Source of the DNA: Bifidobacteriaceae bacterium
GTDB taxonomy: Bacteria; Actinomycetota; Actinomycetes; Actinomycetales; WQXJ01
Reading direction: 5' to 3'
NCBI GenBank assembly: GCA_031267825.1
Contig: JAIRYJ010000017.1
Span: 62,001 to 126,000 of the forward strand
Length of the DNA: 64,000 nt
The first letter of the stretch is position 1; every line of letters starts with the position of its first letter. A model generated the notes under the pieces. The model was given only the letters and a program-made list of their open reading frames with translations, was not told the origin of the DNA and made no database searches. Below are positions 1 through 64,000 of this stretch, piece by piece. Made by a program: the position numbers and the translations under genes.

Positions 1-1492
1 CTTTCAAGTTAAGCGCCGTCAACTCGGCGCGAGCCTCCTCCTGGGTCTTATTCTCAGTGGGTGGCACGGTCACGGCGTTGGCTCCGAGCGAAACGATGTA
101 CTTGACAACCGAACCGGCCTCGACGTCACGCCCGGAACGCGGGTCAAACCGGATCACTTTGCCAAGCTCAACCGTGTCAGATCGTTCCGGTGTGCCTTCT
201 TCAGCCTTCAAGTTGGCCGCCTTGAGAGCTTCGATCGAATCCTCGACAGTGCCGGAGGCGGGCACTTGCGGAACCCGGACTTGGACCGGTGTCGATTGTC
301 CGCCCGGATCAGGCTCCTTGTCACCGCTGAGCAGCGCGAAGAGGCCAAGACCAATCAGAATCAAAGCGACAACTCCGCCAACAATGCTCCAAATGATGAT
401 TAGGCGCTTGCGTTTGGCGGCGTCAGCCGCCTCTTCTTCTTCAACTTGTTCAGTTGGTGGCAAAATACCCGCGTTTTGGAAAGCGCCGCCAGGCCCCAGC
501 GGCGGTCCGCCTGAACCAGGTGGCGGGAAGCTAGCCATGCCGCCACCGAGGGCGCCCCCAACTGGTGCGGGCGCTATCACTTGGGTCGCCTCAGGTGAAG
601 CTCCGCCCGCCACAACTGGGGCTGACACCCGGCCACCATGTTTGAAAGCTTGCAGATCAGCTAGGAACTCGGAAGCCGTCGAATAACGCTGGTCACGGTG
701 TTTGGCTAAGGCCTTCATCACAACCTGGTCAAGGGCGGCGGGCACATCAGGCGCGTAGGCTGACGGCGGGGCCGGGAACTCACGGACATGCTGATAAGCG
801 ATTGACAGTGCGGTATCTCCAACAAAAGGCGGCCGCCCGGTCAACAACTCGAACAAAACACAACCAGTCGAATACAGGTCAGACCGGGCGTCAACGTTTT
901 CGCCACGGGCCTGTTCAGGGCTGAGGTACTGCGCTGTACCAATAACAGCTTGGGTTTGGGTGACAGCATCGGAGGTTTCCGTCAAAGCCCGGGCAATACC
1001 GAAATCCATCACTTTGACTTGGCCGGCTGTTGTCAACATGATGTTGCCCGGTTTGATGTCGCGGTGAACAATTCCCGCATGATGGGCGTATTGCAGGGCC
1101 GAAAGAACACCGATTGTGATGTCTGTCGCCTCATCAATCGGCAAGGCGGCGCCATCATGCATCAATTCGCGCAGGGTGTGTCCCTCAACGTATTCCATGA
1201 TGATGAACGGCACATGCCGGGTGGCGCCCTGAGCATCCATCGTGACATCTTCGCCAGTGTCGTAAACCGAGACGATGGCCGGATGGTTTAAGGATGCGGC
1301 AGCTTGCGCCTCGCGGCGGAACCGGGTCTGGAAAGAAGGATCACGCGCCAGATCGGAGCGCAGCAACTTAATCGCTACAGTCCGGCCAAGCCGTGTGTCC
1401 CGCCCGACATGCACCTCAGCCATGCCGCCGCGGCCAATTAGTTCACCAACCTCATATCTGCCAGCGAGAATCCTTGGGGTCATGTCCGCCAC
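1..1492 (-). CDS. pknB: Ser/Thr protein kinase PknB with PASTA repeats (C-terminus cut by window edge)
   Basis: Membrane sensor kinase that phosphorylates cell-division and wall-synthesis proteins. The kinase domain lies at about residues 12-275: Gly loop GRGGMAEV, catalytic HRDIKPGN, DFG in KVMDFGIAR, and GTAQYLSPEQA after a Thr-rich activation loop. A Pro/Gly-rich juxtamembrane stretch follows, then one membrane segment near residues 359-384, then extracellular PASTA sequence that is still open at position 2. I chose the GTG at 1492 because AGGGAAAGG lies 7 nt upstream; an ATG at 1483 is the alternative. It follows the pknA stop by a few bases, so it is the distal gene of the pknA-pbpA-rodA-pstP-fha operon. 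The PASTA repeats are known in this family to bind muropeptide or lipid II; here that is inference. Confidence 0.95.
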   Translation of the reverse strand, partial: MADMTPRILAGRYEVGELIGRGGMAEVHVGRDTRLGRTVAIKLLRSDLARDPSFQTRFRREAQAAASLNHPAIVSVYDTGEDVTMDAQGATRHVPFIIMEYVEGHTLRELMHDGAALPIDEATDITIGVLSALQYAHHAGIVHRDIKPGNIMLTTAGQVKVMDFGIARALTETSDAVTQTQAVIGTAQYLSPEQARGENVDARSDLYSTGCVLFELLTGRPPFVGDTALSIAYQHVREFPAPPSAYAPDVPAALDQVVMKALAKHRDQRYSTASEFLADLQAFKHGGRVSAPVVAGGASPEATQVIAPAPVGGALGGGMASFPPPGSGGPPLGPGGAFQNAGILPPTEQVEEEEAADAAKRKRLIIIWSIVGGVVALILIGLGLFALLSGDKEPDPGGQSTPVQVRVPQVPASGTVEDSIEALKAANLKAEEGTPERSDTVELGKVIRFDPRSGRDVEAGSVVKYIVSLGANAVTVPPTENKTQEEARAELTALNLK

Positions 1493-1496
1493 TGCG

Positions 1497-3551
1497 CTAC
1501 CTTTCCCTGAAAAGCGCCAAATCCGGCGCGTTACTAGCCAACATTATTGTGTCTTGGGACGCAACCAGCGAACGGACTGTTTCCGTAGGCGTAGTAGCGC
1601 CCGGTGTATTATCCGCACTGAGCAGGGTTAAAAGCCCAATCAGTAGTATTACCACCAACCCGAGGGCGACGATTACCGGCGCCCACCAGCCGGGCGAAAA
1701 TCGCCGCGCCCGCTGGTCAGGGGCCTGGCCGCTGGGAGGTGTGGCGGCATCGAAGCCGGTTATTGTGCCCGATGCCGCCGGTCCGGCTTGTTCCCCCAGC
1801 CCGTTCGCCGCATCCCCAGGTTGGGTTCCGCCCGCGACACCGCCCGCCGACACCCGCTGAACTGAATCAGGTTGGTCGGGGCTAGCTGGGGTTTGGTTGG
1901 TTCCGCCGTCCGGTTTGGTGCCTTGACTTGATTCTCCAGGCTGACTGGCGGAATTCGGCCGGTGTGGGTGGCGTACTACCGGCCGGGGAGGCCGAGTGGA
2001 ACCCGCTGGCGCCGCTGCCTCGTCACGCCGGACTGGGCGATCCAGCGGGGCTGCGCTCGAAACTGGCCGTGCGGTTTGGGTCCGCCGGGGAGCTTCCGTT
2101 GACGCCACTGGCGCCTGGTCACGCCGGATCGGTTGATCTAACGGTGGGGAGCTGGAAACTGGCGTGGGCTGGAGAGACCGGGGGGCGGCATCGGACACTG
2201 GTGGGGGCGTAACTTCTGGCGCCGGGCCGCTATCTTGGGGTGCTCTTGGTGCCGGAATCGCGTCACGCCTAACCGGCTGGCGCAACATCGGGCCGGGAAC
2301 TGGGCGCTGGTGGGAGGACCCGGCCTCTGAACCGCCCACCCGGGCGGGCGGCGGTGTGGCCAAACCAACCGCACCATTCCCTTCCGGCTGGCTCGCCGAA
2401 ACGGGCGGAACCTCAGGCAAAGGTACCGCCAGTTCGGGTTGACCGGAAGCCGGACGGCGCCGCGGTGTGGGCCGTGAGCGTGGTTGACGTTCAGGCGGGT
2501 AAACCCGGGGCGGAGCGTCCGCCGGCAAGGCCGGCACAGTACCAGGATCAGTCTCAAGTTGGGCCACAACCGGAGCTGGAGCTGTTAGCGGAGCTTCAGC
2601 CGGTTTCAGAGCCGAAGCTGGCAGGTTGACATGATCGGCTGTGTCAGTCGGTTCAGTTGTTCCGGTACGTAACGGCTCACTGGCTGGGCCGCCACGCCGG
2701 GTGGCGAGCAGACGGCTAGCCAACTCACGGTGAATCTCAAGGATTTCGCCTAACAAGCCAGCCAACTCGGCGCCATCGGCCGGACGTTTAGCTGGATCCT
2801 TCTCCATCAGGCGTAACACCAGGCGGGCGAGTGACTTTTCGACCGAAGCCGGCAACGGCGGTGGCGGCTCGTTGACCTGCGCTAAAGCGATCGCCACATA
2901 GTTGACACCACGGAAAGGCCGCTCACCGACGAGCGCTTCATAAGCGATCACACCAAGCGCGTAAAGATCTCCCGCCGGTGTCGCCGGGTTACCTAAGGCC
3001 TGTTCAGGGCTGAGATATTGGGCCGTTCCCATGACCTTGCCGGTATCTGTCAAAGGCATCTGGCCAGGTGCGATCGAAATACCAAAATCAGTTAGTTTCA
3101 CCTGATCAGACGGGCCAAGCAGAATGTTGCCGGGTTTGATGTCGCGGTGTACCACCCCGGCGTCGTGGGCGGCCTGCAAACCTAAGGCGGCTTGAATCAG
3201 GATCGGTAACAGCCGCAACGGAGCGATTGTTGAATGAGTCGCTAGGACATCAGCCAGGGACTGGCCTTCGACATATTCCATGACAATGAAGCCGGTGCCA
3301 TCAATCTCGCCATGGTCAAAGACCCGCGTAATGTTCGGGTGGTTCAGCATGGCGGCGTTACGGGCCTCAAAACGTAAACGCTTAAGTGAGACTTCATCGT
3401 CGGTGTATTCAGGTCGCAGCAGCTTAATCGCCACCGGAGAATCAGCCAACAAGTCATGGGCCCGCCAAACCTCACCCATACCGCCAACCGCGATGCGGGA
3501 GATGAGCTTGTAATGGCCGCCCTTCAGCAGCATGCCGCTCTTCACGATCAT
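1497..3551 (-). CDS. pknA: Ser/Thr protein kinase PknA-like, long Pro-rich linker
   Basis: Second Hanks-type kinase of the operon, 684 aa. The kinase domain is at about residues 14-272, with VGGMGEV glycine loop, VAIKLL lysine, HRDIKPGN, DFGIS and GTAQYLSPEQA. Residues about 290-610 form a low-complexity Pro/Arg/Ala/Ser linker, much longer than in typical PknA. One membrane helix (residues about 622-645) is followed by only about 39 extracellular residues and no PASTA repeat, which separates it from pknB. The ATG overlaps the pbpA stop by 4 nt, implying translational coupling. It likely phosphorylates cell-shape and division proteins as PknA does in other actinobacteria. Confidence 0.92.
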   Translation of the reverse strand: MIVKSGMLLKGGHYKLISRIAVGGMGEVWRAHDLLADSPVAIKLLRPEYTDDEVSLKRLRFEARNAAMLNHPNITRVFDHGEIDGTGFIVMEYVEGQSLADVLATHSTIAPLRLLPILIQAALGLQAAHDAGVVHRDIKPGNILLGPSDQVKLTDFGISIAPGQMPLTDTGKVMGTAQYLSPEQALGNPATPAGDLYALGVIAYEALVGERPFRGVNYVAIALAQVNEPPPPLPASVEKSLARLVLRLMEKDPAKRPADGAELAGLLGEILEIHRELASRLLATRRGGPASEPLRTGTTEPTDTADHVNLPASALKPAEAPLTAPAPVVAQLETDPGTVPALPADAPPRVYPPERQPRSRPTPRRRPASGQPELAVPLPEVPPVSASQPEGNGAVGLATPPPARVGGSEAGSSHQRPVPGPMLRQPVRRDAIPAPRAPQDSGPAPEVTPPPVSDAAPRSLQPTPVSSSPPLDQPIRRDQAPVASTEAPRRTQTARPVSSAAPLDRPVRRDEAAAPAGSTRPPRPVVRHPHRPNSASQPGESSQGTKPDGGTNQTPASPDQPDSVQRVSAGGVAGGTQPGDAANGLGEQAGPAASGTITGFDAATPPSGQAPDQRARRFSPGWWAPVIVALGLVVILLIGLLTLLSADNTPGATTPTETVRSLVASQDTIMLASNAPDLALFRER

Positions 3552-5008
3552 CCGAACACCGCCCGCAAGATCGAAGCCACCGCCGGTGCGGCCACACTGC
3601 CACCAGTCGCTGAACTACCCCGGCTGCCGCCATCCTCAATAACCAGCGCGACCGCCACAGTGCGTGCCTCAACCTCACCGAAGGCAACCGTCCAAACATC
3701 TGGCGCCTGGCCGGCCGCCTTCTCGGCCGTACCGGTCTTCGCACCCACGGTGACGGCATCGACCTGGGCTTGGCGGCCTGTCCCCGCGGTGGCCGTCTGG
3801 ATCATCATGTCGCGTAAGGCGTTGGCGTTGGTTTGGTTGAGTGGCCTTGACAACTCAGCTGGTGACACCTCGGTCACCACTTTGAGATCATCGTCACGTT
3901 CTGACCGCACCAGATGCGGTTCCATCAGCCGTCCACCATTAGCTATAGCGGCCACCACCATGGCCATTTGGAGCGGCGTGACACGGTCATTGAACTGGCC
4001 AATAGCCCCCAAAGCGGTTTGGGATTGATCAACGTCACTCGGGAAGACGGACGGCCGGACGTATAACGGGATTAGCTGGTCCTCACCAAAACCGAAACGT
4101 TCGGCCTGGTTAGCGATGGCGGCGGCACCTAATTCAAGGCCCAGCCAGCCGAAGGCCGTGTTACAGGAAATCGCCAGTGCGTCAGCCATTGTCATGGTGC
4201 TCGCGGCGGAACAACTCGAATCACCGTAGTTGGTCAGCTTGTGTGAGGTTCCAGGTAAATCCAACGCGGTCGGGGCGGACAGTTCTGAATCTGGTTCAAA
4301 ATCGCCAGATTCCAGTGCGGCGGCGGCTGTCACAAGTTTGAAAGTTGAACCCGGGAAGTACAAGTCACCGGCGATGGCGCGATTATTCAGCGGTTTGGAG
4401 GGGTCTGATTCGTAGGCGTTGTAAGCCTGTTGGACGGCTTCCGGGTCATGGCTTGCCAGGGTGTTCGGGTCGAAAGCTGGTTTAGAAACTAACGCCAGGA
4501 TTTCACCGGTTTTCGCGTCCAGCACCACAGCGCTGCCGTGGTTGTCACCGAGAGCGTCCCAAGCGGCCTGCTGGACGGCTGGCACTATGGTCACCTCGAC
4601 CGCGCCGCCGGTCGGGACTGTGCCAGTGAAGAGGTTTTCTAGTCTGACCCAAACTGAGAAGAGTGAATCGGCTGTGCCTAGCAGAACCTCATTTTCAGCT
4701 AGTTCCAGGCCGGTGGGTGGGCCAACCACTGTGGCGTAGCCGGTGATGCTGGCGTAAAGTGGGCCGTCCGAATAGATCCGCTGATAGACGTAAGCGTCAC
4801 CGGACTTCTCTGAGCGGGCGATGATTGTGCCGCCTTGAGCCATGATGACGCCACGGTCCCGGCCGATTGAGTCATAGAAGGTGCGGGCGTTGCGCGGATC
4901 GGCCCGCAGGTCGGCCGCTACGCCAAACTGGATTGTTGTGGTCGCCACCAGCAAGGCCACCAGCATGGCGGCCGCCACCAGGGTGATGCGCCTAATTTCA
5001 CGGTTCAT
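3548..5008 (-). CDS. pbpA: Penicillin-binding protein, class B transpeptidase (PbpA)
   Basis: Peptidoglycan D,D-transpeptidase that cross-links wall peptides, anchored by one N-terminal membrane helix (about residues 8-30), 486 aa. The transpeptidase motifs are complete: S221-T-F-K224 (SxxK, nucleophile serine), S281-C-N283 (SxN) and K424-T-G (KTG). An N-terminal dimerisation/pedestal region precedes the catalytic domain. It overlaps rodA upstream and pknA downstream by 4 nt each. The pairing with a RodA/FtsW polymerase in the same operon is the standard SEDS-bPBP arrangement, so the two should act as one wall-synthesis complex. Confidence 0.95.
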   Translation of the reverse strand: MNREIRRITLVAAAMLVALLVATTTIQFGVAADLRADPRNARTFYDSIGRDRGVIMAQGGTIIARSEKSGDAYVYQRIYSDGPLYASITGYATVVGPPTGLELAENEVLLGTADSLFSVWVRLENLFTGTVPTGGAVEVTIVPAVQQAAWDALGDNHGSAVVLDAKTGEILALVSKPAFDPNTLASHDPEAVQQAYNAYESDPSKPLNNRAIAGDLYFPGSTFKLVTAAAALESGDFEPDSELSAPTALDLPGTSHKLTNYGDSSCSAASTMTMADALAISCNTAFGWLGLELGAAAIANQAERFGFGEDQLIPLYVRPSVFPSDVDQSQTALGAIGQFNDRVTPLQMAMVVAAIANGGRLMEPHLVRSERDDDLKVVTEVSPAELSRPLNQTNANALRDMMIQTATAGTGRQAQVDAVTVGAKTGTAEKAAGQAPDVWTVAFGEVEARTVAVALVIEDGGSRGSSATGGSVAAPAVASILRAVFG

Positions 5009-6525
5009 GGCCGGGCCACCGCCTCAGTGCTGAGACCGTCTTGGCTAAAACCTGGGCTTGGGCTGGAGCTAGAGCTTGGGCCGGAGCTGGAGCTTGGGCT
5101 GGAGCTTGAACTGGAACCGGCCGCGGCTTGACTCTTAGCTAGCTGGGCCGCCACAGCGGCCAGATCGATCTCCGACGTGGCCGGTGGGGGCCGGCGGGCG
5201 CCATCGGAGATGCGTAACAGCAAACCAACTACCACCCAGTTCATCAGCAGAGCTGAACCGCCATAAGCCAAGAAAGGTGTCACCAGGCCGGTCAACGGAA
5301 TGAGGCGAGTAACACCGCCGGTGACGATAAACAACTGGAAGGCCAAGGTGAAGGCCAGACCAGCGGCCAACAGTTTGCCAAAACCATCACGCGTCCCGAT
5401 GGCCGTCCTAAAGCCACGTTCAACCAGAATCAAATAGAGCAGAAGAATAGCGACTGACCCGGTCAGGCCGAGTTCTTCACCGAGGGCCGTGAAAATGAAG
5501 TCAGAGTAGGCCAATGGCGTCAGATCGGGCCGTCCGTGACCCCAGCCAGTACCGAACAAGCCACCTTCAGCCAGGCCAAACAGTCCAGTCACGAGTTGGC
5601 CTGAGCCGCCCAAAGGTCTGTCATAAAGGGCGTTGTCAAACGGGTGTAACCAAACTTGGACCCGATCTTGAACATGGGGGAACAGACGGTAGGCGGCGGC
5701 CACCCCACCGGCGAACAGTCCCAACCCTAAGATGATCCAAGACGGCCGGTTAGTCGCGACGTAAAGCATCACCACGAAAAGACCGAACAGCAGCAGCGAT
5801 GTGCCCAGGTCACGCTCAAACACCAAGATCCCGAGCGAAGACAGCCAAGCCACCAGGATCGGGCCAAAATCACGCAACCGTGGTAAACGCAAGCCAAGGA
5901 TCTTTGGTCCAGCTAAAGCCATCGTGTCCCGCCGGGTAACTAAATAGCCCGCGAAAAACACAACAAACAAAATCTTTGAAACCTCAGCTGGTTGGATCGA
6001 CAACGGCCCAATCCGCACCCAGATGCGGGCGCCGTTAATTGACCGGCCAATCAGCGGGAGGAACGGAGCTATCAGGCCTATCAAACCCAACAGTCCGGAT
6101 AAGAAAGTTACCCGGCGTAACAGGCGGTGATCGCGGAGAAAGAAAACAGTCAAGGCGGCCGCGGAAACACCCAAAACCGTCCAGATCATTTGTTTACTCG
6201 CGATGATCGACCCGGGGTCACGGCCGAGTTGTTCATAACGTAAAGCGAGGCGGTAAATCATCGCCAAGCCAATCCCGTTAAGGGCAACTGTTACTGGCAG
6301 AATGACCGGATCGGCGTAGGGTGCGCGCCAGCGCAGCACCAAATGGAAGGCCACCGCCAGCAAAGTGAACCCACCGCATTGCAAACCCATTTGGGCTGGG
6401 AGTTGGCCTTCAACCGCTAGGGCGACTTGTGCGTAAGCGAAGAAGGACAGCGCCAAGGCCGGCAGTAGGGCGAGCAATTCGGTACCGCGGCCGAGCCGCG
6501 CACCGCCTGGCAGGATGGTCGCCAC
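5005..6525 (-). CDS. rodA: SEDS peptidoglycan polymerase RodA/FtsW family
   Basis: Polytopic glycosyltransferase (506 aa, at least ten hydrophobic segments) that polymerises lipid II into glycan strands. The family signature DFIFTALGEELG sits in the second half, after the loop containing GGLFGTGWGHG. The last about 50 residues are a cytoplasmic Ser/Pro low-complexity tail that typical RodA proteins lack. It starts with GTG directly after the pstP stop and ends overlapping pbpA, its probable transpeptidase partner. FtsW is the other family member; the gene context favours RodA. Confidence 0.94.
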   Translation of the reverse strand: MATILPGGARLGRGTELLALLPALALSFFAYAQVALAVEGQLPAQMGLQCGGFTLLAVAFHLVLRWRAPYADPVILPVTVALNGIGLAMIYRLALRYEQLGRDPGSIIASKQMIWTVLGVSAAALTVFFLRDHRLLRRVTFLSGLLGLIGLIAPFLPLIGRSINGARIWVRIGPLSIQPAEVSKILFVVFFAGYLVTRRDTMALAGPKILGLRLPRLRDFGPILVAWLSSLGILVFERDLGTSLLLFGLFVVMLYVATNRPSWIILGLGLFAGGVAAAYRLFPHVQDRVQVWLHPFDNALYDRPLGGSGQLVTGLFGLAEGGLFGTGWGHGRPDLTPLAYSDFIFTALGEELGLTGSVAILLLYLILVERGFRTAIGTRDGFGKLLAAGLAFTLAFQLFIVTGGVTRLIPLTGLVTPFLAYGGSALLMNWVVVGLLLRISDGARRPPPATSEIDLAAVAAQLAKSQAAAGSSSSSSPSSSSGPSSSSSPSPGFSQDGLSTEAVARP

Positions 6526-6527
6526 GG

Positions 6528-8006
6528 CTAACCCCCAGAACTCGGCCCAGAACTAGCCCCGGCGCTGGGACTGGAACTAGGCCGGGAGGTGGGATTGGAA
6601 CTAGCCCCAGCGCTAGGACTGGAACTAGCCCCGGCGCTGGGATTGGAACTGGGCCGAACTGATGGTTGGTTTGATGTCACCCGGTCGCGGCGGGACTGGT
6701 CGACGGCCTGGTCAATCCACTCCAAGGCTTCAGCTTCAGTCACGTTGCGGGTGAAATTGTCCTCCACCTGGCGGCGGTAAGGCTCGGTCAGGTCGCGTTC
6801 AAGATCGTAGCTAGTTACCTGATCAAGATGCGATAAAGCGAAACCGAAAGCCTCTTGCGGGATACCGCGGTAAAGCGCCACCCGGCCGTTGTCAGACCCA
6901 ACATAGAACTGATCCTGCGACCAGGCGTAAGCCCAATAAAGCGCGCCCGCAGAGCCAGCTACCACCAGCCCGGCCAAAGCGATACCAGCTAACCGGCGGC
7001 CCAGGCGTGACGCGGGAGGCGAATCAGTTAGCTCAGAACTTCGGCCGGCCTGATCCGGTTGGTGTTTGGTCCGCCCGCCCCGGCGCCGACCTTGGCGTTT
7101 GGGGGTTTGGCCAGCCGCGCCGACCGGTTGGCCGGTCTGACCGGTAGCACTGGCCCGGGCGAGTAAGGCGGCCCGGGCCGCCGCACCAGTACCACCCCGG
7201 GTTGGGCGGTCACGGTCAATCGCGGCCGCCCCAGCGACCTGGGCGGCGGTTGAGGGCGCTTCGCCGGCCGGCAAATCATCCAGGTCAAGGACGTCAGCTA
7301 CGACGCAAGTGATGTTGTCCGGGCCGCCGCCGCGCAAAGCCAACTCGATTAGTGCCTCAGCGCACTGGTCTGGGTCGGTCTGTTCAATCAGCGTGCGGGC
7401 CAAGGTCTTGGCTGAAACCACGCCTGACAAGCCATCCGAACAGAGCAACCAGCGGTCTCCGGCTTCAGCTTTACGGACCGAAATGTCAAGCCCGCTGGAT
7501 AGTTCAACATCCCCTAAAACCCGCAGCAGGAGGGAACGCTGGGGGTGGCGTTCAGCCTGCTGTGGGTCAAGTTTGCCCAGATCAACCAGGTATTGAACAA
7601 AGGTGTGGTCGGCTGTGACTTGTTCCATGACGCCATCGCGCAGTAGGTAAGCCCGCGAATCACCAATGTGCCCCAGGATCAGCCGGTCACCGGTGCGCAG
7701 CAAGGTTGTCACGGTGGTGCCAAGCCCCGCTAGTTCTGGGTCTTCTTCGACCCGTTCAAGGAGTTCCTCGTGGGCGCCTTCGACGGCTTCTTCAAGGGCT
7801 TGGGCACCCTGGTCAGCGGTTGGTGTTTCCTCGTCGAGTTCGGCCAGATGAGCGATAGCCACTGAGGACGCGATATCTCCTCCGGCATGGCCGCCCATGC
7901 CGTCCGCCACAACCAGCAGGTGTGGACCGGCGTAGGCCGAATCTTGGTTGTTGGCGCGGGTCAGCCCGATATCGGAGCGAACCGCGTAGCGCAGGGCAAT
8001 GGCCAA
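6528..8006 (-). CDS. pstP: PP2C-family Ser/Thr phosphatase PstP
   Basis: Metal-dependent phosphatase that reverses PknA/PknB phosphorylation. The catalytic PP2C domain covers about residues 1-235: DGMGGHAGG metal-binding motif, GHIGDSRAY, CSDGLSG and GGPDNIT. A basic/Ala-rich linker leads to a membrane helix near residues 335-360 (LAGIALAGLVVAGSAGALY), then an extracellular domain and a Ser/Pro/Gly repeat tail at the C-terminus. The start is TTG at 8006, two bases from the fhaB stop, with AGGTAGG upstream. The repeated tail is encoded by imperfect short repeats at about 6555-6650. Confidence 0.94.
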   Translation of the reverse strand: MAIALRYAVRSDIGLTRANNQDSAYAGPHLLVVADGMGGHAGGDIASSVAIAHLAELDEETPTADQGAQALEEAVEGAHEELLERVEEDPELAGLGTTVTTLLRTGDRLILGHIGDSRAYLLRDGVMEQVTADHTFVQYLVDLGKLDPQQAERHPQRSLLLRVLGDVELSSGLDISVRKAEAGDRWLLCSDGLSGVVSAKTLARTLIEQTDPDQCAEALIELALRGGGPDNITCVVADVLDLDDLPAGEAPSTAAQVAGAAAIDRDRPTRGGTGAAARAALLARASATGQTGQPVGAAGQTPKRQGRRRGGRTKHQPDQAGRSSELTDSPPASRLGRRLAGIALAGLVVAGSAGALYWAYAWSQDQFYVGSDNGRVALYRGIPQEAFGFALSHLDQVTSYDLERDLTEPYRRQVEDNFTRNVTEAEALEWIDQAVDQSRRDRVTSNQPSVRPSSNPSAGASSSPSAGASSNPTSRPSSSPSAGASSGPSSGG

Positions 8007-8007
8007 C

Positions 8008-8595
8008 CTACCTAGCCACCTCCAGTGTGGTATTACCGATTCTGACCGATTGGCCGACGGTTAGTTCGCGCGGGACGGTGACTCGTTCACGTCCCAGGAA
8101 TGTGCCGTTAGTTGAACCCAGGTCTTCCAGCACCCAGCCGCCTTGGCGGGGCACGATCTGGGCGTGCCGCCCCGAAACGAACTCATCATCCAGCACCAGG
8201 TTGGCTGTTGAAGACCGTCCTATCACAATTGGTGAGCGGGCCAGCGGCAGGGTTGTGCCGCGCAACGGACCGCTCCTGACTATCAGTCTGGTTGGGTTAG
8301 CCCGGCCGGGTGCGGCTTGGCCGTGGGGAGGTGTCAAACCGGACGATGCCGCCGGGCCAAGTGGCGTTGGTAGGCCGGGCTGTGGCAGGGCAACAACTGG
8401 GCCGACCGCCATCTCAGCTGGCACTGGGACACGGCTACGGCCGCGTGACGTCGCGGCGGGCCGTCGCCCGTTTCCGCGACGCCTGATGGTTGTGCCGTAG
8501 ACGTCACGCCGCAATGTCATCAGGGCCGCCAGAACGAACAGCCACAGGAACACCAAATAGCTGAGCCGGAGCAGCGAAACTGAGAGTTCTCCCAT
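8008..8595 (-). CDS. fhaB: FHA-domain membrane protein FhaB/FipA
   Basis: A 195-aa protein with an N-terminal membrane helix (about residues 8-28), a Pro/Arg-rich linker, and a C-terminal forkhead-associated domain (about residues 110-190: VIGRSSTANLVL, SGRHAQI, LGSTNGTF). FHA domains bind phosphothreonine, so it probably recruits PknA/PknB-phosphorylated partners to the membrane. It is sandwiched between fhaA (6-nt gap) and pstP (1-nt gap) in the kinase operon, the usual actinobacterial order. Confidence 0.92.
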   Translation of the reverse strand: MGELSVSLLRLSYLVFLWLFVLAALMTLRRDVYGTTIRRRGNGRRPAATSRGRSRVPVPAEMAVGPVVALPQPGLPTPLGPAASSGLTPPHGQAAPGRANPTRLIVRSGPLRGTTLPLARSPIVIGRSSTANLVLDDEFVSGRHAQIVPRQGGWVLEDLGSTNGTFLGRERVTVPRELTVGQSVRIGNTTLEVAR

Positions 8596-8601
8596 GGTGA
8601 C

Positions 8602-9321
8602 CTAGCTATCGGGGTTGAACCCTAAGTCGGTTGATTCGCCGGTCCAAAACACCACGTTGGTTCTGCCCACGGTGATTGTGTTGCCGTCGACCAGTAAAGC
8701 GTTGGTGATGCGATGTCCTTCAACAAACGTTCCGTTGGTTGAACCTAAATCGGTGGCGACTGGTCCGTCGGCGGTCAAACGAATCTCAACATGACGCCGC
8801 GAAACGCCGGTGTCCTCAACGATGATGTCAGCGTCAGAACCTCGGCCTATGACTGTGACCGGCCCGGTCAACAAGTAGCGCTGCCCATCAATGTCAACAA
8901 TTGGGTGAGTCGTTGACGCGGCTGAAGGACCAGCCGGGGCGACAGCTCCGCGGACTGTTTCAGAGCGCACATGGAAGACCCCGACTTCTAAGTCGGGGTC
9001 TTCTTCAAAGGTGACTGAAACTGGGCCAACAAAGGCGTAGCGCTGTGAGGCGGCGTGCTGGGCTACGCCTTCTTGTAGTTCCTCACCCATCGCTTCAGCA
9101 CCCCAGTCCAAGATTCGGTCAAAATCTTGGGGTGATAGTTCAATCACGAACTCATTTGGCACAACCGCCCGCCCGCGGGCTAGTACGGCCGCTTTATCGT
9201 CTAACTCGCGCCGAAGCGCTGAAGCCAGGTCCACCGGTTTCACCTCACTACGTGACGCCTTGGCGAAAGCGCCGCTGACCGCGCGCTCCACGCCCTTTTC
9301 GATTCGGTCGAGGAAAGCCAT
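8602..9321 (-). CDS. fhaA: FhaA: DUF3662 plus FHA domain phosphothreonine-binding protein
   Basis: First gene of the operon, 239 aa. The N-terminal half (residues about 1-115, MAFLDRIEKGVERAV onward) matches the DUF3662 domain that begins FhaA proteins. The C-terminal half holds the FHA domain (VIGRGSDADIIVEDTG, SRRHVEI, LGSTNGTF). In mycobacteria FhaA binds phosphorylated MviN/MurJ and limits wall synthesis; the same role is inferred. The ATG is preceded by GGGAAGGGA at a normal spacing. The middle linker is shorter than in mycobacterial FhaA. Confidence 0.92.
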   Translation of the reverse strand: MAFLDRIEKGVERAVSGAFAKASRSEVKPVDLASALRRELDDKAAVLARGRAVVPNEFVIELSPQDFDRILDWGAEAMGEELQEGVAQHAASQRYAFVGPVSVTFEEDPDLEVGVFHVRSETVRGAVAPAGPSAASTTHPIVDIDGQRYLLTGPVTVIGRGSDADIIVEDTGVSRRHVEIRLTADGPVATDLGSTNGTFVEGHRITNALLVDGNTITVGRTNVVFWTGESTDLGFNPDS

Positions 9322-9699
9322 TCGTTATCCCTTCCCGTTAGATTGACCCGCAAGATCATCTCTCCGCGTACTGCGTCGGGAGAATGCCTTGGCGGGCGAG
9401 CCCCGAGTGGAAAATTCGGCTCATAGTCAAAATCTCGGTTCCCTAGTCATCTAACAGTGGCCATCCAATCGTAACGACAGACTAGCTTGTCACGGCGGGA
9501 TAGTCAGTCAACTGGCGGAACTATTCCTTTTCGGAATGATTGGACCACGCGCTGGCCGGTCGACTAACTAAGTGGTTAACCGGCCGAAGCTAACTGGCTT
9601 GGCCACCGCCTTGGCGCGGTCGGCTTACCCGATCCCTGGTCTTAGCTGAAAGCCGTTCTGTTCGGCTTACCTGGCGATCCGTGCTACCCTCACCTTTGC
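9322..9699. other. Intergenic region between fhaA and tRNA-Leu
   Basis: 378 bases with no convincing reading frame. It must hold the promoter of the leftward fhaA-to-pknB operon and the promoter of the rightward tRNA gene. I could not identify a good -35/-10 pair for either; TACCCT at about 9685-9690 is a weak -10 candidate for the tRNA. Confidence 0.6.
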
Positions 9700-9788
9700 G
9701 CGCGAGTGGCGGAATAGGCAGACGCGCACGGTTCAGGTCCGTGTGCCCTTTACGGGGCGTGGGGGTTCAACTCCCCCCTCGCGCACCA
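9700..9788 (+). tRNA. tRNA-Leu (anticodon CAG)
   Basis: Class II tRNA with a complete cloverleaf. Acceptor stem GCGCGAG (9700-9706) pairs with CTCGCGC (9778-9784). The anticodon stem CACGG/CCGTG flanks the loop TTCAGGT, giving anticodon CAG (leucine, CUG codons). A variable arm (GCCC...GGGC type) and the T-arm GGGGGTTCAACTCCCCC follow. The discriminator is A9785 and CCA is encoded (9786-9788). Confidence 0.97.
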
Positions 9789-9822
9789 AATAGAAGAATG
9801 GCCCCGCCAGGCGGGCAGAGCC

Positions 9823-11907
9823 TTGTGGTACAAAGATTTGGTGACCTCCGAAAAACCTGCTTGGTACTCCGATTTAGCTTCCTACGCCGCTTTGCCGCGC
9901 CTCAGCGGCCTGATCCTGTCTCCTGATGGTTCGCGCCTGGTCACCCAGGTGGCCACACCCAGCCAGGATGGCTCAAAATACGTTAACGCTCTGTGGCGGA
10001 TCGACCCGTCCGGTCAAACCCCGGCTCAGCCTTTGACCAGAACCCCGGAAAGCAGCCATTCGCCGACCTTCGCCCATAACGGTGACCTGCTGTTCTTGTC
10101 CGCCCGTCCGAGCGGCCTGAAAGATGCCCCGGACAAGGCACCGACGGCCTTGTGGCGCTTACCGGCCGACGGCGGCGAAGCGCGTCTGGTGGCTTGGCGA
10201 CGTGGCGGAATCGACCAAGTCGTGGCGGCGGCATCTTGCGAAGCGACTGTAGTCAAAGCGGGCGTGCTGGTTTCAGCGGCGAACCTGGACGATGACGACC
10301 GGTTGGCTAAAGCGCGCGCCGAAGGGCACGTCAACGCGATTTTGCAGACCGCCTATCCGGTGCGTTTCTGGGACCAGGACCTCGGCCCGGCCAAACCGCA
10401 ACTCTTGGCGGTTGACGCGGCCCAAACCTTGGCCCCGCCGCGACAGTTAACACCCGGCGCTGGCAGCGCCTTATGGGATTGTCAGCTAGACATCACACCC
10501 GGCGGGGACAGTGTTGTGACGACTTGGGATGTACCAATGAGCGGCGGATCTTTGCGGGTCAAACTGGTTCGCCTGGACTACGCCTCAGGTCAGGCCAAAA
10601 CCCTGATCGACGATCCAGTGGCTGACTTGTCACACCCGGCGATCAGCCCAGATGGCAAGACTGTGGCCTACATCCGGTGGGAGCACACCACACCGACGGA
10701 CGCTAAAGGTACTGGCCTGTGGCTAACCGATATTGACGGTGGCGAGCCGCGTCAAATCGCGGCCAGCTTTGACCGGGTGATAGATGCCAAACCGGTTTGG
10801 CTGCCGGATGGCAGTGGGTTGCTCCTGGTGGCTGATGATCAAGGCCGTGCCCCGGTCTTCCATGTGGCGCTCGCCAGTGGGACTGTCACCAAACTGACAT
10901 CTGATGTGGCGGCCTTCTCCGATGTCAACCTGTCACCTGATGGCGCGACGGTTTATGCCTTGCGTTCGAGTTACACGGCGCCACCTGCTCCGGTTCGTTT
11001 TGACTTGACCCAAGCCTTAGCGGCCGACGGGAATGGTATCGCCACGACGGCTTTACCTGGACCAGCCGAGGTTCTTGAACTGCCGGGACGGCTTGAAGAG
11101 CTGCGTTTTGAACGGGACGGCGTTGACTTAAGAGCTTTCCTGGTTCTGCCAGCCGCGGCCAGCCCAGCTAAACCGGCCCCACTTCTGTTGTGGATCCATG
11201 GCGGACCGGTCAGTTCATGGAATGCCTGGTCTTGGCGCTGGAACCCGTGGCTGATGGCGGCCGTCGGCTACGCCGTGCTGTTGCCAGATCCGGCTTTGTC
11301 AACTGGTTATGGGCTTGATTTCATCAACCGTGGCCAAGATGACTGGGGTGGCGCCCCGTTTGAGGACTTGATGACAGCGACAGATGTGGCCATTGCCCGG
11401 CCAGACATTGACGCCACCCGGACCGCCGCCATGGGCGGCTCATTTGGTGGCTATATGGCGAACTGGGTGGCCGGGCACACTGACCGGTTCAAAGCCATCG
11501 TGACTCATGCTTCGTTGTGGCATTTGCCTAGCTTCTATGGCACTACTGATATGGGGTTCTATTGGGAGCGGGAGTTCACGCCCGAGGGCACGGAACGTTC
11601 CAATCCGTCACCTTCGGTCGCCCGGATCGCCACACCTATGCTGGTGATTCATGGCGACAAGGATTACCGCGTGCCGATTAGTGAGGGTTTGCGCTTGTGG
11701 TGGGATCTGTTGTCACGTTCGGCCTTGGCGGCTGGGGATGATGGCACCAGCCCGCACCGTTTCTTGTATTTCCCAGATGAGAATCATTGGGTTCTGACCC
11801 CGGCTCACGCCCAAATCTGGTACGGCACGGTGTTAGCTTTCCTGGCCCGCCATGTGCTCGACTTGCCGGAGGAGCAGGCTCCGGCCTGGCCTGAACTGCT
11901 TGGTTGA
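9823..11907 (+). CDS. S9-family prolyl oligopeptidase / dipeptidyl aminopeptidase-like serine peptidase
   Basis: Cytoplasmic serine peptidase, 694 aa with no signal peptide. The N-terminal about 400 residues contain repeated ISPDGKTVAY-type blades of a beta-propeller that gates the active site. The C-terminal alpha/beta-hydrolase domain carries oxyanion-region HGGP, nucleophile S540 in GGSFGGYM, D614 in HGDKDYRVP and H655 in DENHW. It probably removes N-terminal di- or acyl-peptides from short peptides. The start is uncertain: TTG 9823 or in-frame GTG 9841, neither with a strong ribosome site. It stands alone after tRNA-Leu. Confidence 0.9.
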   Translation: MWYKDLVTSEKPAWYSDLASYAALPRLSGLILSPDGSRLVTQVATPSQDGSKYVNALWRIDPSGQTPAQPLTRTPESSHSPTFAHNGDLLFLSARPSGLKDAPDKAPTALWRLPADGGEARLVAWRRGGIDQVVAAASCEATVVKAGVLVSAANLDDDDRLAKARAEGHVNAILQTAYPVRFWDQDLGPAKPQLLAVDAAQTLAPPRQLTPGAGSALWDCQLDITPGGDSVVTTWDVPMSGGSLRVKLVRLDYASGQAKTLIDDPVADLSHPAISPDGKTVAYIRWEHTTPTDAKGTGLWLTDIDGGEPRQIAASFDRVIDAKPVWLPDGSGLLLVADDQGRAPVFHVALASGTVTKLTSDVAAFSDVNLSPDGATVYALRSSYTAPPAPVRFDLTQALAADGNGIATTALPGPAEVLELPGRLEELRFERDGVDLRAFLVLPAAASPAKPAPLLLWIHGGPVSSWNAWSWRWNPWLMAAVGYAVLLPDPALSTGYGLDFINRGQDDWGGAPFEDLMTATDVAIARPDIDATRTAAMGGSFGGYMANWVAGHTDRFKAIVTHASLWHLPSFYGTTDMGFYWEREFTPEGTERSNPSPSVARIATPMLVIHGDKDYRVPISEGLRLWWDLLSRSALAAGDDGTSPHRFLYFPDENHWVLTPAHAQIWYGTVLAFLARHVLDLPEEQAPAWPELLG

Positions 11908-12330
11908 ACGGTCCGGCGGATCGGGCCAGTTAGTTGGCCATGGTTCTTACTCCGAGGGATGCGGCTGGTCCGAGCCGCTCAGGAATAACGGAGTTATCCA
12001 CAGGTTTATCCACCGGCTGGGTATTGTGCCTGGACGGATCTGTGGACAAGGCGGTGGTTAAGTAAATGGACGATGCCGCCCGCCATGGTAGGGGTCGAAC
12101 AGTCAGCCCGGTAGGACGCGAGTAGGCCGGGTTTGAGTTCGCCGTCCAGCCTGGCCGGGCCAAGCGGAAGTCCGGCTGGTAAGAACACTGACCACTTTCC
12201 TAACCGGCCAGGGTTGAACCTGAAGGGAGCCTTACAATTTCTTTAGCGGCCGGGCCTTCGCCACAAGTTCGTCGAGTGTCAGCCTCAGGCCGTTCTAGGG
12301 CCGCCGCACGGCGACCTGACCGGCCAGGAT
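11908..12330. other. Intergenic region with DnaA-box-like element
   Basis: 423 bases without a credible gene. It contains a consensus TTATCCACA (11994-12002), TTATCCACC (12006-12014) and TGTGGACAA (12041-12049, near-consensus on the minus strand). A GGACGATGCCGCCC motif lies near 12067. The right half should carry the promoter of the L,D-transpeptidase gene; TTACAATT near 12230 is a possible but unsupported -10. Confidence 0.6.
11994..12049. promoter_or_regulatory. Paired DnaA-box-like sites, copy A
   Basis: TTATCCACA (11994-12002) fits the DnaA-box consensus exactly. TTATCCACC (12006-12014) and, inverted, TGTGGACAA (12041-12049) are one-mismatch sites. The stretch from about 11998 to 12055 aligns without gaps to 20664-20721, another intergenic DnaA-box cluster. 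Function is inferred only from the consensus. Confidence 0.45.
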
Positions 12331-13881
12331 GTGCCCGGCGGCAACAGCCGGGCGTTCGAACTAGAAACTAGGAACTGGAATCAGCTTGTGACAGGTCAAT
12401 CCGGGGTGACACCAGGAGCACGCCACGCTGACGCCCGCCAGTCCACCGCCCGGCCCCGGCGGGCTTTGATAATAACCGCAGCGGCAGTGTTTTCCCTAGT
12501 CACAATACTCACCGGGGTGGTCGCTTGGGCCAGCCACTATTACGCCGGTAAGGCCGCACCTGGAACGCACCTGGCTGGAGAAGATGTCGGCGGTTTGACC
12601 GCCGGGCAGCTAACTGAGCGGGCCGCCGCGATTCTGGCTCAATTCAATGCGACGTTGACCCAAAACGGTCAAAGCGTTCAAGCATCAGCCGCTGATCTTG
12701 GCCTGACAGCTGATCCGGCGGCCGCCGCCGCGGCCGCCCTGGCCGCCGCTGACGGCCAGCCGTTGTTGCAACGGCTCAACCCGTGGCTGGCCAAAGATGT
12801 GGCGTTAAATGGCCGAATCGACCAGGCCGCTCTGCGTGACTTCCTTGACCAAGCCTTCATCCCACCTGACGAAGTCACCCAAGACGCCTCAGTCGCGTTC
12901 GACCCAGCAACCAGCCAGTTCACTGTCAGACCATCAAGGACCGGGCTTCGCACCCAGATTCGCCCGGCCGTCAAAATGATTGAGGCGTACCTGGCTGATG
13001 CGGCCGGATCGACCAGCATAGGGCTGACAGTTGAACCAAATCCGCCCTTGGTGACGGACCAAGCCGCCGCCAACGCCGCCAGCCAGGCGGAACAGGACCT
13101 CAGCCGCCTCATCATCTTTGACAACGGGCAAACCGGTTACAAGTCACGGACCTATCAACTACCGGCTGACATGATCGGTAATTGGACCAGATTCCAAGCC
13201 AACCCCGCGACAGGCGAACTGGACATCTCCTATGACACCGAACTAATCACCGAACAATTGTCAGCCTTACTTGCTGAAAAGGTCACCATCTCCCCGCGCC
13301 AACAAATCGAAGTTCTAGTGCCCGGCAGCACCAAACTAATCGGCATCAGCCAATGGGGTTTGAACGGCCTCAAATTAGCTGATCTGGCATCGGTAACCGA
13401 ACAGGTCAACAATGCCTTAGTCGCCGGACAGGACGCCACCATTCAGGTGCCATTAGAAACTGACGAGTTCGAGACCGAAACCGTTGAACCGCCGTCAAAC
13501 TACGATGAACCGGACGGGGCCAAATGGATTGACGTTAACCGGACAGCTTTCACCGCCACGCTCTATCAGGGCACAACCGAAGTCGCGACTTACACCATGT
13601 CGATTGGTAAGCCGTCAACACCAACACCAACTGGCGAATACTACGTCTACCTCAAATATGAGCACCAAATAATGCGCGGCCCAGCCTCAGATCCGTACGA
13701 ATCACCAACTGATTGGATCTCCTATTTCAACGGTGGTGTGGCCTTCCACTCCGCCCCTTGGAATGAACCAAACGGCTGGCAGCAGGCGGTCTCGCACGGA
13801 TGCGTCAACATGAGGACAGCCGAAGCCAAAATCGTTTACGACTTCGCCCCGATCGGAACCAAAGTAGTGGTGCATGACTAA
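12331..13881 (+). CDS. L,D-transpeptidase (YkuD domain) with N-terminal peptidoglycan-binding-like region
   Basis: Membrane-anchored wall cross-linking enzyme, 516 aa. A basic N-terminus precedes one membrane helix (about residues 44-68). Residues about 75-380 are an extracellular region resembling the PG_binding_4 repeats that precede many actinobacterial YkuD domains. The catalytic domain (about 395-516) ends with HSAPWNEP...SHGCVNM, with nucleophile C491. It forms 3-3 meso-DAP or lysine cross-links or attaches wall proteins. The start is GTG 12331; GTG 12388 is an alternative. Its end overlaps the downstream ABC ATPase gene by 8 nt. Confidence 0.92.
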   Translation: MPGGNSRAFELETRNWNQLVTGQSGVTPGARHADARQSTARPRRALIITAAAVFSLVTILTGVVAWASHYYAGKAAPGTHLAGEDVGGLTAGQLTERAAAILAQFNATLTQNGQSVQASAADLGLTADPAAAAAAALAAADGQPLLQRLNPWLAKDVALNGRIDQAALRDFLDQAFIPPDEVTQDASVAFDPATSQFTVRPSRTGLRTQIRPAVKMIEAYLADAAGSTSIGLTVEPNPPLVTDQAAANAASQAEQDLSRLIIFDNGQTGYKSRTYQLPADMIGNWTRFQANPATGELDISYDTELITEQLSALLAEKVTISPRQQIEVLVPGSTKLIGISQWGLNGLKLADLASVTEQVNNALVAGQDATIQVPLETDEFETETVEPPSNYDEPDGAKWIDVNRTAFTATLYQGTTEVATYTMSIGKPSTPTPTGEYYVYLKYEHQIMRGPASDPYESPTDWISYFNGGVAFHSAPWNEPNGWQQAVSHGCVNMRTAEAKIVYDFAPIGTKVVVHD

Positions 13882-14524
13882 CCAGCCAGCGCTGATTGAG
13901 GCCCGCGATGTGACAGTCACCAGCGGGCGCCAAACTCTCCTCGCTCCAGTCACGTTCAGCCTGACAGCGGGCCAAACCGCTTGTGTGACGGGACCTAACG
14001 GCTCCGGCAAAACCACTTTGATGCGTCTGCTAACTGGCTTACGCGCGACCGCCGGGGGTGTGGTCTTGGTGGACGGCATCGTCCCGGATCTAAGACAAGC
14101 GCGTTTCCGGCGAACTGTCTCACGCCTTATCTCACCGGTGCCGTTCTCCTTCCGGCTGACCGTTGGCGAACATCTCCGGTTAGTGGCCATGACCTGGGGG
14201 TTAGTGCCGGGCGAGGCGGATCGGCGAGTCGCTGAATGGCTTGAGCGGCTTGAGGCGAGCGATTTGGCGGGACGGTTCCCGCATCAAATGTCGGCTGGCG
14301 AACTGCAAGCCGCATCACTTTGCGTCGCTTTGGTGCGCCCGTTTGGGCTCCTGGTGTTGGACGAGCCGGAACAGTCACTTGACGTGTCGCGGGTTGACGC
14401 GCTGGCCGAAGTGTTGAAGGCGGTCGCTCAAGACGGTGCGGCGGTTATCGCGGCGACCCATTCAACGGCGTTGACGCGAGCGTTAGGTGGGCCGTTCCTG
14501 GAATTGGGACGGCCGCCTAAGTGA
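13874..14524 (+). CDS. ABC transporter ATP-binding protein
   Basis: 216-aa nucleotide-binding subunit with Walker A GPNGSGKTT (residues about 40-48), signature MSAGELQ in place of LSGGQ, Walker B LLVLDEP and the H-loop ATHS. It overlaps the L,D-transpeptidase gene by 8 nt and is followed 44 nt later by a large hydrophobic protein, its likely membrane partner. No substrate-binding gene is near, so an exporter is more likely than an importer. Confidence 0.9.
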   Translation: MTNQPALIEARDVTVTSGRQTLLAPVTFSLTAGQTACVTGPNGSGKTTLMRLLTGLRATAGGVVLVDGIVPDLRQARFRRTVSRLISPVPFSFRLTVGEHLRLVAMTWGLVPGEADRRVAEWLERLEASDLAGRFPHQMSAGELQAASLCVALVRPFGLLVLDEPEQSLDVSRVDALAEVLKAVAQDGAAVIAATHSTALTRALGGPFLELGRPPK

Positions 14525-14568
14525 GGCGGGCTCGGCTGTGATCGGTGAGCTTTGATGGGTGATCTGTA

Positions 14569-16317
14569 ATGGGTAGGCCGCGCCGGGCGGTTTGGCATTT
14601 GGGTCCGGCGGAAGCTGGCTGGGCTGGAGATCAAGACGGTGACGCGGCGGATCGGCGGGCTGGACGGCGACATGGCGCTGGGGGGCGGCGTTGGCGTGGT
14701 GTCTACGAACTGATGCTTGTCGCGGTTGTGATACTGGCTTGCCTTGGTGGTGCCGTGCTTGAGGTCAGACGCCGGGTCTTGACGCTGCCAGTCGATTCAC
14801 TTAACATGCCGGTTGACCTGCCAATAATTCCAGCGGCCGTGCTGGCCAGCTTGCTGGCGGCCTTCGTGGCGGGAGGATTTCGCGGACCGGTGATCGGAGA
14901 CCCTTTCGCTGTCCTGGTCACAATGGAGGCGGCCGGGCCAGATGGCCGAGCCGTCATCCAACGCTACTGGCGTTCGGCTATCCGGCTATTAGTGGCCGGA
15001 CCGGCCGCGGCTTTGATCGCAGCGGTCATCTTGGGTGTGCCTTTCGTTCCCCACCAAGCTGCCCTCGGAGCGGTGTTGTGCCTAGTGACAGCCATGGCAG
15101 CGGCTGTAGCCTGGTTGGCCGGTGAGGTTTGGAGCAACGCCGCTCGCCTGGCTGGCGGGATCAGTTTGTGGCTGGCTGGGCTGGCCTTGGCTCTTCTGCC
15201 CGGACTGGTTGGCTCGGACGGCATGGCGGGCTCGGACGGCATGGCGGGCTCGGACGGACTGGCGCGGCCGGGCGAACTGGTGGCGCCGGACGGGCTCGTA
15301 GGTGGTGGTGCTGGCGGTGGTGCTGGCGGTGGTGCGGGTCTAGTGGGCGGTGGCGGCCCGGAAACGGTCAGCGCTTGGTGGCTTGACTTGAGCCAAGCGG
15401 CCAGCAGCGGTTCCGCTTTGGTCTGGCTGGCCGGACTGGTGGCCGGGTTGACCTTGGCGGCGCTGGTCGGCGACTTGGCTGTGGTGCCGTGGCTTAGCCG
15501 CCGCCTCAGCCCACCGGCGGTCTTAGGGCAGTCACTGGCATGGGAGGCGGCCGGGTTGGCGCTGATGAGCGACCAGGCGGGCCAGATGCTGGCGGTCTAC
15601 CGCCAGCCACCGGCACACCGCTGGTGGCTGGCCAGTCCCAAGCGCGGATCATGGTTCTGGGGTTTCATCCGAGCTGACTTTGTGACCCTGGCCAGGACAC
15701 CAGCCCGCACCGCGGCCGCAGCCGCCGGGTTGTTCCTGGCTGGCTGGGCCTTGGTTTTCGGGCTGGACGGTGGCCCATTGGGGGCCGCTCTGGCCGGGCC
15801 GGCCGGGGCGGTGGCTCTGCTCGGAGCCTACGGCGCGGTTGGTGGTTTGACCGACGGTCTGCGCGATTGGGCGGCCGAGCTGATGGGACAAGTCAGTCTA
15901 GGTGTGCGCCAGCTATACCTAGCTTTGGCCCGGCTGGTCATGCCGCTGGTCGTGGCAGCCTGCTGCCTGGTAGTTGGCTGGATTCTGCCCGGATTGGTGG
16001 CAGGACGGCCGGTTAGTTGGCCGACTGTGCCGCTGGCCTGGGCGGCCCTGGTGGTGGCGGCACGGCTATACGATTCGCTGCGCGGGCCAATGCCGGCCGC
16101 CCTGACTGTGCCACTAACAACGCCGATGGGTGATCCGAGGCCAGTCCTGGCGGCCTTGTGGCAAGTTGACGCGCCTGTCATGTGCGCCGTTCTGGGCTGG
16201 CTGGCAACGCGGGCAGCGGGCCAGCCCGGCTGGATGACCTTGTGGATTGTTCTGGGTCTGGCGGTGTTCGTTGGTCAGGCCGCACTGCGAGCGCGGGCCC
16301 ACCGCCGACCAGGGTAA
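14569..16317 (+). CDS. Large polytopic membrane protein, probable ABC permease partner
   Basis: 582 aa, Ala/Gly/Leu/Val-rich, with about ten or more hydrophobic segments. I recognise no characterised family; the position directly after an ABC ATPase suggests the permease of an exporter. A hydrophilic loop at about residues 212-265 is built from short repeats: three 18-nt units (15211-15264; GSDGMA) and then GGAGGGAGGGAG. The first 48 residues are Arg/Gly-rich and unlike a membrane protein N-terminus, so ATG 14713 (MLVAVVILACL) may be the true start. Confidence 0.75.
   Translation: MGRPRRAVWHLGPAEAGWAGDQDGDAADRRAGRRHGAGGRRWRGVYELMLVAVVILACLGGAVLEVRRRVLTLPVDSLNMPVDLPIIPAAVLASLLAAFVAGGFRGPVIGDPFAVLVTMEAAGPDGRAVIQRYWRSAIRLLVAGPAAALIAAVILGVPFVPHQAALGAVLCLVTAMAAAVAWLAGEVWSNAARLAGGISLWLAGLALALLPGLVGSDGMAGSDGMAGSDGLARPGELVAPDGLVGGGAGGGAGGGAGLVGGGGPETVSAWWLDLSQAASSGSALVWLAGLVAGLTLAALVGDLAVVPWLSRRLSPPAVLGQSLAWEAAGLALMSDQAGQMLAVYRQPPAHRWWLASPKRGSWFWGFIRADFVTLARTPARTAAAAAGLFLAGWALVFGLDGGPLGAALAGPAGAVALLGAYGAVGGLTDGLRDWAAELMGQVSLGVRQLYLALARLVMPLVVAACCLVVGWILPGLVAGRPVSWPTVPLAWAALVVAARLYDSLRGPMPAALTVPLTTPMGDPRPVLAALWQVDAPVMCAVLGWLATRAAGQPGWMTLWIVLGLAVFVGQAALRARAHRRPG
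15211..15264 (+). repeat. Three 18-nt tandem units inside the membrane-protein gene
   Basis: GGCTCGGACGGCATGGCG occurs twice in tandem (15211-15228, 15229-15246), followed by a third diverged unit (15247-15264). It is followed by 12-nt GGTGGTGCTGGC-type units to about 15342. The repeats keep frame and encode a flexible Gly/Ser/Asp loop. Confidence 0.85.
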
Positions 16318-16411
16318 AACCGAGACTCTTAGCGGGCGGCTCCGGCAGGAACAGCGACCCGCCAAACAAGATCAGTGAACGAACACAGGAAACGAGCACA
16401 GGAAACGGGCA

Positions 16412-16465
16412 CGGGTATTGACCCCAGTGGGGTCAATACCGGCCACTGGGGTCATTTTCCGTGGG
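16412..16465. repeat. 54-bp stem-loop repeat, copy 1
   Basis: A perfect 12-bp inverted repeat, GGTATTGACCCC / GGGGTCAATACC around AGT (16414-16440), is followed by CCACTGGGGTCA and TTTTCC. CCACTGGGGTCA (16443-16454) is also perfectly complementary to TGACCCCAGTGG (16419-16430), so two mutually exclusive hairpins are possible. Copy 2 differs at one base within the 54. Confidence 0.9.
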
Positions 16466-16570
16466 TCTGCCTGCTGCCGTCAAGCGGCGTCTCAACAGCT
16501 CCAGTTCGTTGACCTGCGGTTTGACTGACCGACTAGTCAAGGCCAGTGGCCGGAACGGTCGGCTTTAGCG

Positions 16571-16624
16571 CGGGTATTGACCCCACTGGGGTCAATACCG
16601 GCCACTGGGGTCATTTTCCGTGGG
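16571..16624. repeat. 54-bp stem-loop repeat, copy 2
   Basis: Same element as 16412-16465 in the same orientation, 159 bp downstream. The central trinucleotide is ACT instead of AGT, so the first 12-bp hairpin (16573-16599) is unchanged while the alternative pairing acquires one mismatch. Confidence 0.9.
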
Positions 16625-16920
16625 CCAAGTTGGCTGGAGGTCGCCGCCTGGCAGTCACCAACACTCCTTTCATGACTCGCCAGCGAACCGGCCACACACC
16701 CAAACCACCAAACACCACACCACGTTTCGCGATCATCCCTAAATGAGGCAAGCATCCCCGTTCGCGATCAACATTGATGAGTCAAGTCGGACGGTCGGTT
16801 TCAGCGACCCGCTGGGTATAGTGGCCAAGCGAAGCCGACAAGAGATCTGAGGTCGCGCGTGGCAGCGATGGCTCACCGGCAGGGTATGGCTGACGTGGCG
16901 CGACAACGGAGGAGGACCAG

Positions 16921-18432
16921 TTGGAAGAGACAAAGCTAGGCCGCACATTGCGCTGGCTGCTGGGGCTGGGCTTATTGGTGGCCTTCACGTTGGTCTGCGT
17001 TGGTGTGCTTTACGCCAGCCATAGGTTGTTGGAGTTGGCCTGGTGGCTGTTAGCACTGATAGTGCTGGCAGTGGTGCTGGCCATTTGGCTGCTGGTTGGC
17101 AAGGCGGTGCTGCGCCTGTGGCGCGGGCTGGCACTGTCCAAGAAGTTCTTGCCGATCGCTCTGTTCTTGGTCTTCTTCGCGGTCAGCGCCTTCTTCGCAT
17201 TGGCCTGGCAGACTGAGCAACGGTCAGACTTCCTCGAAATGTACCGCGCGGCGGAACTTATCAACCTTGGCGATTTCAGCTTCAACCAGAAGGCTTATTG
17301 GCATTTCTTCGCCTACCAGACACCGTTCACGATCTACGAAGCTTTCATGTTGAAGCTTTTCGGCCCGTCGCTGGTGCCATTGTTGTTGGTCAACGCCGCC
17401 GCTATGGCAGGGTCAAACTTGTTGGTCTACCTTTTTACCCGGCGGGTCACCGGCTCAGCCGTGGCTGGGCTGTTCGCCAGTTTTGGCTACCTGATCTACA
17501 CCGGCCAGTACCTCCAGGCCAACGCTCTGACCAGCGACCATCTGTCAACACTGGGCTTGTATCTAGGGGTCTATTTGGTGCTGACAGCCATTACACGGTT
17601 GCCTCAACCGCGGGCCTGGCTCGTGGTTGGCTTGGGTGGATTGATCGCGGGCCTCGGTAACCTGGCTCGGCCGGCCGGCATTGTTGTGATGGTGGCGCTA
17701 ACCGGCACATTGATCCTGGTTCCAGTGATGCGTCGAGCCAAAGCGGAGTCTTGGCGCAAGGTCGGCTGGACGGCCTTGGCGGCTGTTCTAACTCTGGCGG
17801 TCTACGTCGGCACCGGGCAGGCGGCCGGTCAGGCGATTCAGGCGAGCGGCATTAACCCGGCCGGAGCGTCCAACAACCTGCCGGAATGGAAGTTTGTCCT
17901 AGGGTTGCGTGGGCAAGGCGACACTAACCCGCCGATCGATGAGATCGGTGCTTACCTGCCGCAACCCAAACCGGACGCACGGGAGACCGCCCAGCGAGCC
18001 TTACGTAACAACATCCACCAGTTACCGGACACCTGGGTCTGGATCATTGCTCGGCAGGTGACATCAATGTGGGGCCTGAACAACACGGCCTATTTCATGT
18101 TCTGGCCACAGTTGAGTTCGCAAGGTGTGTACGCCATGCCGGACAGGCAAAGCGCCACAGTAGCTCACTACCTGGTGCGCTGGGAACGGGCCCTGTTCTT
18201 GCCGACCGTCCTGCTGGCCGCGATGGGCGGGCTGATGCTGACCCGCCAGCGGCGCTGGGATTATCTGGCGGCCTTCCTGGGTTGCTTTGTGATCGCATTC
18301 GTGGCGGCTCATCTGGTGATCGAAGTCCAGCCGCGTTACCGTTATCTGGCGATGCCCGCGATCTTCTGCCTGACCGGGCCAGTTTGGGCCTGGGCAACGT
18401 CTCACCGCAAGAGATTCGGACTGGCCCGGTGA
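16921..18432 (+). CDS. GT-C type membrane glycosyltransferase (PMT/ArnT-like)
   Basis: 503-aa polytopic protein with at least ten hydrophobic segments. After the second membrane segment comes a lumenal-type acidic loop (SDFLEMYRAAELIN...FSFNQKAYWHFFAYQTPF), like the catalytic first loop of GT-C enzymes that use polyprenyl-phosphate sugars. A soluble C-terminal-side stretch (residues about 300-390) separates further helices. The start is TTG 16921 with GGAGGAGG 5-6 nt upstream. The likely job is transfer of a sugar to a surface glycan or protein; acceptor unknown. GtrA and GT2 genes on the opposite strand lie 0.3 kb downstream and may supply the lipid-linked sugar donor. Confidence 0.75.
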   Translation: MEETKLGRTLRWLLGLGLLVAFTLVCVGVLYASHRLLELAWWLLALIVLAVVLAIWLLVGKAVLRLWRGLALSKKFLPIALFLVFFAVSAFFALAWQTEQRSDFLEMYRAAELINLGDFSFNQKAYWHFFAYQTPFTIYEAFMLKLFGPSLVPLLLVNAAAMAGSNLLVYLFTRRVTGSAVAGLFASFGYLIYTGQYLQANALTSDHLSTLGLYLGVYLVLTAITRLPQPRAWLVVGLGGLIAGLGNLARPAGIVVMVALTGTLILVPVMRRAKAESWRKVGWTALAAVLTLAVYVGTGQAAGQAIQASGINPAGASNNLPEWKFVLGLRGQGDTNPPIDEIGAYLPQPKPDARETAQRALRNNIHQLPDTWVWIIARQVTSMWGLNNTAYFMFWPQLSSQGVYAMPDRQSATVAHYLVRWERALFLPTVLLAAMGGLMLTRQRRWDYLAAFLGCFVIAFVAAHLVIEVQPRYRYLAMPAIFCLTGPVWAWATSHRKRFGLAR

Positions 18433-18702
18433 GGCGGAAGATCTTGTGGCGTGCCTTGAGGAAGGTTCGGCGGAACACCATCCTCGGAGCCCGTCTTTAA
18501 ACCTCGGGTTTCCGTTGGTTTTGGGGTGGTTTTGGGTGTTGATCTTGGGTTTTGGGTGGTTAGGCGGCGTCGAATCTGGTAGGCAAACGTTTCACGGCTT
18601 CGCCGATGTCGCGCCGCCACTGGCGTAGGTCAGTCGTGTGCTGGCTGGCGTCAGCCTGGGCAGCGAAGGGTGTTGTTCAACATCCGCCCTGGAGTGATCG
18701 CT

Positions 18703-19419
18703 TCAGCTCGAACGCAGGTGGCGCAAACCCCAGAAGTCGCGTACAGCGCGCCGACCAATCCCGGTGATGCGGCGCAGATTGATCGAATTGACGCCGCCTT
18801 GACGCGGCCGGAAGCTGATTGGCAGCCAAAGGACTTGACGTTCTTGCTGGATCAGCCGGACGCTTAGGAGCACATTGGCCAGGTTGTGATCCGGTGGAAT
18901 TGTGGCTAAGGCAGAGGCTAGGGAAGCAGCGTTAACCAATCGGAACGGGCAGTTGGAATCCGGCACCTTAACCCGGAAAACTAGTTGTGTCACCAGCCGC
19001 AACACCCGGGTTACAACAAGCCGCGAAAGGCCGTCCTGGCGGGCTGTGCGTTGACCGATCGCAGCATCCGCTGTCTGCCGCGCGTCCCAAAAAGCACCGA
19101 ACTCCTGTGGTGATGTCTGACGATCCGAATCCGTTTGGAAGACGTAATCCGCACCATGCTCGAGGGCGTAATGGTAACCGTAAAGAAGGGTCGCTCCATG
19201 GCCGGAGTTCGGTTTGGTTAGTGCCACTAAAGTGCCGCCATAGTCCGCTCTGAGGCCCTCAAGCAGTTCAAACGTGTTATCCGAGGATCCGTCATCAATC
19301 ACTACTAAGCGGGCGTCCGGGCCGGTCGCCTGGATGACCGGAGCCCATTCGGCTACCAAAGCAACCACGTTGTCGGACTCGTTGTAGGCCGGGATGATGG
19401 CGTAAAGCAGATCAGTCAT
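18703..19419 (-). CDS. Family 2 glycosyltransferase (dolichol/polyprenyl-phosphate mannosyltransferase-like)
   Basis: 238-aa GT-A fold enzyme with IIPAYNESDN, VIDDGSSDNT and the metal-binding QTDSDRQTS. It lacks the C-terminal membrane helices found in some family members. It resembles enzymes that move a sugar from a nucleotide donor to polyprenyl phosphate at the inner membrane face. Its start overlaps the end of the upstream gtrA-like gene by 4 nt, and the two form a standard flippase/transferase pair. Confidence 0.87.
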   Translation of the reverse strand: MTDLLYAIIPAYNESDNVVALVAEWAPVIQATGPDARLVVIDDGSSDNTFELLEGLRADYGGTLVALTKPNSGHGATLLYGYHYALEHGADYVFQTDSDRQTSPQEFGAFWDARQTADAAIGQRTARQDGLSRLVVTRVLRLVTQLVFRVKVPDSNCPFRLVNAASLASALATIPPDHNLANVLLSVRLIQQERQVLWLPISFRPRQGGVNSINLRRITGIGRRAVRDFWGLRHLRSS

Positions 19420-19973
19420 GGCCGGGCGGCCCCGCTATCGGCCGACTCACCTGGCGTGGCCGACTGCGCGGTGCTGTCAGCTAGTTCTGCCTGGCCGTCA
19501 ATTGACAGGGTGGCTCCGCTATCGGCCGGGCTGGCCAGTTCGCCTGGGGCGGTGACGCCGCCACCGCCCCAGGCGACGCGGAAGGTGACCAGCTTGTTAA
19601 GGGTGAATTGGAAGGCGGCGACCACCACGATCGAGGCCGCCTTGACCCAGACTTCCGGCATGCCCCAATGGGACACGCCGAGCGTCAAGATGAGGCTTGA
19701 CAATGCCAGGCCAAGCCAGCCAACACAGAAAAAGACAGCCGCCCGGCGCAACAAAGCGTCAGTCCGGCGGAAGTTCAGGAAGGCGTTACAGACAAAACTG
19801 ATCGCGATTCCAGTGTTGACGCTGATCAGATTCGCGATCAGAAGCGATAAACCAAGCTGGCGTAAACCAAGAAATAACAGGAAGTCGACGCCTGCGGCAC
19901 TCGCTCCGAAGATCCCGTAAAGCACCACTTGGCGTAAGAACGGCCAACTGGTTAGCTTGCGCAGGAAGTGCAC
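19416..19973 (-). CDS. GtrA-like membrane protein
   Basis: 185 aa with four hydrophobic segments in the first about 130 residues, followed by an Ala/Ser/Asp-rich cytoplasmic tail. GtrA-family proteins are thought to flip polyprenyl-phosphate sugars across the membrane. Cues are VVLYGIFGASAAGVDFLLF near the N-terminus and FTLNKLVTF after the last helix. The start is GTG 19973 with AAAGGAG upstream. It probably presents the GT2 product to an outward-facing GT-C transferase such as the one at 16921. Confidence 0.85.
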   Translation of the reverse strand: MHFLRKLTSWPFLRQVVLYGIFGASAAGVDFLLFLGLRQLGLSLLIANLISVNTGIAISFVCNAFLNFRRTDALLRRAAVFFCVGWLGLALSSLILTLGVSHWGMPEVWVKAASIVVVAAFQFTLNKLVTFRVAWGGGGVTAPGELASPADSGATLSIDGQAELADSTAQSATPGESADSGAARP

Positions 19974-20039
19974 TGTTCTCCTTTCGGCCCGGCTTGGTGT
20001 TCACTGAAGACGCCATCAGGTCACCGGGCTGCGGGACAG

Positions 20040-20352
20040 CACGGCTGAGCCACCATAACACTGTTGCGGACGCCGAGGTGTCCGCGAAGTACCATGAGTT
20101 GCGGCGGATCGAGGAGAACTTCCGGGTCTCGAAAACCGATCTGAAAGCCAGGCCGGTGTTCGCGCGGCGGCGGAGTCGATCGAGGCACACTTCCTGATCT
20201 GTTTCACCGCGCTGGCGGTGGTAAGGGTCTTGGAGCGGGCGACCGGTGGGGAGCTGTGCCCGGCGGCGGTGTTGGAGGCGGTCCGCTCCACCGAGGCGGT
20301 GGGCGTGGGCGGCGGGATGTTCAAAGTAGTCCGCCGCGAGCCAAGTACCTGA
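20040..20352 (+). pseudogene. C-terminal remnant of a DDE transposase (IS4/IS1634-like), frameshifted
   Basis: One frame reads KYHELRRIEENFRVSKTDLK and ARPVF, the C-terminal DDE-E region typical of IS4/IS1634-type transposases. At about 20165 the reading continues in another frame as AESIEAHFLICFTALAVVRV and ends ...GGGMFKVVRREPST with a TGA at 20350-20352. A one-base gain or two-base loss within the CGGCGGCGG run explains the shift. The N-terminal two thirds and both IS ends are missing. Confidence 0.7.
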
Positions 20353-20390
20353 TAGTTGACCAATCATCCACTGTCATCAGCTTCCCAATC

Positions 20391-20690
20391 CTGGTCGGGT
20401 GGCTCACTTTTCAACCGGCATCAACAAAGTTCCTTGGTTGTCAGTTCCGTTGATGTGACCAAGCAGGCCGAGGGCCAATGAAAGAACGATCAAGGATGGG
20501 GTTGTTTGGCGATATCCGCAAAGCCCGGACGTGTCAGGACCTGTCGATCCGGGAACTCGCTGGACGCTATGGGGTGGACCGACACACTGTGCGCCACGCG
20601 TTGAGTGATCCGGTGCCGCCTGGGAGGAAGGCGGCGAAAAGGCGACCTTTCGGGGCTGGCCACCCACAGGTTTATCCACAGAATGAGTCT
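20391..20690 (+). pseudogene. N-terminal remnant of IS21-family transposase IstA with possible IS left end
   Basis: From ATG 20478 the frame reads ...LSIRELAGRYGVDRHTVRHA and then LSDPVPPGRKAAKRR. This is the N-terminal helix-turn-helix of IS21-type IstA, and the similarity stops after about 55 residues. Upstream, GGTGGCTCACTTTTCAACCG (about 20398-20417) resembles the terminal repeats of actinobacterial IS21 elements. The rest of istA and all of istB are absent. The break falls at the start of the DnaA-box cluster. Confidence 0.6.
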
Positions 20691-20821
20691 TGTGCCTGTT
20701 CCGGGCTGTGTATAAGCTGGCCGCTCCTGTGGATTACGCCGGTCGATAGGCCAGTTAGTGCCGTTGACCTGCGTTTTTGTTCTTCCCGGGGCTGTCAACT
20801 GGGAATTCGTCTTGTGGATAA
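20672..20821. promoter_or_regulatory. Cluster of DnaA-box-like sites, copy B
   Basis: TTATCCACA (20672-20680, plus), TGTGTATAA (20707-20715, i.e. TTATACACA on minus) and TGTGGATAA (20813-20821, TTATCCACA on minus) all fit TTATNCACA exactly. TGTGGATTA (20728-20736) misses by one base. The first 60 bp align without gaps to the element at about 11998-12055. There is no dnaA or dnaN gene here, so it is not a standard oriC; a DnaA-titration or regulatory site, or a mobile-element origin remnant, is possible. Confidence 0.5.
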
Positions 20822-20972
20822 ACCGTGTGATATAGCTCCAGGGCACCGTGCCGCGGCTGTCAGGCCGACATACGGCGGAACAATCCGGCGGATGTTGGCT
20901 GACCGAGGTGGCGCCCGCCACGCCAGAGGTGAGCGGCCCGGCCCGGCGGTAACCTCCGAAGGCTTGTCTAGG

Positions 20973-20992
20973 AGGGTGTTGGATAACACCCT
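20973..20992. other. Orphan 8-bp hairpin
   Basis: AGGGTGTT GGAT AACACCCT forms a perfect 8-bp stem with a four-base loop. No gene ends nearby on either strand (the closest stop is at 21114 on minus). It may be part of a lost element. Confidence 0.6.
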
Positions 20993-21066
20993 TCGCGGCC
21001 CAAGTTGACGCGGTGTGAGCGAAGCTTTCACCAGCGGAAACGCGGCGATAAGGCGCTGGGGGACCG

Positions 21067-21098
21067 CCTGGGAGCCTGTTAAACGACAGGCTCCCAGG
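21067..21098 (-). terminator. 13-bp hairpin after the epimerase gene
   Basis: CCTGGGAGCCTGT / ACAGGCTCCCAGG with loop TAAACG is a perfect 13-bp stem, starting 16 nt after the stop at 21114. There is no U-run, as is common for actinobacterial terminators. Confidence 0.75.
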
Positions 21099-21113
21099 GC
21101 GTGGCGATAATGG

Positions 21114-22097
21114 TTAGGCCAGCGCCGCCAGGCGGTCAGACAGAGCATCCCATTCGGCCGAACGAGCCGCCCAGTCAGGATGACCGTCCTGGAACTCGAC
21201 GTATTGCCGGGCGCCATCAGCCCAGGTGACACGCTGGGCGAAACCAGTGGCTAAGGCCCGCACCTTGGAGTTATCGAACATGACGGAATGTGCTTTATCA
21301 CCAATTAGTGTGCCAACCGCTTCCGGCATCAGCTTGGCGATCGTTTCAGAAGCCAGATGAACCAGCTTCGGTTGAGCCACACCAGCCGCGGCGGCCAGCT
21401 CGGCGTAGATCGCGTTCCAGGTCAGAACCTCATCGCCGGTGATGTGGTAAGCGTTCGCTAAAGCCCGGCGCTCACCGAGGAGTCGCTGGAAACAGTAAGC
21501 GAAATCGGAGGCGTGCGTCAGGTGCCATAGCGAAGTGCCATCGCCGTGAACGATCACCGGCAAACCCTCCCGCATCCGCAGAATGTCGGTCCAGCCGCCC
21601 ATCGTGACATGGGAGGCGGCGTCATAGGTGTGTGACGGCCGCACAATGGTGGCAGGGTAGCCGCGTTCGCGGGCCAGGCCAATCAGATAGTCCTCACAAG
21701 CGATCTTGTCGCGTGAATACTGCCAAAACGGATTGACCAGTGGTGTTGATTCAGTGATCGGCAGCGAGCCAACTGGTTTCTGATAAGCCGAAGCACTCGA
21801 AATGAAAACATACTGCCCGATGCGTTCGCCCAGTACTTCAACGTTGGAACGCAGCCGATCAACATCGTAAGTCAAGAAGTCAGTCACAGCGTCAAACTCG
21901 CGTTTACCTAGCGCCTCAGCCAACCCCGCTGGGTCACGGACATCGGCCCGGACAAGCTCGGCGGCATCGGGCAATTGGCGGATCTTGGCGCTACCCCGAC
22001 CAACTACGGTGACGTGCCAGCCAGCCTCCAAAGCGGCTTGAACACACCACCAGCTAATTGTCCCTGTTCCGCCCAGGAACAGCACTTTCCGGCTCAT
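21114..22097 (-). CDS. NAD(P)-dependent epimerase/dehydratase family protein
   Basis: 327-aa extended SDR. The N-terminal Rossmann motif GGTGTIS replaces the usual GGTGFIG. The SSASAY stretch and YSRDK (YxxxK) supply catalytic Tyr and Lys. Residues about 180-320 form the substrate domain. Close homologues act on nucleotide sugars or similar substrates; the actual one is not predictable. It is separated by 13 nt from the upstream alpha/beta hydrolase gene, so the two are probably co-transcribed. A hairpin terminator follows. Confidence 0.85.
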   Translation of the reverse strand: MSRKVLFLGGTGTISWWCVQAALEAGWHVTVVGRGSAKIRQLPDAAELVRADVRDPAGLAEALGKREFDAVTDFLTYDVDRLRSNVEVLGERIGQYVFISSASAYQKPVGSLPITESTPLVNPFWQYSRDKIACEDYLIGLARERGYPATIVRPSHTYDAASHVTMGGWTDILRMREGLPVIVHGDGTSLWHLTHASDFAYCFQRLLGERRALANAYHITGDEVLTWNAIYAELAAAAGVAQPKLVHLASETIAKLMPEAVGTLIGDKAHSVMFDNSKVRALATGFAQRVTWADGARQYVEFQDGHPDWAARSAEWDALSDRLAALA

Positions 22098-22110
22098 TTA
22101 ACCTCCTAGG

Positions 22111-23166
22111 TCAAGCGCCCATGTGGGCCGCCACCCGGCTGATCACGGCCGGGTCAATCAGAATCCGGTGATGGCCTAAACCATCGGTGGTGATCAGCGT
22201 CGCGCCTGCCCAACGCGCTGCGATGTCTTGCGCAACACTGTAGGGCGATTCTCTGTCAACCGCATCATGAATCACCAACGCATTTGGCAGCAATCCGGTG
22301 GCACCCATCGCGGCGATGTCGAAATCTGACAGTTTGCCTTGGGCGCGCCGTTCTATTTCCTGGTGCAACAGGCGTTCTGGCCTGGCCCTAAAGCCGAGGC
22401 GGCGGGCGAACCGGCCAGCCAGTTCCTCCATATCTGGGCTCGGCGCGATCAGCGCTAAGCGTTCAAGTTGAAGGGTGCCCTTGAGGAGCGCGCGGCAGGC
22501 GGCCGCACAGCCAAGCGAGTGCGCTATCACGCCGTAAGGCTGGCCTAGAGTCGCCGCGACCGCTTCCAAAGAACGCAACAACTCGCCACCCGACGAATAG
22601 CGCGGGCCGTGTCTGCCGGGACCAGATTCGCCGTGTGACAGGGCGTCAAGGGCCACCACCCGGAAACCAGCCTTGGTCAGCGGCTCGGCGAAAGCCGCCA
22701 CTTGGCCGCGCCAGCCACCCCAGCCGTGCATCAGGAAGACAGTTTTGGGTTCGCCGCCCGCGGTGGCGGTGGTAGGCGTGGAGTCGGTGGGGTCGATGCC
22801 GTCCGTGGTGGTTGTGAGGTGGGTGGTGGCCTTGGCGGCGGTGAGGTCGATGCCGTCCGTGGTGGTTGTGAGGTCGGTGGTGGCCTTGGCGGCCGACCCG
22901 GAATGGGGTTCCCAGGTTTCAACGATCAGCGGCGAGCATAAGCCCACCTCGATCCGCCGGATTTCACCTGGCCAGGGGCGATTGTCTTTTCGCCGCCCGG
23001 CGTTGGCGGGCAGCTTGCACCAGAGGCGGGCGGCCGCCTTGGCGGCTAGATGTGGCGTCACCAAGCCGCCACCAACAAAACCAACCCAGGCCAGGCTTTG
23101 GCCGAGGCGTTGGCGGAGAGGCGGTTTGCGCCGTGGAATCTCAGTTGGGAGGCGCACTTCAGGCAT
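22111..23166 (-). CDS. Alpha/beta hydrolase with an internal Thr-rich tandem repeat
   Basis: 351 aa. The fold begins at about residue 75. Oxyanion-region HGWGG is near 147, nucleophile S217 is in AHSLG, a candidate Asp is in VIHDAVDRESPY and catalytic His is in GLGHHRI. A Thr-rich insert at residues about 94-129 consists of two 18-residue units, KATTDLTTTTDGIDLTAA and KATTHLTTTTDGIDPTDS, encoded by a 54-bp tandem repeat. The insert sits between the first strands, before the catalytic core, and is not part of the usual fold. Esterase or lipase-like activity is likely; substrate unknown. Confidence 0.82.
   Translation of the reverse strand: MPEVRLPTEIPRRKPPLRQRLGQSLAWVGFVGGGLVTPHLAAKAAARLWCKLPANAGRRKDNRPWPGEIRRIEVGLCSPLIVETWEPHSGSAAKATTDLTTTTDGIDLTAAKATTHLTTTTDGIDPTDSTPTTATAGGEPKTVFLMHGWGGWRGQVAAFAEPLTKAGFRVVALDALSHGESGPGRHGPRYSSGGELLRSLEAVAATLGQPYGVIAHSLGCAAACRALLKGTLQLERLALIAPSPDMEELAGRFARRLGFRARPERLLHQEIERRAQGKLSDFDIAAMGATGLLPNALVIHDAVDRESPYSVAQDIAARWAGATLITTDGLGHHRILIDPAVISRVAAHMGA
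22791..22898. repeat. 54-bp tandem repeat, two copies
   Basis: Units 22791-22844 and 22845-22898 are almost identical and in frame with the alpha/beta hydrolase gene on the minus strand. Each contains one GATGCCGTC. The near identity points to recent duplication, and copy number may vary between strains. Confidence 0.9.
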
Positions 23167-23447
23167 AGTTGCTTCAGGCTATCGCGCTGGATCGGATGAG
23201 GCTTTGAGGCTGGCGCCAACAATGGACCGCCAAGTTGTGGTGTTCCACTGAAGCGGAGCGGTTGGCGGCCCGCCAACCGGAGCGACCACCGACCTAACTC
23301 GTCGCCGCCAACCATGAGCACAGGGTGGACAGTCATACCAGGTGAGGACAAGTTGGTAATCCAATGAAGTATGGTGGTGCCCTGGTTTGGCACGGCGCGC
23401 GTATGGCCGGGAGGCAAGAACCTGAACGGTAAAAAGGAGATGCGCGC

Positions 23448-25655
23448 GTGTATTTAACCGCTGACAGATCATTTGGCCGCCAGGCGGCCCCTAACGAAAC
23501 CAAGTCGCTGACCCACGGCAAAGCAATGGCGGCGGCCATCGCGGCCCTGACCGCCGGGCTACTGGTGGTCACCACGGCGATAGCCGCCCTGCCCGCCAGT
23601 GCGGCCCCAACCCCATTGGCCGAGACAGCCAGTTTTGTTTACGCTGACGGCGCTGAGACTGGCTACCTGGCGGACCTTGACGGCGATTACGCCGTCTTCA
23701 CCCGGACCCGGAACAGCTCAGTTATAGTGGCGCATTTCAAAGGCCCAAACCCGGCCGACTGGGAACAGACCCTGATCAACGCACCGGCCGGAGTGAGCAA
23801 CTTCGGTATTGGCGGCGCCATTTCTGGGCAACGGCTGGTGGTGACGGGGACAGCCGGGACGGACAGCAACATTTACGTTTACACCCTGTCTGGTGCCAAC
23901 AACTGGACCTTGAGCAAGACACTGACTCTGCCCACGCCACCAACCGGCCAGACGATTGGCGGTTTTGGACGAATCGTTGACATGGACGGCTCGCTGGTCG
24001 CGGTTGGTGCGCCAAACAGCACAGTCAATGGGCTGAGCAACGCCGGTGCGGTCTATCTGGCGGATCTGGACAGCGGCGGTATTGGCCGGGTCACCACCGG
24101 CCAACCGGTCCAGGAGACGATTTTTGGTGAGACGCTGGCTCTCCGGGACGGTTACCTGGCGGTCGGTTCGCCGCAGGTTAACGGCACATATCAAGGGTTT
24201 GGCACGACGGTTTTCCGGCTCGGCCGGGTCCACGCCTTCAAGTTGTCTGGCACGTCCGCCACGGCCGAACAGGTCATCGATTTCCCGAAGAACGCCAAGA
24301 CCTATCCCGTAGGGGTCAACTCGACTTGGCCTTTTGGTATCACTTTGACCATCAGTGGCGGTCTGCTTTATGTCGCTTCGCCAGGGGAAGTCAATTACAC
24401 CTCGGATGACATCTCTGACCCGCTGAGCGGTATCAACCAGTCGTCAGTTGTATATGGCACATCGACGCAAGGCGCCATTTACGCCTTTGATCCGGCCAGC
24501 GGCAAACAGGTAGGTAACAAGATTCTGCCGCCGCCGCATTCGTTCGCCTTTGGCCTATCGATGGATGTGTCCGGTGACGTCTTGGCTGGTTCCTCCTACA
24601 ACCGTGAGGCGGCCGCCCCGGGGCTCGGCGAAATCTATGTCTATGACGCTAAGGGATTGTTCGCTGGACAGCCGGAGCCATCGGTTGGGGCGCGTTCCCA
24701 GCCCGCCGCCGCCCAGATGCTGCGGCCCGCCGGGCTTACCACTAACGCCTATTTCGCTACCCACTGGTCAAGTTTTGGTGGTGAGGTGGCCGTCAGTGGT
24801 CAGCGTTTGCTGGCCGGGTCATCGGAGCTGGGTAAGACTGGTGCGGCTTACATTTTTGAGCCACTGCAGCCGAACGGGCCGCGGCGCGGGCTGACAGTCA
24901 AGTCACCGGCGGTCACCTACGGTCAAACCGCCACGATCAGTTTCACATCCGACCTAACTGGGGCGGAGGGCGGAACTGTCGAATTGACGGTCGGGAACCT
25001 CAAGTCTGGGCCGATCAAATTGAACGGACGCCAAGGCGAATGGCAGATACCAGCCGCCGCGTTGGAGGTAGCCGACCACGAAGTGACAGCTGTTTTCACA
25101 CCACCAGAGACGAACGCTTTACCGGTTACGGTCAAATCGCTTCACCAGGTGTCCAAAGCGACCACAGCGGTCAGTCTGGCGGCCCGGCCAACTGTGCCCG
25201 CACCAGGTGATGAAGTGTTCTTGCGGGGCCAGATCGCCGGACAGTATGGCACCATGCCGTCAGGTCAAGTTGAGCTGGTTCGTGGCACAACAGTGCTGGG
25301 CCGGACAACAACCGATTCGGCCGGGAATTATTCCTTCTCTTTGGGGGCTGGTCCTGTCGGAATTGACCAGTTGATTGTGCGTTACCTAGGAGACACCAAC
25401 CATTTGGTGTCCTCCGCTGACCTGGCATTGGAGATCAAACTTGCTCCCAGTCCAACACCTTGCCCCAGTTCGAGCCCGTGCCCCAGTCTGAGTTCCGTCC
25501 CGGGTCCGCCTCCAGTCGATCGGTCGGCGGTCAAACCTGGCCCAAGCCGGTTGGGTTTGACCGGCGGGTCGAGCATCGCACTGGCGGGCTTAGCGGCTGG
25601 TCTGGTTGGGGCCGGTTTGGCGGGGCGGGCCGCTCGTCGGCGTTTCGTGTCTTGA
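23448..25655 (+). CDS. Secreted surface protein: integrin-like beta-propeller, Ig-like domains, variant sorting-like tail
   Basis: 735 aa. GTG start with AAAAAGGAGA upstream. The signal peptide has a hydrophobic stretch near residues 28-48 and likely cleavage after PASAA. Residues about 60-470 contain repeated GDYAVFTRT/GSLVAVGAP/GGLLYVASP blades of the FG-GAP/integrin type. Two Ig-like repeats follow (about 480-665, GQVELVRGTTVLGRT...GNYSFSL). The C-terminus has a Pro/Ser/Cys linker, then LGLTGG, a hydrophobic stretch and RRR, which looks like a non-canonical cell-wall sorting signal. It is probably displayed on the surface; ligand unknown. Confidence 0.8.
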   Translation: MYLTADRSFGRQAAPNETKSLTHGKAMAAAIAALTAGLLVVTTAIAALPASAAPTPLAETASFVYADGAETGYLADLDGDYAVFTRTRNSSVIVAHFKGPNPADWEQTLINAPAGVSNFGIGGAISGQRLVVTGTAGTDSNIYVYTLSGANNWTLSKTLTLPTPPTGQTIGGFGRIVDMDGSLVAVGAPNSTVNGLSNAGAVYLADLDSGGIGRVTTGQPVQETIFGETLALRDGYLAVGSPQVNGTYQGFGTTVFRLGRVHAFKLSGTSATAEQVIDFPKNAKTYPVGVNSTWPFGITLTISGGLLYVASPGEVNYTSDDISDPLSGINQSSVVYGTSTQGAIYAFDPASGKQVGNKILPPPHSFAFGLSMDVSGDVLAGSSYNREAAAPGLGEIYVYDAKGLFAGQPEPSVGARSQPAAAQMLRPAGLTTNAYFATHWSSFGGEVAVSGQRLLAGSSELGKTGAAYIFEPLQPNGPRRGLTVKSPAVTYGQTATISFTSDLTGAEGGTVELTVGNLKSGPIKLNGRQGEWQIPAAALEVADHEVTAVFTPPETNALPVTVKSLHQVSKATTAVSLAARPTVPAPGDEVFLRGQIAGQYGTMPSGQVELVRGTTVLGRTTTDSAGNYSFSLGAGPVGIDQLIVRYLGDTNHLVSSADLALEIKLAPSPTPCPSSSPCPSLSSVPGPPPVDRSAVKPGPSRLGLTGGSSIALAGLAAGLVGAGLAGRAARRRFVS

Positions 25656-25707
25656 AGGTGAGGTAGTTGTTCCCCGCCATGCCCGTCTTGGTTAGGGCTA
25701 GTTGATT

Positions 25708-25810
25708 CTGGACGGTCCCGCCGCGTCAGGTTCCGTGAGCCGGTCGGCTACCTGCCCGGGACGCCAATTCTTGGACGATGCCGCCCTGTCAGGTTTCGTG
25801 GTCAGGTGAG
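25708..25810. repeat. Two diverged copies of a 35-nt intergenic sequence
   Basis: GGACGGTCCCGCCGCGTCAG at 25708 and GGACGATGCCGCCCTGTCAG at 25776 begin two 35-nt stretches that match at about three quarters of positions, in the same orientation, between the secreted-protein and GH65 genes. The GGACGATGCCGCCC core also occurs at about 12067 and inverted at about 34607-34620. Confidence 0.55.
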
Positions 25811-25949
25811 CCTCTTGCCGTCCAGCTAACGCTCCAGCCGCCAGGACCGCTCAAACGATCAATGAACCGCTCAGCCTATGACCGCTTGGCTGAGCGCCTT
25901 GATACTAAGCTGTCCGGAGTCTTGCCGCCGTTTTGAAAAGGGATGGGAC

Positions 25950-28478
25950 ATGGGTTGGCAGCCGCTAAGTGATCCGCTTGACCGCACACGATTCCCGGTT
26001 GAACCGTGGAGCTTGCGTGAGGTTTCGCCGTCTTTGGCTGATCTTGGCCGGACCGAGACGCTGTTCGCTGTCGGTAACGGCTACCTGGGCATGAGAGCCA
26101 ACCCAGAAGAAGGCCGGGTCGCCTACGAACACGGCACCTACATCAACGGGTTCCATGAAACCTTCCGGATCCGGCACGCCGAGGACGCTTACGGCTTCGC
26201 GACTGTCGGCCAAACAATGGTCAACGTGCCGGACACCAAAGTGATCCGGCTATATGTCGATGACGAACCGCTGCTCCTAGCGGTAGCTGACTTGCCGCAC
26301 TATGAGCGGGTACTTGACTTCCGCAGCGGCCAACTGGTGCGGCGGCTAACCTGGCGGACGCCATCGGGCATTCTGGCTCAAATCCGATCCAGCCGGATGG
26401 TTTCACTCAGCGAACGCCACTTGGCTGTCATGACCTATGAAGTTGTCTTGGACCGTGACGCTCCTTTGACTTTGGCTTCGCTAACTATCAACCGCCAAGA
26501 CGGCGAAGACGAATACCACGTCTCCGGGCCGGACGCCGGTGATCCGAGCTGGGATCCGCGTAAGACGGAAGTGTTCCACAGCCGGGTCCTTGAACCGGCG
26601 CTAGCTGTCCGCGACCCGTTGACTGGCCGCCTTGAACTGGGTTACCGCTGCACCAATTCGGCCATGACAGTGGCACTGGCGGTTGATGAGAGGCTGGAAA
26701 CGGACAGCGGTTTCAGCCGGACTGACAGCCTTGAAACGGACTTGGCTGAAACTCGTTTCACTGTTCAAGCCAAGGCCGGCCAACCGGTCAAGCTAGTCAA
26801 AATGGTGGCTTATCACACGTCACGTGGTGTCCCGCCAGCAGAACTAGCCAGCCGTTGCGCTTTGACCCTAGACCGGGCTGACCGGAGCGGGCTGGATCAG
26901 CTAGAACTTGAACAACGTGACTGTTTAGACCAGTTCTGGCAGCGGTCAGATGTCGTAGTCCACGGCCAAGGCGCCATCCAGCAGGCGGTCCGCTGGAATC
27001 TGTTCCAGGTTATACAGGCCGCCGCGCGGGCTGAAGGAGCGGGCATCCCAGCTAAAGGTGTGACTGGTTCAGGTTATTCAGGTCACCATTTTTGGGACGC
27101 TGAAATCTATCTGCTGCCATTCTTGACTTACACAACACCGCGCTGGTCGCGCAGTGCTTTACGTTTCCGCTACACCATGCTTGATGCCGCCCGGCGCCGC
27201 GCCCGCGAACTGTCAGAAACTGGCGCCCTGTTCCCGTGGCGGACCATTAACGGTGAAGAGGCGTCCGCTTTTTACGCCGCCGGAACAGCCCAGTATCACA
27301 TTGACGCGGATGTGGCTTACGCCTTGAACCAATATTTGAGAGCGACTGGCGATACTGACTTCCTGGAACGTGAAGGTATCGACATCCTGGTGGAAACCGC
27401 CCGGATGTGGAACGGGCTTGGTTTTATGCGTCTCGATGGTGGTGGCGGGCCAGCTGAGTTCCACATTCACGGCGTGACTGGTCCTGACGAATACACCACC
27501 GTGGTGAACGACAATTTGTTCACTAATGTCATGGCCCGGTTTAACTTGCGGGCAGCGGCCGACGCTCTGCGCGGCATTGAACTGACCAATCCGGAAGCCT
27601 ATTCGAAGGCTGTTGCCCGGCTAGATCTAAGCCCGGATGAGCCAGCGCGTTGGCTTGAATCAGCCGGTGCGATGCACATCCCATATGACTCCTCATTGGG
27701 TATAAACCCGCAAGATGACCAGTTCCTGGAGAAAGAAATATGGGATTTGGCGTCAACGCCACCCAGTCAGCGGCCGTTGTTGCTGCATTATCACCCGCTG
27801 GTGATTTACCGTTTCCAAGTCCTGAAACAAGCTGATGTGGTTCTGGCACAGTTCCTCTGCGCACATGATTTCACGTCTGACGAGAAGCTAGCTGATTTTG
27901 ACTATTACGATCCGCTGACAACCCGTGATTCGTCGTTGAGCGCTGTGGCGCAAGGCATCATGGCGTCTGAGGTTGGTTATCAGGAACTCGGCCAAAAGTA
28001 TTTCCGTGAGGCGCTTTATGTTGACTTAGCGGACGTTCACGGTAACGCGTCCGATGGCGTCCATACGGCTTCAGCCGGTGGCGTCTGGTCCGCGTTGGTG
28101 TTTGGTTTTGGTGGTTTACGGGACTCTGACGGCCAGATCCGGTTTGATCCGCGGCTGCCTGAACTGTGGGACGGCCTAACCTTCCGTTTGACTGTTTCAG
28201 GCGCCCGTCTGCGGGTTGATTTGCGTCAAGAGGAGTTGACCCTGACCTTAGAAGCAGGCACCCAGGCTGATGTTTTTGTCCGTGGCGAGCCGGTTCATTT
28301 GTCCGGCTCAGAACCAACGGTGGTGGCTTTAGCTGGTCAAGGGCCACGCCTGATTGGTGCGCCAACCGCCCGTGACATCACTGGGGCACGCCGCTCAGAT
28401 GGTTCAGTTATCACAGCCAGTGTGCCGCCAGCGGTTGGTGACCTGACTGATGGCGCAACCGGGTCAGACACCGGCTGA
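25950..28478 (+). CDS. Glycoside hydrolase family 65 (disaccharide phosphorylase or hydrolase)
   Basis: Cytoplasmic enzyme, 842 aa from ATG 25950, where the family-typical FPVEPWSLRE comes within about 20 residues; an upstream GTG/ATG at 25878 would add 24 atypical residues. The N-terminal beta-sandwich (about 10-270) leads to an (alpha/alpha)6 barrel with GSGYSGHHFWDAEIYLLPF and the catalytic acid E514 in HGVTGPDEYT, then a C-terminal beta domain. GH65 includes maltose, trehalose, kojibiose and nigerose phosphorylases; the subtype is not resolved. No beta-phosphoglucomutase gene, the usual partner, is adjacent. It converges on hppA with a 14-nt gap. Confidence 0.9.
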   Translation: MGWQPLSDPLDRTRFPVEPWSLREVSPSLADLGRTETLFAVGNGYLGMRANPEEGRVAYEHGTYINGFHETFRIRHAEDAYGFATVGQTMVNVPDTKVIRLYVDDEPLLLAVADLPHYERVLDFRSGQLVRRLTWRTPSGILAQIRSSRMVSLSERHLAVMTYEVVLDRDAPLTLASLTINRQDGEDEYHVSGPDAGDPSWDPRKTEVFHSRVLEPALAVRDPLTGRLELGYRCTNSAMTVALAVDERLETDSGFSRTDSLETDLAETRFTVQAKAGQPVKLVKMVAYHTSRGVPPAELASRCALTLDRADRSGLDQLELEQRDCLDQFWQRSDVVVHGQGAIQQAVRWNLFQVIQAAARAEGAGIPAKGVTGSGYSGHHFWDAEIYLLPFLTYTTPRWSRSALRFRYTMLDAARRRARELSETGALFPWRTINGEEASAFYAAGTAQYHIDADVAYALNQYLRATGDTDFLEREGIDILVETARMWNGLGFMRLDGGGGPAEFHIHGVTGPDEYTTVVNDNLFTNVMARFNLRAAADALRGIELTNPEAYSKAVARLDLSPDEPARWLESAGAMHIPYDSSLGINPQDDQFLEKEIWDLASTPPSQRPLLLHYHPLVIYRFQVLKQADVVLAQFLCAHDFTSDEKLADFDYYDPLTTRDSSLSAVAQGIMASEVGYQELGQKYFREALYVDLADVHGNASDGVHTASAGGVWSALVFGFGGLRDSDGQIRFDPRLPELWDGLTFRLTVSGARLRVDLRQEELTLTLEAGTQADVFVRGEPVHLSGSEPTVVALAGQGPRLIGAPTARDITGARRSDGSVITASVPPAVGDLTDGATGSDTG

Positions 28479-28492
28479 ACGCCGCCGCCTTG

Positions 28493-30838
28493 TTAGGCGA
28501 GGGCCTTTTCTAGTTCAGGGCCTTCCATTTTGTCGATCCGGCTGGCCCGGATACGGGACCAAACGATCGGCCCAATGGCGATGCAAGCGGCCAGAATGGC
28601 AAGCGTGATTCGCATCGGATGATTCGCTTCCGGTGACAAGCTCATGTTGACGACTAGTGGCGCGATCAGCACACTAACCAAGTTCATCACCTTGATTAGC
28701 GGGTTGATGGCAGGCCCGGCGGTGTCCTTGAACGGATCGCCAACCGTGTCACCGATCACAGCCGCGGCATGGGATTCAGAGTTCTTGCCGCCGTAATGGC
28801 CATCCTCGACCAGCTTCTTGGCGTTGTCCCAAGCTCCGCCTGAGTTAGCCAAGAAGACCGCCATTAGTAAGCCGGTGGCGATTGCTCCGCCTAAGAAACC
28901 GGCCAGCGGGCCAACTCCTAAACCAAGCCCAACAGCGACCGGAGCGAAGGCCGCCAACAAACCTGGAGCCGCCAATTCACGCAACGAATCACGGGTGCAA
29001 ATATCGACCACCTCGGAATAGTCCGGCTTGACCTCGCCTGTCATGATGCGCGGCTCGTTCCTAAACTGCCGACGCACCACCAAGACGATCGCCCCGGCGG
29101 CCCTGGTGACGGCATCGATCGCCAAACCCGAGAAAAGGAACACCGTGGCGGCACCCAATATCACGCCAACCAAGGTGAGCGGCCGGATGATCTCATATTG
29201 GACCATGGCGTCAAGGAACCCGCCTTTAGCCATGACACCCTCAATCGCGGCCTTAGCTGATTCGACTGAATCGTTGTATGAACCAAACAAGGCGGTCGCC
29301 GCCAAGACAGCTGTCGCAATGGCGATACCTTTGGTGATCGCTTTGGTGGTGTTGCCAACGGCGTCAAGGTCAGTTAGTGACTTGGCCGCCTGACCGGAAA
29401 CCTCACCTGACATTTCAGCGATGCCTTGGGCGTTGTCAGACACCGGCCCAAAGGTGTCCATCGCCACAATCACCCCAACTGTTGTCAACAAGCCGCAACC
29501 AGCTAAAGCGACCAGGAACAACGCCATTGTCGTGTTCCCGCCGGACAGCAGGAACAATCCGCAAAGCGCGGCGGCGATGGTCCCGCCGGTGTAGACAGCT
29601 GATTCCAAACCAACACCAACCCCGGAAAGCACAACTGTGGCTGGCCCGGTGGTGGTGGTTTTAGCGACATGACGGGTTGGTCTTGACTCGGTGCCAGTGA
29701 AATAACCGGTGATCCACAAGATCAGCCCAGCTAGAACAATGCCGATCACAACCGCGCCGACCACCGGCCAACGCGGGTCATTGTTGCCGAGTGTGTCCAG
29801 TGCCGGGTTGCCGAAGGCGGCGTATGAGTCAGGCAAATAGATGAACGTCATCACCGCCGTGGCGATGGCCGCGATCAGGGCGGAAAGGTAAAAACCACGG
29901 TAGATCGCGGTCAGGCCGTTCTCGCCTTTGCGGACCCGGGTGATGAAGACACCAATGGCGGCCGTGATCGCACCGATGGCCGGAACCATCAGCGGGAAGA
30001 TCAACCCATCAGCGCCGAAGGCGGCCCGGCCCAAAATGAGCGACGCGACCAGCGTGACAGCGTAAGACTCGAACAAGTCAGCCGCCATGCCGGCACAGTC
30101 ACCAACATTGTCACCGACGTTGTCGGCGATTGTGGCGGCGTTACGCGGATCATCTTCAGGGATACCTTGCTCAACTTTGCCCACCAGGTCAGCGCCAACA
30201 TCAGCCGCCTTAGTGAAGATACCGCCACCAACACGCATGAACATGGCTAGCAGGGCGGCTCCAAAACCGAAGCCTTCGAGGACGGATGGCGCATCGGTTT
30301 GGAAGATCAAGACAACCGATGCGGCACCAAGCAACCCCAAGCCGACAGTTGTCAAACCAACCACACCGCCAGTCTTGAAAGCGATTGAGGCGCCCCGTTC
30401 ACGGCCGCCTTCCTGGTCCATCGCGGCGGCCGCTACCCGCACATTGGCTCTGGTCGCCAACCACATGCCGAGATATCCGATGGTCGCTGAGAAAGCAGCG
30501 CCAACTAGGAAAGACACCGCCCGTCCGATCCGCACCTCGACACTGCCAGGCAGGAATGAGAGCAGCACCATAACAACCACCACAAAGGCGGCCAAGGTGC
30601 GCAGTTGGCGTTTCAAATAAGCGGAGGCGCCTTGCTGAACAGCCGCCGCGATCTCTTGCATTTTGGGTGAGCCTTGGTCCTCGGCTAGGACCTTGGCCCG
30701 CAGGCCGGCCGCTGTGCCGAGGGCCGCCAAAGCGATCAAGGCGACAACCCCGGCGATAATCATGCCTGGTGTGGTCAGACTAGCGGCAGGCTGGTCAGCC
30801 ATGACTGTGGGATCGGCACTTACTAACAATTCGATCAT
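28493..30838 (-). CDS. hppA: K+-independent proton-translocating membrane pyrophosphatase
   Basis: Hydrolyses cytoplasmic pyrophosphate and pumps protons outwards; 781 aa with about 16 membrane helices. The substrate loop reads GGGIFTKAADVGADLVGKVE, followed by DDPRNAATIADNVGDNVGDC. The GNTTKA motif carries the lysine that marks the K+-independent class, whereas K+-dependent enzymes have Ala there. The second metal-binding region is GDTVGDPFKDTAGPA. I chose ATG 30838 because AAGGAG lies 10 nt upstream; the frame is open to 30940, but that extension lacks a ribosome site and family similarity. It is divergent from purD. Confidence 0.95.
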   Translation of the reverse strand: MIELLVSADPTVMADQPAASLTTPGMIIAGVVALIALAALGTAAGLRAKVLAEDQGSPKMQEIAAAVQQGASAYLKRQLRTLAAFVVVVMVLLSFLPGSVEVRIGRAVSFLVGAAFSATIGYLGMWLATRANVRVAAAAMDQEGGRERGASIAFKTGGVVGLTTVGLGLLGAASVVLIFQTDAPSVLEGFGFGAALLAMFMRVGGGIFTKAADVGADLVGKVEQGIPEDDPRNAATIADNVGDNVGDCAGMAADLFESYAVTLVASLILGRAAFGADGLIFPLMVPAIGAITAAIGVFITRVRKGENGLTAIYRGFYLSALIAAIATAVMTFIYLPDSYAAFGNPALDTLGNNDPRWPVVGAVVIGIVLAGLILWITGYFTGTESRPTRHVAKTTTTGPATVVLSGVGVGLESAVYTGGTIAAALCGLFLLSGGNTTMALFLVALAGCGLLTTVGVIVAMDTFGPVSDNAQGIAEMSGEVSGQAAKSLTDLDAVGNTTKAITKGIAIATAVLAATALFGSYNDSVESAKAAIEGVMAKGGFLDAMVQYEIIRPLTLVGVILGAATVFLFSGLAIDAVTRAAGAIVLVVRRQFRNEPRIMTGEVKPDYSEVVDICTRDSLRELAAPGLLAAFAPVAVGLGLGVGPLAGFLGGAIATGLLMAVFLANSGGAWDNAKKLVEDGHYGGKNSESHAAAVIGDTVGDPFKDTAGPAINPLIKVMNLVSVLIAPLVVNMSLSPEANHPMRITLAILAACIAIGPIVWSRIRASRIDKMEGPELEKALA

Positions 30839-31050
30839 GTTTCTTAAACTCCTTGAGGTCAGGTCGGCGCTGACCTCGGCCGGGGTGCCACCTGGACGTT
30901 GGTCCCATATTAGGGGATACCCGGGTGTTGATCGAACCAATTCATCGGATGAAATTCCCGAAAAGGCTTACAACCGCTGGTAGAGGCCGTTCCGCTGGAA
31001 TCATGTCGGGGGCTGACCGACCACCCTGGTGTCCAATAGGCTTGGCTGTC

Positions 31051-32307
31051 GTGAGAATTCTTGTGTTGGGCTCTGGTGCCCGGGAGCACTGCATCGTCCA
31101 TTCTTTGCAACGTGAAGGCGGGCACGTCTTGTTCGCCGCGCCTGGTAATCCGGGTATCGCCCGGCAGGCCGAATTACACAACGTTGACCTGACGTCTGGT
31201 CCGGCGGTGGCCTATTTGGCCCGGAAGTTGCGTTGCGACTTGGTTGTGGTTGGCCCAGAAGCGCCGTTAGTAGACGGTGTGGCCGATGCCGTCCGGGCGG
31301 CGGGCGTTGCCTGCTTCGGCCCGGGTGCGGCGCCAGCCCGTCTGGAAGGGTCAAAGACTTTCGCTAAGCGGATCATGGCGGAAGCTGGTGTGGCGACGGC
31401 CGAATCGCGCACGGCGGCGACCCGTGATGAGGCGGCCGCCGCGTTGGATGAGTTCGGACCGCCCTATGTGGTCAAGAATGATGGCTTGGCGGCCGGGAAG
31501 GGTGTTGTCGTAACTGATTCACGTGAGGCTGCCCTGATGCACGCCCAATACTGTTTTGACGCTGGTTCGCCGGTCGTGATTGAACAGTTCCTTGACGGGC
31601 CGGAGGTGTCAGTCTTCTGTGTCAGCGATGGACAAACGGTTCTGCCTCTGGCGCCCGCCCAAGATTTCAAACGCGCCCTAGACAATGATCAGGGCCTCAA
31701 CACTGGTGGCATGGGGGCTTATTCGCCGCTGCCGTGGGCGCCGGCTGATTTGGCTGAACGGGTTGTTGAACAGGTGGCCCGTCCGGTGGTAGCGCGAATG
31801 GCGGAATTGGGGCAGCCGTTCCAAGGTTTGCTTTACTGCGGTTTGGCTTTGACGACGGCGGGTTTGCGGGTGGTCGAGTTCAATGTGCGTTTCGGTGACC
31901 CTGAAACCCAGGTGGTTTTGGCTCGCCTGGCGACACCGCTGTCGAAGGTATTACTGGCGGCCGCGACTGGCACATTAGACCAGGTGGGCCCCCTGATCTG
32001 GTCAAGTGAATCGGCTGTCACAGTGGTTTTGGCGGCCGCCAACTATCCCGGCCGGCCCACCTTAGGTGATCCGGTCAGCGGGATTGACGCGGCTTGCGCT
32101 ATTCCTGGTGTCTATGTCTTGGAGGCGGGCACCAAACTGAATGATGAAGCTGAACTGGTTTCATCTGGTGGGCGGGTTCTGTCAGTGGTGGGTATGGGAC
32201 CGAATCTGGCGGCTGCCCGCGACCGGGCCTATGCCGGGATTCAAACGATTCATCTTGAAGGCTCGCATTATCGGACTGATATCGCCTTGCGCGCCGCGCT
32301 CGCCTGA
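31051..32307 (+). CDS. purD: Phosphoribosylamine-glycine ligase (GAR synthetase)
   Basis: Second step of purine synthesis: 5-phosphoribosylamine + glycine + ATP to GAR. 418 aa from GTG 31051, the usual length. N domain LVLGSGAREH, ATP-grasp region GPEAPLV...PYVVKNDGLAAGKGVVV, and metal-binding EFNVRFGDPE. The frame is open upstream to 30925 but those residues are not family-like. No strong ribosome site precedes 31051, so translation may be leaderless. purQ converges 30 nt downstream. Confidence 0.95.
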   Translation: MRILVLGSGAREHCIVHSLQREGGHVLFAAPGNPGIARQAELHNVDLTSGPAVAYLARKLRCDLVVVGPEAPLVDGVADAVRAAGVACFGPGAAPARLEGSKTFAKRIMAEAGVATAESRTAATRDEAAAALDEFGPPYVVKNDGLAAGKGVVVTDSREAALMHAQYCFDAGSPVVIEQFLDGPEVSVFCVSDGQTVLPLAPAQDFKRALDNDQGLNTGGMGAYSPLPWAPADLAERVVEQVARPVVARMAELGQPFQGLLYCGLALTTAGLRVVEFNVRFGDPETQVVLARLATPLSKVLLAAATGTLDQVGPLIWSSESAVTVVLAAANYPGRPTLGDPVSGIDAACAIPGVYVLEAGTKLNDEAELVSSGGRVLSVVGMGPNLAAARDRAYAGIQTIHLEGSHYRTDIALRAALA

Positions 32308-32337
32308 CGGCCCCGCCTCAGACCGTGATGTCGCTGG

Positions 32338-33045
32338 TCAAGCGGCGGCTCCGGCTGAAAGCCAGTTGATGACCGAAGTGAAGAAGCCTAAGCCATCTTG
32401 GCCAGCCCGAGCGCCAGCCGCCGAATCGGGGCCGAAGCCTGGTTCGACAGCGTGTTCAGGATGCGGCATTAGGCCCACCACATTGCCGGCCGGGTTGGTG
32501 ATCCCAGCGATGTCATGACGCGAACCGTTCGGGTTCCAGCCTTGGTAGCGGAAAACGACCCGGCCTTCGGCTTCGAGTTCCGCTAGCGTCCGGTCCGACG
32601 CCTGGAATTGGCCGTCTTGGTTTTTCAGCGGGATGACGATCTCCTGACCGGGGCTAAAAGCACTGGTCCAGGCTGTTTGACTGGTTTCGACCCGGAGTGG
32701 TTGTTCGCGGCAAATGAAGGCGCGGTGATTGTTCTTGATCATCGCGCCTGGTAGCAGATGCGACTCTGTCAGCACCTGGAACCCATTGCAGATGCCCAAC
32801 ACCGGCATGCCGCCCCTGGCGGCCTGAATGATTGTTTCCATGACTGGTGCGAAGCGAGCGATCGCCCCGGCCCGCAGATAATCGCCGTAAGAAAAACCAC
32901 CCGGCAAGATGACCGCGTCACAGCCGTGCAATGTCCGGTCGCCGTGCCACAAGGACACACCCTCGCCGCCAGCTAGGCGGACCGCTCGCAGGGCGTCGCG
33001 GTCATCTAAGGTGCCGGGGAAAGTCACCACCCCAAACCGGATCAT
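32338..33045 (-). CDS. purQ: Phosphoribosylformylglycinamidine synthase glutaminase subunit
   Basis: Class I glutamine amidotransferase subunit that supplies ammonia to the PurL synthetase, 235 aa. The catalytic triad is visible: C86 in LGICNGFQ, and H195 and E197 in MPHPEHAVE. The oxyanion loop is [14 protein letters not shown]. The start overlaps the purS stop by 4 nt. The partner purL is not in the window, so the PurLQS complex is encoded at two loci. Confidence 0.96.
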
Positions 33046-33332
33046 GCGGCCGGACCCTGGGTGGTCGGATCCTCCAGTGACGGTTCTGGCTCGGCCCTGA
33101 CGGACACGACATCCTCAATCACCGGGTTGGACAGCAACGTCACAGCGGCCTGGTGGGCGGCCGCTAAGACCTCGGCCGTGGCCGGGCCGGTGACCTCCAA
33201 TTCGAACCGTTTACCCTGGCGGACGGCCTGGAATTGGCCAAAGCCGAGGCGCGGCAAGGCGCCTTGGACGGCCTTGCCTTGGGGGTCAAGAATTTCTGGT
33301 TTGGGCATGATGTCTACGATCACGCGGGCCAT
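33042..33332 (-). CDS. purS: Phosphoribosylformylglycinamidine synthase subunit PurS
   Basis: Small structural subunit that bridges PurQ and PurL in the three-part FGAM synthase. 96 aa, with a C-terminal tail of about 15 residues beyond the usual about 80. Family cues are [20 protein letters not shown] and FELEVTG. Its leader contains a long perfect inverted repeat (33383-33455). It is the first gene of the purS-purQ pair. Confidence 0.94.
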
Positions 33333-33382
33333 GGGTCACCTCTGGCTGGAATTTGTGGATTGGCTCCACCAGCCTACTGTGC

Positions 33383-33455
33383 GCCCTGTTCGGCCGCTGC
33401 GGTCGCCGGGTTGAAGCCGCCGAACCGTGTTTGGGAAGTAGCGGCCGAACAGGGC
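33383..33455. other. Perfect 16-bp inverted repeat in the purC-purS gap
   Basis: GCCCTGTTCGGCCGCT (33383-33398) and AGCGGCCGAACAGGGC (33440-33455) are exact complements separated by 41 nt, which can pair further internally (CGGGTT/GAACCG). On the minus strand it lies after the purC stop and about 50 nt before the purS start, so it could be a terminator or a purS leader structure. Confidence 0.8.
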
Positions 33456-33536
33456 CGTCAGGCGATCACGTGACCAGCGAAGACGCGGCAGGCAAGCAAG
33501 GTGGCGTGCTTCGGTCCGTGATTTTTGACCACGGCC

Positions 33537-34436
33537 CTAGCCGCTGAAGTGGTCGCCGGTGAGGCGTTCGTAGGCCTCGATGTAGCGCTGGCGGGTCTTG
33601 TCGACGATTTCCTGAGGTAGTTCAGGCGGCGGCGACTGACGGTCCCAGCCTGACACCCCGGTCAGCCAGTCACGCAGGAACTGCTTATCAAATGATGGCT
33701 GCGGCCCGCCCGGCTCCCAGGTTCTGGCATCCCAGTAACGCGACGAGTCAGGAGTCAAAACCTCATCACCTAAGGTCAGTTCACCATTGGCAGCTGCCCG
33801 GCCGAACTCGAACTTGGTGTCCGCCAGGATCAGACCACGTTGGCGGGCGATCCGCTCAGCCGCCGCATACAGCAGGACAGTCGTGTCACGCAAGGTCTCA
33901 GCCGTCCGTTGGCCAAGCTGGTCAGCCACAAAACTGAGCGGCACGTTCTCATCATGCTCACCTTGTTCAGCTTTGGTGGCGGGCGTGAAAATCGGTTCCG
34001 GCAAGCGGTCACCATCACGCAGCCCGGCCGGTAGCTGGATGCCCGTAACTTGGCCGTTGCGTCGGTATTCGGCCAGGCCGGAGCCGGTCAGGTAGCCCCG
34101 GGCGACGCATTCGACAGGGTACATGTCAAGCCGTTGGCAGATCATGGCACGTCCCTGGACAGGTGTCGGCACATCAAGTGACACCAGATGATTCGGTACC
34201 AGAGTGCTCAACTGGTCAAACCACCAGACACTCAGAGCCGTCAGAATCTTGCCTTTACCAGGTATTAAGGTCGGCAGAACGTAATCATAAGCACTGATTT
34301 TGTCGCTCGTTACAATCAGGATGACATCACTGAAAGGTGAAGCCACAGACGGTTCGTAGATGTCGCGGATCTTGCCGGAGGCGACGTATTGCCAACCCTC
34401 AAGTTCCAGGTGGGCAGGCGGTGTCGGATTAGTCAC
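33537..34436 (-). CDS. purC: Phosphoribosylaminoimidazole-succinocarboxamide synthase
   Basis: Joins CAIR and aspartate with ATP to give SAICAR. 299 aa, in the range of the longer bacterial/fungal-type enzyme. Cues are SGKIRDIYE at the N-terminus, KISAYDYVLPTLIPGKGKIL, ECVARGYLTGSG, and LADTKFEFG in the second half. The start is GTG 34436. It is on the same strand as purS-purQ but separated by 204 nt containing a strong inverted repeat, so it is probably its own transcript. Confidence 0.95.
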   Translation of the reverse strand: MTNPTPPAHLELEGWQYVASGKIRDIYEPSVASPFSDVILIVTSDKISAYDYVLPTLIPGKGKILTALSVWWFDQLSTLVPNHLVSLDVPTPVQGRAMICQRLDMYPVECVARGYLTGSGLAEYRRNGQVTGIQLPAGLRDGDRLPEPIFTPATKAEQGEHDENVPLSFVADQLGQRTAETLRDTTVLLYAAAERIARQRGLILADTKFEFGRAAANGELTLGDEVLTPDSSRYWDARTWEPGGPQPSFDKQFLRDWLTGVSGWDRQSPPPELPQEIVDKTRQRYIEAYERLTGDHFSG

Positions 34437-34516
34437 GTCCTCAAGTTTGGCACGCCTTATTGCCCGATGCCGTCCGTCAGTCTCCCATCCCAGGGTTCGG
34501 CAAGTCGCCGTCCGTT

Positions 34517-34533
34517 CAGGCGGGTTCCGCCTG
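34517..34533 (-). terminator. GC-rich hairpin between rplI and purC
   Basis: CAGGCGG GTT CCGCCTG is a perfect 7-bp stem with a three-base loop. It lies downstream of the rplI hairpin and upstream of purC. It could be a second terminator or part of the purC leader. Confidence 0.45.
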
Positions 34534-34604
34534 TCCGTGGCCGGCGGACGCCAATCCGTCGCCTACTTGGCTGGTAGCCGACACAACCGGACCACTCAAG
34601 CCGA

Positions 34605-34643
34605 CTGGGCGGCATCGTCCTTAACGGAACGATGACCGCCCAG
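34605..34643 (-). terminator. Hairpin terminator after rplI
   Basis: CTGGGCGG-C-ATCGT pairs with ACGAT-GA-CCGCCCAG (13 pairs with a small internal loop). It begins 10 nt after the rplI stop and probably ends the rpsF-ssb-rpsR-rplI transcript. No U-run follows. Confidence 0.65.
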
Positions 34644-34652
34644 ACAGCCGAA

Positions 34653-35102
34653 TCAGGCAGCGACAACCTGGATGTTCAAGGGTGCCGCGACTGACTCGTG
34701 AAGGTGCGCCTGGATTGTGTAATCGCCAGTTGTCTTGATCCGCTGCGACAGGTCAATCTTGCGCCGGTCAAGGTCAAAGCCGGTTTCTTGTTTGACCGCA
34801 GCGGCTATGTCAGCTGTCGTAACAGTGCCGAAGAGCCGCCCGCCAGCTCCTGCCCGGGCTACCACCCGGACGGTTGCTTGACGTAGCTTGTCGGCGGCCG
34901 CCAGAGCGTCCTCGACAGTCGCCATTTCGCGTGCCTTCATGGCGCGACGCATCGCGGCGATCTGCTTTTCGGCGCCCTTGGTCCAAGGTGTGGCGAGTTT
35001 TCGTGGCAGCAGATAGTTACGGGCGTAGCCGTCCTTAACTTCTACGATGTCACCGGCTTCGCCAAGGCCGGCCACGTTGTGTGTCAAAATGATTTTGGCC
35101 AT
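34653..35102 (-). CDS. rplI: 50S ribosomal protein L9
   Basis: 149 aa, full family length. The N-terminal 23S-rRNA-binding domain reads MAKIILTHNVAGLGEAGDIV and DGYARNYLLPR. A long connecting helix and a C-terminal domain follow. Last gene of rpsF-ssb-rpsR-rplI, followed by a hairpin. Confidence 0.97.
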   Translation of the reverse strand: MAKIILTHNVAGLGEAGDIVEVKDGYARNYLLPRKLATPWTKGAEKQIAAMRRAMKAREMATVEDALAAADKLRQATVRVVARAGAGGRLFGTVTTADIAAAVKQETGFDLDRRKIDLSQRIKTTGDYTIQAHLHESVAAPLNIQVVAA

Positions 35103-35141
35103 TAGTTGTTCCTCCTAGTCCGGTCAGCTAAGGCGGCCGTC

Positions 35142-35378
35142 TCAGCGCCCTGAACTTGAGTAAGGCAGCAAAGCCATTTCGCGGGCGTTCTTAACCGCCC
35201 GCGCCACAGCGCGCTGCTCCTGGACCGATAACCCGGTGACGCGGCGGGCGCGAATCTTGCCCCGTTCCGAGAGAAACTTGCGCAACAGCGCGATGTCTTT
35301 GTAGTCGATCTCGCCTTGTGGGCTGACCCGGGGTTGGCTGACCCTTTTCTTGGGCTTCCGAGGTGGTGGTTTAGCCAT
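35142..35378 (-). CDS. rpsR: 30S ribosomal protein S18
   Basis: 78 aa from ATG 35378, chosen because AAAGGAG lies 9 nt upstream and the protein then starts MAKPPPRKP; the frame is open to 35420 without a better site. The core reads [20 protein letters not shown] and [20 protein letters not shown]. It has no CxxC zinc motif, so it is of the zinc-free type. Confidence 0.96.
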
Positions 35379-35498
35379 TTGTCTTGGCTCCTTTGAATGG
35401 TGAATGGAAAAGTCTTGCAATGGTGAATCCGGCTGGGATGTTTGGCGTCCGCCCTTTTGGATAGGGGGCGAAGTGCCAGAACTACCGGCCTGCCAGGC

Positions 35499-36110
35499 CT
35501 AGAACGGCGGGTCGTCTCCGGCCGGTCCAGGATCATCTGTCATGGCCCAGGGATCTTGAGCCGGTCCGGAAGCGTAATCGCCACCCTGGCCGCTTGAACC
35601 ACCCTGGCCGCGGCCAGAAGAGCCGCCACCCCAGGACGAATCGCCGCCTCCGCTGTAACCACCTTGGCCGCCCCGGCCACCTTGGCCGCCTTGACCACCA
35701 CTTGGCGAGCCGTAACCGCCTTGACCACCCTGGCCGCCGCCGCGCGGATTGCGGCTGACTTGGGCGGAGGCATAGCGCAGCGACGGGCCAACTTCATCAA
35801 CTTGGAGCTCTAGGACAGTGCGCCGACTGCCGTCGGCGGCGTCATAGGAACGCTGCGTCAGGCGGCCTTGGACAATCACGCGCATGCCTTTTGTGAGCGT
35901 TTCAGCGACGTTTTCGGCCGCCTCACGCCAAACGGAGCATCGCATGAAGAGAGCTTCACCGTTCTTCCATTCGCCACTTTGACGGTCGAATGTGCGCGGT
36001 GTCGAAGCGACTGTGAAACTGGCCACCGGGGTTGCGCCGTTAGCTGTGAAACGAAGTTCTGGATCACCGGTCAGATTGCCGACCACGGTTATAACAGTGT
36101 CGCCGGCCAT
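35499..36110 (-). CDS. ssb: Single-stranded DNA-binding protein
   Basis: 203 aa. OB-fold domain at about residues 1-115 ([19 protein letters not shown], and VEVTL-like barrel strands). A Gly/Gln/Ser-rich linker follows, made of repeated GGQGG-type units, ending with the acidic tip DDPPF that recruits repair and replication proteins. It lies 1 nt after rpsF, as in most bacteria. The Gly-rich linker is encoded by G/C-rich repeats at about 35580-35750. Confidence 0.97.
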
Positions 36111-36111
36111 G

Positions 36112-36411
36112 TCAGACCGCCGCTGGAGCGTTGGCGCGCAACAGTTTGGTGCGCAGGACGGATTCTGACAGGTTCAGCACACGGTCAAGTTCCTTCGCCA
36201 CCTCTGATGTGGCGGTGAAGTTGATGACAGCGTAAATGCCTTCGGACCGCTTCAAGATTTCGTAGGCCAAACGCCGCTTACCCCAGATTTCTTGGCGGTC
36301 AACTGTGCCTTTGGCGTCGGTCACGATCTTGAAGAACCTCGCCAAGGCTGTAGTGACCTGAGCTTCCTCGAGTTCGGGGTCCAGGATGATCATGATTTCG
36401 TATGGTCGCAT
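36112..36411 (-). CDS. rpsF: 30S ribosomal protein S6
   Basis: 99 aa from ATG 36411, preceded by AAGGAGGTG; the frame is open to 36495 but that part is not S6-like. Family cues are [16 protein letters not shown] and [10 protein letters not shown]. It pairs with S18 on the ribosome and leads the rpsF-ssb-rpsR-rplI operon. Confidence 0.97.
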
Positions 36412-36563
36412 ACCAATACCCACCTCCTTCGGTCTAGAACGGCCGCGGGCCTTCCGCGGCAGGAGGGTAGATGCGCTAAGCGGGCCAGACGGCACCTAGC
36501 CGGTTGGTCCGTACTGTCCGCTGGCTGTGGCAGTCTAGCCTACCTTGACCCAGTAGGCCGCCC

Positions 36564-36581
36564 GGCCTGCTCCGTCAGGCC
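36564..36581 (-). terminator. Small hairpin downstream of the FG-GAP frame
   Basis: GGCCTG CTCCGT CAGGCC is a perfect 6-bp stem, about 40 nt past the stop at 36620 on the minus strand and upstream of rpsF. Plausible terminator of the surface-protein gene. Confidence 0.45.
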
Positions 36582-36619
36582 GTGGTGGTGGTGTTCCGGG
36601 CCGGGTTGGGTTGGCTGGT

Positions 36620-37426
36620 TTACCAACCGGAGCCGATCAGCTTCTTAGTGGCGAAACCTTTAACTCCACCCAAACCCCGGTAGTAGTAAAGATCACCATT
36701 CGAATCATCCCGACCAACAATGTCCGCCAACCCATCACCAGTCAGATCACCACCACCAGCCAAAGTAAACGCGTTCCAACCATTGCCAGTCCGCACCTTA
36801 GTGTTGAAGGTCCCAGAACCGTTGCCCGTATAGGTGTACAACAACCCAGTCGACCGCTCCACACCCAAAATGTCACCCCGTCGATCACCGTTCAGATCCC
36901 CGGCGGCGTACAGGTCGAAGTTTTGCCAGCCGTTACCGACTTGGACTTTAGTGCCGAACATGCCGTTACCCAGTCCCCGGTACATGTACAACAAACCAGT
37001 TGATTCCTGAATACCAAGCAGATCAGCCTTACCATCACCATTCAGGTCACCTACCGGTATAGCCCGCCAACCAGTCCAGCCGTTACCCATCTTGACTGAC
37101 TGATTAGTTATCCGGCCACCACCCGCACCAGGACGCAAATACAAGTCACCAGTGTTGGTGACATACACCAGATCGGCTTCCTCGTCACCGTTGATGTCCC
37201 CGGGGGCTAGCACTTCACGGCAATCGGTCACCCCAGTGTCGATAATTTCCCTAAACGCCAAAGACCCAACCGCGGTCCCAGCGAAAAGATGAACCTGTCC
37301 GTTCTTATGTAAAGCGATAATCTCACCTCGGTCGTCAGAGTTCATGTCTGGGGAGATCGTGAAAGACCTGTACGTCGGGTCGTAAACGTATGGCGCTCCG
37401 GAGCCAGGACCCGGACTGGTAGCCAC
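36620..37426 (-). pseudogene. FG-GAP/VCBS repeat region, probably the frameshifted C-terminus of the RCC1 protein
   Basis: 268-residue frame of tandem FG-GAP-like calcium-binding repeats: GDLNGDGKADLLG, GDLNGDRRGDILG and GDLTGDGLADIVG, each about 45 residues, ending ...LIGSGW. It has no signal peptide, and its nominal GTG (37426) lies inside the upstream RCC1 frame without a ribosome site. Reading from the RCC1 frame into this one needs only a single shift at about 37395-37430. The natural product would be one secreted RCC1-plus-FG-GAP protein. Independent translation by reinitiation cannot be excluded. Confidence 0.65.
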
Positions 37427-38652
37427 CTGTCCGTGGTGGTGCCGTCACCCAGTTTGCCGTGTTCGTTGCTGCCCCAGGCCCAAGTTTCTCCGGTTCCCGT
37501 CACCGCTAAGGAATAGTTGGCGCCGCCACTGATCGCGGCCGGGCTGGCAAGACCTGGGACCTCGCCCGGTGAGTGCCGGTCGAAGGTACGGGTGCCGTCG
37601 CCAAGTTCACCGTAAACATTGGTGCCCCAGGCCCAGACTTTCCCAGCGCTGGTCACAGCCAAGGTATGACTTGGTCCCGACGATATCGCGGTCACATTGG
37701 TCGGGCTGGGGACTTCAACGGGTGATAGCCGGTTTATGGTGGTGCCGTCTCCGAGTTGGCCGCAGTCGTTGTTGCCCCAGGCCCAGATTTTCCCAGTGCT
37801 GGTGACCGCGAAGGAAGAAAACCCGCTGGTGGCGACTGTGGTTATGTTGGTCAGGCCGGTAATCCCGACGGGCGATGACCGGTTGGTAGTGGTGCCGTCT
37901 CCGAGTTGGCCATGCCGGTTCCAGCCCCAGGCCCAAACTTTCCCGGAGCTTGTCAGAGCCAGAGAAGACGCCACTGCGGCGGCTATATGGCTCACCCCGG
38001 TCAGGCCGGGAACCTCAGTTGGTGAGCCTCTGTCCGCAGTGGTTCCATCCCCGAGTTGCCCGAATCTGTTATCACCCCAGGCCCAAACTTTCCCGGCGCT
38101 GGTCAGGGCCAAAGAGTGGCTGTCGCTGGCAGCGATCGCGACCACGCCGGTCAGGCCGGGCACTTCGGTTGGTGAGCGTCGGTTTACCGCGGTGCCGTCT
38201 CCGAGTTGGCCGTATACGTTGTTGCCCCAGGCCCAGACTCTACCAGCACTGGTCAGGGCCAAAGAGTGTTCGGCGCCGGTGGCTACCGCGGTCACGCTGG
38301 TCAGGCCAGGAACCTGAGTCGGCGCTTGTCGGTTCGCTATAGTGCCATCCCCGAGTTGTCCGGCGTTGTTCCGGCCCCAGGCATAAACCTTCCCGTCAGA
38401 ACCAACCGCTAAGGAGTGGGAATCGCCTGCGGCGATCCGCTGATAGGTCACCTCAGCCAGCGGCGCTGGCGCCGCTGTGAATCGCGGGCCGGTGGGCAAG
38501 GCGTTAGCTGAGGCTGGAAGCGCCAGGCAACAGGCCACCAGCAGGGTGGCCGAAGCCCCGGCTAGAAGCCTGGCCGCCCGCCGGAAAGCGATTCCGCCAG
38601 ACCAACCAAACTGTTGGGAGGTTTTCGATAGTGTTCGGGTGTGATTGGGCAT
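37342..38652 (-). CDS. Secreted RCC1-repeat protein (N-terminal part of a probably frameshifted gene)
   Basis: 436 aa. Signal peptide at about residues 25-50 (ARLLAGASATLLVACCLALPASANA), then seven RCC1 blades of about 50 residues with the pattern WAWGxNxxGQLGDGTTxxRxSPxxVPGL, which should close one beta-propeller. The last blade ends at GDGTTTDRWLPV, after which the frame reads an unrelated 20-residue tail. AGAGG lies about 9 nt before the ATG. The C-terminal FG-GAP region continues in another frame (36620-37426). Function unknown; likely surface or extracellular. Confidence 0.8.
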   Translation of the reverse strand: MPNHTRTLSKTSQQFGWSGGIAFRRAARLLAGASATLLVACCLALPASANALPTGPRFTAAPAPLAEVTYQRIAAGDSHSLAVGSDGKVYAWGRNNAGQLGDGTIANRQAPTQVPGLTSVTAVATGAEHSLALTSAGRVWAWGNNVYGQLGDGTAVNRRSPTEVPGLTGVVAIAASDSHSLALTSAGKVWAWGDNRFGQLGDGTTADRGSPTEVPGLTGVSHIAAAVASSLALTSSGKVWAWGWNRHGQLGDGTTTNRSSPVGITGLTNITTVATSGFSSFAVTSTGKIWAWGNNDCGQLGDGTTINRLSPVEVPSPTNVTAISSGPSHTLAVTSAGKVWAWGTNVYGELGDGTRTFDRHSPGEVPGLASPAAISGGANYSLAVTGTGETWAWGSNEHGKLGDGTTTDRWLPVRVLAPERHTFTTRRTGLSRSPQT

Positions 38653-38719
38653 GGGGGAATACCTCTTCGTTTGATCCGCGTTGACGCGTTAGCGTCGCTT
38701 GCTTGCTGGTCAGCCTAGT

Positions 38720-38733
38720 GGATCAGCTGATCC
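38720..38733. promoter_or_regulatory. 14-bp perfect palindrome, candidate operator
   Basis: GGATCAGCTGATCC lies between the divergent RCC1 and SDR genes, about 50 bp upstream of the candidate extended -10 at 38767-38775. A regulator site is plausible, for example for the FadR-type regulator encoded downstream. Confidence 0.4.
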
Positions 38734-38766
38734 GTGGCGGGGAGCCGTAGCCCAGAAAGCCTCACC

Positions 38767-38775
38767 TGGTATACT
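38767..38775 (+). promoter_or_regulatory. Extended -10 promoter element for the SDR-GntR operon
   Basis: TGGTATACT matches the extended -10 pattern (TGN-TATAAT-like). No clear -35 is present. It would give a leader of about 180 nt before the SDR gene, so a regulated or structured leader is possible. Confidence 0.4.
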
Positions 38776-38964
38776 AATAATACGAAATCGCTGCGAACTG
38801 GTTGGTCTTGGCGGCACCGGTTGACGCCTCTTGTGGCCCTAAGAGTGCTAACTGAACCACGAAGTAAGCGGAGGATCTGGCACTCCAAAGAAGGCAGGGA
38901 GGCGGCGGGTTTTGTAGGACTTGCCGGTTGACTGGCGGCAATGCGGCTAGTGGAAAGGAACCCA

Positions 38965-39711
38965 GTGCGTTTTGCTAACCAAGTGGTCATAGTGACCGGT
39001 GGCGGTTCAGGAATTGGCGCGGCGGCGGGTAGGCGGCTAGCGGCCGAAGGGGCTGAGGTTTGGCTGACCGGTCGGACGGAATCAAAGCTGGCCGCGCAGG
39101 CGGCTCAGATCGCCCAGGACGGCGGTCAGGCTGTTAGCTGGGTAATGGACGCGGGTTTGGCTGATGACTGGCGCGTGTTGCGTCAGCACTTCGATCAGAC
39201 TGGTAAGACAGTAGATGTGATTGTCCACAACGCCTACACGCTAGACAAACGTCCAGCCGGCGACCTAGCTGAGGAATCGTGGAACTATCAACTGGCGGTT
39301 GACCTGTCGGCCGTCTATTTTTCGGTACGGAACTTCCTTGACCATCTGCGAAGCCGCCACGGCAACATGGTTAACGTAGCCTCAGTTCATGGCCTGCGGG
39401 CCTGGCCGGGACACCCGGCTTATGGCGCCGCCAAGGGTGGCATGCTAGCACTGACGAGGCAGTTAGCTGTCGAATACGGACCGGATGTGCGGTTCAACGC
39501 CGTCGTGCCGGGGCCAATCCTGACACCCACTTGGGATGGAGTTAGCCCGTGTGAAATTGATTCGACGGCCAGGGGTACGGCCCTCGGCCGACTCGGTACG
39601 GCCGATGAGGTGGCTAACGCGATCGCTTTTCTAGCTTCAAGCGAAGCCTCCTACATCACCGGAGAACACTTGGTTGTCGATGGCGGGCAGACGGTCCGCG
39701 GAAGTTGGTAG
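38965..39711 (+). CDS. Short-chain dehydrogenase/reductase
   Basis: 248-aa classical SDR: NAD(P) motif TGGGSGIG, NAS region reading NVASVHG (catalytic Ser), YGAAKGG (catalytic Tyr and Lys) and a C-terminal SEASYITGEHLVVDGG. The start is GTG 38965 with AAAGGA 4-5 nt upstream; ATG 38941 is an alternative. The FadR-type regulator gene overlaps or abuts its end, so the two form a small operon. Similar pairs act on sugar acids or polyols, but the substrate is not evident here. Confidence 0.88.
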   Translation: MRFANQVVIVTGGGSGIGAAAGRRLAAEGAEVWLTGRTESKLAAQAAQIAQDGGQAVSWVMDAGLADDWRVLRQHFDQTGKTVDVIVHNAYTLDKRPAGDLAEESWNYQLAVDLSAVYFSVRNFLDHLRSRHGNMVNVASVHGLRAWPGHPAYGAAKGGMLALTRQLAVEYGPDVRFNAVVPGPILTPTWDGVSPCEIDSTARGTALGRLGTADEVANAIAFLASSEASYITGEHLVVDGGQTVRGSW

Positions 39712-40471
39712 ACACTTGGCGGATTTTGGAGGACGGATTCCTGGCACCAGTCAGGCCTTTTCGCGGCGCGGCCTGCACGGTCAGGTAGTTGATGGGCTAG
39801 GTATGCGGATCGTTTCAGGTGAATTGGCGCCTGGTGCGACAATCGACCTGGAAGCGCTTGAAGATGAGTTTGGTGTGTCGCGCACCGTGGTGCGTGAAAC
39901 CATCAAAGTCTTGGTCGCTAAGGGGCTAGTTGATGCCCGGCCTAAGGCTGGGACTTTTGTGCTCGGCCGGGACCGCTGGAACCTGCTTGACGCTGACCTG
40001 ATGGCCTGGCGCATCGCGCTGGGTCTTGATGTCCGCCTGATGAGGGAACTGGCTGAGGTCCGGGCCATGGTTGAACCAGCCGCCGCCCGGCTGGCGGCCG
40101 GACGAGCCACCGGACCTGAGGTGGACGCCATCGCCGCCGCCTTTGCCCGGATGGAGGCGGGGGCGGCTGGGCCAGTCGAACACACGACAGATGCTGACAT
40201 TGAGTTTCATTCGGCGATCCTGCGGGCGGCCGGCAACGAACTGTTAGCCGGTTTCCATGTCTTGCTGGCGCCGGCCTTACGCTTGCGTGACATTTTGACG
40301 CTGGCGGGTGCTGAGCCGCACGGTTACCTGGCAGCCCACCGGGCGGTTCTTGAGGCGATTCAGCGGGGCGATGCCGTCCGGGCGGAAGAGGCGGTAGCTC
40401 GGCTATTGGAGAACGCGGCCGAGGATACGGAGGCGACCCTGCGGGCGGCTGAGAAGGCCACCAGGCGGTGA
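39680..40471 (+). CDS. GntR-family transcriptional regulator, FadR subfamily
   Basis: Winged helix-turn-helix at about residues 35-95 (LHGQVVDGLGMRIVSGELAP, SRTVVRETIKVLVAKGLV) followed by an all-helical FCD ligand-binding domain (about 110-255) with metal-binding Asp/His candidates in ADIEFHSAIL and AAHRAVLEAI. Such regulators bind small acids, often sugar acids. The start is unsure: ATG 39680 overlaps the SDR gene by 32 nt, while TTG 39716 would leave a 4-nt gap. It probably regulates the SDR operon and perhaps other loci. Confidence 0.87.
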   Translation: MAGRRSAEVGRHLADFGGRIPGTSQAFSRRGLHGQVVDGLGMRIVSGELAPGATIDLEALEDEFGVSRTVVRETIKVLVAKGLVDARPKAGTFVLGRDRWNLLDADLMAWRIALGLDVRLMRELAEVRAMVEPAAARLAAGRATGPEVDAIAAAFARMEAGAAGPVEHTTDADIEFHSAILRAAGNELLAGFHVLLAPALRLRDILTLAGAEPHGYLAAHRAVLEAIQRGDAVRAEEAVARLLENAAEDTEATLRAAEKATRR

Positions 40472-40529
40472 GAACCAGCCACCGGTAAGGACAAGCCACC
40501 AGGCGGGTCGGCTGGTTCCCGGATGGCGG

Positions 40530-41246
40530 TCAGAGCGGCAGGTCGCGGCGGGTGAACGCCCAGGAGCCGGCGGCACCCGCGGCCGCGCCGATCATTCCCA
40601 GGGCGACCAGGCCCCAGAACCATCCGGCGCTGTGGGCCATTATCGCGGGCACGTCGTACAAGCTGACGATGGTCAAGTGGCGCATGAACGCGTAGTTCTG
40701 GCCGAACATGGCCATGATCGGCAGCAGTAGGAAAGCGCAAACCAGGCCGCCGCCGGTGGCGATGGTGTGCTTGGTCAGGTTGAAGACGCACGATGCCGCG
40801 AAGCAGATCCCGGCGAAGGCCCAGCCCAGGAGGAACAGGCCCAAGTTGAGTTCGAGGACGGTGCGGACGTCGGCGCCAGTCAACCCAAAGGAGGACAAGG
40901 CGGCTCCCGCGCAGTGAGCGGCGGCGCCCAGCGCACACATGGCGAGCAGCGATCCACCGAAGAACGCGGCCTGGGTGGTGGTCACAGCGCGGCGCCGGAC
41001 CGGGGTCGCCAGGACGTAGGCGAGCGTGCCCCGGTCGACTTTGGCGCAGATCAGCCGGTTCCCGACGGTGATGGCGTAGATCCCGGCGAAGATGCCGGGC
41101 AGCAGGTTGTAGTAGGCGACGCCGGCCGCGGCGATCGGGGCGTTCATCGCAACGGAGAACACCATCAGGCATTGCACACCTGTCAGGACCGTCCATAGGA
41201 CGGCGTTCTCTCGGACCGTTTGCTTCAACAGCGCCGCGTTAAGCAT
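40530..41246 (-). CDS. ABC-2 type permease
   Basis: 238 aa with six hydrophobic segments, the size of an ABC-2 exporter half. It starts overlapping the second ATPase gene by 8 nt and is the last gene of the operon. It is the only permease for two ATPase genes. Context (two-component system upstream) suggests efflux of a toxic peptide or a wall-active antibiotic. Confidence 0.82.
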   Translation of the reverse strand: MLNAALLKQTVRENAVLWTVLTGVQCLMVFSVAMNAPIAAAGVAYYNLLPGIFAGIYAITVGNRLICAKVDRGTLAYVLATPVRRRAVTTTQAAFFGGSLLAMCALGAAAHCAGAALSSFGLTGADVRTVLELNLGLFLLGWAFAGICFAASCVFNLTKHTIATGGGLVCAFLLLPIMAMFGQNYAFMRHLTIVSLYDVPAIMAHSAGWFWGLVALGMIGAAAGAAGSWAFTRRDLPL

Positions 41247-42153
41247 GGTGGGCTCCTTCCGTGTCGTGGTATTTCGCGGCGAAGTGGGCCGCCAGAGTGC
41301 GGGGCACCTGGGTGATGAACTTCACGTCGAGGCAGGCCAAGGCCTGGAACAATGCCCCTATGTCAGCGCGGGCGATCCGGACGCTGGCCTGGTTGAACTG
41401 GTCTTGGCGGCGGGTTAGGTCGAACCGGCGGGCGAGGAATGCCTGGTAGTCCTCCGCGGCGGCGAACTCGATCTTGTACTCTTTGACGGCTTCGTTCCCG
41501 CCCAACTCCGCGATGCGCGCCACTTCGATGATCCGGCCTTCTTTGAGGAACGCCACCCGGTCACAGACCGCCTCCAACTCGTCGAACATGTGGCTCGACA
41601 TGAACACAGTCCTGCCCTTGGCTTTCTCCTCGGCCACCAGGCCGGTGAACACCTTCTGCATCAAGGGATCCAGACCGGTCGAGCCCTCGTCCAAGAGCAG
41701 GACCGAGGCGCCGGACATGAACGCGGCCACGATGGCCGTCTTCTGCTTCATGCCTTTGCTCATGCGTTTCAGGGGAGCGCTGACGTCCAGGTCGAACCGC
41801 GCGGCCAGGTCGTCGGCGCGGGCCAGGTCCCGCAAGGCGGTGTAGCTGGCCTGGAGTTCCAGGAAGTCCAGGCCCGTCTTGACGTCGGGGAACGCGATCT
41901 CGCCGGGGATGTGGCCGATGTGGCGCTTCAGTTCGGCGGCTTGCCTCCAGCAGTCACCGCCCAGTATGCGGCAACGGCCGCGCCGGGAGCGCAGGAAACC
42001 CATCAGGTGGCGGATCATGGTGGTCTTGCCGGCGCCGTTGATCCCAACCAGGCCGAAGACCTCTCCGGGGGCGACGGTCAGGTCCACGTCGAACAATCCC
42101 CGGCCCTGGCCGTAGTCCCTAGTCAGGCCCGTTATCTCGATGGCGTGTTCCAC
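41239..42153 (-). CDS. ABC transporter ATP-binding protein (exporter)
   Basis: 304 aa. Walker A INGAGKTT, signature MSKGMKQK, Walker B VLLLDEGSTGLDP with Gly in place of the usual Pro, and H-loop MSSHMF. A C-terminal regulatory domain of about 80 residues resembles that of antibiotic and bacitracin exporter ATPases. It overlaps both neighbours. Confidence 0.9.
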   Translation of the reverse strand: MEHAIEITGLTRDYGQGRGLFDVDLTVAPGEVFGLVGINGAGKTTMIRHLMGFLRSRRGRCRILGGDCWRQAAELKRHIGHIPGEIAFPDVKTGLDFLELQASYTALRDLARADDLAARFDLDVSAPLKRMSKGMKQKTAIVAAFMSGASVLLLDEGSTGLDPLMQKVFTGLVAEEKAKGRTVFMSSHMFDELEAVCDRVAFLKEGRIIEVARIAELGGNEAVKEYKIEFAAAEDYQAFLARRFDLTRRQDQFNQASVRIARADIGALFQALACLDVKFITQVPRTLAAHFAAKYHDTEGAHHA

Positions 42154-43193
42154 GGCCTACCCTCCTGCGGTTGCCTGGCGTACAGATGAAAGAAGTGGTC
42201 CTCCAGGGTGACTTTGCACTCCTGGAAGTCCGCCACTCGGAGGGCCGCGAGGCTCTGGATCAGCGCCTTGACGTCACCGTCGCGGACCCGCGCCTCGACC
42301 GTCATCTCGGCTTGGTCCGCGAAGACGACTTGGATTCCGCCCCCGGTCAGGAAGGCCCCGAAATCGGGCAGGGCGGCGAACTTGATCCGGTAGGTCTTGG
42401 TCTCGCTGTGGCGGATGTCGTCAACCCGGACCGTCGAAACGATCCGCCCGTCCTTGATGACCGCGACGCGGTCGCAGACGGCTTGGACCTCGGAGAACAT
42501 GTGGCTCGACAGCAAGATGGTCTTGCCGCGTCCCTTCTCCTGGCGCAGGAACTCGATGAACCGCTCCTGCATGATCGGGTCCAGGCCGCTGCTCGGCTCG
42601 TCCAACACCAGCACTTCTGGATCGCCCATGAACGCTGTCACCACGGCGAGTTTGCGCTTGTCACCCAGGCTCATGCGTTTGGTCGTGCCCCTGGGTTCGA
42701 GTTGGAACAGGTCCAGCAGTTGGGCGAGGCGCGCTCCGTCGGCCCGCCCGCCCAGGCCCTGCATAAACCGGATGAACTGCGAGCCTGTCAACCCCTCTGG
42801 CAGGGCGATCTCGCCGGGCAGATAACCGACCGAGCTGTGGATCTGGCTCGGTTGCGCCCAGCAGTCGAACCCCAGGATCGACGTCCGGCCCGACTGCGGC
42901 GCCGAGAACCCCATTAGATGGCGGATAGCGGTGGTCTTCCCGGCGCCGTTGGGTCCGACGAAGCCGAACACCTCGCCTCGCCCCACCTCGAACGAGGCAT
43001 CGAACACGCCCCGGCCGTGGCCGTAGTCTTTGGTCAGGTGTTCGACCGCGATGACAGCGCCGGCTGGGCGCGGGCCGCCCGCACGGGGAGGCGCGGCCGG
43101 CGCGGGAGTCACCGGCGTGTGCAGCCGTGTCGGCGAGTCCGCACGAGGCCCCTGGGCGGAATCGGACTCGGGATGCTGGGTGCTCATGCCCAT
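42132..43193 (-). CDS. ABC transporter ATP-binding protein (exporter), paralogue
   Basis: 353 aa with a Pro/Ala-rich N-terminal extension of about 45 residues, then the ATPase domain: Walker A PNGAGKTT, signature MSLGDKRK, Walker B VLVLDEPSSGLDP and H-loop LSSHMF. It is a paralogue of the next gene with the same C-terminal domain. Both ATPases probably serve the single permease as a heterodimer. It overlaps the next gene by 22 nt. ATG 43187 is an alternative start. Confidence 0.9.
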   Translation of the reverse strand: MGMSTQHPESDSAQGPRADSPTRLHTPVTPAPAAPPRAGGPRPAGAVIAVEHLTKDYGHGRGVFDASFEVGRGEVFGFVGPNGAGKTTAIRHLMGFSAPQSGRTSILGFDCWAQPSQIHSSVGYLPGEIALPEGLTGSQFIRFMQGLGGRADGARLAQLLDLFQLEPRGTTKRMSLGDKRKLAVVTAFMGDPEVLVLDEPSSGLDPIMQERFIEFLRQEKGRGKTILLSSHMFSEVQAVCDRVAVIKDGRIVSTVRVDDIRHSETKTYRIKFAALPDFGAFLTGGGIQVVFADQAEMTVEARVRDGDVKALIQSLAALRVADFQECKVTLEDHFFHLYARQPQEGRPWNTPSR

Positions 43194-43244
43194 AATCTTT
43201 GGCAGCGAATGTTGGGGAGACGCTTCGGAAATGTTTGAGAAGTG

Positions 43245-44324
43245 TTAGGGAGCGCCGCCACCGCAGGGCAGTGTCACGGTGAAGACAGAGCCGACGCCGG
43301 GGGCGCTGTCGAGCCGGATCGACGCCCCGGCCAGTTGCGCGGCCCTGCGCGCCAACGCCAGGCCCAGACCGTTGCCTTCGCCTTTCGCGGCCGTCTCCCC
43401 TTGGTAGAACTTGTCGAAGACGCGCGCCTGCGTGGCCTGGTCCATTCCCCAGCCCGTGTCGGCCACGGTCACAGTCACCGCTCCCGGCCTGGAGACCTGG
43501 GCGAGCACGACCGTCCCACCTGGCGGTGTGAACTTCACGGCGTTGCTGAGCAGGTTCCGCCAAACGATCTCCAGCATCCCTTCGTCGGCGCGGACCGGTG
43601 CCGCGTCCTCTAATTCAGCGCTGAACCCCACGCCTTTGGCCTGCGCGGCCTCAGCGAATGGCAAAGCCGTCTCCGCCAACTGGCGGGCCAAATCGAACAG
43701 CCGCGGCGCGGGAGTGATGCGCTCGCCGCCGAGCTTGTCTAACGCCAAGATGTTGGCGACCAAAGCGGCGGCCCGGCCCGCGGCCCTAGTGATGGTCCGC
43801 AGGTAGTCGGCGCGCCGCTCCGGGGCCAGGCGCCCTTCGTGCGCCAGGGCGTCGGCGTAATTCGCGATCACAGCCAGCGGCGTCTTGATCTCGTGGGAGA
43901 CGTCCGCGATGAAGTCTTCTTTGAGCGCCTCGATGCTGCCTAACTGAGCGACCATCGTGTTGAAATCGTCAAACATGACGTCCACGTAGTCCCACCGGTC
44001 GCCGCCGTGCGTGGGCGCCAGCCTGACCGTGAAATCGCCGGCCGCGACCTGGCCGGCGGCCGCTGACAACTGCCGCATTGGCCGGTCGAACACCCGGCGG
44101 CGCTGCCGGGCGTAGACGATGCAGAACAGCGCGGCCACAACCGCCCAGTACATCGCCATGGCCAGCGCGTAGCCGACGCTCGCCCCGTCGGTCCGCGGGA
44201 AGGCCGGCCGGATCATCGCCTGTCCGTAGGCGAGCACCACCAGGACCCCGAAAACCTGCAAGAAGTCGCGCCACGACGACCGCCTTGGGCGCAGCCGCGG
44301 GTCAGCCGCCGCGCGGCCGGTCAC
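43245..44324 (-). CDS. Sensor histidine kinase (HAMP, HisKA, HATPase)
   Basis: 359 aa. Two membrane helices (about 20-40 and 50-72) with a very short extracellular loop, typical of intramembrane-sensing kinases that work with ABC exporters. HAMP is about 75-128, phosphoacceptor H144 is in DVSHEIKTPL, the N box is WRNLLSNAVKF, G1 is DTGWGMD and G2 is GEGNGLGLALARR. It overlaps the response regulator by 4 nt. The likely stimulus is an antimicrobial or transporter flux. Confidence 0.93.
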   Translation of the reverse strand: MTGRAAADPRLRPRRSSWRDFLQVFGVLVVLAYGQAMIRPAFPRTDGASVGYALAMAMYWAVVAALFCIVYARQRRRVFDRPMRQLSAAAGQVAAGDFTVRLAPTHGGDRWDYVDVMFDDFNTMVAQLGSIEALKEDFIADVSHEIKTPLAVIANYADALAHEGRLAPERRADYLRTITRAAGRAAALVANILALDKLGGERITPAPRLFDLARQLAETALPFAEAAQAKGVGFSAELEDAAPVRADEGMLEIVWRNLLSNAVKFTPPGGTVVLAQVSRPGAVTVTVADTGWGMDQATQARVFDKFYQGETAAKGEGNGLGLALARRAAQLAGASIRLDSAPGVGSVFTVTLPCGGGAP

Positions 44325-44992
44325 GCCAACACCGCCTTGTAGCCCAGACCGTGGATGGTGACTATGGAGAACGCGCCGCAGGGCGCTAACTTCTCCCTCA
44401 GTTTCGCCACATACACATCCACCGCCCTCGGCCCCGTCCGGGCCGCCGGATCCCAGAACTCATCCAGTAACTGGGCACGGGTGTAGGCCCGGCCAGGGTT
44501 GGACAGCAGCTTGAACAACAGGTTGAACTCGCGCACGGTCAGCGGCACGTCCCGGCCGTCCACGCTCGCCGTCACCGCGTCCGCGTCTAACACGAGCCCG
44601 CCCACTTCGAGGCGTTTCGCGGCGGCGATCCCGGCCCGGCGCAGCAATGCGCCCACCCGCAGAGCCAACTCGTCCAAATCGACCGGCTTGACCATGTAAT
44701 CGTCCACGCCGATCCGGAACCCACGCTTCTTCGCGGCGAAGTCGTCACGTGCGCTCATGAACAAGATCGGAATGTCGGCGTCCAGGGCGCGCACCGACTC
44801 GGCCAAACCAAACCCGTCCACCCCCGGCAGCATGATGTCCGAGACGATCAAGTCCACCCGGCCCCCCGCCAACACCGCGAACGCCTCATCCACCGTGCCG
44901 GCCTTGTGAGCGGTGTGGCCGTAATCCTCAAGGCAGCCGCGGACTATCCGGTTCAAGTCCGAATCGTCCTCCACCACCAAGATGTCTGCCAC
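44321..44992 (-). CDS. OmpR-family response regulator
   Basis: 223 aa. The receiver domain (1-115) has the acidic pair E8-D9-D10, phospho-acceptor D52 in VSDIMLPGVDG and a conserved KP in MVKPVDL. The C-terminal winged helix (about 130-222) contains LTVREFNLLFKLLSNPG and a DVYVAKLREKL recognition helix. It is the first gene of the five-gene regulator-kinase-exporter operon and probably activates it. Confidence 0.95.
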   Translation of the reverse strand: MADILVVEDDSDLNRIVRGCLEDYGHTAHKAGTVDEAFAVLAGGRVDLIVSDIMLPGVDGFGLAESVRALDADIPILFMSARDDFAAKKRGFRIGVDDYMVKPVDLDELALRVGALLRRAGIAAAKRLEVGGLVLDADAVTASVDGRDVPLTVREFNLLFKLLSNPGRAYTRAQLLDEFWDPAARTGPRAVDVYVAKLREKLAPCGAFSIVTIHGLGYKAVLA

Positions 44993-45019
44993 AACCGCAC
45001 CGTACCATCCGTCAGGCCA

Positions 45020-45500
45020 TCCGGGCCTGGGCCTGCCAGCGCCCGGTTGACTTTACGGCAGCGCCCTGTCCCGCCCATCGCTTGCCACAAGCTGGGTCGG
45101 CAATTAAGGTCATTAGAGACCACCGCGCCGGAGGCTTTAGCCGCCCGCACCAGGGATAACGTGGTGCGGGCGGCCTGTTTAGAGAGGCCCGCCATGATGC
45201 CGCCAGTGTGGAACAGACCGGTGCCAGCGGACAAACCATAAGTCAAGACCAGAACAGGCGATGATGTCTTCAAGCCGCCGGCCGACTTCATTGTCAGCCA
45301 AGGCCGTGATGATCGCGCCACGCGAACCGAAAGTCTTACGGAAAGCCCACGCCAAGTTGTATTCAGCGCGGAATCCCACACCGAGAAACCGCGGGTTGTC
45401 CGGATCCGTCGGTCACCTGGATCAAGCCGGAGCATGATCTCTCCCATGGCCGTTATGTCATAGGCGGTTTGGTTGGCGGGCCGGGCCGATAAGTAGTCAG
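45020..45500 (-). pseudogene. Decayed PfkB-family sugar kinase (2-keto-3-deoxygluconate kinase-like)
   Basis: Three blocks of a PfkB kinase can be read. The first is AYDITAMGEIMLRLDPGD...RTTRGFSVWDS in one frame. After a shift at about 45380 comes AEYNLAWAFRKTFGSRGAII and TALADNEVGRRLEDIIA. Back in the first frame is GTGLFHTGGIMAGLSKQAAR...VVSNDLNCRPSLWQ. The segment around 45250 is shortened, and the C-terminal half with the GAGD catalytic motif is missing. The expected start is CTG (45500-45498) where an ATGA overlap with the preceding stop would be normal. Homologues phosphorylate KDG in uronate catabolism. Confidence 0.8.
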
Positions 45501-46414
45501 TCAGGGGGTCTCCTCGCCTGTTGTCCCGAGCCGACGGCTTGGAAGCTGATCTCGAGCCACCATTCGATTGTCCGGCCGGGCGATAAGTGAGCCACTTGTC
45601 CGATGGCGGCGGCGTTGACCAAGTTGTCGAAGTAACCGGTCGATGGTTCAATCGCGATCACATCCTGGCGGGCAAAGGCGGCCCGTTCAAACCAGAAACC
45701 AACATAGGGGCAGATCGTCTGGTCCCAGCTAAGCGTCAACTGGTGGCGGTCGCCACGGCGTAAGGTGGCCTGCCCGGTGGGCTGGTCTGGCCGGGCATAG
45801 AACTTACGCACGCCGCCTGGGGCGACAGTATCAATCTGGCTCAGAGCAGGATCCCAGGTCAGGGGGCGGGCCTCGCCGCCCAACACATCGACCACGCCTA
45901 GCGCCAGGCCGGGCGCTTCGATCCGGCTGCCTGGAGGAGCGGCGAACTGCGGGTGGGCCGCCCATAGAAAATCGGCCGCCCGGACAGTACTGGCCCGGTA
46001 GTTGAGCCTGAAGCCGTTCTTGACTGGTTGGACACGGCGGGCCAAATCGGTGCCGAAGGCAGGGTCTTGTGCCGCCCACCAGTCGCGGCCGGCCTGGCGC
46101 TGCCACCGGGCTGTCCAATAGTTGCCGTGATCGTGGACTTGGCGGCCGTCGATCTGGCAAGCCGTGATGCTGGGAGCGCATTCGTCCCAGCCGCACATCT
46201 CAGCTTCGGTGAAGGCGGCGCCAGGCTGGGCTGGTGGCGGCAACGGCAACTCCGGCTGGGTCAGCCATTCAACACCGTCCGGTCCGCGCAGTGAAACGAT
46301 CTTGCCACCCCGTTGCGGCGACCAAACTAGTTGGGCGGTGCCAGATGTCACCGCTTGGGCGTTGAACCCAGCCCAGGGGATTGTTTCGCTGCCTGTGGTG
46401 TCAGGACTGGTCAT
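45497..46414 (-). CDS. Aldose 1-epimerase/mutarotase-like protein
   Basis: 305 aa, galactose-mutarotase-like beta-sandwich fold judged from GGKIVSLRGPDGVEWL near the N-terminus, CGWDECAPSI, and HDHGNYW. The sequence fits the DUF4432/aldose-epimerase superfamily, not classical GalM. It probably interconverts anomers of an internalised sugar or uronate. It overlaps the GH88/GH105-like gene by 4 nt and the pseudokinase reads on from its stop, so it is part of the leftward catabolic operon. Confidence 0.78.
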   Translation of the reverse strand: MTSPDTTGSETIPWAGFNAQAVTSGTAQLVWSPQRGGKIVSLRGPDGVEWLTQPELPLPPPAQPGAAFTEAEMCGWDECAPSITACQIDGRQVHDHGNYWTARWQRQAGRDWWAAQDPAFGTDLARRVQPVKNGFRLNYRASTVRAADFLWAAHPQFAAPPGSRIEAPGLALGVVDVLGGEARPLTWDPALSQIDTVAPGGVRKFYARPDQPTGQATLRRGDRHQLTLSWDQTICPYVGFWFERAAFARQDVIAIEPSTGYFDNLVNAAAIGQVAHLSPGRTIEWWLEISFQAVGSGQQARRPPD

Positions 46415-47538
46415 GATGCCTCCCTCGCGGCCAGTGCCAGCAGGGCGGGTCCCTGCCCCCAGGGCACTCGAAATCCGGTTGGCACGTGAGCGTAGTGGCT
46501 TGGTTCGGTGCAGGCCATAACAGCGGCCGAAACTCCGGCCAGGCAGCCGTCGGGCGTCACCGCCTGGGCCGTGGCGTCCTGGGCCGCCCGGGCGGCCTTG
46601 GCCACGTCAGCCAGACGGTTGTTGGGTATCAGACCTAGGGCTAGGGCGCGTGGCAGACCGGCTCCCATGAAAGCCGCGGTTGAGGTTTCGTCACTGGCTG
46701 TTCGGCCATCAATAACGGCGTACCAGTGGCCGTCGGGCCGCTGGGTCGCGACCATGACGCCGACCAAACGTTCGCAAGCGTTGGCTAACGCGGCGCGCTG
46801 GGCGGCCAGTGGCGGGTCCGGCTGGCCGCTTGAGGCCAGCCACTGATCAACTGAAGTGATCGTGTCAAGCAGGCCAAGCAGAGCCCAGCCTTGTCCCCGG
46901 CCCCAGGCTGGCCCAAAACTGCCGGGCACCGCTTTCAAAACAAAGTGATCAAAACTCCCATCGGCTTGCTGCAGGGCCGCCACCAGCGCCAACGCCTGGT
47001 CAACGCCAGCCCGCAGATAGTGTTGTGATCCGGTGGCCCGCCCGAGCGCGGTCAGGAACGGCGGGTCGAAGTGTAAACAGTCAAGGAAAGCCCCACCTGG
47101 GGGTGCCGCCAGCCAGGCGGCCTGACGTGGGTCGAGTTTGGCTGGGCCGTAGGGCATGGTCAGGGGCGCTCGCGCCCAAGTTTGGTAGACGCCGTTGATG
47201 GTTGGCCGTGACAGCAGGTAATCGGCCAAGGTGACGGCCGCTGTGATGAGTTGGCTGTCACCGGTTCGCAGTGCCAGGTGCACCATGGTTCGGCCCGGAG
47301 CGGTGCAGTCAAGTTCACCCGGAAGCGGCCCGCTTGAGGCCCAGGCCCGCATCCAGCCGTGGGCGAAGGCGGCGTAGGTTGGGTCACGCAGTATGTCCGA
47401 TGCCGTCACCAGAGCTTCGAACGCCACCGAGTCGCCAAATCCCCAGGTTTGGTAGCTCAGATCAAGCAAGCTATCGGCCAGCAGGCGAAGCTTGGCTTGG
47501 TTATCTGGCTCGGGCGAGGTTTTAGGCAACTGTCGCAC
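46411..47538 (-). CDS. GH88/GH105-like unsaturated glucuronyl/rhamnogalacturonyl hydrolase
   Basis: 375-aa (alpha/alpha)6-barrel protein without a signal peptide. Matching features are LDCLHFDPPFL (D153, candidate catalytic Asp), WGRGQGWALLGLLDT and SDETSTAAFMGAGLPRAL. Family members hydrate the 4,5-double bond of unsaturated uronic acids released by polysaccharide lyases. Cytoplasmic location fits action on imported oligosaccharides brought in by the adjacent ABC system. Assignment is to the superfamily; the exact substrate is inferred. Confidence 0.8.
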   Translation of the reverse strand: MRQLPKTSPEPDNQAKLRLLADSLLDLSYQTWGFGDSVAFEALVTASDILRDPTYAAFAHGWMRAWASSGPLPGELDCTAPGRTMVHLALRTGDSQLITAAVTLADYLLSRPTINGVYQTWARAPLTMPYGPAKLDPRQAAWLAAPPGGAFLDCLHFDPPFLTALGRATGSQHYLRAGVDQALALVAALQQADGSFDHFVLKAVPGSFGPAWGRGQGWALLGLLDTITSVDQWLASSGQPDPPLAAQRAALANACERLVGVMVATQRPDGHWYAVIDGRTASDETSTAAFMGAGLPRALALGLIPNNRLADVAKAARAAQDATAQAVTPDGCLAGVSAAVMACTEPSHYAHVPTGFRVPWGQGPALLALAAREAS

Positions 47539-47547
47539 CGCGGTCGC

Positions 47548-48522
47548 CTAGAGCCATTTCAGTTGGGCGGGCTGGACCGCCAAGTCAATCAGGAGCCGCC
47601 CTTTGGTGGCCAGGTCTTCGATGTGGCCGACTACTGGGAAAGCCAAGGCGGTGGCGGACTGGGCTTTAGGCCAGTCACCGATCCGTGGATTCAGTTCAGC
47701 GATCAGTTCTGGCAAGGTTGTTCCGCCCGGTCCGCCCGCCCGCAGGGCGGTCTCCAGACGCCAGCCAAGATCAAGCACAAAAGCTTGCGATTCGGCTAAG
47801 AAGCTGACCACCGCGCTGCCTTCATAAACCCCGTAGTGGGCTGTCGCCAAAATGTCTGGCCGTAGAGCCTGGATCCGGGCGATCGTCTCCAAGTAGGGGA
47901 CGACATGGCGGTAAGTTGGCGGAAACGCTGGTTCGCCTGACGCGGTTGGAACGGCGGCCCCGAGGACGGCATCGGCCAAAATAAGAGCCGCGTTGGCGGC
48001 GTCCCACAACGCTAAATGCCCCAAGGTGTGGCCCGGCAGATGCTGGAACTCAACTGTCCGCCCACCCAAGCTGGCTTGTTCGCCACCCAAGACAAGTTTG
48101 TTTGGCGGCGCTGACCTTGTCACGGCGCGCTGCCATTCCTGGGTGGCTGGTAATTCGGCCAGGCCGTAGATCGCCTCGAAGGGGTTGCCCCGCCCAGCCT
48201 TGTAGGTGGCGAAATCAGCTATCAGACCAGCGTCCGCCGGGTGCGCCACTAGTTGTGCCCGTTTGAAAGCCTGTTGGGAGTCGGCTAAGCCACCAAAGTG
48301 GTCAACGTCACAATGTGATGCCACCACTAGTTCAACGCTGGCCGGATCAAGGTTATGTTCGGCCAGATATGGCAGGACATAGCGCGGGATGGTGCCATCG
48401 ATCCCAGAATCGAACAGGATTGATCGGTCCTGGCCAGCTAGCAGATACAGGTCGCAGCGCCTGGCCGATTCGCCTTCCCCAAGTGGTGTTGTGATGCGGT
48501 GGATGCCGGGAGCTATCTCCAT
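47548..48522 (-). CDS. Metallo-beta-lactamase-fold hydrolase
   Basis: 324 aa from ATG 48522, which follows the enoyl-CoA hydratase stop by 1 nt and has AAAGGA upstream; the open frame to 48588 is not needed. Metal ligands are in SHCDVDHFGG (HxHxDH variant with Cys-Asp in place of the second His position), LPGHTLGH and the later ILADAVLG Asp. Such proteins include lactonases, thioesterases and glyoxalase II. Between CoA-ester genes and a uronate hydrolase, either a lactonase or a thioesterase role is reasonable. Confidence 0.85.
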   Translation of the reverse strand: MEIAPGIHRITTPLGEGESARRCDLYLLAGQDRSILFDSGIDGTIPRYVLPYLAEHNLDPASVELVVASHCDVDHFGGLADSQQAFKRAQLVAHPADAGLIADFATYKAGRGNPFEAIYGLAELPATQEWQRAVTRSAPPNKLVLGGEQASLGGRTVEFQHLPGHTLGHLALWDAANAALILADAVLGAAVPTASGEPAFPPTYRHVVPYLETIARIQALRPDILATAHYGVYEGSAVVSFLAESQAFVLDLGWRLETALRAGGPGGTTLPELIAELNPRIGDWPKAQSATALAFPVVGHIEDLATKGRLLIDLAVQPAQLKWL

Positions 48523-48523
48523 G

Positions 48524-49306
48524 TCAGCGTCCTTTGAACCGCGGTGGACGTTTCTCGGCGAAGGCCGCCCGTCCTTCGGCGGCGTCATCGGTCATCATGC
48601 AGTAGGCGAAGGAATCGTTTTCCACCAGGAGAGCCGCGTCAAGGCCAACATTTTGTGCTACCCGCACCATATATTTGGTGCGTTCAACGGCGATCGGCGG
48701 ACGTGAGGCGATCGTTTGAGCCAGTTTGAGGGCCTCACTTGGCAGGTCTTCCGGTGTGGCCAGCAGTTCAACCAGGCCGATTCGCCAAGCTTCGGTGCCG
48801 TCAATCTGATCGCCGCTCAACAGTAGCCGGGAGGCTTGGCCAGGGCCTATCAGCCGGGCCAGCAACTGGGTCTGGCCGGAACCGCCGTGCCAGCCCCATC
48901 TGATCTCACCGGCACTGAAAGTTGACCGGGCGGTGGCCAGACGGATGTCACTGGCGCAGGCCATTTCGAGGCCTCCGCCGATGCAGTATCCGTCAATGGC
49001 GCAGATCACGGGTTTGCGGATGAGGTGGATCGCCCGGGCGTAATCCCGGCGGGCGTCGAAACGGTTACGGTACTCCCAGTCGCTGCCGTATTGGTCGAGG
49101 TCTGTGATGTCACTGCCAGCGCAAAAAGCGCGGCCTGGGGCACCGGTCAGGATCACCACCCGGACGGTTGAGTCGTTGTTGATTTCAAAGACGAGCTGGT
49201 TGATCCGCTGGTCCATCGCCACTGTCATGGCGTTGAGCTTTTCCGGCCGGTTCAAAGTGATGGTCATGACGTGTTCCTGGTGGGTTACCAGAATCTGATC
49301 GGTCAT
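48524..49306 (-). CDS. Enoyl-CoA hydratase/isomerase family protein
   Basis: 260-aa crotonase-fold protein: RPEKLNAM at the N-terminus, oxyanion hole AFCAGSDI and IDGYCIGGGLEMACASDIR, and a C-terminal trimerisation helix. The putative catalytic Glu lies in SAGEIRWGWHGGSG. It overlaps the CoA-transferase gene by 4 nt, so both belong to one CoA-thioester pathway; the pair recalls CaiB-CaiD type modules, but the substrate is not identifiable. Confidence 0.9.
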   Translation of the reverse strand: MTDQILVTHQEHVMTITLNRPEKLNAMTVAMDQRINQLVFEINNDSTVRVVILTGAPGRAFCAGSDITDLDQYGSDWEYRNRFDARRDYARAIHLIRKPVICAIDGYCIGGGLEMACASDIRLATARSTFSAGEIRWGWHGGSGQTQLLARLIGPGQASRLLLSGDQIDGTEAWRIGLVELLATPEDLPSEALKLAQTIASRPPIAVERTKYMVRVAQNVGLDAALLVENDSFAYCMMTDDAAEGRAAFAEKRPPRFKGR

Positions 49307-50562
49307 CTTGGCCCTCCTGGTTGGGCTGGCGTCAGCGCTAGTCGCGGGGTTGGGCTGGGGGCTAAGCGGACTGCCCCGCCAGCCGCCAGGGAATCGATTT
49401 TGGCTTGAGAGTAGCCGAGTTCTGTCAGGATTTCTGTGGTGTGCTCACCCAAGGCGGGAGCGCCTCGGCTGATGGTGGGAGGAGTTTGTGACAACCGTAA
49501 CGGCGGCCGCACTGTGCGCACAGTGCTGCCATCACTTTGTGACTGGGTTGTGAGCAGACCGGTGGCCTGGACGTGCGGATCGTTCACCACGTCCTCATAA
49601 TCGTAAACTGGCCCGGCCCAGACGCCGTGTTTGTCCGCCAGTTCGATCCATTCGGCGGTAGTCCGGCCTTCAAAGGCGTGACGGACCCGGCGGTAAACCT
49701 CATCGCGGCGGAGTTGGCCATCGTTGTAACGTGTCAGACCGCGCAGCCAATCGTCATCCAGCATTTCGCCCAGGTTTGGCAGTGGTGACATGGCCAGTGT
49801 TAGCCAGCCGTCAGCCGTTTGGTAGACCCCATAAGGTGCCGGTATGGAACCATGAGCTGAGGCTTCAGCCGTCCGGCGTGGTTTACGGCCGGTGTTCAAG
49901 TAGGTCACTAGTTCTTGTAACTGGGCGTCCAGCACAACTGTCAACATGTCAACTTGGACCAGTTGGCCTTGGCCAATCCGCTGGCGGGCGTTGAGGGCCG
50001 CCAAGATGGCGATGACGGCCTGATATCCAGCCATAACATCAGCTGACCAGAGCGCCCCGGGGGCTGGCGGGTCACCGGCGGCCCCAACTGAGAACATTGA
50101 CCCGGAGTAGCCCTGAAGGATCAGGTCCTGACCGGGCCGGTCCCGGTAGGGACCGTCCGGGCCGTAACCGGAGATTGAACAGTAAACCAGGTCCGGGTTG
50201 ATGGCTTGGAGTCGCTGGTAGTCGATTCCGAGGCGTTCGGCTGTACCAGTCCGGAAGTTCTGTAAGAAAACGTCAGCCTGGCGGACCAGGTCCGCCATGA
50301 TCTGGCCGGCCGCTGGGTGTTTCAGGTTCAGCGCCAGTGACCGTTTGTTCCGGTTGACCGCCAGGAAGGTGGTCATCTCGCCAGATACTTGGGCGTCCTC
50401 GAATCCGTGGCTGCGGTTGAATTCGCCACCTGAGGTGGCCTCGATTTTGATGACGTCAGCGCCCAGGTCTCCCAGACGGCTGGCGGCCAGCGGGCCGGCC
50501 AGCATCTGTGTGGCGTCAAGTACCCGTATTCCACTGAGAGCGCCGCCGCTCGGGTTGGGCAT
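49303..50562 (-). CDS. Class III CoA-transferase (CaiB/BaiF family)
   Basis: 419 aa from ATG 50562, where the family N-terminus GIRVLDATQMLAGPLAASRLG begins within about 12 residues; the frame is open to 50721 but that extension crosses the divergent promoter. Catalytic Asp in RPGQDLILQ, nucleotide-binding region DLGADVIKIE, and VDMLTVVLDAQLQ. It transfers CoA between carboxylic acids. First gene of the leftward operon, sharing its upstream region with the sugar ABC importer. Confidence 0.9.
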   Translation of the reverse strand: MPNPSGGALSGIRVLDATQMLAGPLAASRLGDLGADVIKIEATSGGEFNRSHGFEDAQVSGEMTTFLAVNRNKRSLALNLKHPAAGQIMADLVRQADVFLQNFRTGTAERLGIDYQRLQAINPDLVYCSISGYGPDGPYRDRPGQDLILQGYSGSMFSVGAAGDPPAPGALWSADVMAGYQAVIAILAALNARQRIGQGQLVQVDMLTVVLDAQLQELVTYLNTGRKPRRTAEASAHGSIPAPYGVYQTADGWLTLAMSPLPNLGEMLDDDWLRGLTRYNDGQLRRDEVYRRVRHAFEGRTTAEWIELADKHGVWAGPVYDYEDVVNDPHVQATGLLTTQSQSDGSTVRTVRPPLRLSQTPPTISRGAPALGEHTTEILTELGYSQAKIDSLAAGGAVRLAPSPTPRLALTPAQPGGPR

Positions 50563-50621
50563 CGCTGGACCTGCTTCCTGGCTGTTGAGAGCTGACTGGT
50601 TGGGTGTCTCCTCAGCCGGAC

Positions 50622-50660
50622 TTGACGCCCAACCCTGAACCATATAATATGATGATATCA
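50622..50660 (+). promoter_or_regulatory. Promoter and candidate operator of the sugar ABC operon
   Basis: TTGACG (50622-50627) and TATAAT (50643-50648) are spaced 15 bp, or TAATAT at 17 bp. Immediately downstream is the perfect palindrome TGATATCA (50653-50660), well placed for a repressor. The region is divergent: the CoA-transferase gene starts at 50562 on the minus strand. The regulator is not identified. Confidence 0.5.
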
Positions 50661-50697
50661 CGAAACGGTGGCCTTTAGAGCACAAAGGAGCGTTCAC

Positions 50698-52035
50698 ATG
50701 ACAACAACAACCAAGAGACATTTGACCAGTGCGGCCGTAGCCGCGGCGGTCGCTTGCGGTCTGATCCTGACAGGCTGTGGCGATTCAGATGGTGCTGACA
50801 CACCAGGTGGATCCGGCTCAGACGCCACCGGTCCGGTGACGGTCGAGTTTTGGGGCTGGGTACCTGAAATTGAAACAGCCATCGACGCCTGGAACGCCGC
50901 CAACCCGGATATTCAGGTCAACTTCTCACGCATCCCAGGATCATCCGACCTCTACCCGAAGGCTCATGCCGCCGTTCAGGCCGGCAACGCGCCATGCCTG
51001 GCACAGATCGCCTATTACATGATGCCAAGCTTCCTGGCTGACGGTGACCTGCTAGATGTGACGGCTGAAGCGGCCAATTCGAAGTCTGTCTTTGTACCGT
51101 GGACCTGGAACCAGGTGACATTCGGTGGCAAGACTTACGGCATTCCCCAAGACACCGGGCCAATGGTCATGTTCTACCGGACCGACCTATTTGAGCAATA
51201 CGGCATCAGCCCAGCCGCCACCTGGGAACAGTTCGCGCAGGACGCCGCCAAAGTCCACGCCGCCAGCCCGGACATCACCCTGACCAACTTTGGCCCAGAT
51301 CAGCCGGACCTGCTGGCCGCCTTCACCTCACAAGCCGGTGGCCAATGGTGGGAAATGGGTCAAGACGCTTGGACCGTTTCGATCGATTCGGCCGAGAGCC
51401 TGCAAGTCGCCGAATACTGGCAAAACCTGATCTCTGATGGTCAAGTCTCCACTATCAAGCGCTGGGACCCTGAGTTTTACAAGCAACTCGAACAAGGCAA
51501 AGTCCTGGCCCTGGTTGATGCCGCCTGGAACTCAGCTCTGATCGCCTCGAATGAGGAAACCCTGTCCGGCAAGTGGGCCGTTGCCCCAATGCCAACCTGG
51601 GGAAGCTCAGCCACAACCGCCAACTCAGGCGGATCAGCCGTGGCGGTCCTGAAGGGCTGCCAAAACCCCCAGCAAGCGGTTGATTTCGCCACCTGGCTGA
51701 ACTCGGCTGAAGAATCAATGCGAACGCTGGCGTCACCCAGTGGCGGCGGCCTTTACCCGGCCGCTGTGGCCGCACTCGACTACGGCGTGGTCAACCAGGC
51801 CGAACCATTCTTTGGTGGTCAAGTCATCGCTGAAGCGTTCAAAGCCTCAGCCGAACAGGTTGATGTCGACTGGGCGTGGGGACCGACTTACCTAGACACC
51901 AACACAGCCTTGGCGGATGGCTTGGCACGGGTTTCAACGGCTGATCAAACCATTCAAGACCTGCTCAAACAGGTTCAAGCCTCAACTTTGGAGGACATGG
52001 CCAAGAAAGGTATCTCAGCCAAGGCGGCCGGTTAG
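50698..52035 (+). CDS. Extracellular sugar-binding lipoprotein of an ABC importer
   Basis: 445 aa from ATG 50698 with AAAGGAG 7-8 nt upstream. Lipoprotein signal: MTTTTKRHL, a hydrophobic stretch and lipobox LTGC (Cys about residue 24). The mature part is a family 1 solute-binding protein (VTVEFWGWVPE, AFTSQAGGQWW). It captures an oligosaccharide or glycoside at the membrane and passes it to the two permeases downstream. No ATPase is encoded in the operon, so a shared MsiK-type ATPase elsewhere is likely. Confidence 0.93.
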   Translation: MTTTTKRHLTSAAVAAAVACGLILTGCGDSDGADTPGGSGSDATGPVTVEFWGWVPEIETAIDAWNAANPDIQVNFSRIPGSSDLYPKAHAAVQAGNAPCLAQIAYYMMPSFLADGDLLDVTAEAANSKSVFVPWTWNQVTFGGKTYGIPQDTGPMVMFYRTDLFEQYGISPAATWEQFAQDAAKVHAASPDITLTNFGPDQPDLLAAFTSQAGGQWWEMGQDAWTVSIDSAESLQVAEYWQNLISDGQVSTIKRWDPEFYKQLEQGKVLALVDAAWNSALIASNEETLSGKWAVAPMPTWGSSATTANSGGSAVAVLKGCQNPQQAVDFATWLNSAEESMRTLASPSGGGLYPAAVAALDYGVVNQAEPFFGGQVIAEAFKASAEQVDVDWAWGPTYLDTNTALADGLARVSTADQTIQDLLKQVQASTLEDMAKKGISAKAAG

Positions 52036-52068
52036 GGAAATCGTTCGGATTAGCCGCAGGACACGAAC

Positions 52069-53235
52069 ATGGCCCAAGTGACCCAACGGCCGGGGAGTCA
52101 GGATGGAGGCCGCCCCCATCCTGACTCCCCCGGGCCAGATCCTGATTCCGTCAGACAAGCCGCTGACTCGACGGCGCTGTCCGCCGGTTCCGCTGGTTCC
52201 GCCAGACAAGCCGCCGACTCGACGGCGCGGGCCGCTGGTTCCGCTGGTTCCGCCAGCACCAAGGCATCGCCTCAGCGCCAGAGGCGCCACCTGGTCGAGC
52301 GCCCGGTCCAGCGCCCAGACCGCCACCCAGGCAAGCGCCGGAACCAGCGCCGTCGGCTGAAGCACACCGGCCGGGCGGTGGCGATCTTCACCGCCCCCTT
52401 CCTGGTTTTGTTCCTTGTGGTGTATGTCGCACCAATCATCTACTCGGTAGTCCAAAGCCTGTTCATCAAACAGTCAGACCCACTTGGCCTAGGTGAAGTC
52501 ACCACCCATTTCGCTGGCCTGGACAACTACCGTGAAGTCCTTGGCGATTCGGAGTTCTGGGCATCAATGCGTCGGATCTTGGCTTTCGGTCTGGTTCAAG
52601 TACCAGTCATGGTTGGGATCGCCGTTGGGCTGGCCCTGCTACTCGATTCAGCGGCCGCTCGCGGGGTGCGAATCTTCCGGCTGATCTACTTCTTGCCTTA
52701 CGCCATCCCCGGTGTCATAGCGGCCGTTATCTGGTCCTACCTCTACGCCCCATCACTCAGCCCAGTCGCTGAGATCCTCAAAGCCTTAGGGCTGAGTGTT
52801 GACTTCCTTGGCCAGAGCACTGTCCTGTGGTCGATGGCCAACGTCACCACCTGGTGCTGGACCGGCTACAACATGCTGATCTTCCTGGCCGCCTTACAAG
52901 CCATTCCACGCGACCAATATGAAGCGGCCCGGATTGACGGCGCCTCCGAATGGCGAATCGCTTTCCGCGTCAAACTGCCCCAAATCGGCCCGGCCCTAGT
53001 GCTGTCCGGCACGCTGTCGATCATCGGAACGATTCAGCTATTCAACGAACCGAAGATCCTTTCCCAAGTCTCAACCGCTGTCTCCAGCGGATACGTCCCA
53101 ATGATGTTCGCCCAGCATGAGGCGTTCATGAACAACAACATCAACTACGCGGCGGCCATCTCAGTGGTGATAGCGCTGATCGCCGGTGTCCTGTCCCTGG
53201 TGTTCTACCGTGCGACCAACAGGAGAGCCCAATGA
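52069..53235 (+). CDS. Sugar ABC transporter permease (MalF/UgpA type)
   Basis: 388 aa. Residues about 1-100 are a hydrophilic Ser/Ala/Pro/Arg-rich extension with a short duplicated Ala/Ser motif (ADSTA..AGSAGSA), longer than usual. Six membrane segments follow, with the EAA loop YEAARIDGASEWRIAFRVKLP that contacts the ATPase. AGGA lies about 8 nt before the ATG. It overlaps the next permease gene by 4 nt. Confidence 0.92.
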   Translation: MAQVTQRPGSQDGGRPHPDSPGPDPDSVRQAADSTALSAGSAGSARQAADSTARAAGSAGSASTKASPQRQRRHLVERPVQRPDRHPGKRRNQRRRLKHTGRAVAIFTAPFLVLFLVVYVAPIIYSVVQSLFIKQSDPLGLGEVTTHFAGLDNYREVLGDSEFWASMRRILAFGLVQVPVMVGIAVGLALLLDSAAARGVRIFRLIYFLPYAIPGVIAAVIWSYLYAPSLSPVAEILKALGLSVDFLGQSTVLWSMANVTTWCWTGYNMLIFLAALQAIPRDQYEAARIDGASEWRIAFRVKLPQIGPALVLSGTLSIIGTIQLFNEPKILSQVSTAVSSGYVPMMFAQHEAFMNNNINYAAAISVVIALIAGVLSLVFYRATNRRAQ

Positions 53236-54140
53236 CATCCAACCGCTCCGCCGTTAGCACCAGACCCAAAGGCCGCCAATCAACCGCTAAACCCAGGGGT
53301 ATCACTCCGCGCAACGGACCAAGTGTGGTGGTAACTCTGGCCGTATTGGCCCTAACCTCGGTTTACTTCCTGGCACCGGTCTGGTGGTTGCTGATCTCCT
53401 CAACTAAATCCAACGCCGGCCTGTTCAGTTCCTCCGGACTGTGGTTCGGGGAATTCAAACTAGGCGACAACCTGCGTGACGTGTTCTCCGCCACTGGGGG
53501 CTTGTTCCCACGCTGGCTCGGCAACTCACTGTTCTACGCCGGACTGGGCGGCGCCCTAGCCACACTGTTCGGCACCGCCTGCGGCTACGCCATCGCCAAA
53601 TACGAATTCCGCGGCCGTGGTTTGCTGTTCGGCTGCATCATGGCAGGTGTGCTCCTACCGGGAGCATTGCTAACCGTGCCGCTATACCTGCTGTTCTCCG
53701 GGGCTGGACTGGTCAACACCTACTGGGCGGTCCTGATCCCAGCGGCTGTCAGTCCCTTCGCCGTCTACCTGGCCCGAATCTATGCCGCCGCATCCGTCCC
53801 AGATGAACTGATCGAAGCCGCCCGGGTCGATGGCGCCGGCGAAGTCCGGATCTTCAGCACGATCGCTCTGCGGTTGATGTCACCAGCTTTGGTGACCATC
53901 TTCCTGTTCACCTTTGTCGGCATCTGGAACAACTTCTTCTTGCCGCTCATCATGTTGTCCAATGAACGCCTCTACCCAGTTACGCTGGGCATTTACGGCT
54001 GGTACACGGTTACTCAGCACGCCACCTATGCCATTGTGATCACCGGCTCGCTACTGTCAGTCATACCGTTGGTGATCGCTTTCCTGTCATTGCAGCGTTT
54101 CTGGCGGTCAGGCCTGGCAGGCGGTGGCGTCAAAATATGA
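53232..54140 (+). CDS. Sugar ABC transporter permease (MalG/UgpE type)
   Basis: 302 aa, six membrane segments, EAA loop ELIEAARVDGAGEVRIFSTI. Partner of the preceding permease. Its stop overlaps an ATG in the following frame (54137), but the real next start is probably 54215. Confidence 0.93.
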   Translation: MTSNRSAVSTRPKGRQSTAKPRGITPRNGPSVVVTLAVLALTSVYFLAPVWWLLISSTKSNAGLFSSSGLWFGEFKLGDNLRDVFSATGGLFPRWLGNSLFYAGLGGALATLFGTACGYAIAKYEFRGRGLLFGCIMAGVLLPGALLTVPLYLLFSGAGLVNTYWAVLIPAAVSPFAVYLARIYAAASVPDELIEAARVDGAGEVRIFSTIALRLMSPALVTIFLFTFVGIWNNFFLPLIMLSNERLYPVTLGIYGWYTVTQHATYAIVITGSLLSVIPLVIAFLSLQRFWRSGLAGGGVKI

Positions 54141-54214
54141 TCCGCCCGTCCAACACGGCCGCGGGCCGCCATTCAACGGCCGCTCAGGCGGCCGCGACAA
54201 CTAAGGAGACCCAG

Positions 54215-56494
54215 GTGAAGGTTGAGGCCGACCGCTGGCTCGAAATTGATCTGTACTGGTTTGACCGTGATGACATCGCCGGGGCGGTGCGCCGCTTCTG
54301 GGAACGTTGCGAGCCGCTACTGGTCGGTGTGACCGGTTGGCGCGGAGTCATAGTGAACGCTGGCTGGCTGGTAGACCATGTCCTCGGCTGGAGTGGCGAC
54401 CTGGACCAGCCGGTCCCGTTCCCGCCTGGTCTGACAGCTGACAAGTTCTTCCCTGACCGGGCAGCGCTGCGAGGCACCACGGCCCAGCGTCAAGCCGGCT
54501 GGCGGAGCCGTTTCGCTGATCGCGGAAGGCGGGCGGACCTGGGCTACCAACCATGGACGTACCGTGACTTGGGACGCTTGGCGGACCTGCTGCGCGGCAT
54601 CGGCCAAACCGAATTTGGTATCAGCGGGCTCAAAGTTGGTGTCTTTGTGCTGGGCTGGGATTCAATTTACGGCCGCGAACCGTCCGCTTGGTCGGCCCGG
54701 CACCCTGAGGCGTTCTTCGCCGGGCCTTGGCATGACCAACTGTTCAACGTCGCTGCCCGTCTTCAAGCCGACGATGCCGTCTACGCGGCTTTTCCGGACG
54801 GCATAGTTCCGGGGACCCCAGTAACACGCTTCTTTGGTCGCCAGTGGGGTGAGCTTCGACGCCAGGTTCACCTGGACGCCATAGTGCTGCGTGATTCGAT
54901 GATTGGCCAGGGAATCTATGAACGGGTCGGGCCTTTCGGTGAAACCGCCTCACCAGACCCTGAAGTTGTCCAAGAATGGAGTGACGCGACCGGCGAACTG
55001 ATCCGGCAGACCAAACTGGCGGCGCCAGAGGCACTGGTGATCGGCTATTCCAACGCGGCCAGCGCGGTGGCTGACTGGCGGGTGAACTGCGTTGACTTGG
55101 AATCGATCGCCCATCAAGGGTTCCTTGACGCCTGGATTGACCAGACTTGGGCTGGCGCCTGGAATGAAGTTGGGCAACGCGAGAACACCTTCTGGAATGA
55201 GCCGCTGCTGGGCTGGACCAATCAGCTTGGCTATGTTCTGGGCCATGCGGTCGCCCTGGCCGGGACACCAGTGCGCCATTACACGCTGGCGGAGACGTTT
55301 GACGCTTGGGAATCGTGGGACATCATCCATACCGCACCGGCCCGTCTGCGCTGGGGTATTTGGGCTTACCTGCATGCCTTCCTGCTAACGCCGGATGGTT
55401 TGAAAGCACCAGCTGGGACGTATGTGTCGTGGATGAATCAGGGTTCCAGGCTGCTTGAGGCTGAAGATGTTGAGTTCTTGGCTGACACCATCAACCAGGC
55501 CACAGTTGACGCCCGGCGGACCGTGGTGGTTCACGGACCGGTCGCGGTCTACTGCCGCGAGGCGCTGGCCTGGGCCAGCCGCCACCAGCCGGACCAGACC
55601 ATGAAGGAATGGATCGATGAGCAGATCGGCTGGTTAGCCAAGTATTCGCTACCCGTGACAGCCATTACGCGGGCGGAATATCTCGCTTCGATCCAAGCTG
55701 ACCATTTGATTGTTCAGACCCCAGTTCATTTGCCGGATGATCAGCGGGACTTGTTGCTCCGGCGGATCAGGCGGGGTGATCCCACCATGGTGGTTGGTTC
55801 ACCTGGTCCGGGTGTTGACCGGTTGATCGCTGAGGCGGCCGGGTTGATCAGTGCTGACAGCGCTGTTGGACCAGTCAAGACGGTTGCTCACTTGGGCCCC
55901 AGCCTCCGGCCGGGGGTTGACGCTGGGCTGGAGGGTGGTGATTTGCCGGAAGAGTTCAGCATTGTTCAACCTTGGACCGCCAACCAGGCGGTTGGCGGAG
56001 CTGAGGTGATCTATCAGGTGGATGGCTCCCCGGCGCTGGTCCGGCGCGACTTGATCAGCTCATGGGATCCGCCAGAGGTGATCCACCGTTCCGTCAGCGA
56101 TCTGGTCGGAGGTCACGGCGGGCCACGCGGCGACCTGTCAATGACTCAGCGGCTCGGTTCGCCCTATGGTGTGTTGCTGGCCGCCGCTGAGATCATGCGG
56201 GCGCTCAAACTGACTGGCCGGATCGCGGCGGAACCGCTAGAGGCCACCTCGCCGGTCGCGATGAGCGCCTGGACCAGGGACGATGCCGTCACAATGGTTC
56301 TGCTGGGCGAACTGGAAGAAGGTTTCCGCGAATCAACCGAAGGCGACTGGCGCCTGACTGTTACTGGCCTGGGTGAACCGTTGGAGGTCTGCTTGAGCTA
56401 CGGCCAAAGCCAGCTTTACGCGGTCGGTTCAGACACTTCAGGTTCGGTCAGGATTGTGCCCAAATGGGCGGAAGGTTCTGACGTCGATTCTTGA
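54215..56494 (+). CDS. Large protein of unrecognised family, candidate glycoside hydrolase
   Basis: 759 aa from GTG 54215, chosen because AAGGAG lies 6 nt upstream and the protein then starts MKVEADRWLEIDLYWFDRDD; ATG 54137 overlapping the permease is the alternative. No signal peptide or membrane helix. Alternating segments such as GVIVNAGWLVDHVLGW, LKVGVFVLGWDSIY, ALVIGYSNAASAVADWRVNC and ENTFWNEPLLGWTNQLGY suggest a TIM barrel with several candidate acidic residues, followed by a glutaminase-like middle domain (about 440-600) and a C-terminal beta region. I do not recognise the family. Position after a sugar importer argues for intracellular cleavage of the imported compound. Its last 79 nt overlap the convergent PH-domain gene. 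Confidence 0.7.
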   Translation: MKVEADRWLEIDLYWFDRDDIAGAVRRFWERCEPLLVGVTGWRGVIVNAGWLVDHVLGWSGDLDQPVPFPPGLTADKFFPDRAALRGTTAQRQAGWRSRFADRGRRADLGYQPWTYRDLGRLADLLRGIGQTEFGISGLKVGVFVLGWDSIYGREPSAWSARHPEAFFAGPWHDQLFNVAARLQADDAVYAAFPDGIVPGTPVTRFFGRQWGELRRQVHLDAIVLRDSMIGQGIYERVGPFGETASPDPEVVQEWSDATGELIRQTKLAAPEALVIGYSNAASAVADWRVNCVDLESIAHQGFLDAWIDQTWAGAWNEVGQRENTFWNEPLLGWTNQLGYVLGHAVALAGTPVRHYTLAETFDAWESWDIIHTAPARLRWGIWAYLHAFLLTPDGLKAPAGTYVSWMNQGSRLLEAEDVEFLADTINQATVDARRTVVVHGPVAVYCREALAWASRHQPDQTMKEWIDEQIGWLAKYSLPVTAITRAEYLASIQADHLIVQTPVHLPDDQRDLLLRRIRRGDPTMVVGSPGPGVDRLIAEAAGLISADSAVGPVKTVAHLGPSLRPGVDAGLEGGDLPEEFSIVQPWTANQAVGGAEVIYQVDGSPALVRRDLISSWDPPEVIHRSVSDLVGGHGGPRGDLSMTQRLGSPYGVLLAAAEIMRALKLTGRIAAEPLEATSPVAMSAWTRDDAVTMVLLGELEEGFRESTEGDWRLTVTGLGEPLEVCLSYGQSQLYAVGSDTSGSVRIVPKWAEGSDVDS

Positions 56495-57969
56495 GTCGCC
56501 GCCATGGCGGCCAGCAGTAGCTGGGACTGCCCGCGCGCTAGTTGAGCCGCGTCATCGGCCGCCAAATGGTAGATCGCCGGTGAAATCGGACCGCGAGCCG
56601 AATGGAAACGCACGTTAGCTAGTTCGAGTCGGCGTTCCCAAGGGCCTTGACTCAATTCGATAGCTTGAATCCGGGCGTGCGGCACAACCTGAACCCGCCG
56701 GATCAGCAGGCCACTGCGCAAGATGAGCGCGTTAGCGGTCACACTGTAGGCCGTCCGCCGCCAGGTCAGCGGGTCAAACAGGCAGGCCTGGCGGGGCGCG
56801 CGACTGAATCCCGGGGTCGGGCCGGAGGTGGTCAAAGCTGATTCGATTAGTCGCCAAACTCCGTCCTGAGCCAAGCTCGGAGCGACCGCCCAGATGGCCC
56901 GTCGGATTGTCTCCGCATCCGCCACCGGCACCAGTAGCTGGCCGTCACCGCTTTGCCCCGAATCGTAACCGGCGACATTCATTTGGGCTCGCCACCAGTG
57001 GAAACCCCGCCAAGGCAGGCTCTGGGTGAGCTGGACCGCCAGAATCCGGCCAGGCGGGATGGTCTGCGAAACGCGGGTTGTCAGTCCGTGGCTTAGGGTC
57101 AAGCCACGGCTGGTCTGTTTGGCGGTGAAAGCGAAATCAGTTGTCAGCCGTGACCACAAACTGGCTACGGCGCCCAACAGCCAGGGCAGCAGGGCACCCA
57201 AGGCGACTGGTGAATTGGGTAAGACTGCGGCCACGATCCCAGCGATCAGTAACGGAACACCCCACATGCCAACTGACAACATGATCGAACCGAGCACCCG
57301 CCCGGTCGGCACCGCGAAAAGCTCTGGAGCTTCCAGATCGGCGTCTCCGAGCATCTCGCCAACCTGGGTTTCCTCAGACTTGAGGGTGAACTGGCCAGCC
57401 CCCAGGCTGGCGGTTAGCCCCACACCATCCGCGGTGCCCGGCCCGCCCTGACGGGCCTGAAGGGCGCGCGACAAAATCGCCCGTCGCCATCGTGCGGCGT
57501 CAGCTTGGCGCAAGTAAGCCAACTCAATCGCTGAACCCGCCCCACCAGCCGATTCGACCTTCAACTTGACCAGCCCAAAAAGACGCCCAATCAGCGGATG
57601 TATAACATCAACGGCCTGGACTCGGTCAAGTGGCAGGTGGCGGCGCTGGCGAAAGATGATCCCCTTGGCGAGCTGCAAAGTGGTGGCATCAACCCGGAAG
57701 TGAGCGTGGCGCCATGACAGCCAGGCACAGAGCAACACAATCAAAAGCAACACCAGCACGCCTAAACCAAGCCAAACGAACTGGTCCGGCCGGTTAAGTT
57801 CACGCCAGAAAGCCAAGAACCAGCCTGTCGAATCGCCGATCGAGTTGATCGCCACAAGCACCAGAGCGACCAGCCCAGCCCAGGCCCGCAAGAACGGTGT
57901 CAGTGGGTGAAATCGGATCCAGTCATCGCTCTGACCAGCTTCCGCGACTGAGGTCGGCCGCGTCTTCAC
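56416..57969 (-). CDS. PH-domain membrane protein (YdbT-like)
   Basis: 517 aa. Two N-terminal membrane helices (about 30-48 and 68-85) precede a bacterial PH domain (FRVDATTLQLAKGIIFRQRR, PLDRVQAVDV). Two more helix pairs alternate with PH-like segments (LTLSHGLTTRVSQTIPPGRI; ALILRSGLLIRRVQVVPHAR). This matches YdbT, which with its YdbS partner encoded just upstream affects bacteriocin resistance in Bacillus; the role here is unknown. The 3' end overlaps the convergent carbohydrate gene by 79 nt. Confidence 0.85.
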   Translation of the reverse strand: MKTRPTSVAEAGQSDDWIRFHPLTPFLRAWAGLVALVLVAINSIGDSTGWFLAFWRELNRPDQFVWLGLGVLVLLLIVLLCAWLSWRHAHFRVDATTLQLAKGIIFRQRRHLPLDRVQAVDVIHPLIGRLFGLVKLKVESAGGAGSAIELAYLRQADAARWRRAILSRALQARQGGPGTADGVGLTASLGAGQFTLKSEETQVGEMLGDADLEAPELFAVPTGRVLGSIMLSVGMWGVPLLIAGIVAAVLPNSPVALGALLPWLLGAVASLWSRLTTDFAFTAKQTSRGLTLSHGLTTRVSQTIPPGRILAVQLTQSLPWRGFHWWRAQMNVAGYDSGQSGDGQLLVPVADAETIRRAIWAVAPSLAQDGVWRLIESALTTSGPTPGFSRAPRQACLFDPLTWRRTAYSVTANALILRSGLLIRRVQVVPHARIQAIELSQGPWERRLELANVRFHSARGPISPAIYHLAADDAAQLARGQSQLLLAAMAATQESTSEPSAHLGTILTEPEVSEPTA

Positions 57970-58508
57970 AGGCCGGCCATCCGGGCGTTGCCGCGTTCGG
58001 CTAGCCGGTCACGTAGCCGGGCGGCCGCATCAGGTTCCAGTCCAGGCAGTGAAGCGTTAAGTGAGCCAGCCGCGGTGTTCAGCGTCAAAGTGGCCAAACC
58101 GAACTTGCGGTCGACTGGCCCAGCCGCCACATCCAAGTACTGCAACCGCCCATACGGCACCACCGTCAAGCTGCGGAACAACAGTCCCTTGCGGATGATC
58201 AAGTCATCAGCTCGCTCAACGTAGCCGATGGCTCGCACCCGGCGCCAAACCAGCGCGCCCAGCCAGCTGCCAAGCGCCACCCAGCCAGCTACCAGCCCGC
58301 CAACCCACCAGGCTCGGGTCGCGACCATGGCGGCCAATCCGCCGATGCCGACCGGAGCGAACAAGATAACCGTCACAGCTAGGCGCAACTTGGCTAGTTT
58401 GGGGCTGACCCGCTGCCAGACCAGGTCAGGTGGATCAAATATCGGATCACCTTTAGCGCGGCGCGGCGCGGTTTGGGGTGGCACGGCCTGGATAGGTGCG
58501 GGGGTCAT
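57966..58508 (-). CDS. PH-domain membrane protein (YdbS-like)
   Basis: 180 aa. Two membrane helices (about 38-60 and 65-85) followed by a bPH_2 domain (ERADDLIIRKGLLFRSLTVV, PYGRLQYLDVAAGP). It overlaps the YdbT-like gene by 4 nt; the two are a conserved pair. Confidence 0.87.
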   Translation of the reverse strand: MTPAPIQAVPPQTAPRRAKGDPIFDPPDLVWQRVSPKLAKLRLAVTVILFAPVGIGGLAAMVATRAWWVGGLVAGWVALGSWLGALVWRRVRAIGYVERADDLIIRKGLLFRSLTVVPYGRLQYLDVAAGPVDRKFGLATLTLNTAAGSLNASLPGLEPDAAARLRDRLAERGNARMAGL

Positions 58509-58581
58509 GCGACCATGTTAGATCCCGCCCGGTCACCCGAGGTGCCGCCGCCCGCCCGGCCCGGCCTGAAATGATTGATTT

Positions 58582-59109
58582 GTGCGCTTTGAACTGCTAC
58601 TTGGAGATATCACCAGACAAACGACGGACGCGATTGTCAACGCGGCCAACTCTTCACTGTTGGGCGGTGGCGGCGTTGACGGCGCGATTCACCGCGCGGC
58701 CGGCCCAGAGCTACTAGAACAGTGCCGCGAGTTACGCCGCGAGCAATTACCTGACGGCCTGCCGGTTGGACAGGCTGTGGCCACAACAGCTGGCCGGTTG
58801 GCCTGCCGCTGGGTGATCCACACAGTTGGGCCAAACCGGCACGCCGGGCAAACCGACCCAGCCCAGTTGCGCGACTGTTTCACTCAGTCACTGAAGTTGG
58901 CGGATCAGCTTGGCGCCAAGTCAGTGGCTTTCCCGGCGATTGGTGGTGGTGTTTACGGCTGGACACCTCAGGGAGTCGCCCAAGCGGCGCGCCAGGCGCT
59001 GAGCCAAGTTTCAACAGAGGTTGAACTGGTCCGTTTGGTGCTATTCAGCCAAGCGATGCTGGGCGCTTTCGCCGAAGCCTTCCCGGATGCGCCGGGCGCT
59101 GCTCCCTGA
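58582..59109 (+). CDS. Macrodomain protein (ADP-ribose hydrolase, MacroD/YmdB-like)
   Basis: 175-aa stand-alone macrodomain. ADP-ribose-binding cues are IVNAANSSLLGGGGVDGAIH and FPAIGGGVYGWTP. Enzymes of this type hydrolyse O-acetyl-ADP-ribose and mono-ADP-ribose on proteins or nucleic acid. The start is GTG 58582. It lies 33 nt upstream of the Type ISP restriction-modification gene on the same strand, so co-transcription is possible, but macrodomain genes are also common housekeeping genes. Confidence 0.9.
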   Translation: MRFELLLGDITRQTTDAIVNAANSSLLGGGGVDGAIHRAAGPELLEQCRELRREQLPDGLPVGQAVATTAGRLACRWVIHTVGPNRHAGQTDPAQLRDCFTQSLKLADQLGAKSVAFPAIGGGVYGWTPQGVAQAARQALSQVSTEVELVRLVLFSQAMLGAFAEAFPDAPGAAP

Positions 59110-59142
59110 TCGTGGCGGACCGGGTCCCTAGGATTGATTCCT

Positions 59143-62100
59143 ATGAACTCGACCGTTGAGGAGCTCCTGGCGGGGTTGTCCTCCAGCGCGACGTCGGAGC
59201 GCGACAAAGGCGACAAGTTTGAGCGTCTCGTCAAGCGGTTTCTCACGGTGGACGCCGCGTGGGCGCGGCGCTTCTCTGAGGTCTACTTGTGGTCTGAATG
59301 GCCGGACCGCGCTGGTCAGCCTGACCGAGGAATCGACCTAGTGGCGGTGGAGCGCGAGACGGGTGCGCTGGTGGCCGTGCAGTGCAAGTTCTACGCGCCC
59401 GACCACTATTTGGCCAAGTCTGACATTGATTCCTTCCTGTCCGAGTCCGGCAAGCACCCGTTCGCCGCCCGCCTGGTGGTTTCCACGACTGATCGGTGGA
59501 ACAGCGCCGCTGAGGCCGCGATCCGGGGGCAGCAGATCCCGGTCAGCAGGATCGGGTTGTCAGATCTTGTCGCGTCCTCGATCGACTGGTCTCAGTTCTC
59601 GTTCGCCGAGCCAGAGCGTTTGGCCCGCAGGCCGCGCAAGGAGTTGCGTCCGCACCAGGTCAAAGCGCTGGAGGCGGTGCGCGAGGGTTTTGGGAACGGC
59701 GAGCGCGGCAAGTTGATCATGGCCTGCGGCACCGGCAAGACGCTCACCAGTTTGCGGATCGCGGAGGATCTGGTGGGTTCCGGCGGGAGCGTGTTGTTCT
59801 TGGTGCCGTCCATCGCGTTGGCGTCGCAAAGCCTCAAGGAGTGGTCGCAGGAGGCGGCCGTGCCGCTGCGGACGTTCGCGGTCTGCTCGGATCTGAAGGT
59901 CGGCAAGGGCGGCGGCTTGGAGGACATCTCGGTGGTTGACCTGGAGATCCCGGCCACCACCGACCCAGCCAGGCTGGCGGAGCAGGTGGCCAGGAATTCC
60001 CTCGTGGACGATGCCGCGCCCCAAGTTCCAGATCCTTCCCTGGCGGCGTGTGACATGGCTCGGGAGCCGATGACGGTTGTGTTCTCCACCTACCAGTCAA
60101 TTGACGTGATCCACCGGGCGCAGGCGTTGGGCATGGGTCGGTTCGACTTGATTGTTTGCGACGAGGCGCACCGCACCACCGGGGCGACCTTGGCCGGGGA
60201 CGACGAGTCGGCCTTCGTCCGGGTGCATGACGACTCCTATATTGGCGGCGCCAAGCGCTTGTATATGACCGCGACGCCCCGCATCTATGACGACGCGTCG
60301 AAGGCCAAGGCGGGTGAGGCGGATGCACTGCTGGCCTCGATGGACGACGAGGCGCTTTACGGGCCGGAGTTCCACCGCTTGGACTTCGGCGAGGCGGTCG
60401 GTTTGGGGTTGCTGTCGGATTACCGGGTGCTTATCTTGACGGTGCCGGAGTCGGCTGTCTCCAGGGTGATGCAGTCCGCCTTCGCCGCCAACTCGGAGTT
60501 GAACTTGCCGGATGCGGCCAAGATCATCGGCTGTTGGAACGGGCTCGCCAAACGGGGTGATGCCGGGGACTTCCTGACTGATCCCGGGCCGATGCGCCGG
60601 GCCGTGGCTTTCAGCGGATCGATCGCCACGTCGAAGAAGTTCGAGGGTGAGTTCGCGGAAGTGATCGACCATTACGCCGGTACGCTCGAAGAAGAGGCGA
60701 CCAGCGTTGACTCTGATGGCGCCGTGGTGGTTGAGGCGTCAGACCCGCTTGCCGCGCGGGTTCACCATGTTGACGGCACCATGAACATCTTGGTCCGCAA
60801 CGCGGCGCTCGACTGGTTGCGCTCGGAGCCTGGTCCGGGCAATTGCCGGGTGCTGACCAACGCCCGGTGCCTGGCGGAAGGCGTGGACGTGCCGGGCTTG
60901 GACGCGGTGATCTTCCTCAATCCCCGCAAGTCCGAGGTCGATGTGGTCCAGGCGGTCGGGCGGGTGATGCGCCAAGCGCCCGGCAAGAAGTACGGGTACA
61001 TCATTTTGCCTGTCGCCATCCCGGCTGGGGAGAAGCCTGAACTGGCTCTACGCGACAACCAACGCTATTGCGTGATCTGGAAGGTCCTCCAAGCGCTCCG
61101 GGCGCATGATTCCCGCTTCAACGCCATGATCAATCAGATTGAGTTGAATAAGACCACCCCGGAACAGGTGCGCGTGATTGGCGTGGACGTGCCTGAACCA
61201 AGCGGTCAGACCGCCAGCCCGGTCGATGAGCCGGGACGCTGGGTGATGGACCCGATGGATTTGGGCGAGTGGCGAGACGCGATCTTCGCGAAGATCGTCA
61301 CCAAGGTGGGTTCTCGCCGGTATTGGGAGGACTGGGCGAAGGACGTGGCCCAGATAACCGCCGCCCATACCGCCCGCCTGACGGATTTGGTGGAGAGCGG
61401 GAACGGGATTGTCCGCTCGGCCTTCGCCGCGTTTCTGGGGGCGCTGCGGGCGAACCTGAACCCGAGCATCGACCAGGCCCAGGCCATCGACATGCTGTCC
61501 CAGCACATGATCACCAAGCCGGTCTTCGACGCCCTGTTTGAGGGCTACTCGTTCACGGCCCACAACCCAGTAGCTCAGGTGATGCAGTCCATGCTGACCG
61601 CGCTTGAGGGCTTGAACCTCGATTCCGAGACGGCCAGCCTGGAGAAGTTTTACGAGTCGGTGCGGATCAGGGTCCAAGGCATAGACAACGCCGAGGGCAA
61701 GCAGCGTGTCCTGATGGAGTTGTATGAGAAGTTCTTCCGGTTGGCGTTCAAGAAGACGTCCGAGTCGCTCGGGATCGTCTACACCCCGGTCGAGGTGGTC
61801 GACTTCATCATCCGCGCGGTCGATGACTTGCTGCGCGAACATTTCAACACAGCACTGACCGCCGATGGCGTCCACGTCCTGGATCCGTTTGCTGGCACAG
61901 GCACCTTCATGGTCCGGATGCTCGAGTCCGGGCTAATCAAACCCGAAGACCTGGCCCGCAAGTACGCCAGCGAGCTGCACGCCAATGAGATCCTCTTGCT
62001 GGCCTATTACATCGCGGCGGCGAATATCGAGGTCACCTACCACGCGGTGGCGGGCCAGCCGGAAGGTGAGTACAAGCCATTTGACGGCATAGTCCTGGCG

Positions 62101-64000
62101 GACACCTTCCAGATGACGGAGGCCGGCGACACCCTGGACAGCGAGGTCTTCCTAGCTAACGCCGCTCGCGCCAAGGCGGAACTCGAACTCCTGGCCTCGC
62201 ACCGCATCCAGGTCATCCTGGGCAACCCGCCCTACTCAGTCGGCCAGGCATCGCAGAATGACGCCAACGCGAACTTGCGCTACCCAACTCTCGACTCCAG
62301 AATCGAGCAGACATACGTGCAACAGTCCTACGCCGGGCTAAAACGGAACATGTACGACTCCTACATACGCGCAATCCGTTGGGCGTCGGATCAGATCGGC
62401 GAGGCGGGCGTGGTGGCGTTCGTGTCGAATGGCGGCTATATCGACGGCAACAGTGCCGACGGGCTGCGAAAGTGCCTCGCCGCAGAGTTTGACGCCGTGT
62501 ATGTCTACAATCTGCGCGGCAACGCTCGCAGTGCCGGTGACCTGAGACAACGGGAGGCCGGGAACGTGTTCGGCTCGGGTTCCCGTAATACGGTCGCAGT
62601 ACTGCTACTGGTCAAGCGACCGGGCCGCGATAGTCCAGCCAAGCTCTACTATCACGACATCGGCGATTACCTCAGCAGGGAACAGAAACTCAGTATCGTC
62701 GGCGATTCGCGGCTCGCCACCCTCCCGTGGGAAGCGATCACGCCCAACGAGAACGGCGACTGGATTAACCAACGCGGCGACCTATTCGGCTCGTTTCGTC
62801 CGCTGGTCGGTAGCCGTGAGGCCCTGTTGGGCGCTTCCGCGCCGGGCGTCTCTACAGGCCGAGACGCCTGGGCTTATGGATTCTCGGAGGCGACAGTACG
62901 GCAAACAATGGCACGGCTGAGTGGTACGTTCAACAGCGAACTCAACCGCCTCGCCTCCGAGCCGCTACCCCGCAGTGGCTACGTGATCCGAGATCCAAGA
63001 TCTGTTTCCTGGACCGCCGGCCTGCTGCGACGGTTCGATTCAGGCAAACCCTTGGATCCGCATGGTGCGTCCTTCGTCATTAGCCAGTACCGTCCGTTTG
63101 ACCGAGAAATTCTCTTCGCTGACCCTGCCCTCATTGAGCGACCGGGCAGCCTCGCCCGATTTTTCCCCAGCCCCGCCCTCCGAAACTCCGGCTTTACCTT
63201 GACAGGCGTGTCCTCTCACTACGAATTTTGTGCCATCGCCACCGACCGGGTTCCCAATCTGCACCTGCTTGATAGCGGCCAGTTCTTTCCGCGTTGGCGC
63301 TGGGAGCCCGTCGCGGACAGCGATGAGCGGGCGGCGCGGCCCGAGGGCACCCAAGGCGAACTGAGGCTGGAAACCGGGGCGGACGGCATCGTGCAAAGTG
63401 GCTACCGGCGGATAGACAACATAACCGACGCCGCGCTGGCGGACTACCGCCGCGCTTACGGGCGGCGGCTGACCAAGGATGACGTGTTCCACTACGTCTA
63501 CGGGCTGCTCCACTCCCCGGACTACCGACGCGAATTCGCGGCTGATCTGAAGAAGACGCTGCCGCGGGTCCCACTGGTGGAAGACTCGGCGGCGTTCTGG
63601 GCCTTTGTCCGGGCCGGTCGCGATCTGATGGAGCTGCACATCGGATATGAGGCGGCCGAGCCGTGGCCTGGGCTTGAAATATCCGGCAATGCGCCGCAGT
63701 CAGATCCGTATGAATGGTTCCGGGTCGAGAAGATGCGGTACGGCGGCAAGGGGACAGACAAAGACAAGAGCGTGGTGGTGGTCAACCCGCGTGTCACCGT
63801 CAGCGGCATCCCCCTTGAGGCCCAGGCCTACATGCTTGGGGCACGCAGCGCGCTGGACTGGATAATCGAACGCTACCAAGTCAAGACCGATAAAGCATCC
63901 GGGATAGTCAACGACCCGAACGCCTGGTCCCGCGAACACGGCCAACCGCGCTACATCCTTGACTTGCTGACCAGGATCGTCACAGTCAGCATGCGCACCA
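59143..64000 (+). CDS. Type ISP restriction-modification enzyme (nuclease-helicase-methyltransferase), C-terminus cut by window edge
   Basis: Single polypeptide of at least 1619 residues, open to the window edge. Domains in order: Mrr-type nuclease with D65...Q80-C-K82; SF2 helicase with Walker A CGTGKT (K199), DEAH at 340-343, MTATPR and QAVGRVMRQ (motif VI); helical coupler (about 620-880); N6-adenine methyltransferase with motif I DPFAGTG (914-920) and motif IV NPPY (1028-1031); then a target-recognition and C-terminal region. This is the LlaGI/LlaBIII architecture (known members about 1570 aa), in which one protein methylates host DNA and cuts unmodified phage DNA by head-on translocation. 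AGGA lies about 9 nt before ATG 59143. No separate specificity subunit is needed. Confidence 0.93.
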   Translation, partial: MNSTVEELLAGLSSSATSERDKGDKFERLVKRFLTVDAAWARRFSEVYLWSEWPDRAGQPDRGIDLVAVERETGALVAVQCKFYAPDHYLAKSDIDSFLSESGKHPFAARLVVSTTDRWNSAAEAAIRGQQIPVSRIGLSDLVASSIDWSQFSFAEPERLARRPRKELRPHQVKALEAVREGFGNGERGKLIMACGTGKTLTSLRIAEDLVGSGGSVLFLVPSIALASQSLKEWSQEAAVPLRTFAVCSDLKVGKGGGLEDISVVDLEIPATTDPARLAEQVARNSLVDDAAPQVPDPSLAACDMAREPMTVVFSTYQSIDVIHRAQALGMGRFDLIVCDEAHRTTGATLAGDDESAFVRVHDDSYIGGAKRLYMTATPRIYDDASKAKAGEADALLASMDDEALYGPEFHRLDFGEAVGLGLLSDYRVLILTVPESAVSRVMQSAFAANSELNLPDAAKIIGCWNGLAKRGDAGDFLTDPGPMRRAVAFSGSIATSKKFEGEFAEVIDHYAGTLEEEATSVDSDGAVVVEASDPLAARVHHVDGTMNILVRNAALDWLRSEPGPGNCRVLTNARCLAEGVDVPGLDAVIFLNPRKSEVDVVQAVGRVMRQAPGKKYGYIILPVAIPAGEKPELALRDNQRYCVIWKVLQALRAHDSRFNAMINQIELNKTTPEQVRVIGVDVPEPSGQTASPVDEPGRWVMDPMDLGEWRDAIFAKIVTKVGSRRYWEDWAKDVAQITAAHTARLTDLVESGNGIVRSAFAAFLGALRANLNPSIDQAQAIDMLSQHMITKPVFDALFEGYSFTAHNPVAQVMQSMLTALEGLNLDSETASLEKFYESVRIRVQGIDNAEGKQRVLMELYEKFFRLAFKKTSESLGIVYTPVEVVDFIIRAVDDLLREHFNTALTADGVHVLDPFAGTGTFMVRMLESGLIKPEDLARKYASELHANEILLLAYYIAAANIEVTYHAVAGQPEGEYKPFDGIVLADTFQMTEAGDTLDSEVFLANAARAKAELELLASHRIQVILGNPPYSVGQASQNDANANLRYPTLDSRIEQTYVQQSYAGLKRNMYDSYIRAIRWASDQIGEAGVVAFVSNGGYIDGNSADGLRKCLAAEFDAVYVYNLRGNARSAGDLRQREAGNVFGSGSRNTVAVLLLVKRPGRDSPAKLYYHDIGDYLSREQKLSIVGDSRLATLPWEAITPNENGDWINQRGDLFGSFRPLVGSREALLGASAPGVSTGRDAWAYGFSEATVRQTMARLSGTFNSELNRLASEPLPRSGYVIRDPRSVSWTAGLLRRFDSGKPLDPHGASFVISQYRPFDREILFADPALIERPGSLARFFPSPALRNSGFTLTGVSSHYEFCAIATDRVPNLHLLDSGQFFPRWRWEPVADSDERAARPEGTQGELRLETGADGIVQSGYRRIDNITDAALADYRRAYGRRLTKDDVFHYVYGLLHSPDYRREFAADLKKTLPRVPLVEDSAAFWAFVRAGRDLMELHIGYEAAEPWPGLEISGNAPQSDPYEWFRVEKMRYGGKGTDKDKSVVVVNPRVTVSGIPLEAQAYMLGARSALDWIIERYQVKTDKASGIVNDPNAWSREHGQPRYILDLLTRIVTVSMRT

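Follow-up and report, generated by a model that had tools for sequence, protein, structure and literature searches.

A candidate glycoside hydrolase family outside Pfam and NCBIfam, encoded behind a sugar importer in a Bifidobacteriaceae bacterium

The gene and its operon

The stretch of DNA analyzed here, referred to as the window, covers 64,000 nucleotides of an assembly from a Bifidobacteriaceae bacterium (GCA_031267825.1, contig JAIRYJ010000017.1, positions 62,001 to 126,000). On its forward strand, at 54215..56494, lies a gene for a glycosidase-like enzyme of 759 residues, which starts with GTG, is open throughout and ends in a stop at 56494. The ribosome-binding site AAGGAG is located on the same strand at 54203..54208, six bases 5' of the GTG. 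The frame called by the ORF program begins further upstream, at ATG 54137 (785 aa), and overlaps the stop of the second permease; we rejected this start, which would add 26 residues in front of the conserved N-terminal block. GTG 54215 is preferred because the DRW-EIDLYWF block stands near the starts of the relatives described below, one of which (L001) begins exactly there.

The enzyme gene is the last of an operon that reads, on one strand, binding protein, permease, permease and enzyme. The first gene (50698..52035, forward strand) encodes a lipoprotein sugar-binding protein of the SBP_bac_1 family (PF01547, E 3.3e-34), whose N-terminus, inspected by eye, carries a hydrophobic stretch and an LTGC lipobox; ATG 50698 was chosen as its start over GTG 50668. 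The two ABC sugar permeases, encoded on the same strand at 52069..53235 and 53232..54140, match BPD_transp_1 (PF00528) at E 1.6e-15 and E 8.7e-17, respectively, and their nearest NCBIfam models are GlcT/UgpA for the first and GlcU/UgpE for the second, in each case below the cut-offs of these models. The spacing is tight: the two permease genes share four bases, and the enzyme gene follows the second of them after 74 bases. The initial annotation, which described a 759-residue frame with a strong ribosome site at its GTG, positioned behind two sugar permeases, is thus borne out by the open frame, by the AAGGAG motif and by the Pfam matches of both permeases and of the binding protein that precedes them.

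Ahead of the operon, a promoter-like site, TTGACG...TATAAT, is found at 50622..50648 on the forward strand; it has a 15-base spacer and is a consensus match only. The same site can alternatively be read as TTGACG-17-TAATAT at 50622-50650, which agrees with the consensus at 9 of 12 positions, and promoter-like sites on both strands of 50550-56600 numbered 4 against 1.4 expected. An ATPase gene is absent from the operon, and the source genome has one MalK-type OB domain at another location. The imported sugar cannot be named from the catabolic genes of this genome, because no uronate isomerase (PF02614) was found in it and the only match to the fucose isomerase domain (PF07881) falls below the cut-off. 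The divergent genes on the other side of the operon encode a CoA-transferase, an enoyl-CoA hydratase, a metallo-beta-lactamase-fold protein and a GH88 protein. A link through the metallo-beta-lactamase-fold genes that lie near both this operon and one relative (L007) was considered and rejected, there being no mutual match at E<=1e-4.

A rare family and its larger sister family

Relatives of the window protein were sought by six peptide patterns across a collection of species genomes, a scan that finds close relatives. It returned 13 loci, comprising 12 clear relatives and a 23-residue remnant (L013) that was set aside. The 12 further loci share 39-53% identity with the window protein, match it at E<=1e-59 (tblastn) and are distributed over six phyla: Actinomycetota, Armatimonadota, Verrucomicrobiota, Acidobacteriota, Bacteroidota and Pseudomonadota. 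Two alignments were used. The family alignment (A1) consists of 11 full-length proteins from six phyla, the partial L008 and L011 being left out, and has 116 invariant columns; the barrel superfamily alignment (A2) has 41 rows, namely 12 family members (L008 added), 3 intermediates and 26 of the more distant sisters described below. Judged by its sequence relationships, the window protein belongs to a real, rare and widely scattered family.

This family has no name in the collections that we searched. Searched against the 24,736 models of Pfam and the 18,950 of NCBIfam, the window protein matched nothing at E<=1, and among PDB sequences it matched nothing at E<=10. When the 11 full-length members were compared with Pfam, two proved to have an F5/F8 type C insertion (best E 2.8e-17), and weak matches (E 0.02-0.19) to three unrelated families occurred in one member each; the GHL10 family, to which Cwp19 belongs, gave no match to the window protein at E<=1 and none was listed for the 11 members. 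The initial proposal that the protein fits no known glycoside hydrolase family and may represent a new one is therefore upheld with respect to Pfam and NCBIfam, and the protein is a solid candidate for a glycoside hydrolase family unnamed in both, its predicted activity keeping it a candidate. Pfam lags behind CAZy, and the comparison here rests on the models of Pfam and NCBIfam; the protein could hence belong to a recently created CAZy family that these two collections have yet to model. We consider this rather unlikely, since the A1 and A2 profiles, when searched against PDB sequences, retrieved unrelated proteins only (best E 0.16 for A1 and 0.092 for A2), and literature searches, made by description and not by sequence, found no published family with these traits.

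The rarity of the family is evident both near the source and further away. Among 59 surrounding genomes, the source genome itself is the only carrier, and in the class of the window 2 of 296 genomes match at E<=1e-10, these being the source genome and one with a distant sister. In sampled groups around four relatives, matches at E<=1e-20 were obtained in 1/247, 4/201, 1/249 and 1/248 genomes, and in a fifth group (288 genomes) only the seed and the intermediate L031 reached this threshold; together, the five groups yielded the seed genomes and three more distant proteins. These scans are samples, with scoring limited to the 3 to 5 best candidates of each genome. Known carriers from the sampled phyla, L005, L006, L008 and L011 among them, are missing from the group-scan matches and so were either not drawn or missed. 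Spread on plasmids was rejected, as 72,556 plasmid records gave no match, and so was spread on viral contigs, where 10 pattern matches contained no confirmed relative. In a tree of the barrel region, the window protein groups with a Phytohabitans protein (support 97/96), and the family and intermediates are separated from the sisters at 100/100; the three intermediates fall within the family, on long branches that the program flagged as unsure.

The sisters emerged from a profile search of Verrucomicrobiota, the phylum of L003, in which 37 of 288 genomes matched at E<=1e-8: the seed, the intermediate L031 (E 3e-76) and 35 genomes with distant sisters, whose open frames mostly span 700-920 residues. 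Sisters were fetched from 28 of these 35 genomes, and the proteins in the other 7 count as sisters on their scores alone. Of 29 sister loci fetched in all, 27 were aligned (L042 and L053 were dropped as short), and A2 takes 26 of them, leaving out L034, which nearly duplicates L033. Comparison of the family with the sisters by hhalign gave a probability of 99.9 and E 6.7e-32 over 689 columns, which indicates homology along nearly the whole length; this E-value and the other hhalign E-values given here refer to single comparisons. Five sisters and one intermediate reached no curated Pfam or NCBIfam cut-off, and one sister had a match to the GH42 middle domain at E 0.26. As far as these profile comparisons go, the sister family is larger than the family of the window protein and its tested members are likewise unnamed.

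Predicted fold and candidate active site

Two AlphaFold models were built, one of the full-length protein from the 11 full-length sequences (pLDDT 79.2, pTM 0.87) and one of the barrel from 41 sequences (pLDDT 86.3, pTM 0.90). In both models (ma49495fde4d6 and m5b3d3035896b), residues 1-435 (54215..55519, forward strand) are predicted to form a (beta/alpha)8 barrel; in the barrel model its eight strands lie at 6-12, 43-48, 139-146, 222-226, 274-278, 306-309, 354-360 and 389-392/401-405 and alternate with helices. The full-length model adds a Rossmann-like middle domain at about residues 436-545 (55520..55849, forward strand), the boundaries of which were taken from its secondary structure, and a C-terminal beta domain at about residues 578-740 (55946..56434, forward strand), in which residues 623-641 have a pLDDT below 50. 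Confidence is lowest in the active-site loops, with values below 50 at 238-241 in the barrel model and at 317-328 and 365-369 in the full-length model. The TIM barrel that had been guessed by eye from the sequence is accordingly present in both models. Strands 4, 6 and 7 of the predicted barrel end in carboxylates, but these are not the beta4/beta7 glutamate pair of GH42. Neither outcome that would have overturned the initial proposal, a clear profile match or a predicted fold lacking a catalytic pocket, was obtained.

In structural comparisons, the top rows for the full-length model are barrel-only proteins (Cwp19, Z 19.1; PgaB, Z 16.3), and the best whole-length matches are GH42, GH151 and GH164, at 8-11% identity. 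Among the barrel-only rows, Cwp19 (GHL10) stands out with Z 23.6 (303 aligned, rmsd 4.0), followed by PgaB (GH153; Z 19.9, 294 aligned, rmsd 3.5); GH42 (17.6), GH151 (17.5), GH66, GH168 and GH36 (these three close to 17) and GH18 lie near Z 16-18, and one pyruvate kinase (Z 16.3) occurs among the 50 barrel rows listed. Cwp19 and PgaB differ from the window protein in that identity is about 10%, a Pfam match is lacking, the biology is different and the matched structures are of the barrel only. Foldseek TM-scores on the query side are below 0.5 in the best 50 rows listed for either model, and its barrel list also includes N-acetylneuraminate lyases, ene-reductases and lipoyl synthase. Given such TM-scores and the presence of barrels that do not act on glycans, the fold alone is no proof of a glycosidase; in the models, the resemblance to glycan-active barrels appears dominant, not exclusive, and the fold singles out no one family.

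The GH151 alpha-L-fucosidase ALfuk2 of Paenibacillus thiaminolyticus (6tvk) combines a barrel, a Rossmann-like domain and a beta domain, as the window protein is predicted to do, and matches it over the whole length with Z 14.6, rmsd 4.9, 535 aligned residues and 11% identity; neither the A1 nor the A2 profile retrieved it from PDB sequences at E<=10. In GH151, the nucleophile is reported to be an Asp where beta4 ends, and the acid/base a Glu where beta6 ends (PMC10154630). In the predicted barrel of the window protein's family, beta4 likewise ends in Asp and beta6 in an acid, which is usually Asp and is Glu, as in GH151, in a single member. The GH164 beta-mannosidase 6t6g aligns over the whole length with Z 14.3, rmsd 5.4, 530 aligned residues and 8% identity. 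With GH42 beta-galactosidases (5e9a and others), the three-domain layout is shared at the level of fold only (5e9a: whole-length Z 15.0, rmsd 5.5, 541 aligned; Foldseek TM 0.47), and the middle domain is comparable in these whole-length matches to the GH42 trimerization domain. By hhalign, the sisters matched the middle and C-terminal region of GH42 with E 1.4e-5 and a probability of 80, and the pooled superfamily matched GH42 with E 3e-4 and a probability of 39. A GH42 identity was nevertheless rejected, because the window protein does not match the GH42 catalytic profile PF02449, and 14 family and intermediate rows compared with 12 GH42 proteins by hhalign gave a probability of 0.4. PF02449 occurs in 12 of 24 genomes searched, and the source genome lacks it.

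The strand-end carboxylates suggest where catalysis may take place. Asp227 (codon 54893..54895, forward strand), a proposed catalytic carboxylate at the end of beta4 (strand 222-226), is Asp in all 12 family rows and all three intermediates and Asn in 26/26 sisters. Asp309 (codon 55139..55141, forward strand), the proposed acid/base at the end of beta6 (strand 306-309), is Asp in 11 of the 12 family rows and Glu in the other (L003), Thr in 3/3 intermediates and Asn in 26/26 sisters. Glu360 (codon 55292..55294, forward strand), a possible alternative partner at the end of beta7 (strand 354-360), is present in 11 of 12 family rows, where L007 has Gly, and in 3/3 intermediates, and falls in a gap in the sisters. 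Strand beta4 ends in Arg226-Asp227 in 11/12 family rows and in Lys-Asp in L008, in place of the Asn-Glu of GH42, and for this reason the carboxylates would not be GH42's beta4/beta7 glutamate pair. The exchange of Asp for Glu at 309 in L003, set against the Gly at 360 in L007, makes us lean toward Asp227 and Asp309 as the catalytic pair, although Glu360 is kept in the intermediates, where Asp309 is lost.

We have therefore weighed the possibility that Asp227 on beta4 pairs instead with Glu360 on beta7, in a glycosidase whose substrate would be a beta-linked or N-acetylated sugar. These are the places used for catalysis by GH42 and PgaB, and the equivalents named for the Cwp19 structure are Asp466/Glu607 in PgaB and Glu161/Glu320 in GH42, as given in that study (PMC5765458), which also puts the key Asp of Cwp19 and PgaB on beta4. 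The retention of Glu360 at the place of the GH42 nucleophile, where it might serve a similar function, speaks for such a pairing, as does the fact that PgaB barrels outscore GH151 (Z 19.9 vs 17.5). On the other hand, Gly occupies position 360 in L007, an otherwise typical member, and the Arg-Asp end of beta4 is unlike the Asn-Glu of GH42. We regard the pairing with Glu360 as rather unlikely.

Less probable still is an inverting glycosidase with Asp12 on beta1 as the base and His163 as the acid, in the manner of GH156, an inverting exosialidase for which Asp14 is described as the base and His134 as the acid (PMC6811678). GH156 is among the structural matches (full-length model, Z 15.6; barrel against 6s04, Z 16.7, rmsd 4.0, 308 aligned, 14% identity) and has its Asp on beta1; because the alignment runs from residue 4 of the model to residue 6 of the chain, Asp12 would fall near Asp14. 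Asp12 is kept in 15/15 family and intermediate rows, and His163 in 39 of 41 rows. Yet Asp12 is replaced by Ser in the 25 sisters that have this column, L060 and L061 have Thr at the His163 column, Cwp19 and PgaB fit better, only the range ends of the structural alignment are known, and the equivalence of His163 and His134 is a guess.

That the protein is inactive as a hydrolase, a sugar-binding or regulatory barrel that has lost catalysis, would agree with the differences in strand-end carboxylates among family, intermediates and sisters, but it is very improbable in view of the invariance of Asp227 and the Asp or Glu at 309 in 12/12 family rows, which come from six phyla and include both exported and cytosolic members.

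Asp227 and Asp309 thus remain our favored pair for the family, but both are Asn in the sisters, and Glu10 is kept in 40 of 41 rows (the exception being a trimmed row) and Asp363 in all 41; the catalytic pair of the superfamily may therefore lie elsewhere. We tentatively speculate, as a possibility somewhat short of likely, that the family and the sisters constitute one new glycoside hydrolase superfamily built on a three-domain scaffold like that of GH42, where the beta4/beta7 glutamate pair would have been replaced by an Asp-based beta4/beta6 arrangement similar to that of GH151 in the family of the window protein and by a different, Asn-bearing apparatus in the sisters, around the shared Glu10 and Asp363. 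The Asp/Asn exchange on beta4 and the Asp/Thr/Asn exchange on beta6 make the migration of catalytic residues on one scaffold testable.

Proposed role and genomic context of the relatives

The reading that we put forward, with about even confidence, is that the window protein belongs to a glycoside hydrolase family outside Pfam and NCBIfam and acts in the cytosol as an exo-enzyme, with retention, through Asp227 and Asp309. The lipoprotein binding protein and the two permeases would import an oligosaccharide, presumably powered by an ATPase encoded elsewhere, and the enzyme would remove a terminal sugar, probably alpha-linked, from this oligosaccharide within the cell. The likely chemistry would be a retaining double displacement with Asp227 on beta4 as the nucleophile and Asp309 on beta6 as the acid/base, roles that we propose on the basis of the arrangement reported for the GH151 alpha-L-fucosidase. 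If active, the enzyme would found a new glycoside hydrolase family whose substrate can be revealed by its own operon, as the ligand of the binding protein, and would give access to a superfamily that was matched in 35 of the 288 Verrucomicrobiota genomes sampled and whose tested members are unnamed.

In the Phytohabitans relative, too, the enzyme gene directly follows genes for a binding protein of this kind and for two permeases; the other 11 loci have no tblastn match to these transporter genes at E<=1e-4, and a MalK-type ATPase gene is found near the L010 copy. By eye, signal-peptide-like N-termini are present in 9 of 10 didermal relatives (L004, with an unreadable start, was excluded) and were not seen in the window protein, L001 or L003. 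The enzyme thus appears to be exported in most didermal relatives, and the window and Phytohabitans enzymes, which lack a signal peptide by eye and are encoded behind importer genes, are probably cytosolic. A cytosolic location behind an importer in monoderms and export in didermal bacteria are what would be expected of an exo-glycosidase acting on oligosaccharides.

Pfam scans covered 48 neighbor genes, a part of all neighbors in the loci of the relatives. Carbohydrate enzymes or sulfatases flank the enzyme in 8 of 12 relatives, a count that has no random-locus control and in which the neighbors differ between loci. The flanking families are GH13 (L001), GH28 (L002, L012), GH95 (L003), GH88 (L005), GH31 (L006, L011) and GH2 (L007), and sulfatases lie in the flanks of L002, L003 and L006. 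The sulfatase, GH95 and GH28 neighbors, in what is a mixed set, hint at glycans of plants or algae that are acidic or fucosylated. TonB/Sus-type receptors are encoded in 5 of 11 loci (L004, L007, L009, L010 and L011), and in the last of these the stretch L011:6521-7540 reads like a LacI regulator.

The larger sister family

The larger unnamed group homologous to the window family (represented by L032-L059 and L016) consists mostly of open frames of 700-920 aa, which carry the N-terminal motifs LE[LI]S.KPF and DGSEIL. At the end of barrel strand 4, these proteins have Asn, whereas members of the window family have Asp at this position. Matches to the sister family were detected in 35 of the 288 sampled genomes of one phylum, Verrucomicrobiota, and none of the five members scanned reached the Pfam or NCBIfam cut-offs.

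Variation among relatives of the window protein

In the relatives L002 and L012, the middle domain is separated from the C-terminal domain by an insert located after approximately position 550 of the window protein. A Pfam scan returned an F5/F8 type C (carbohydrate-binding-like) match in two members of the window family, with which this insert is compatible. When read by eye, the starts of L002, L011 and L012 look like a Tat export signal: in each, SRR[KQ]FI precedes a hydrophobic stretch. In L008 (L008:8001-9524), in-frame similarity ends after residue 452, reflecting either a frame break or an assembly error, and L013 (L013:8001-8153) is a 23-residue remnant in a Terrimicrobiaceae genome (M30B24) that also holds the full copy L003.

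Genes surrounding the sugar-import operon

Adjoining the operon is a divergent gene set (46411-50721, minus strand) in which Pfam identified a family III CoA-transferase, an enoyl-CoA hydratase, a metallo-beta-lactamase-fold protein and a GH88 protein; next come a 305-aa protein without a Pfam match and a two-component system. Neighboring genes at 36620-38652 (minus strand) encode FG-GAP-repeat and RCC1-repeat proteins. On the other side, two bacterial PH-domain (bPH_2) genes (56416-58508, minus strand) are convergent with the 3' end of the enzyme gene, which they overlap by 79 bases as called, and are followed by a macro-domain gene (58582-59109, plus strand).
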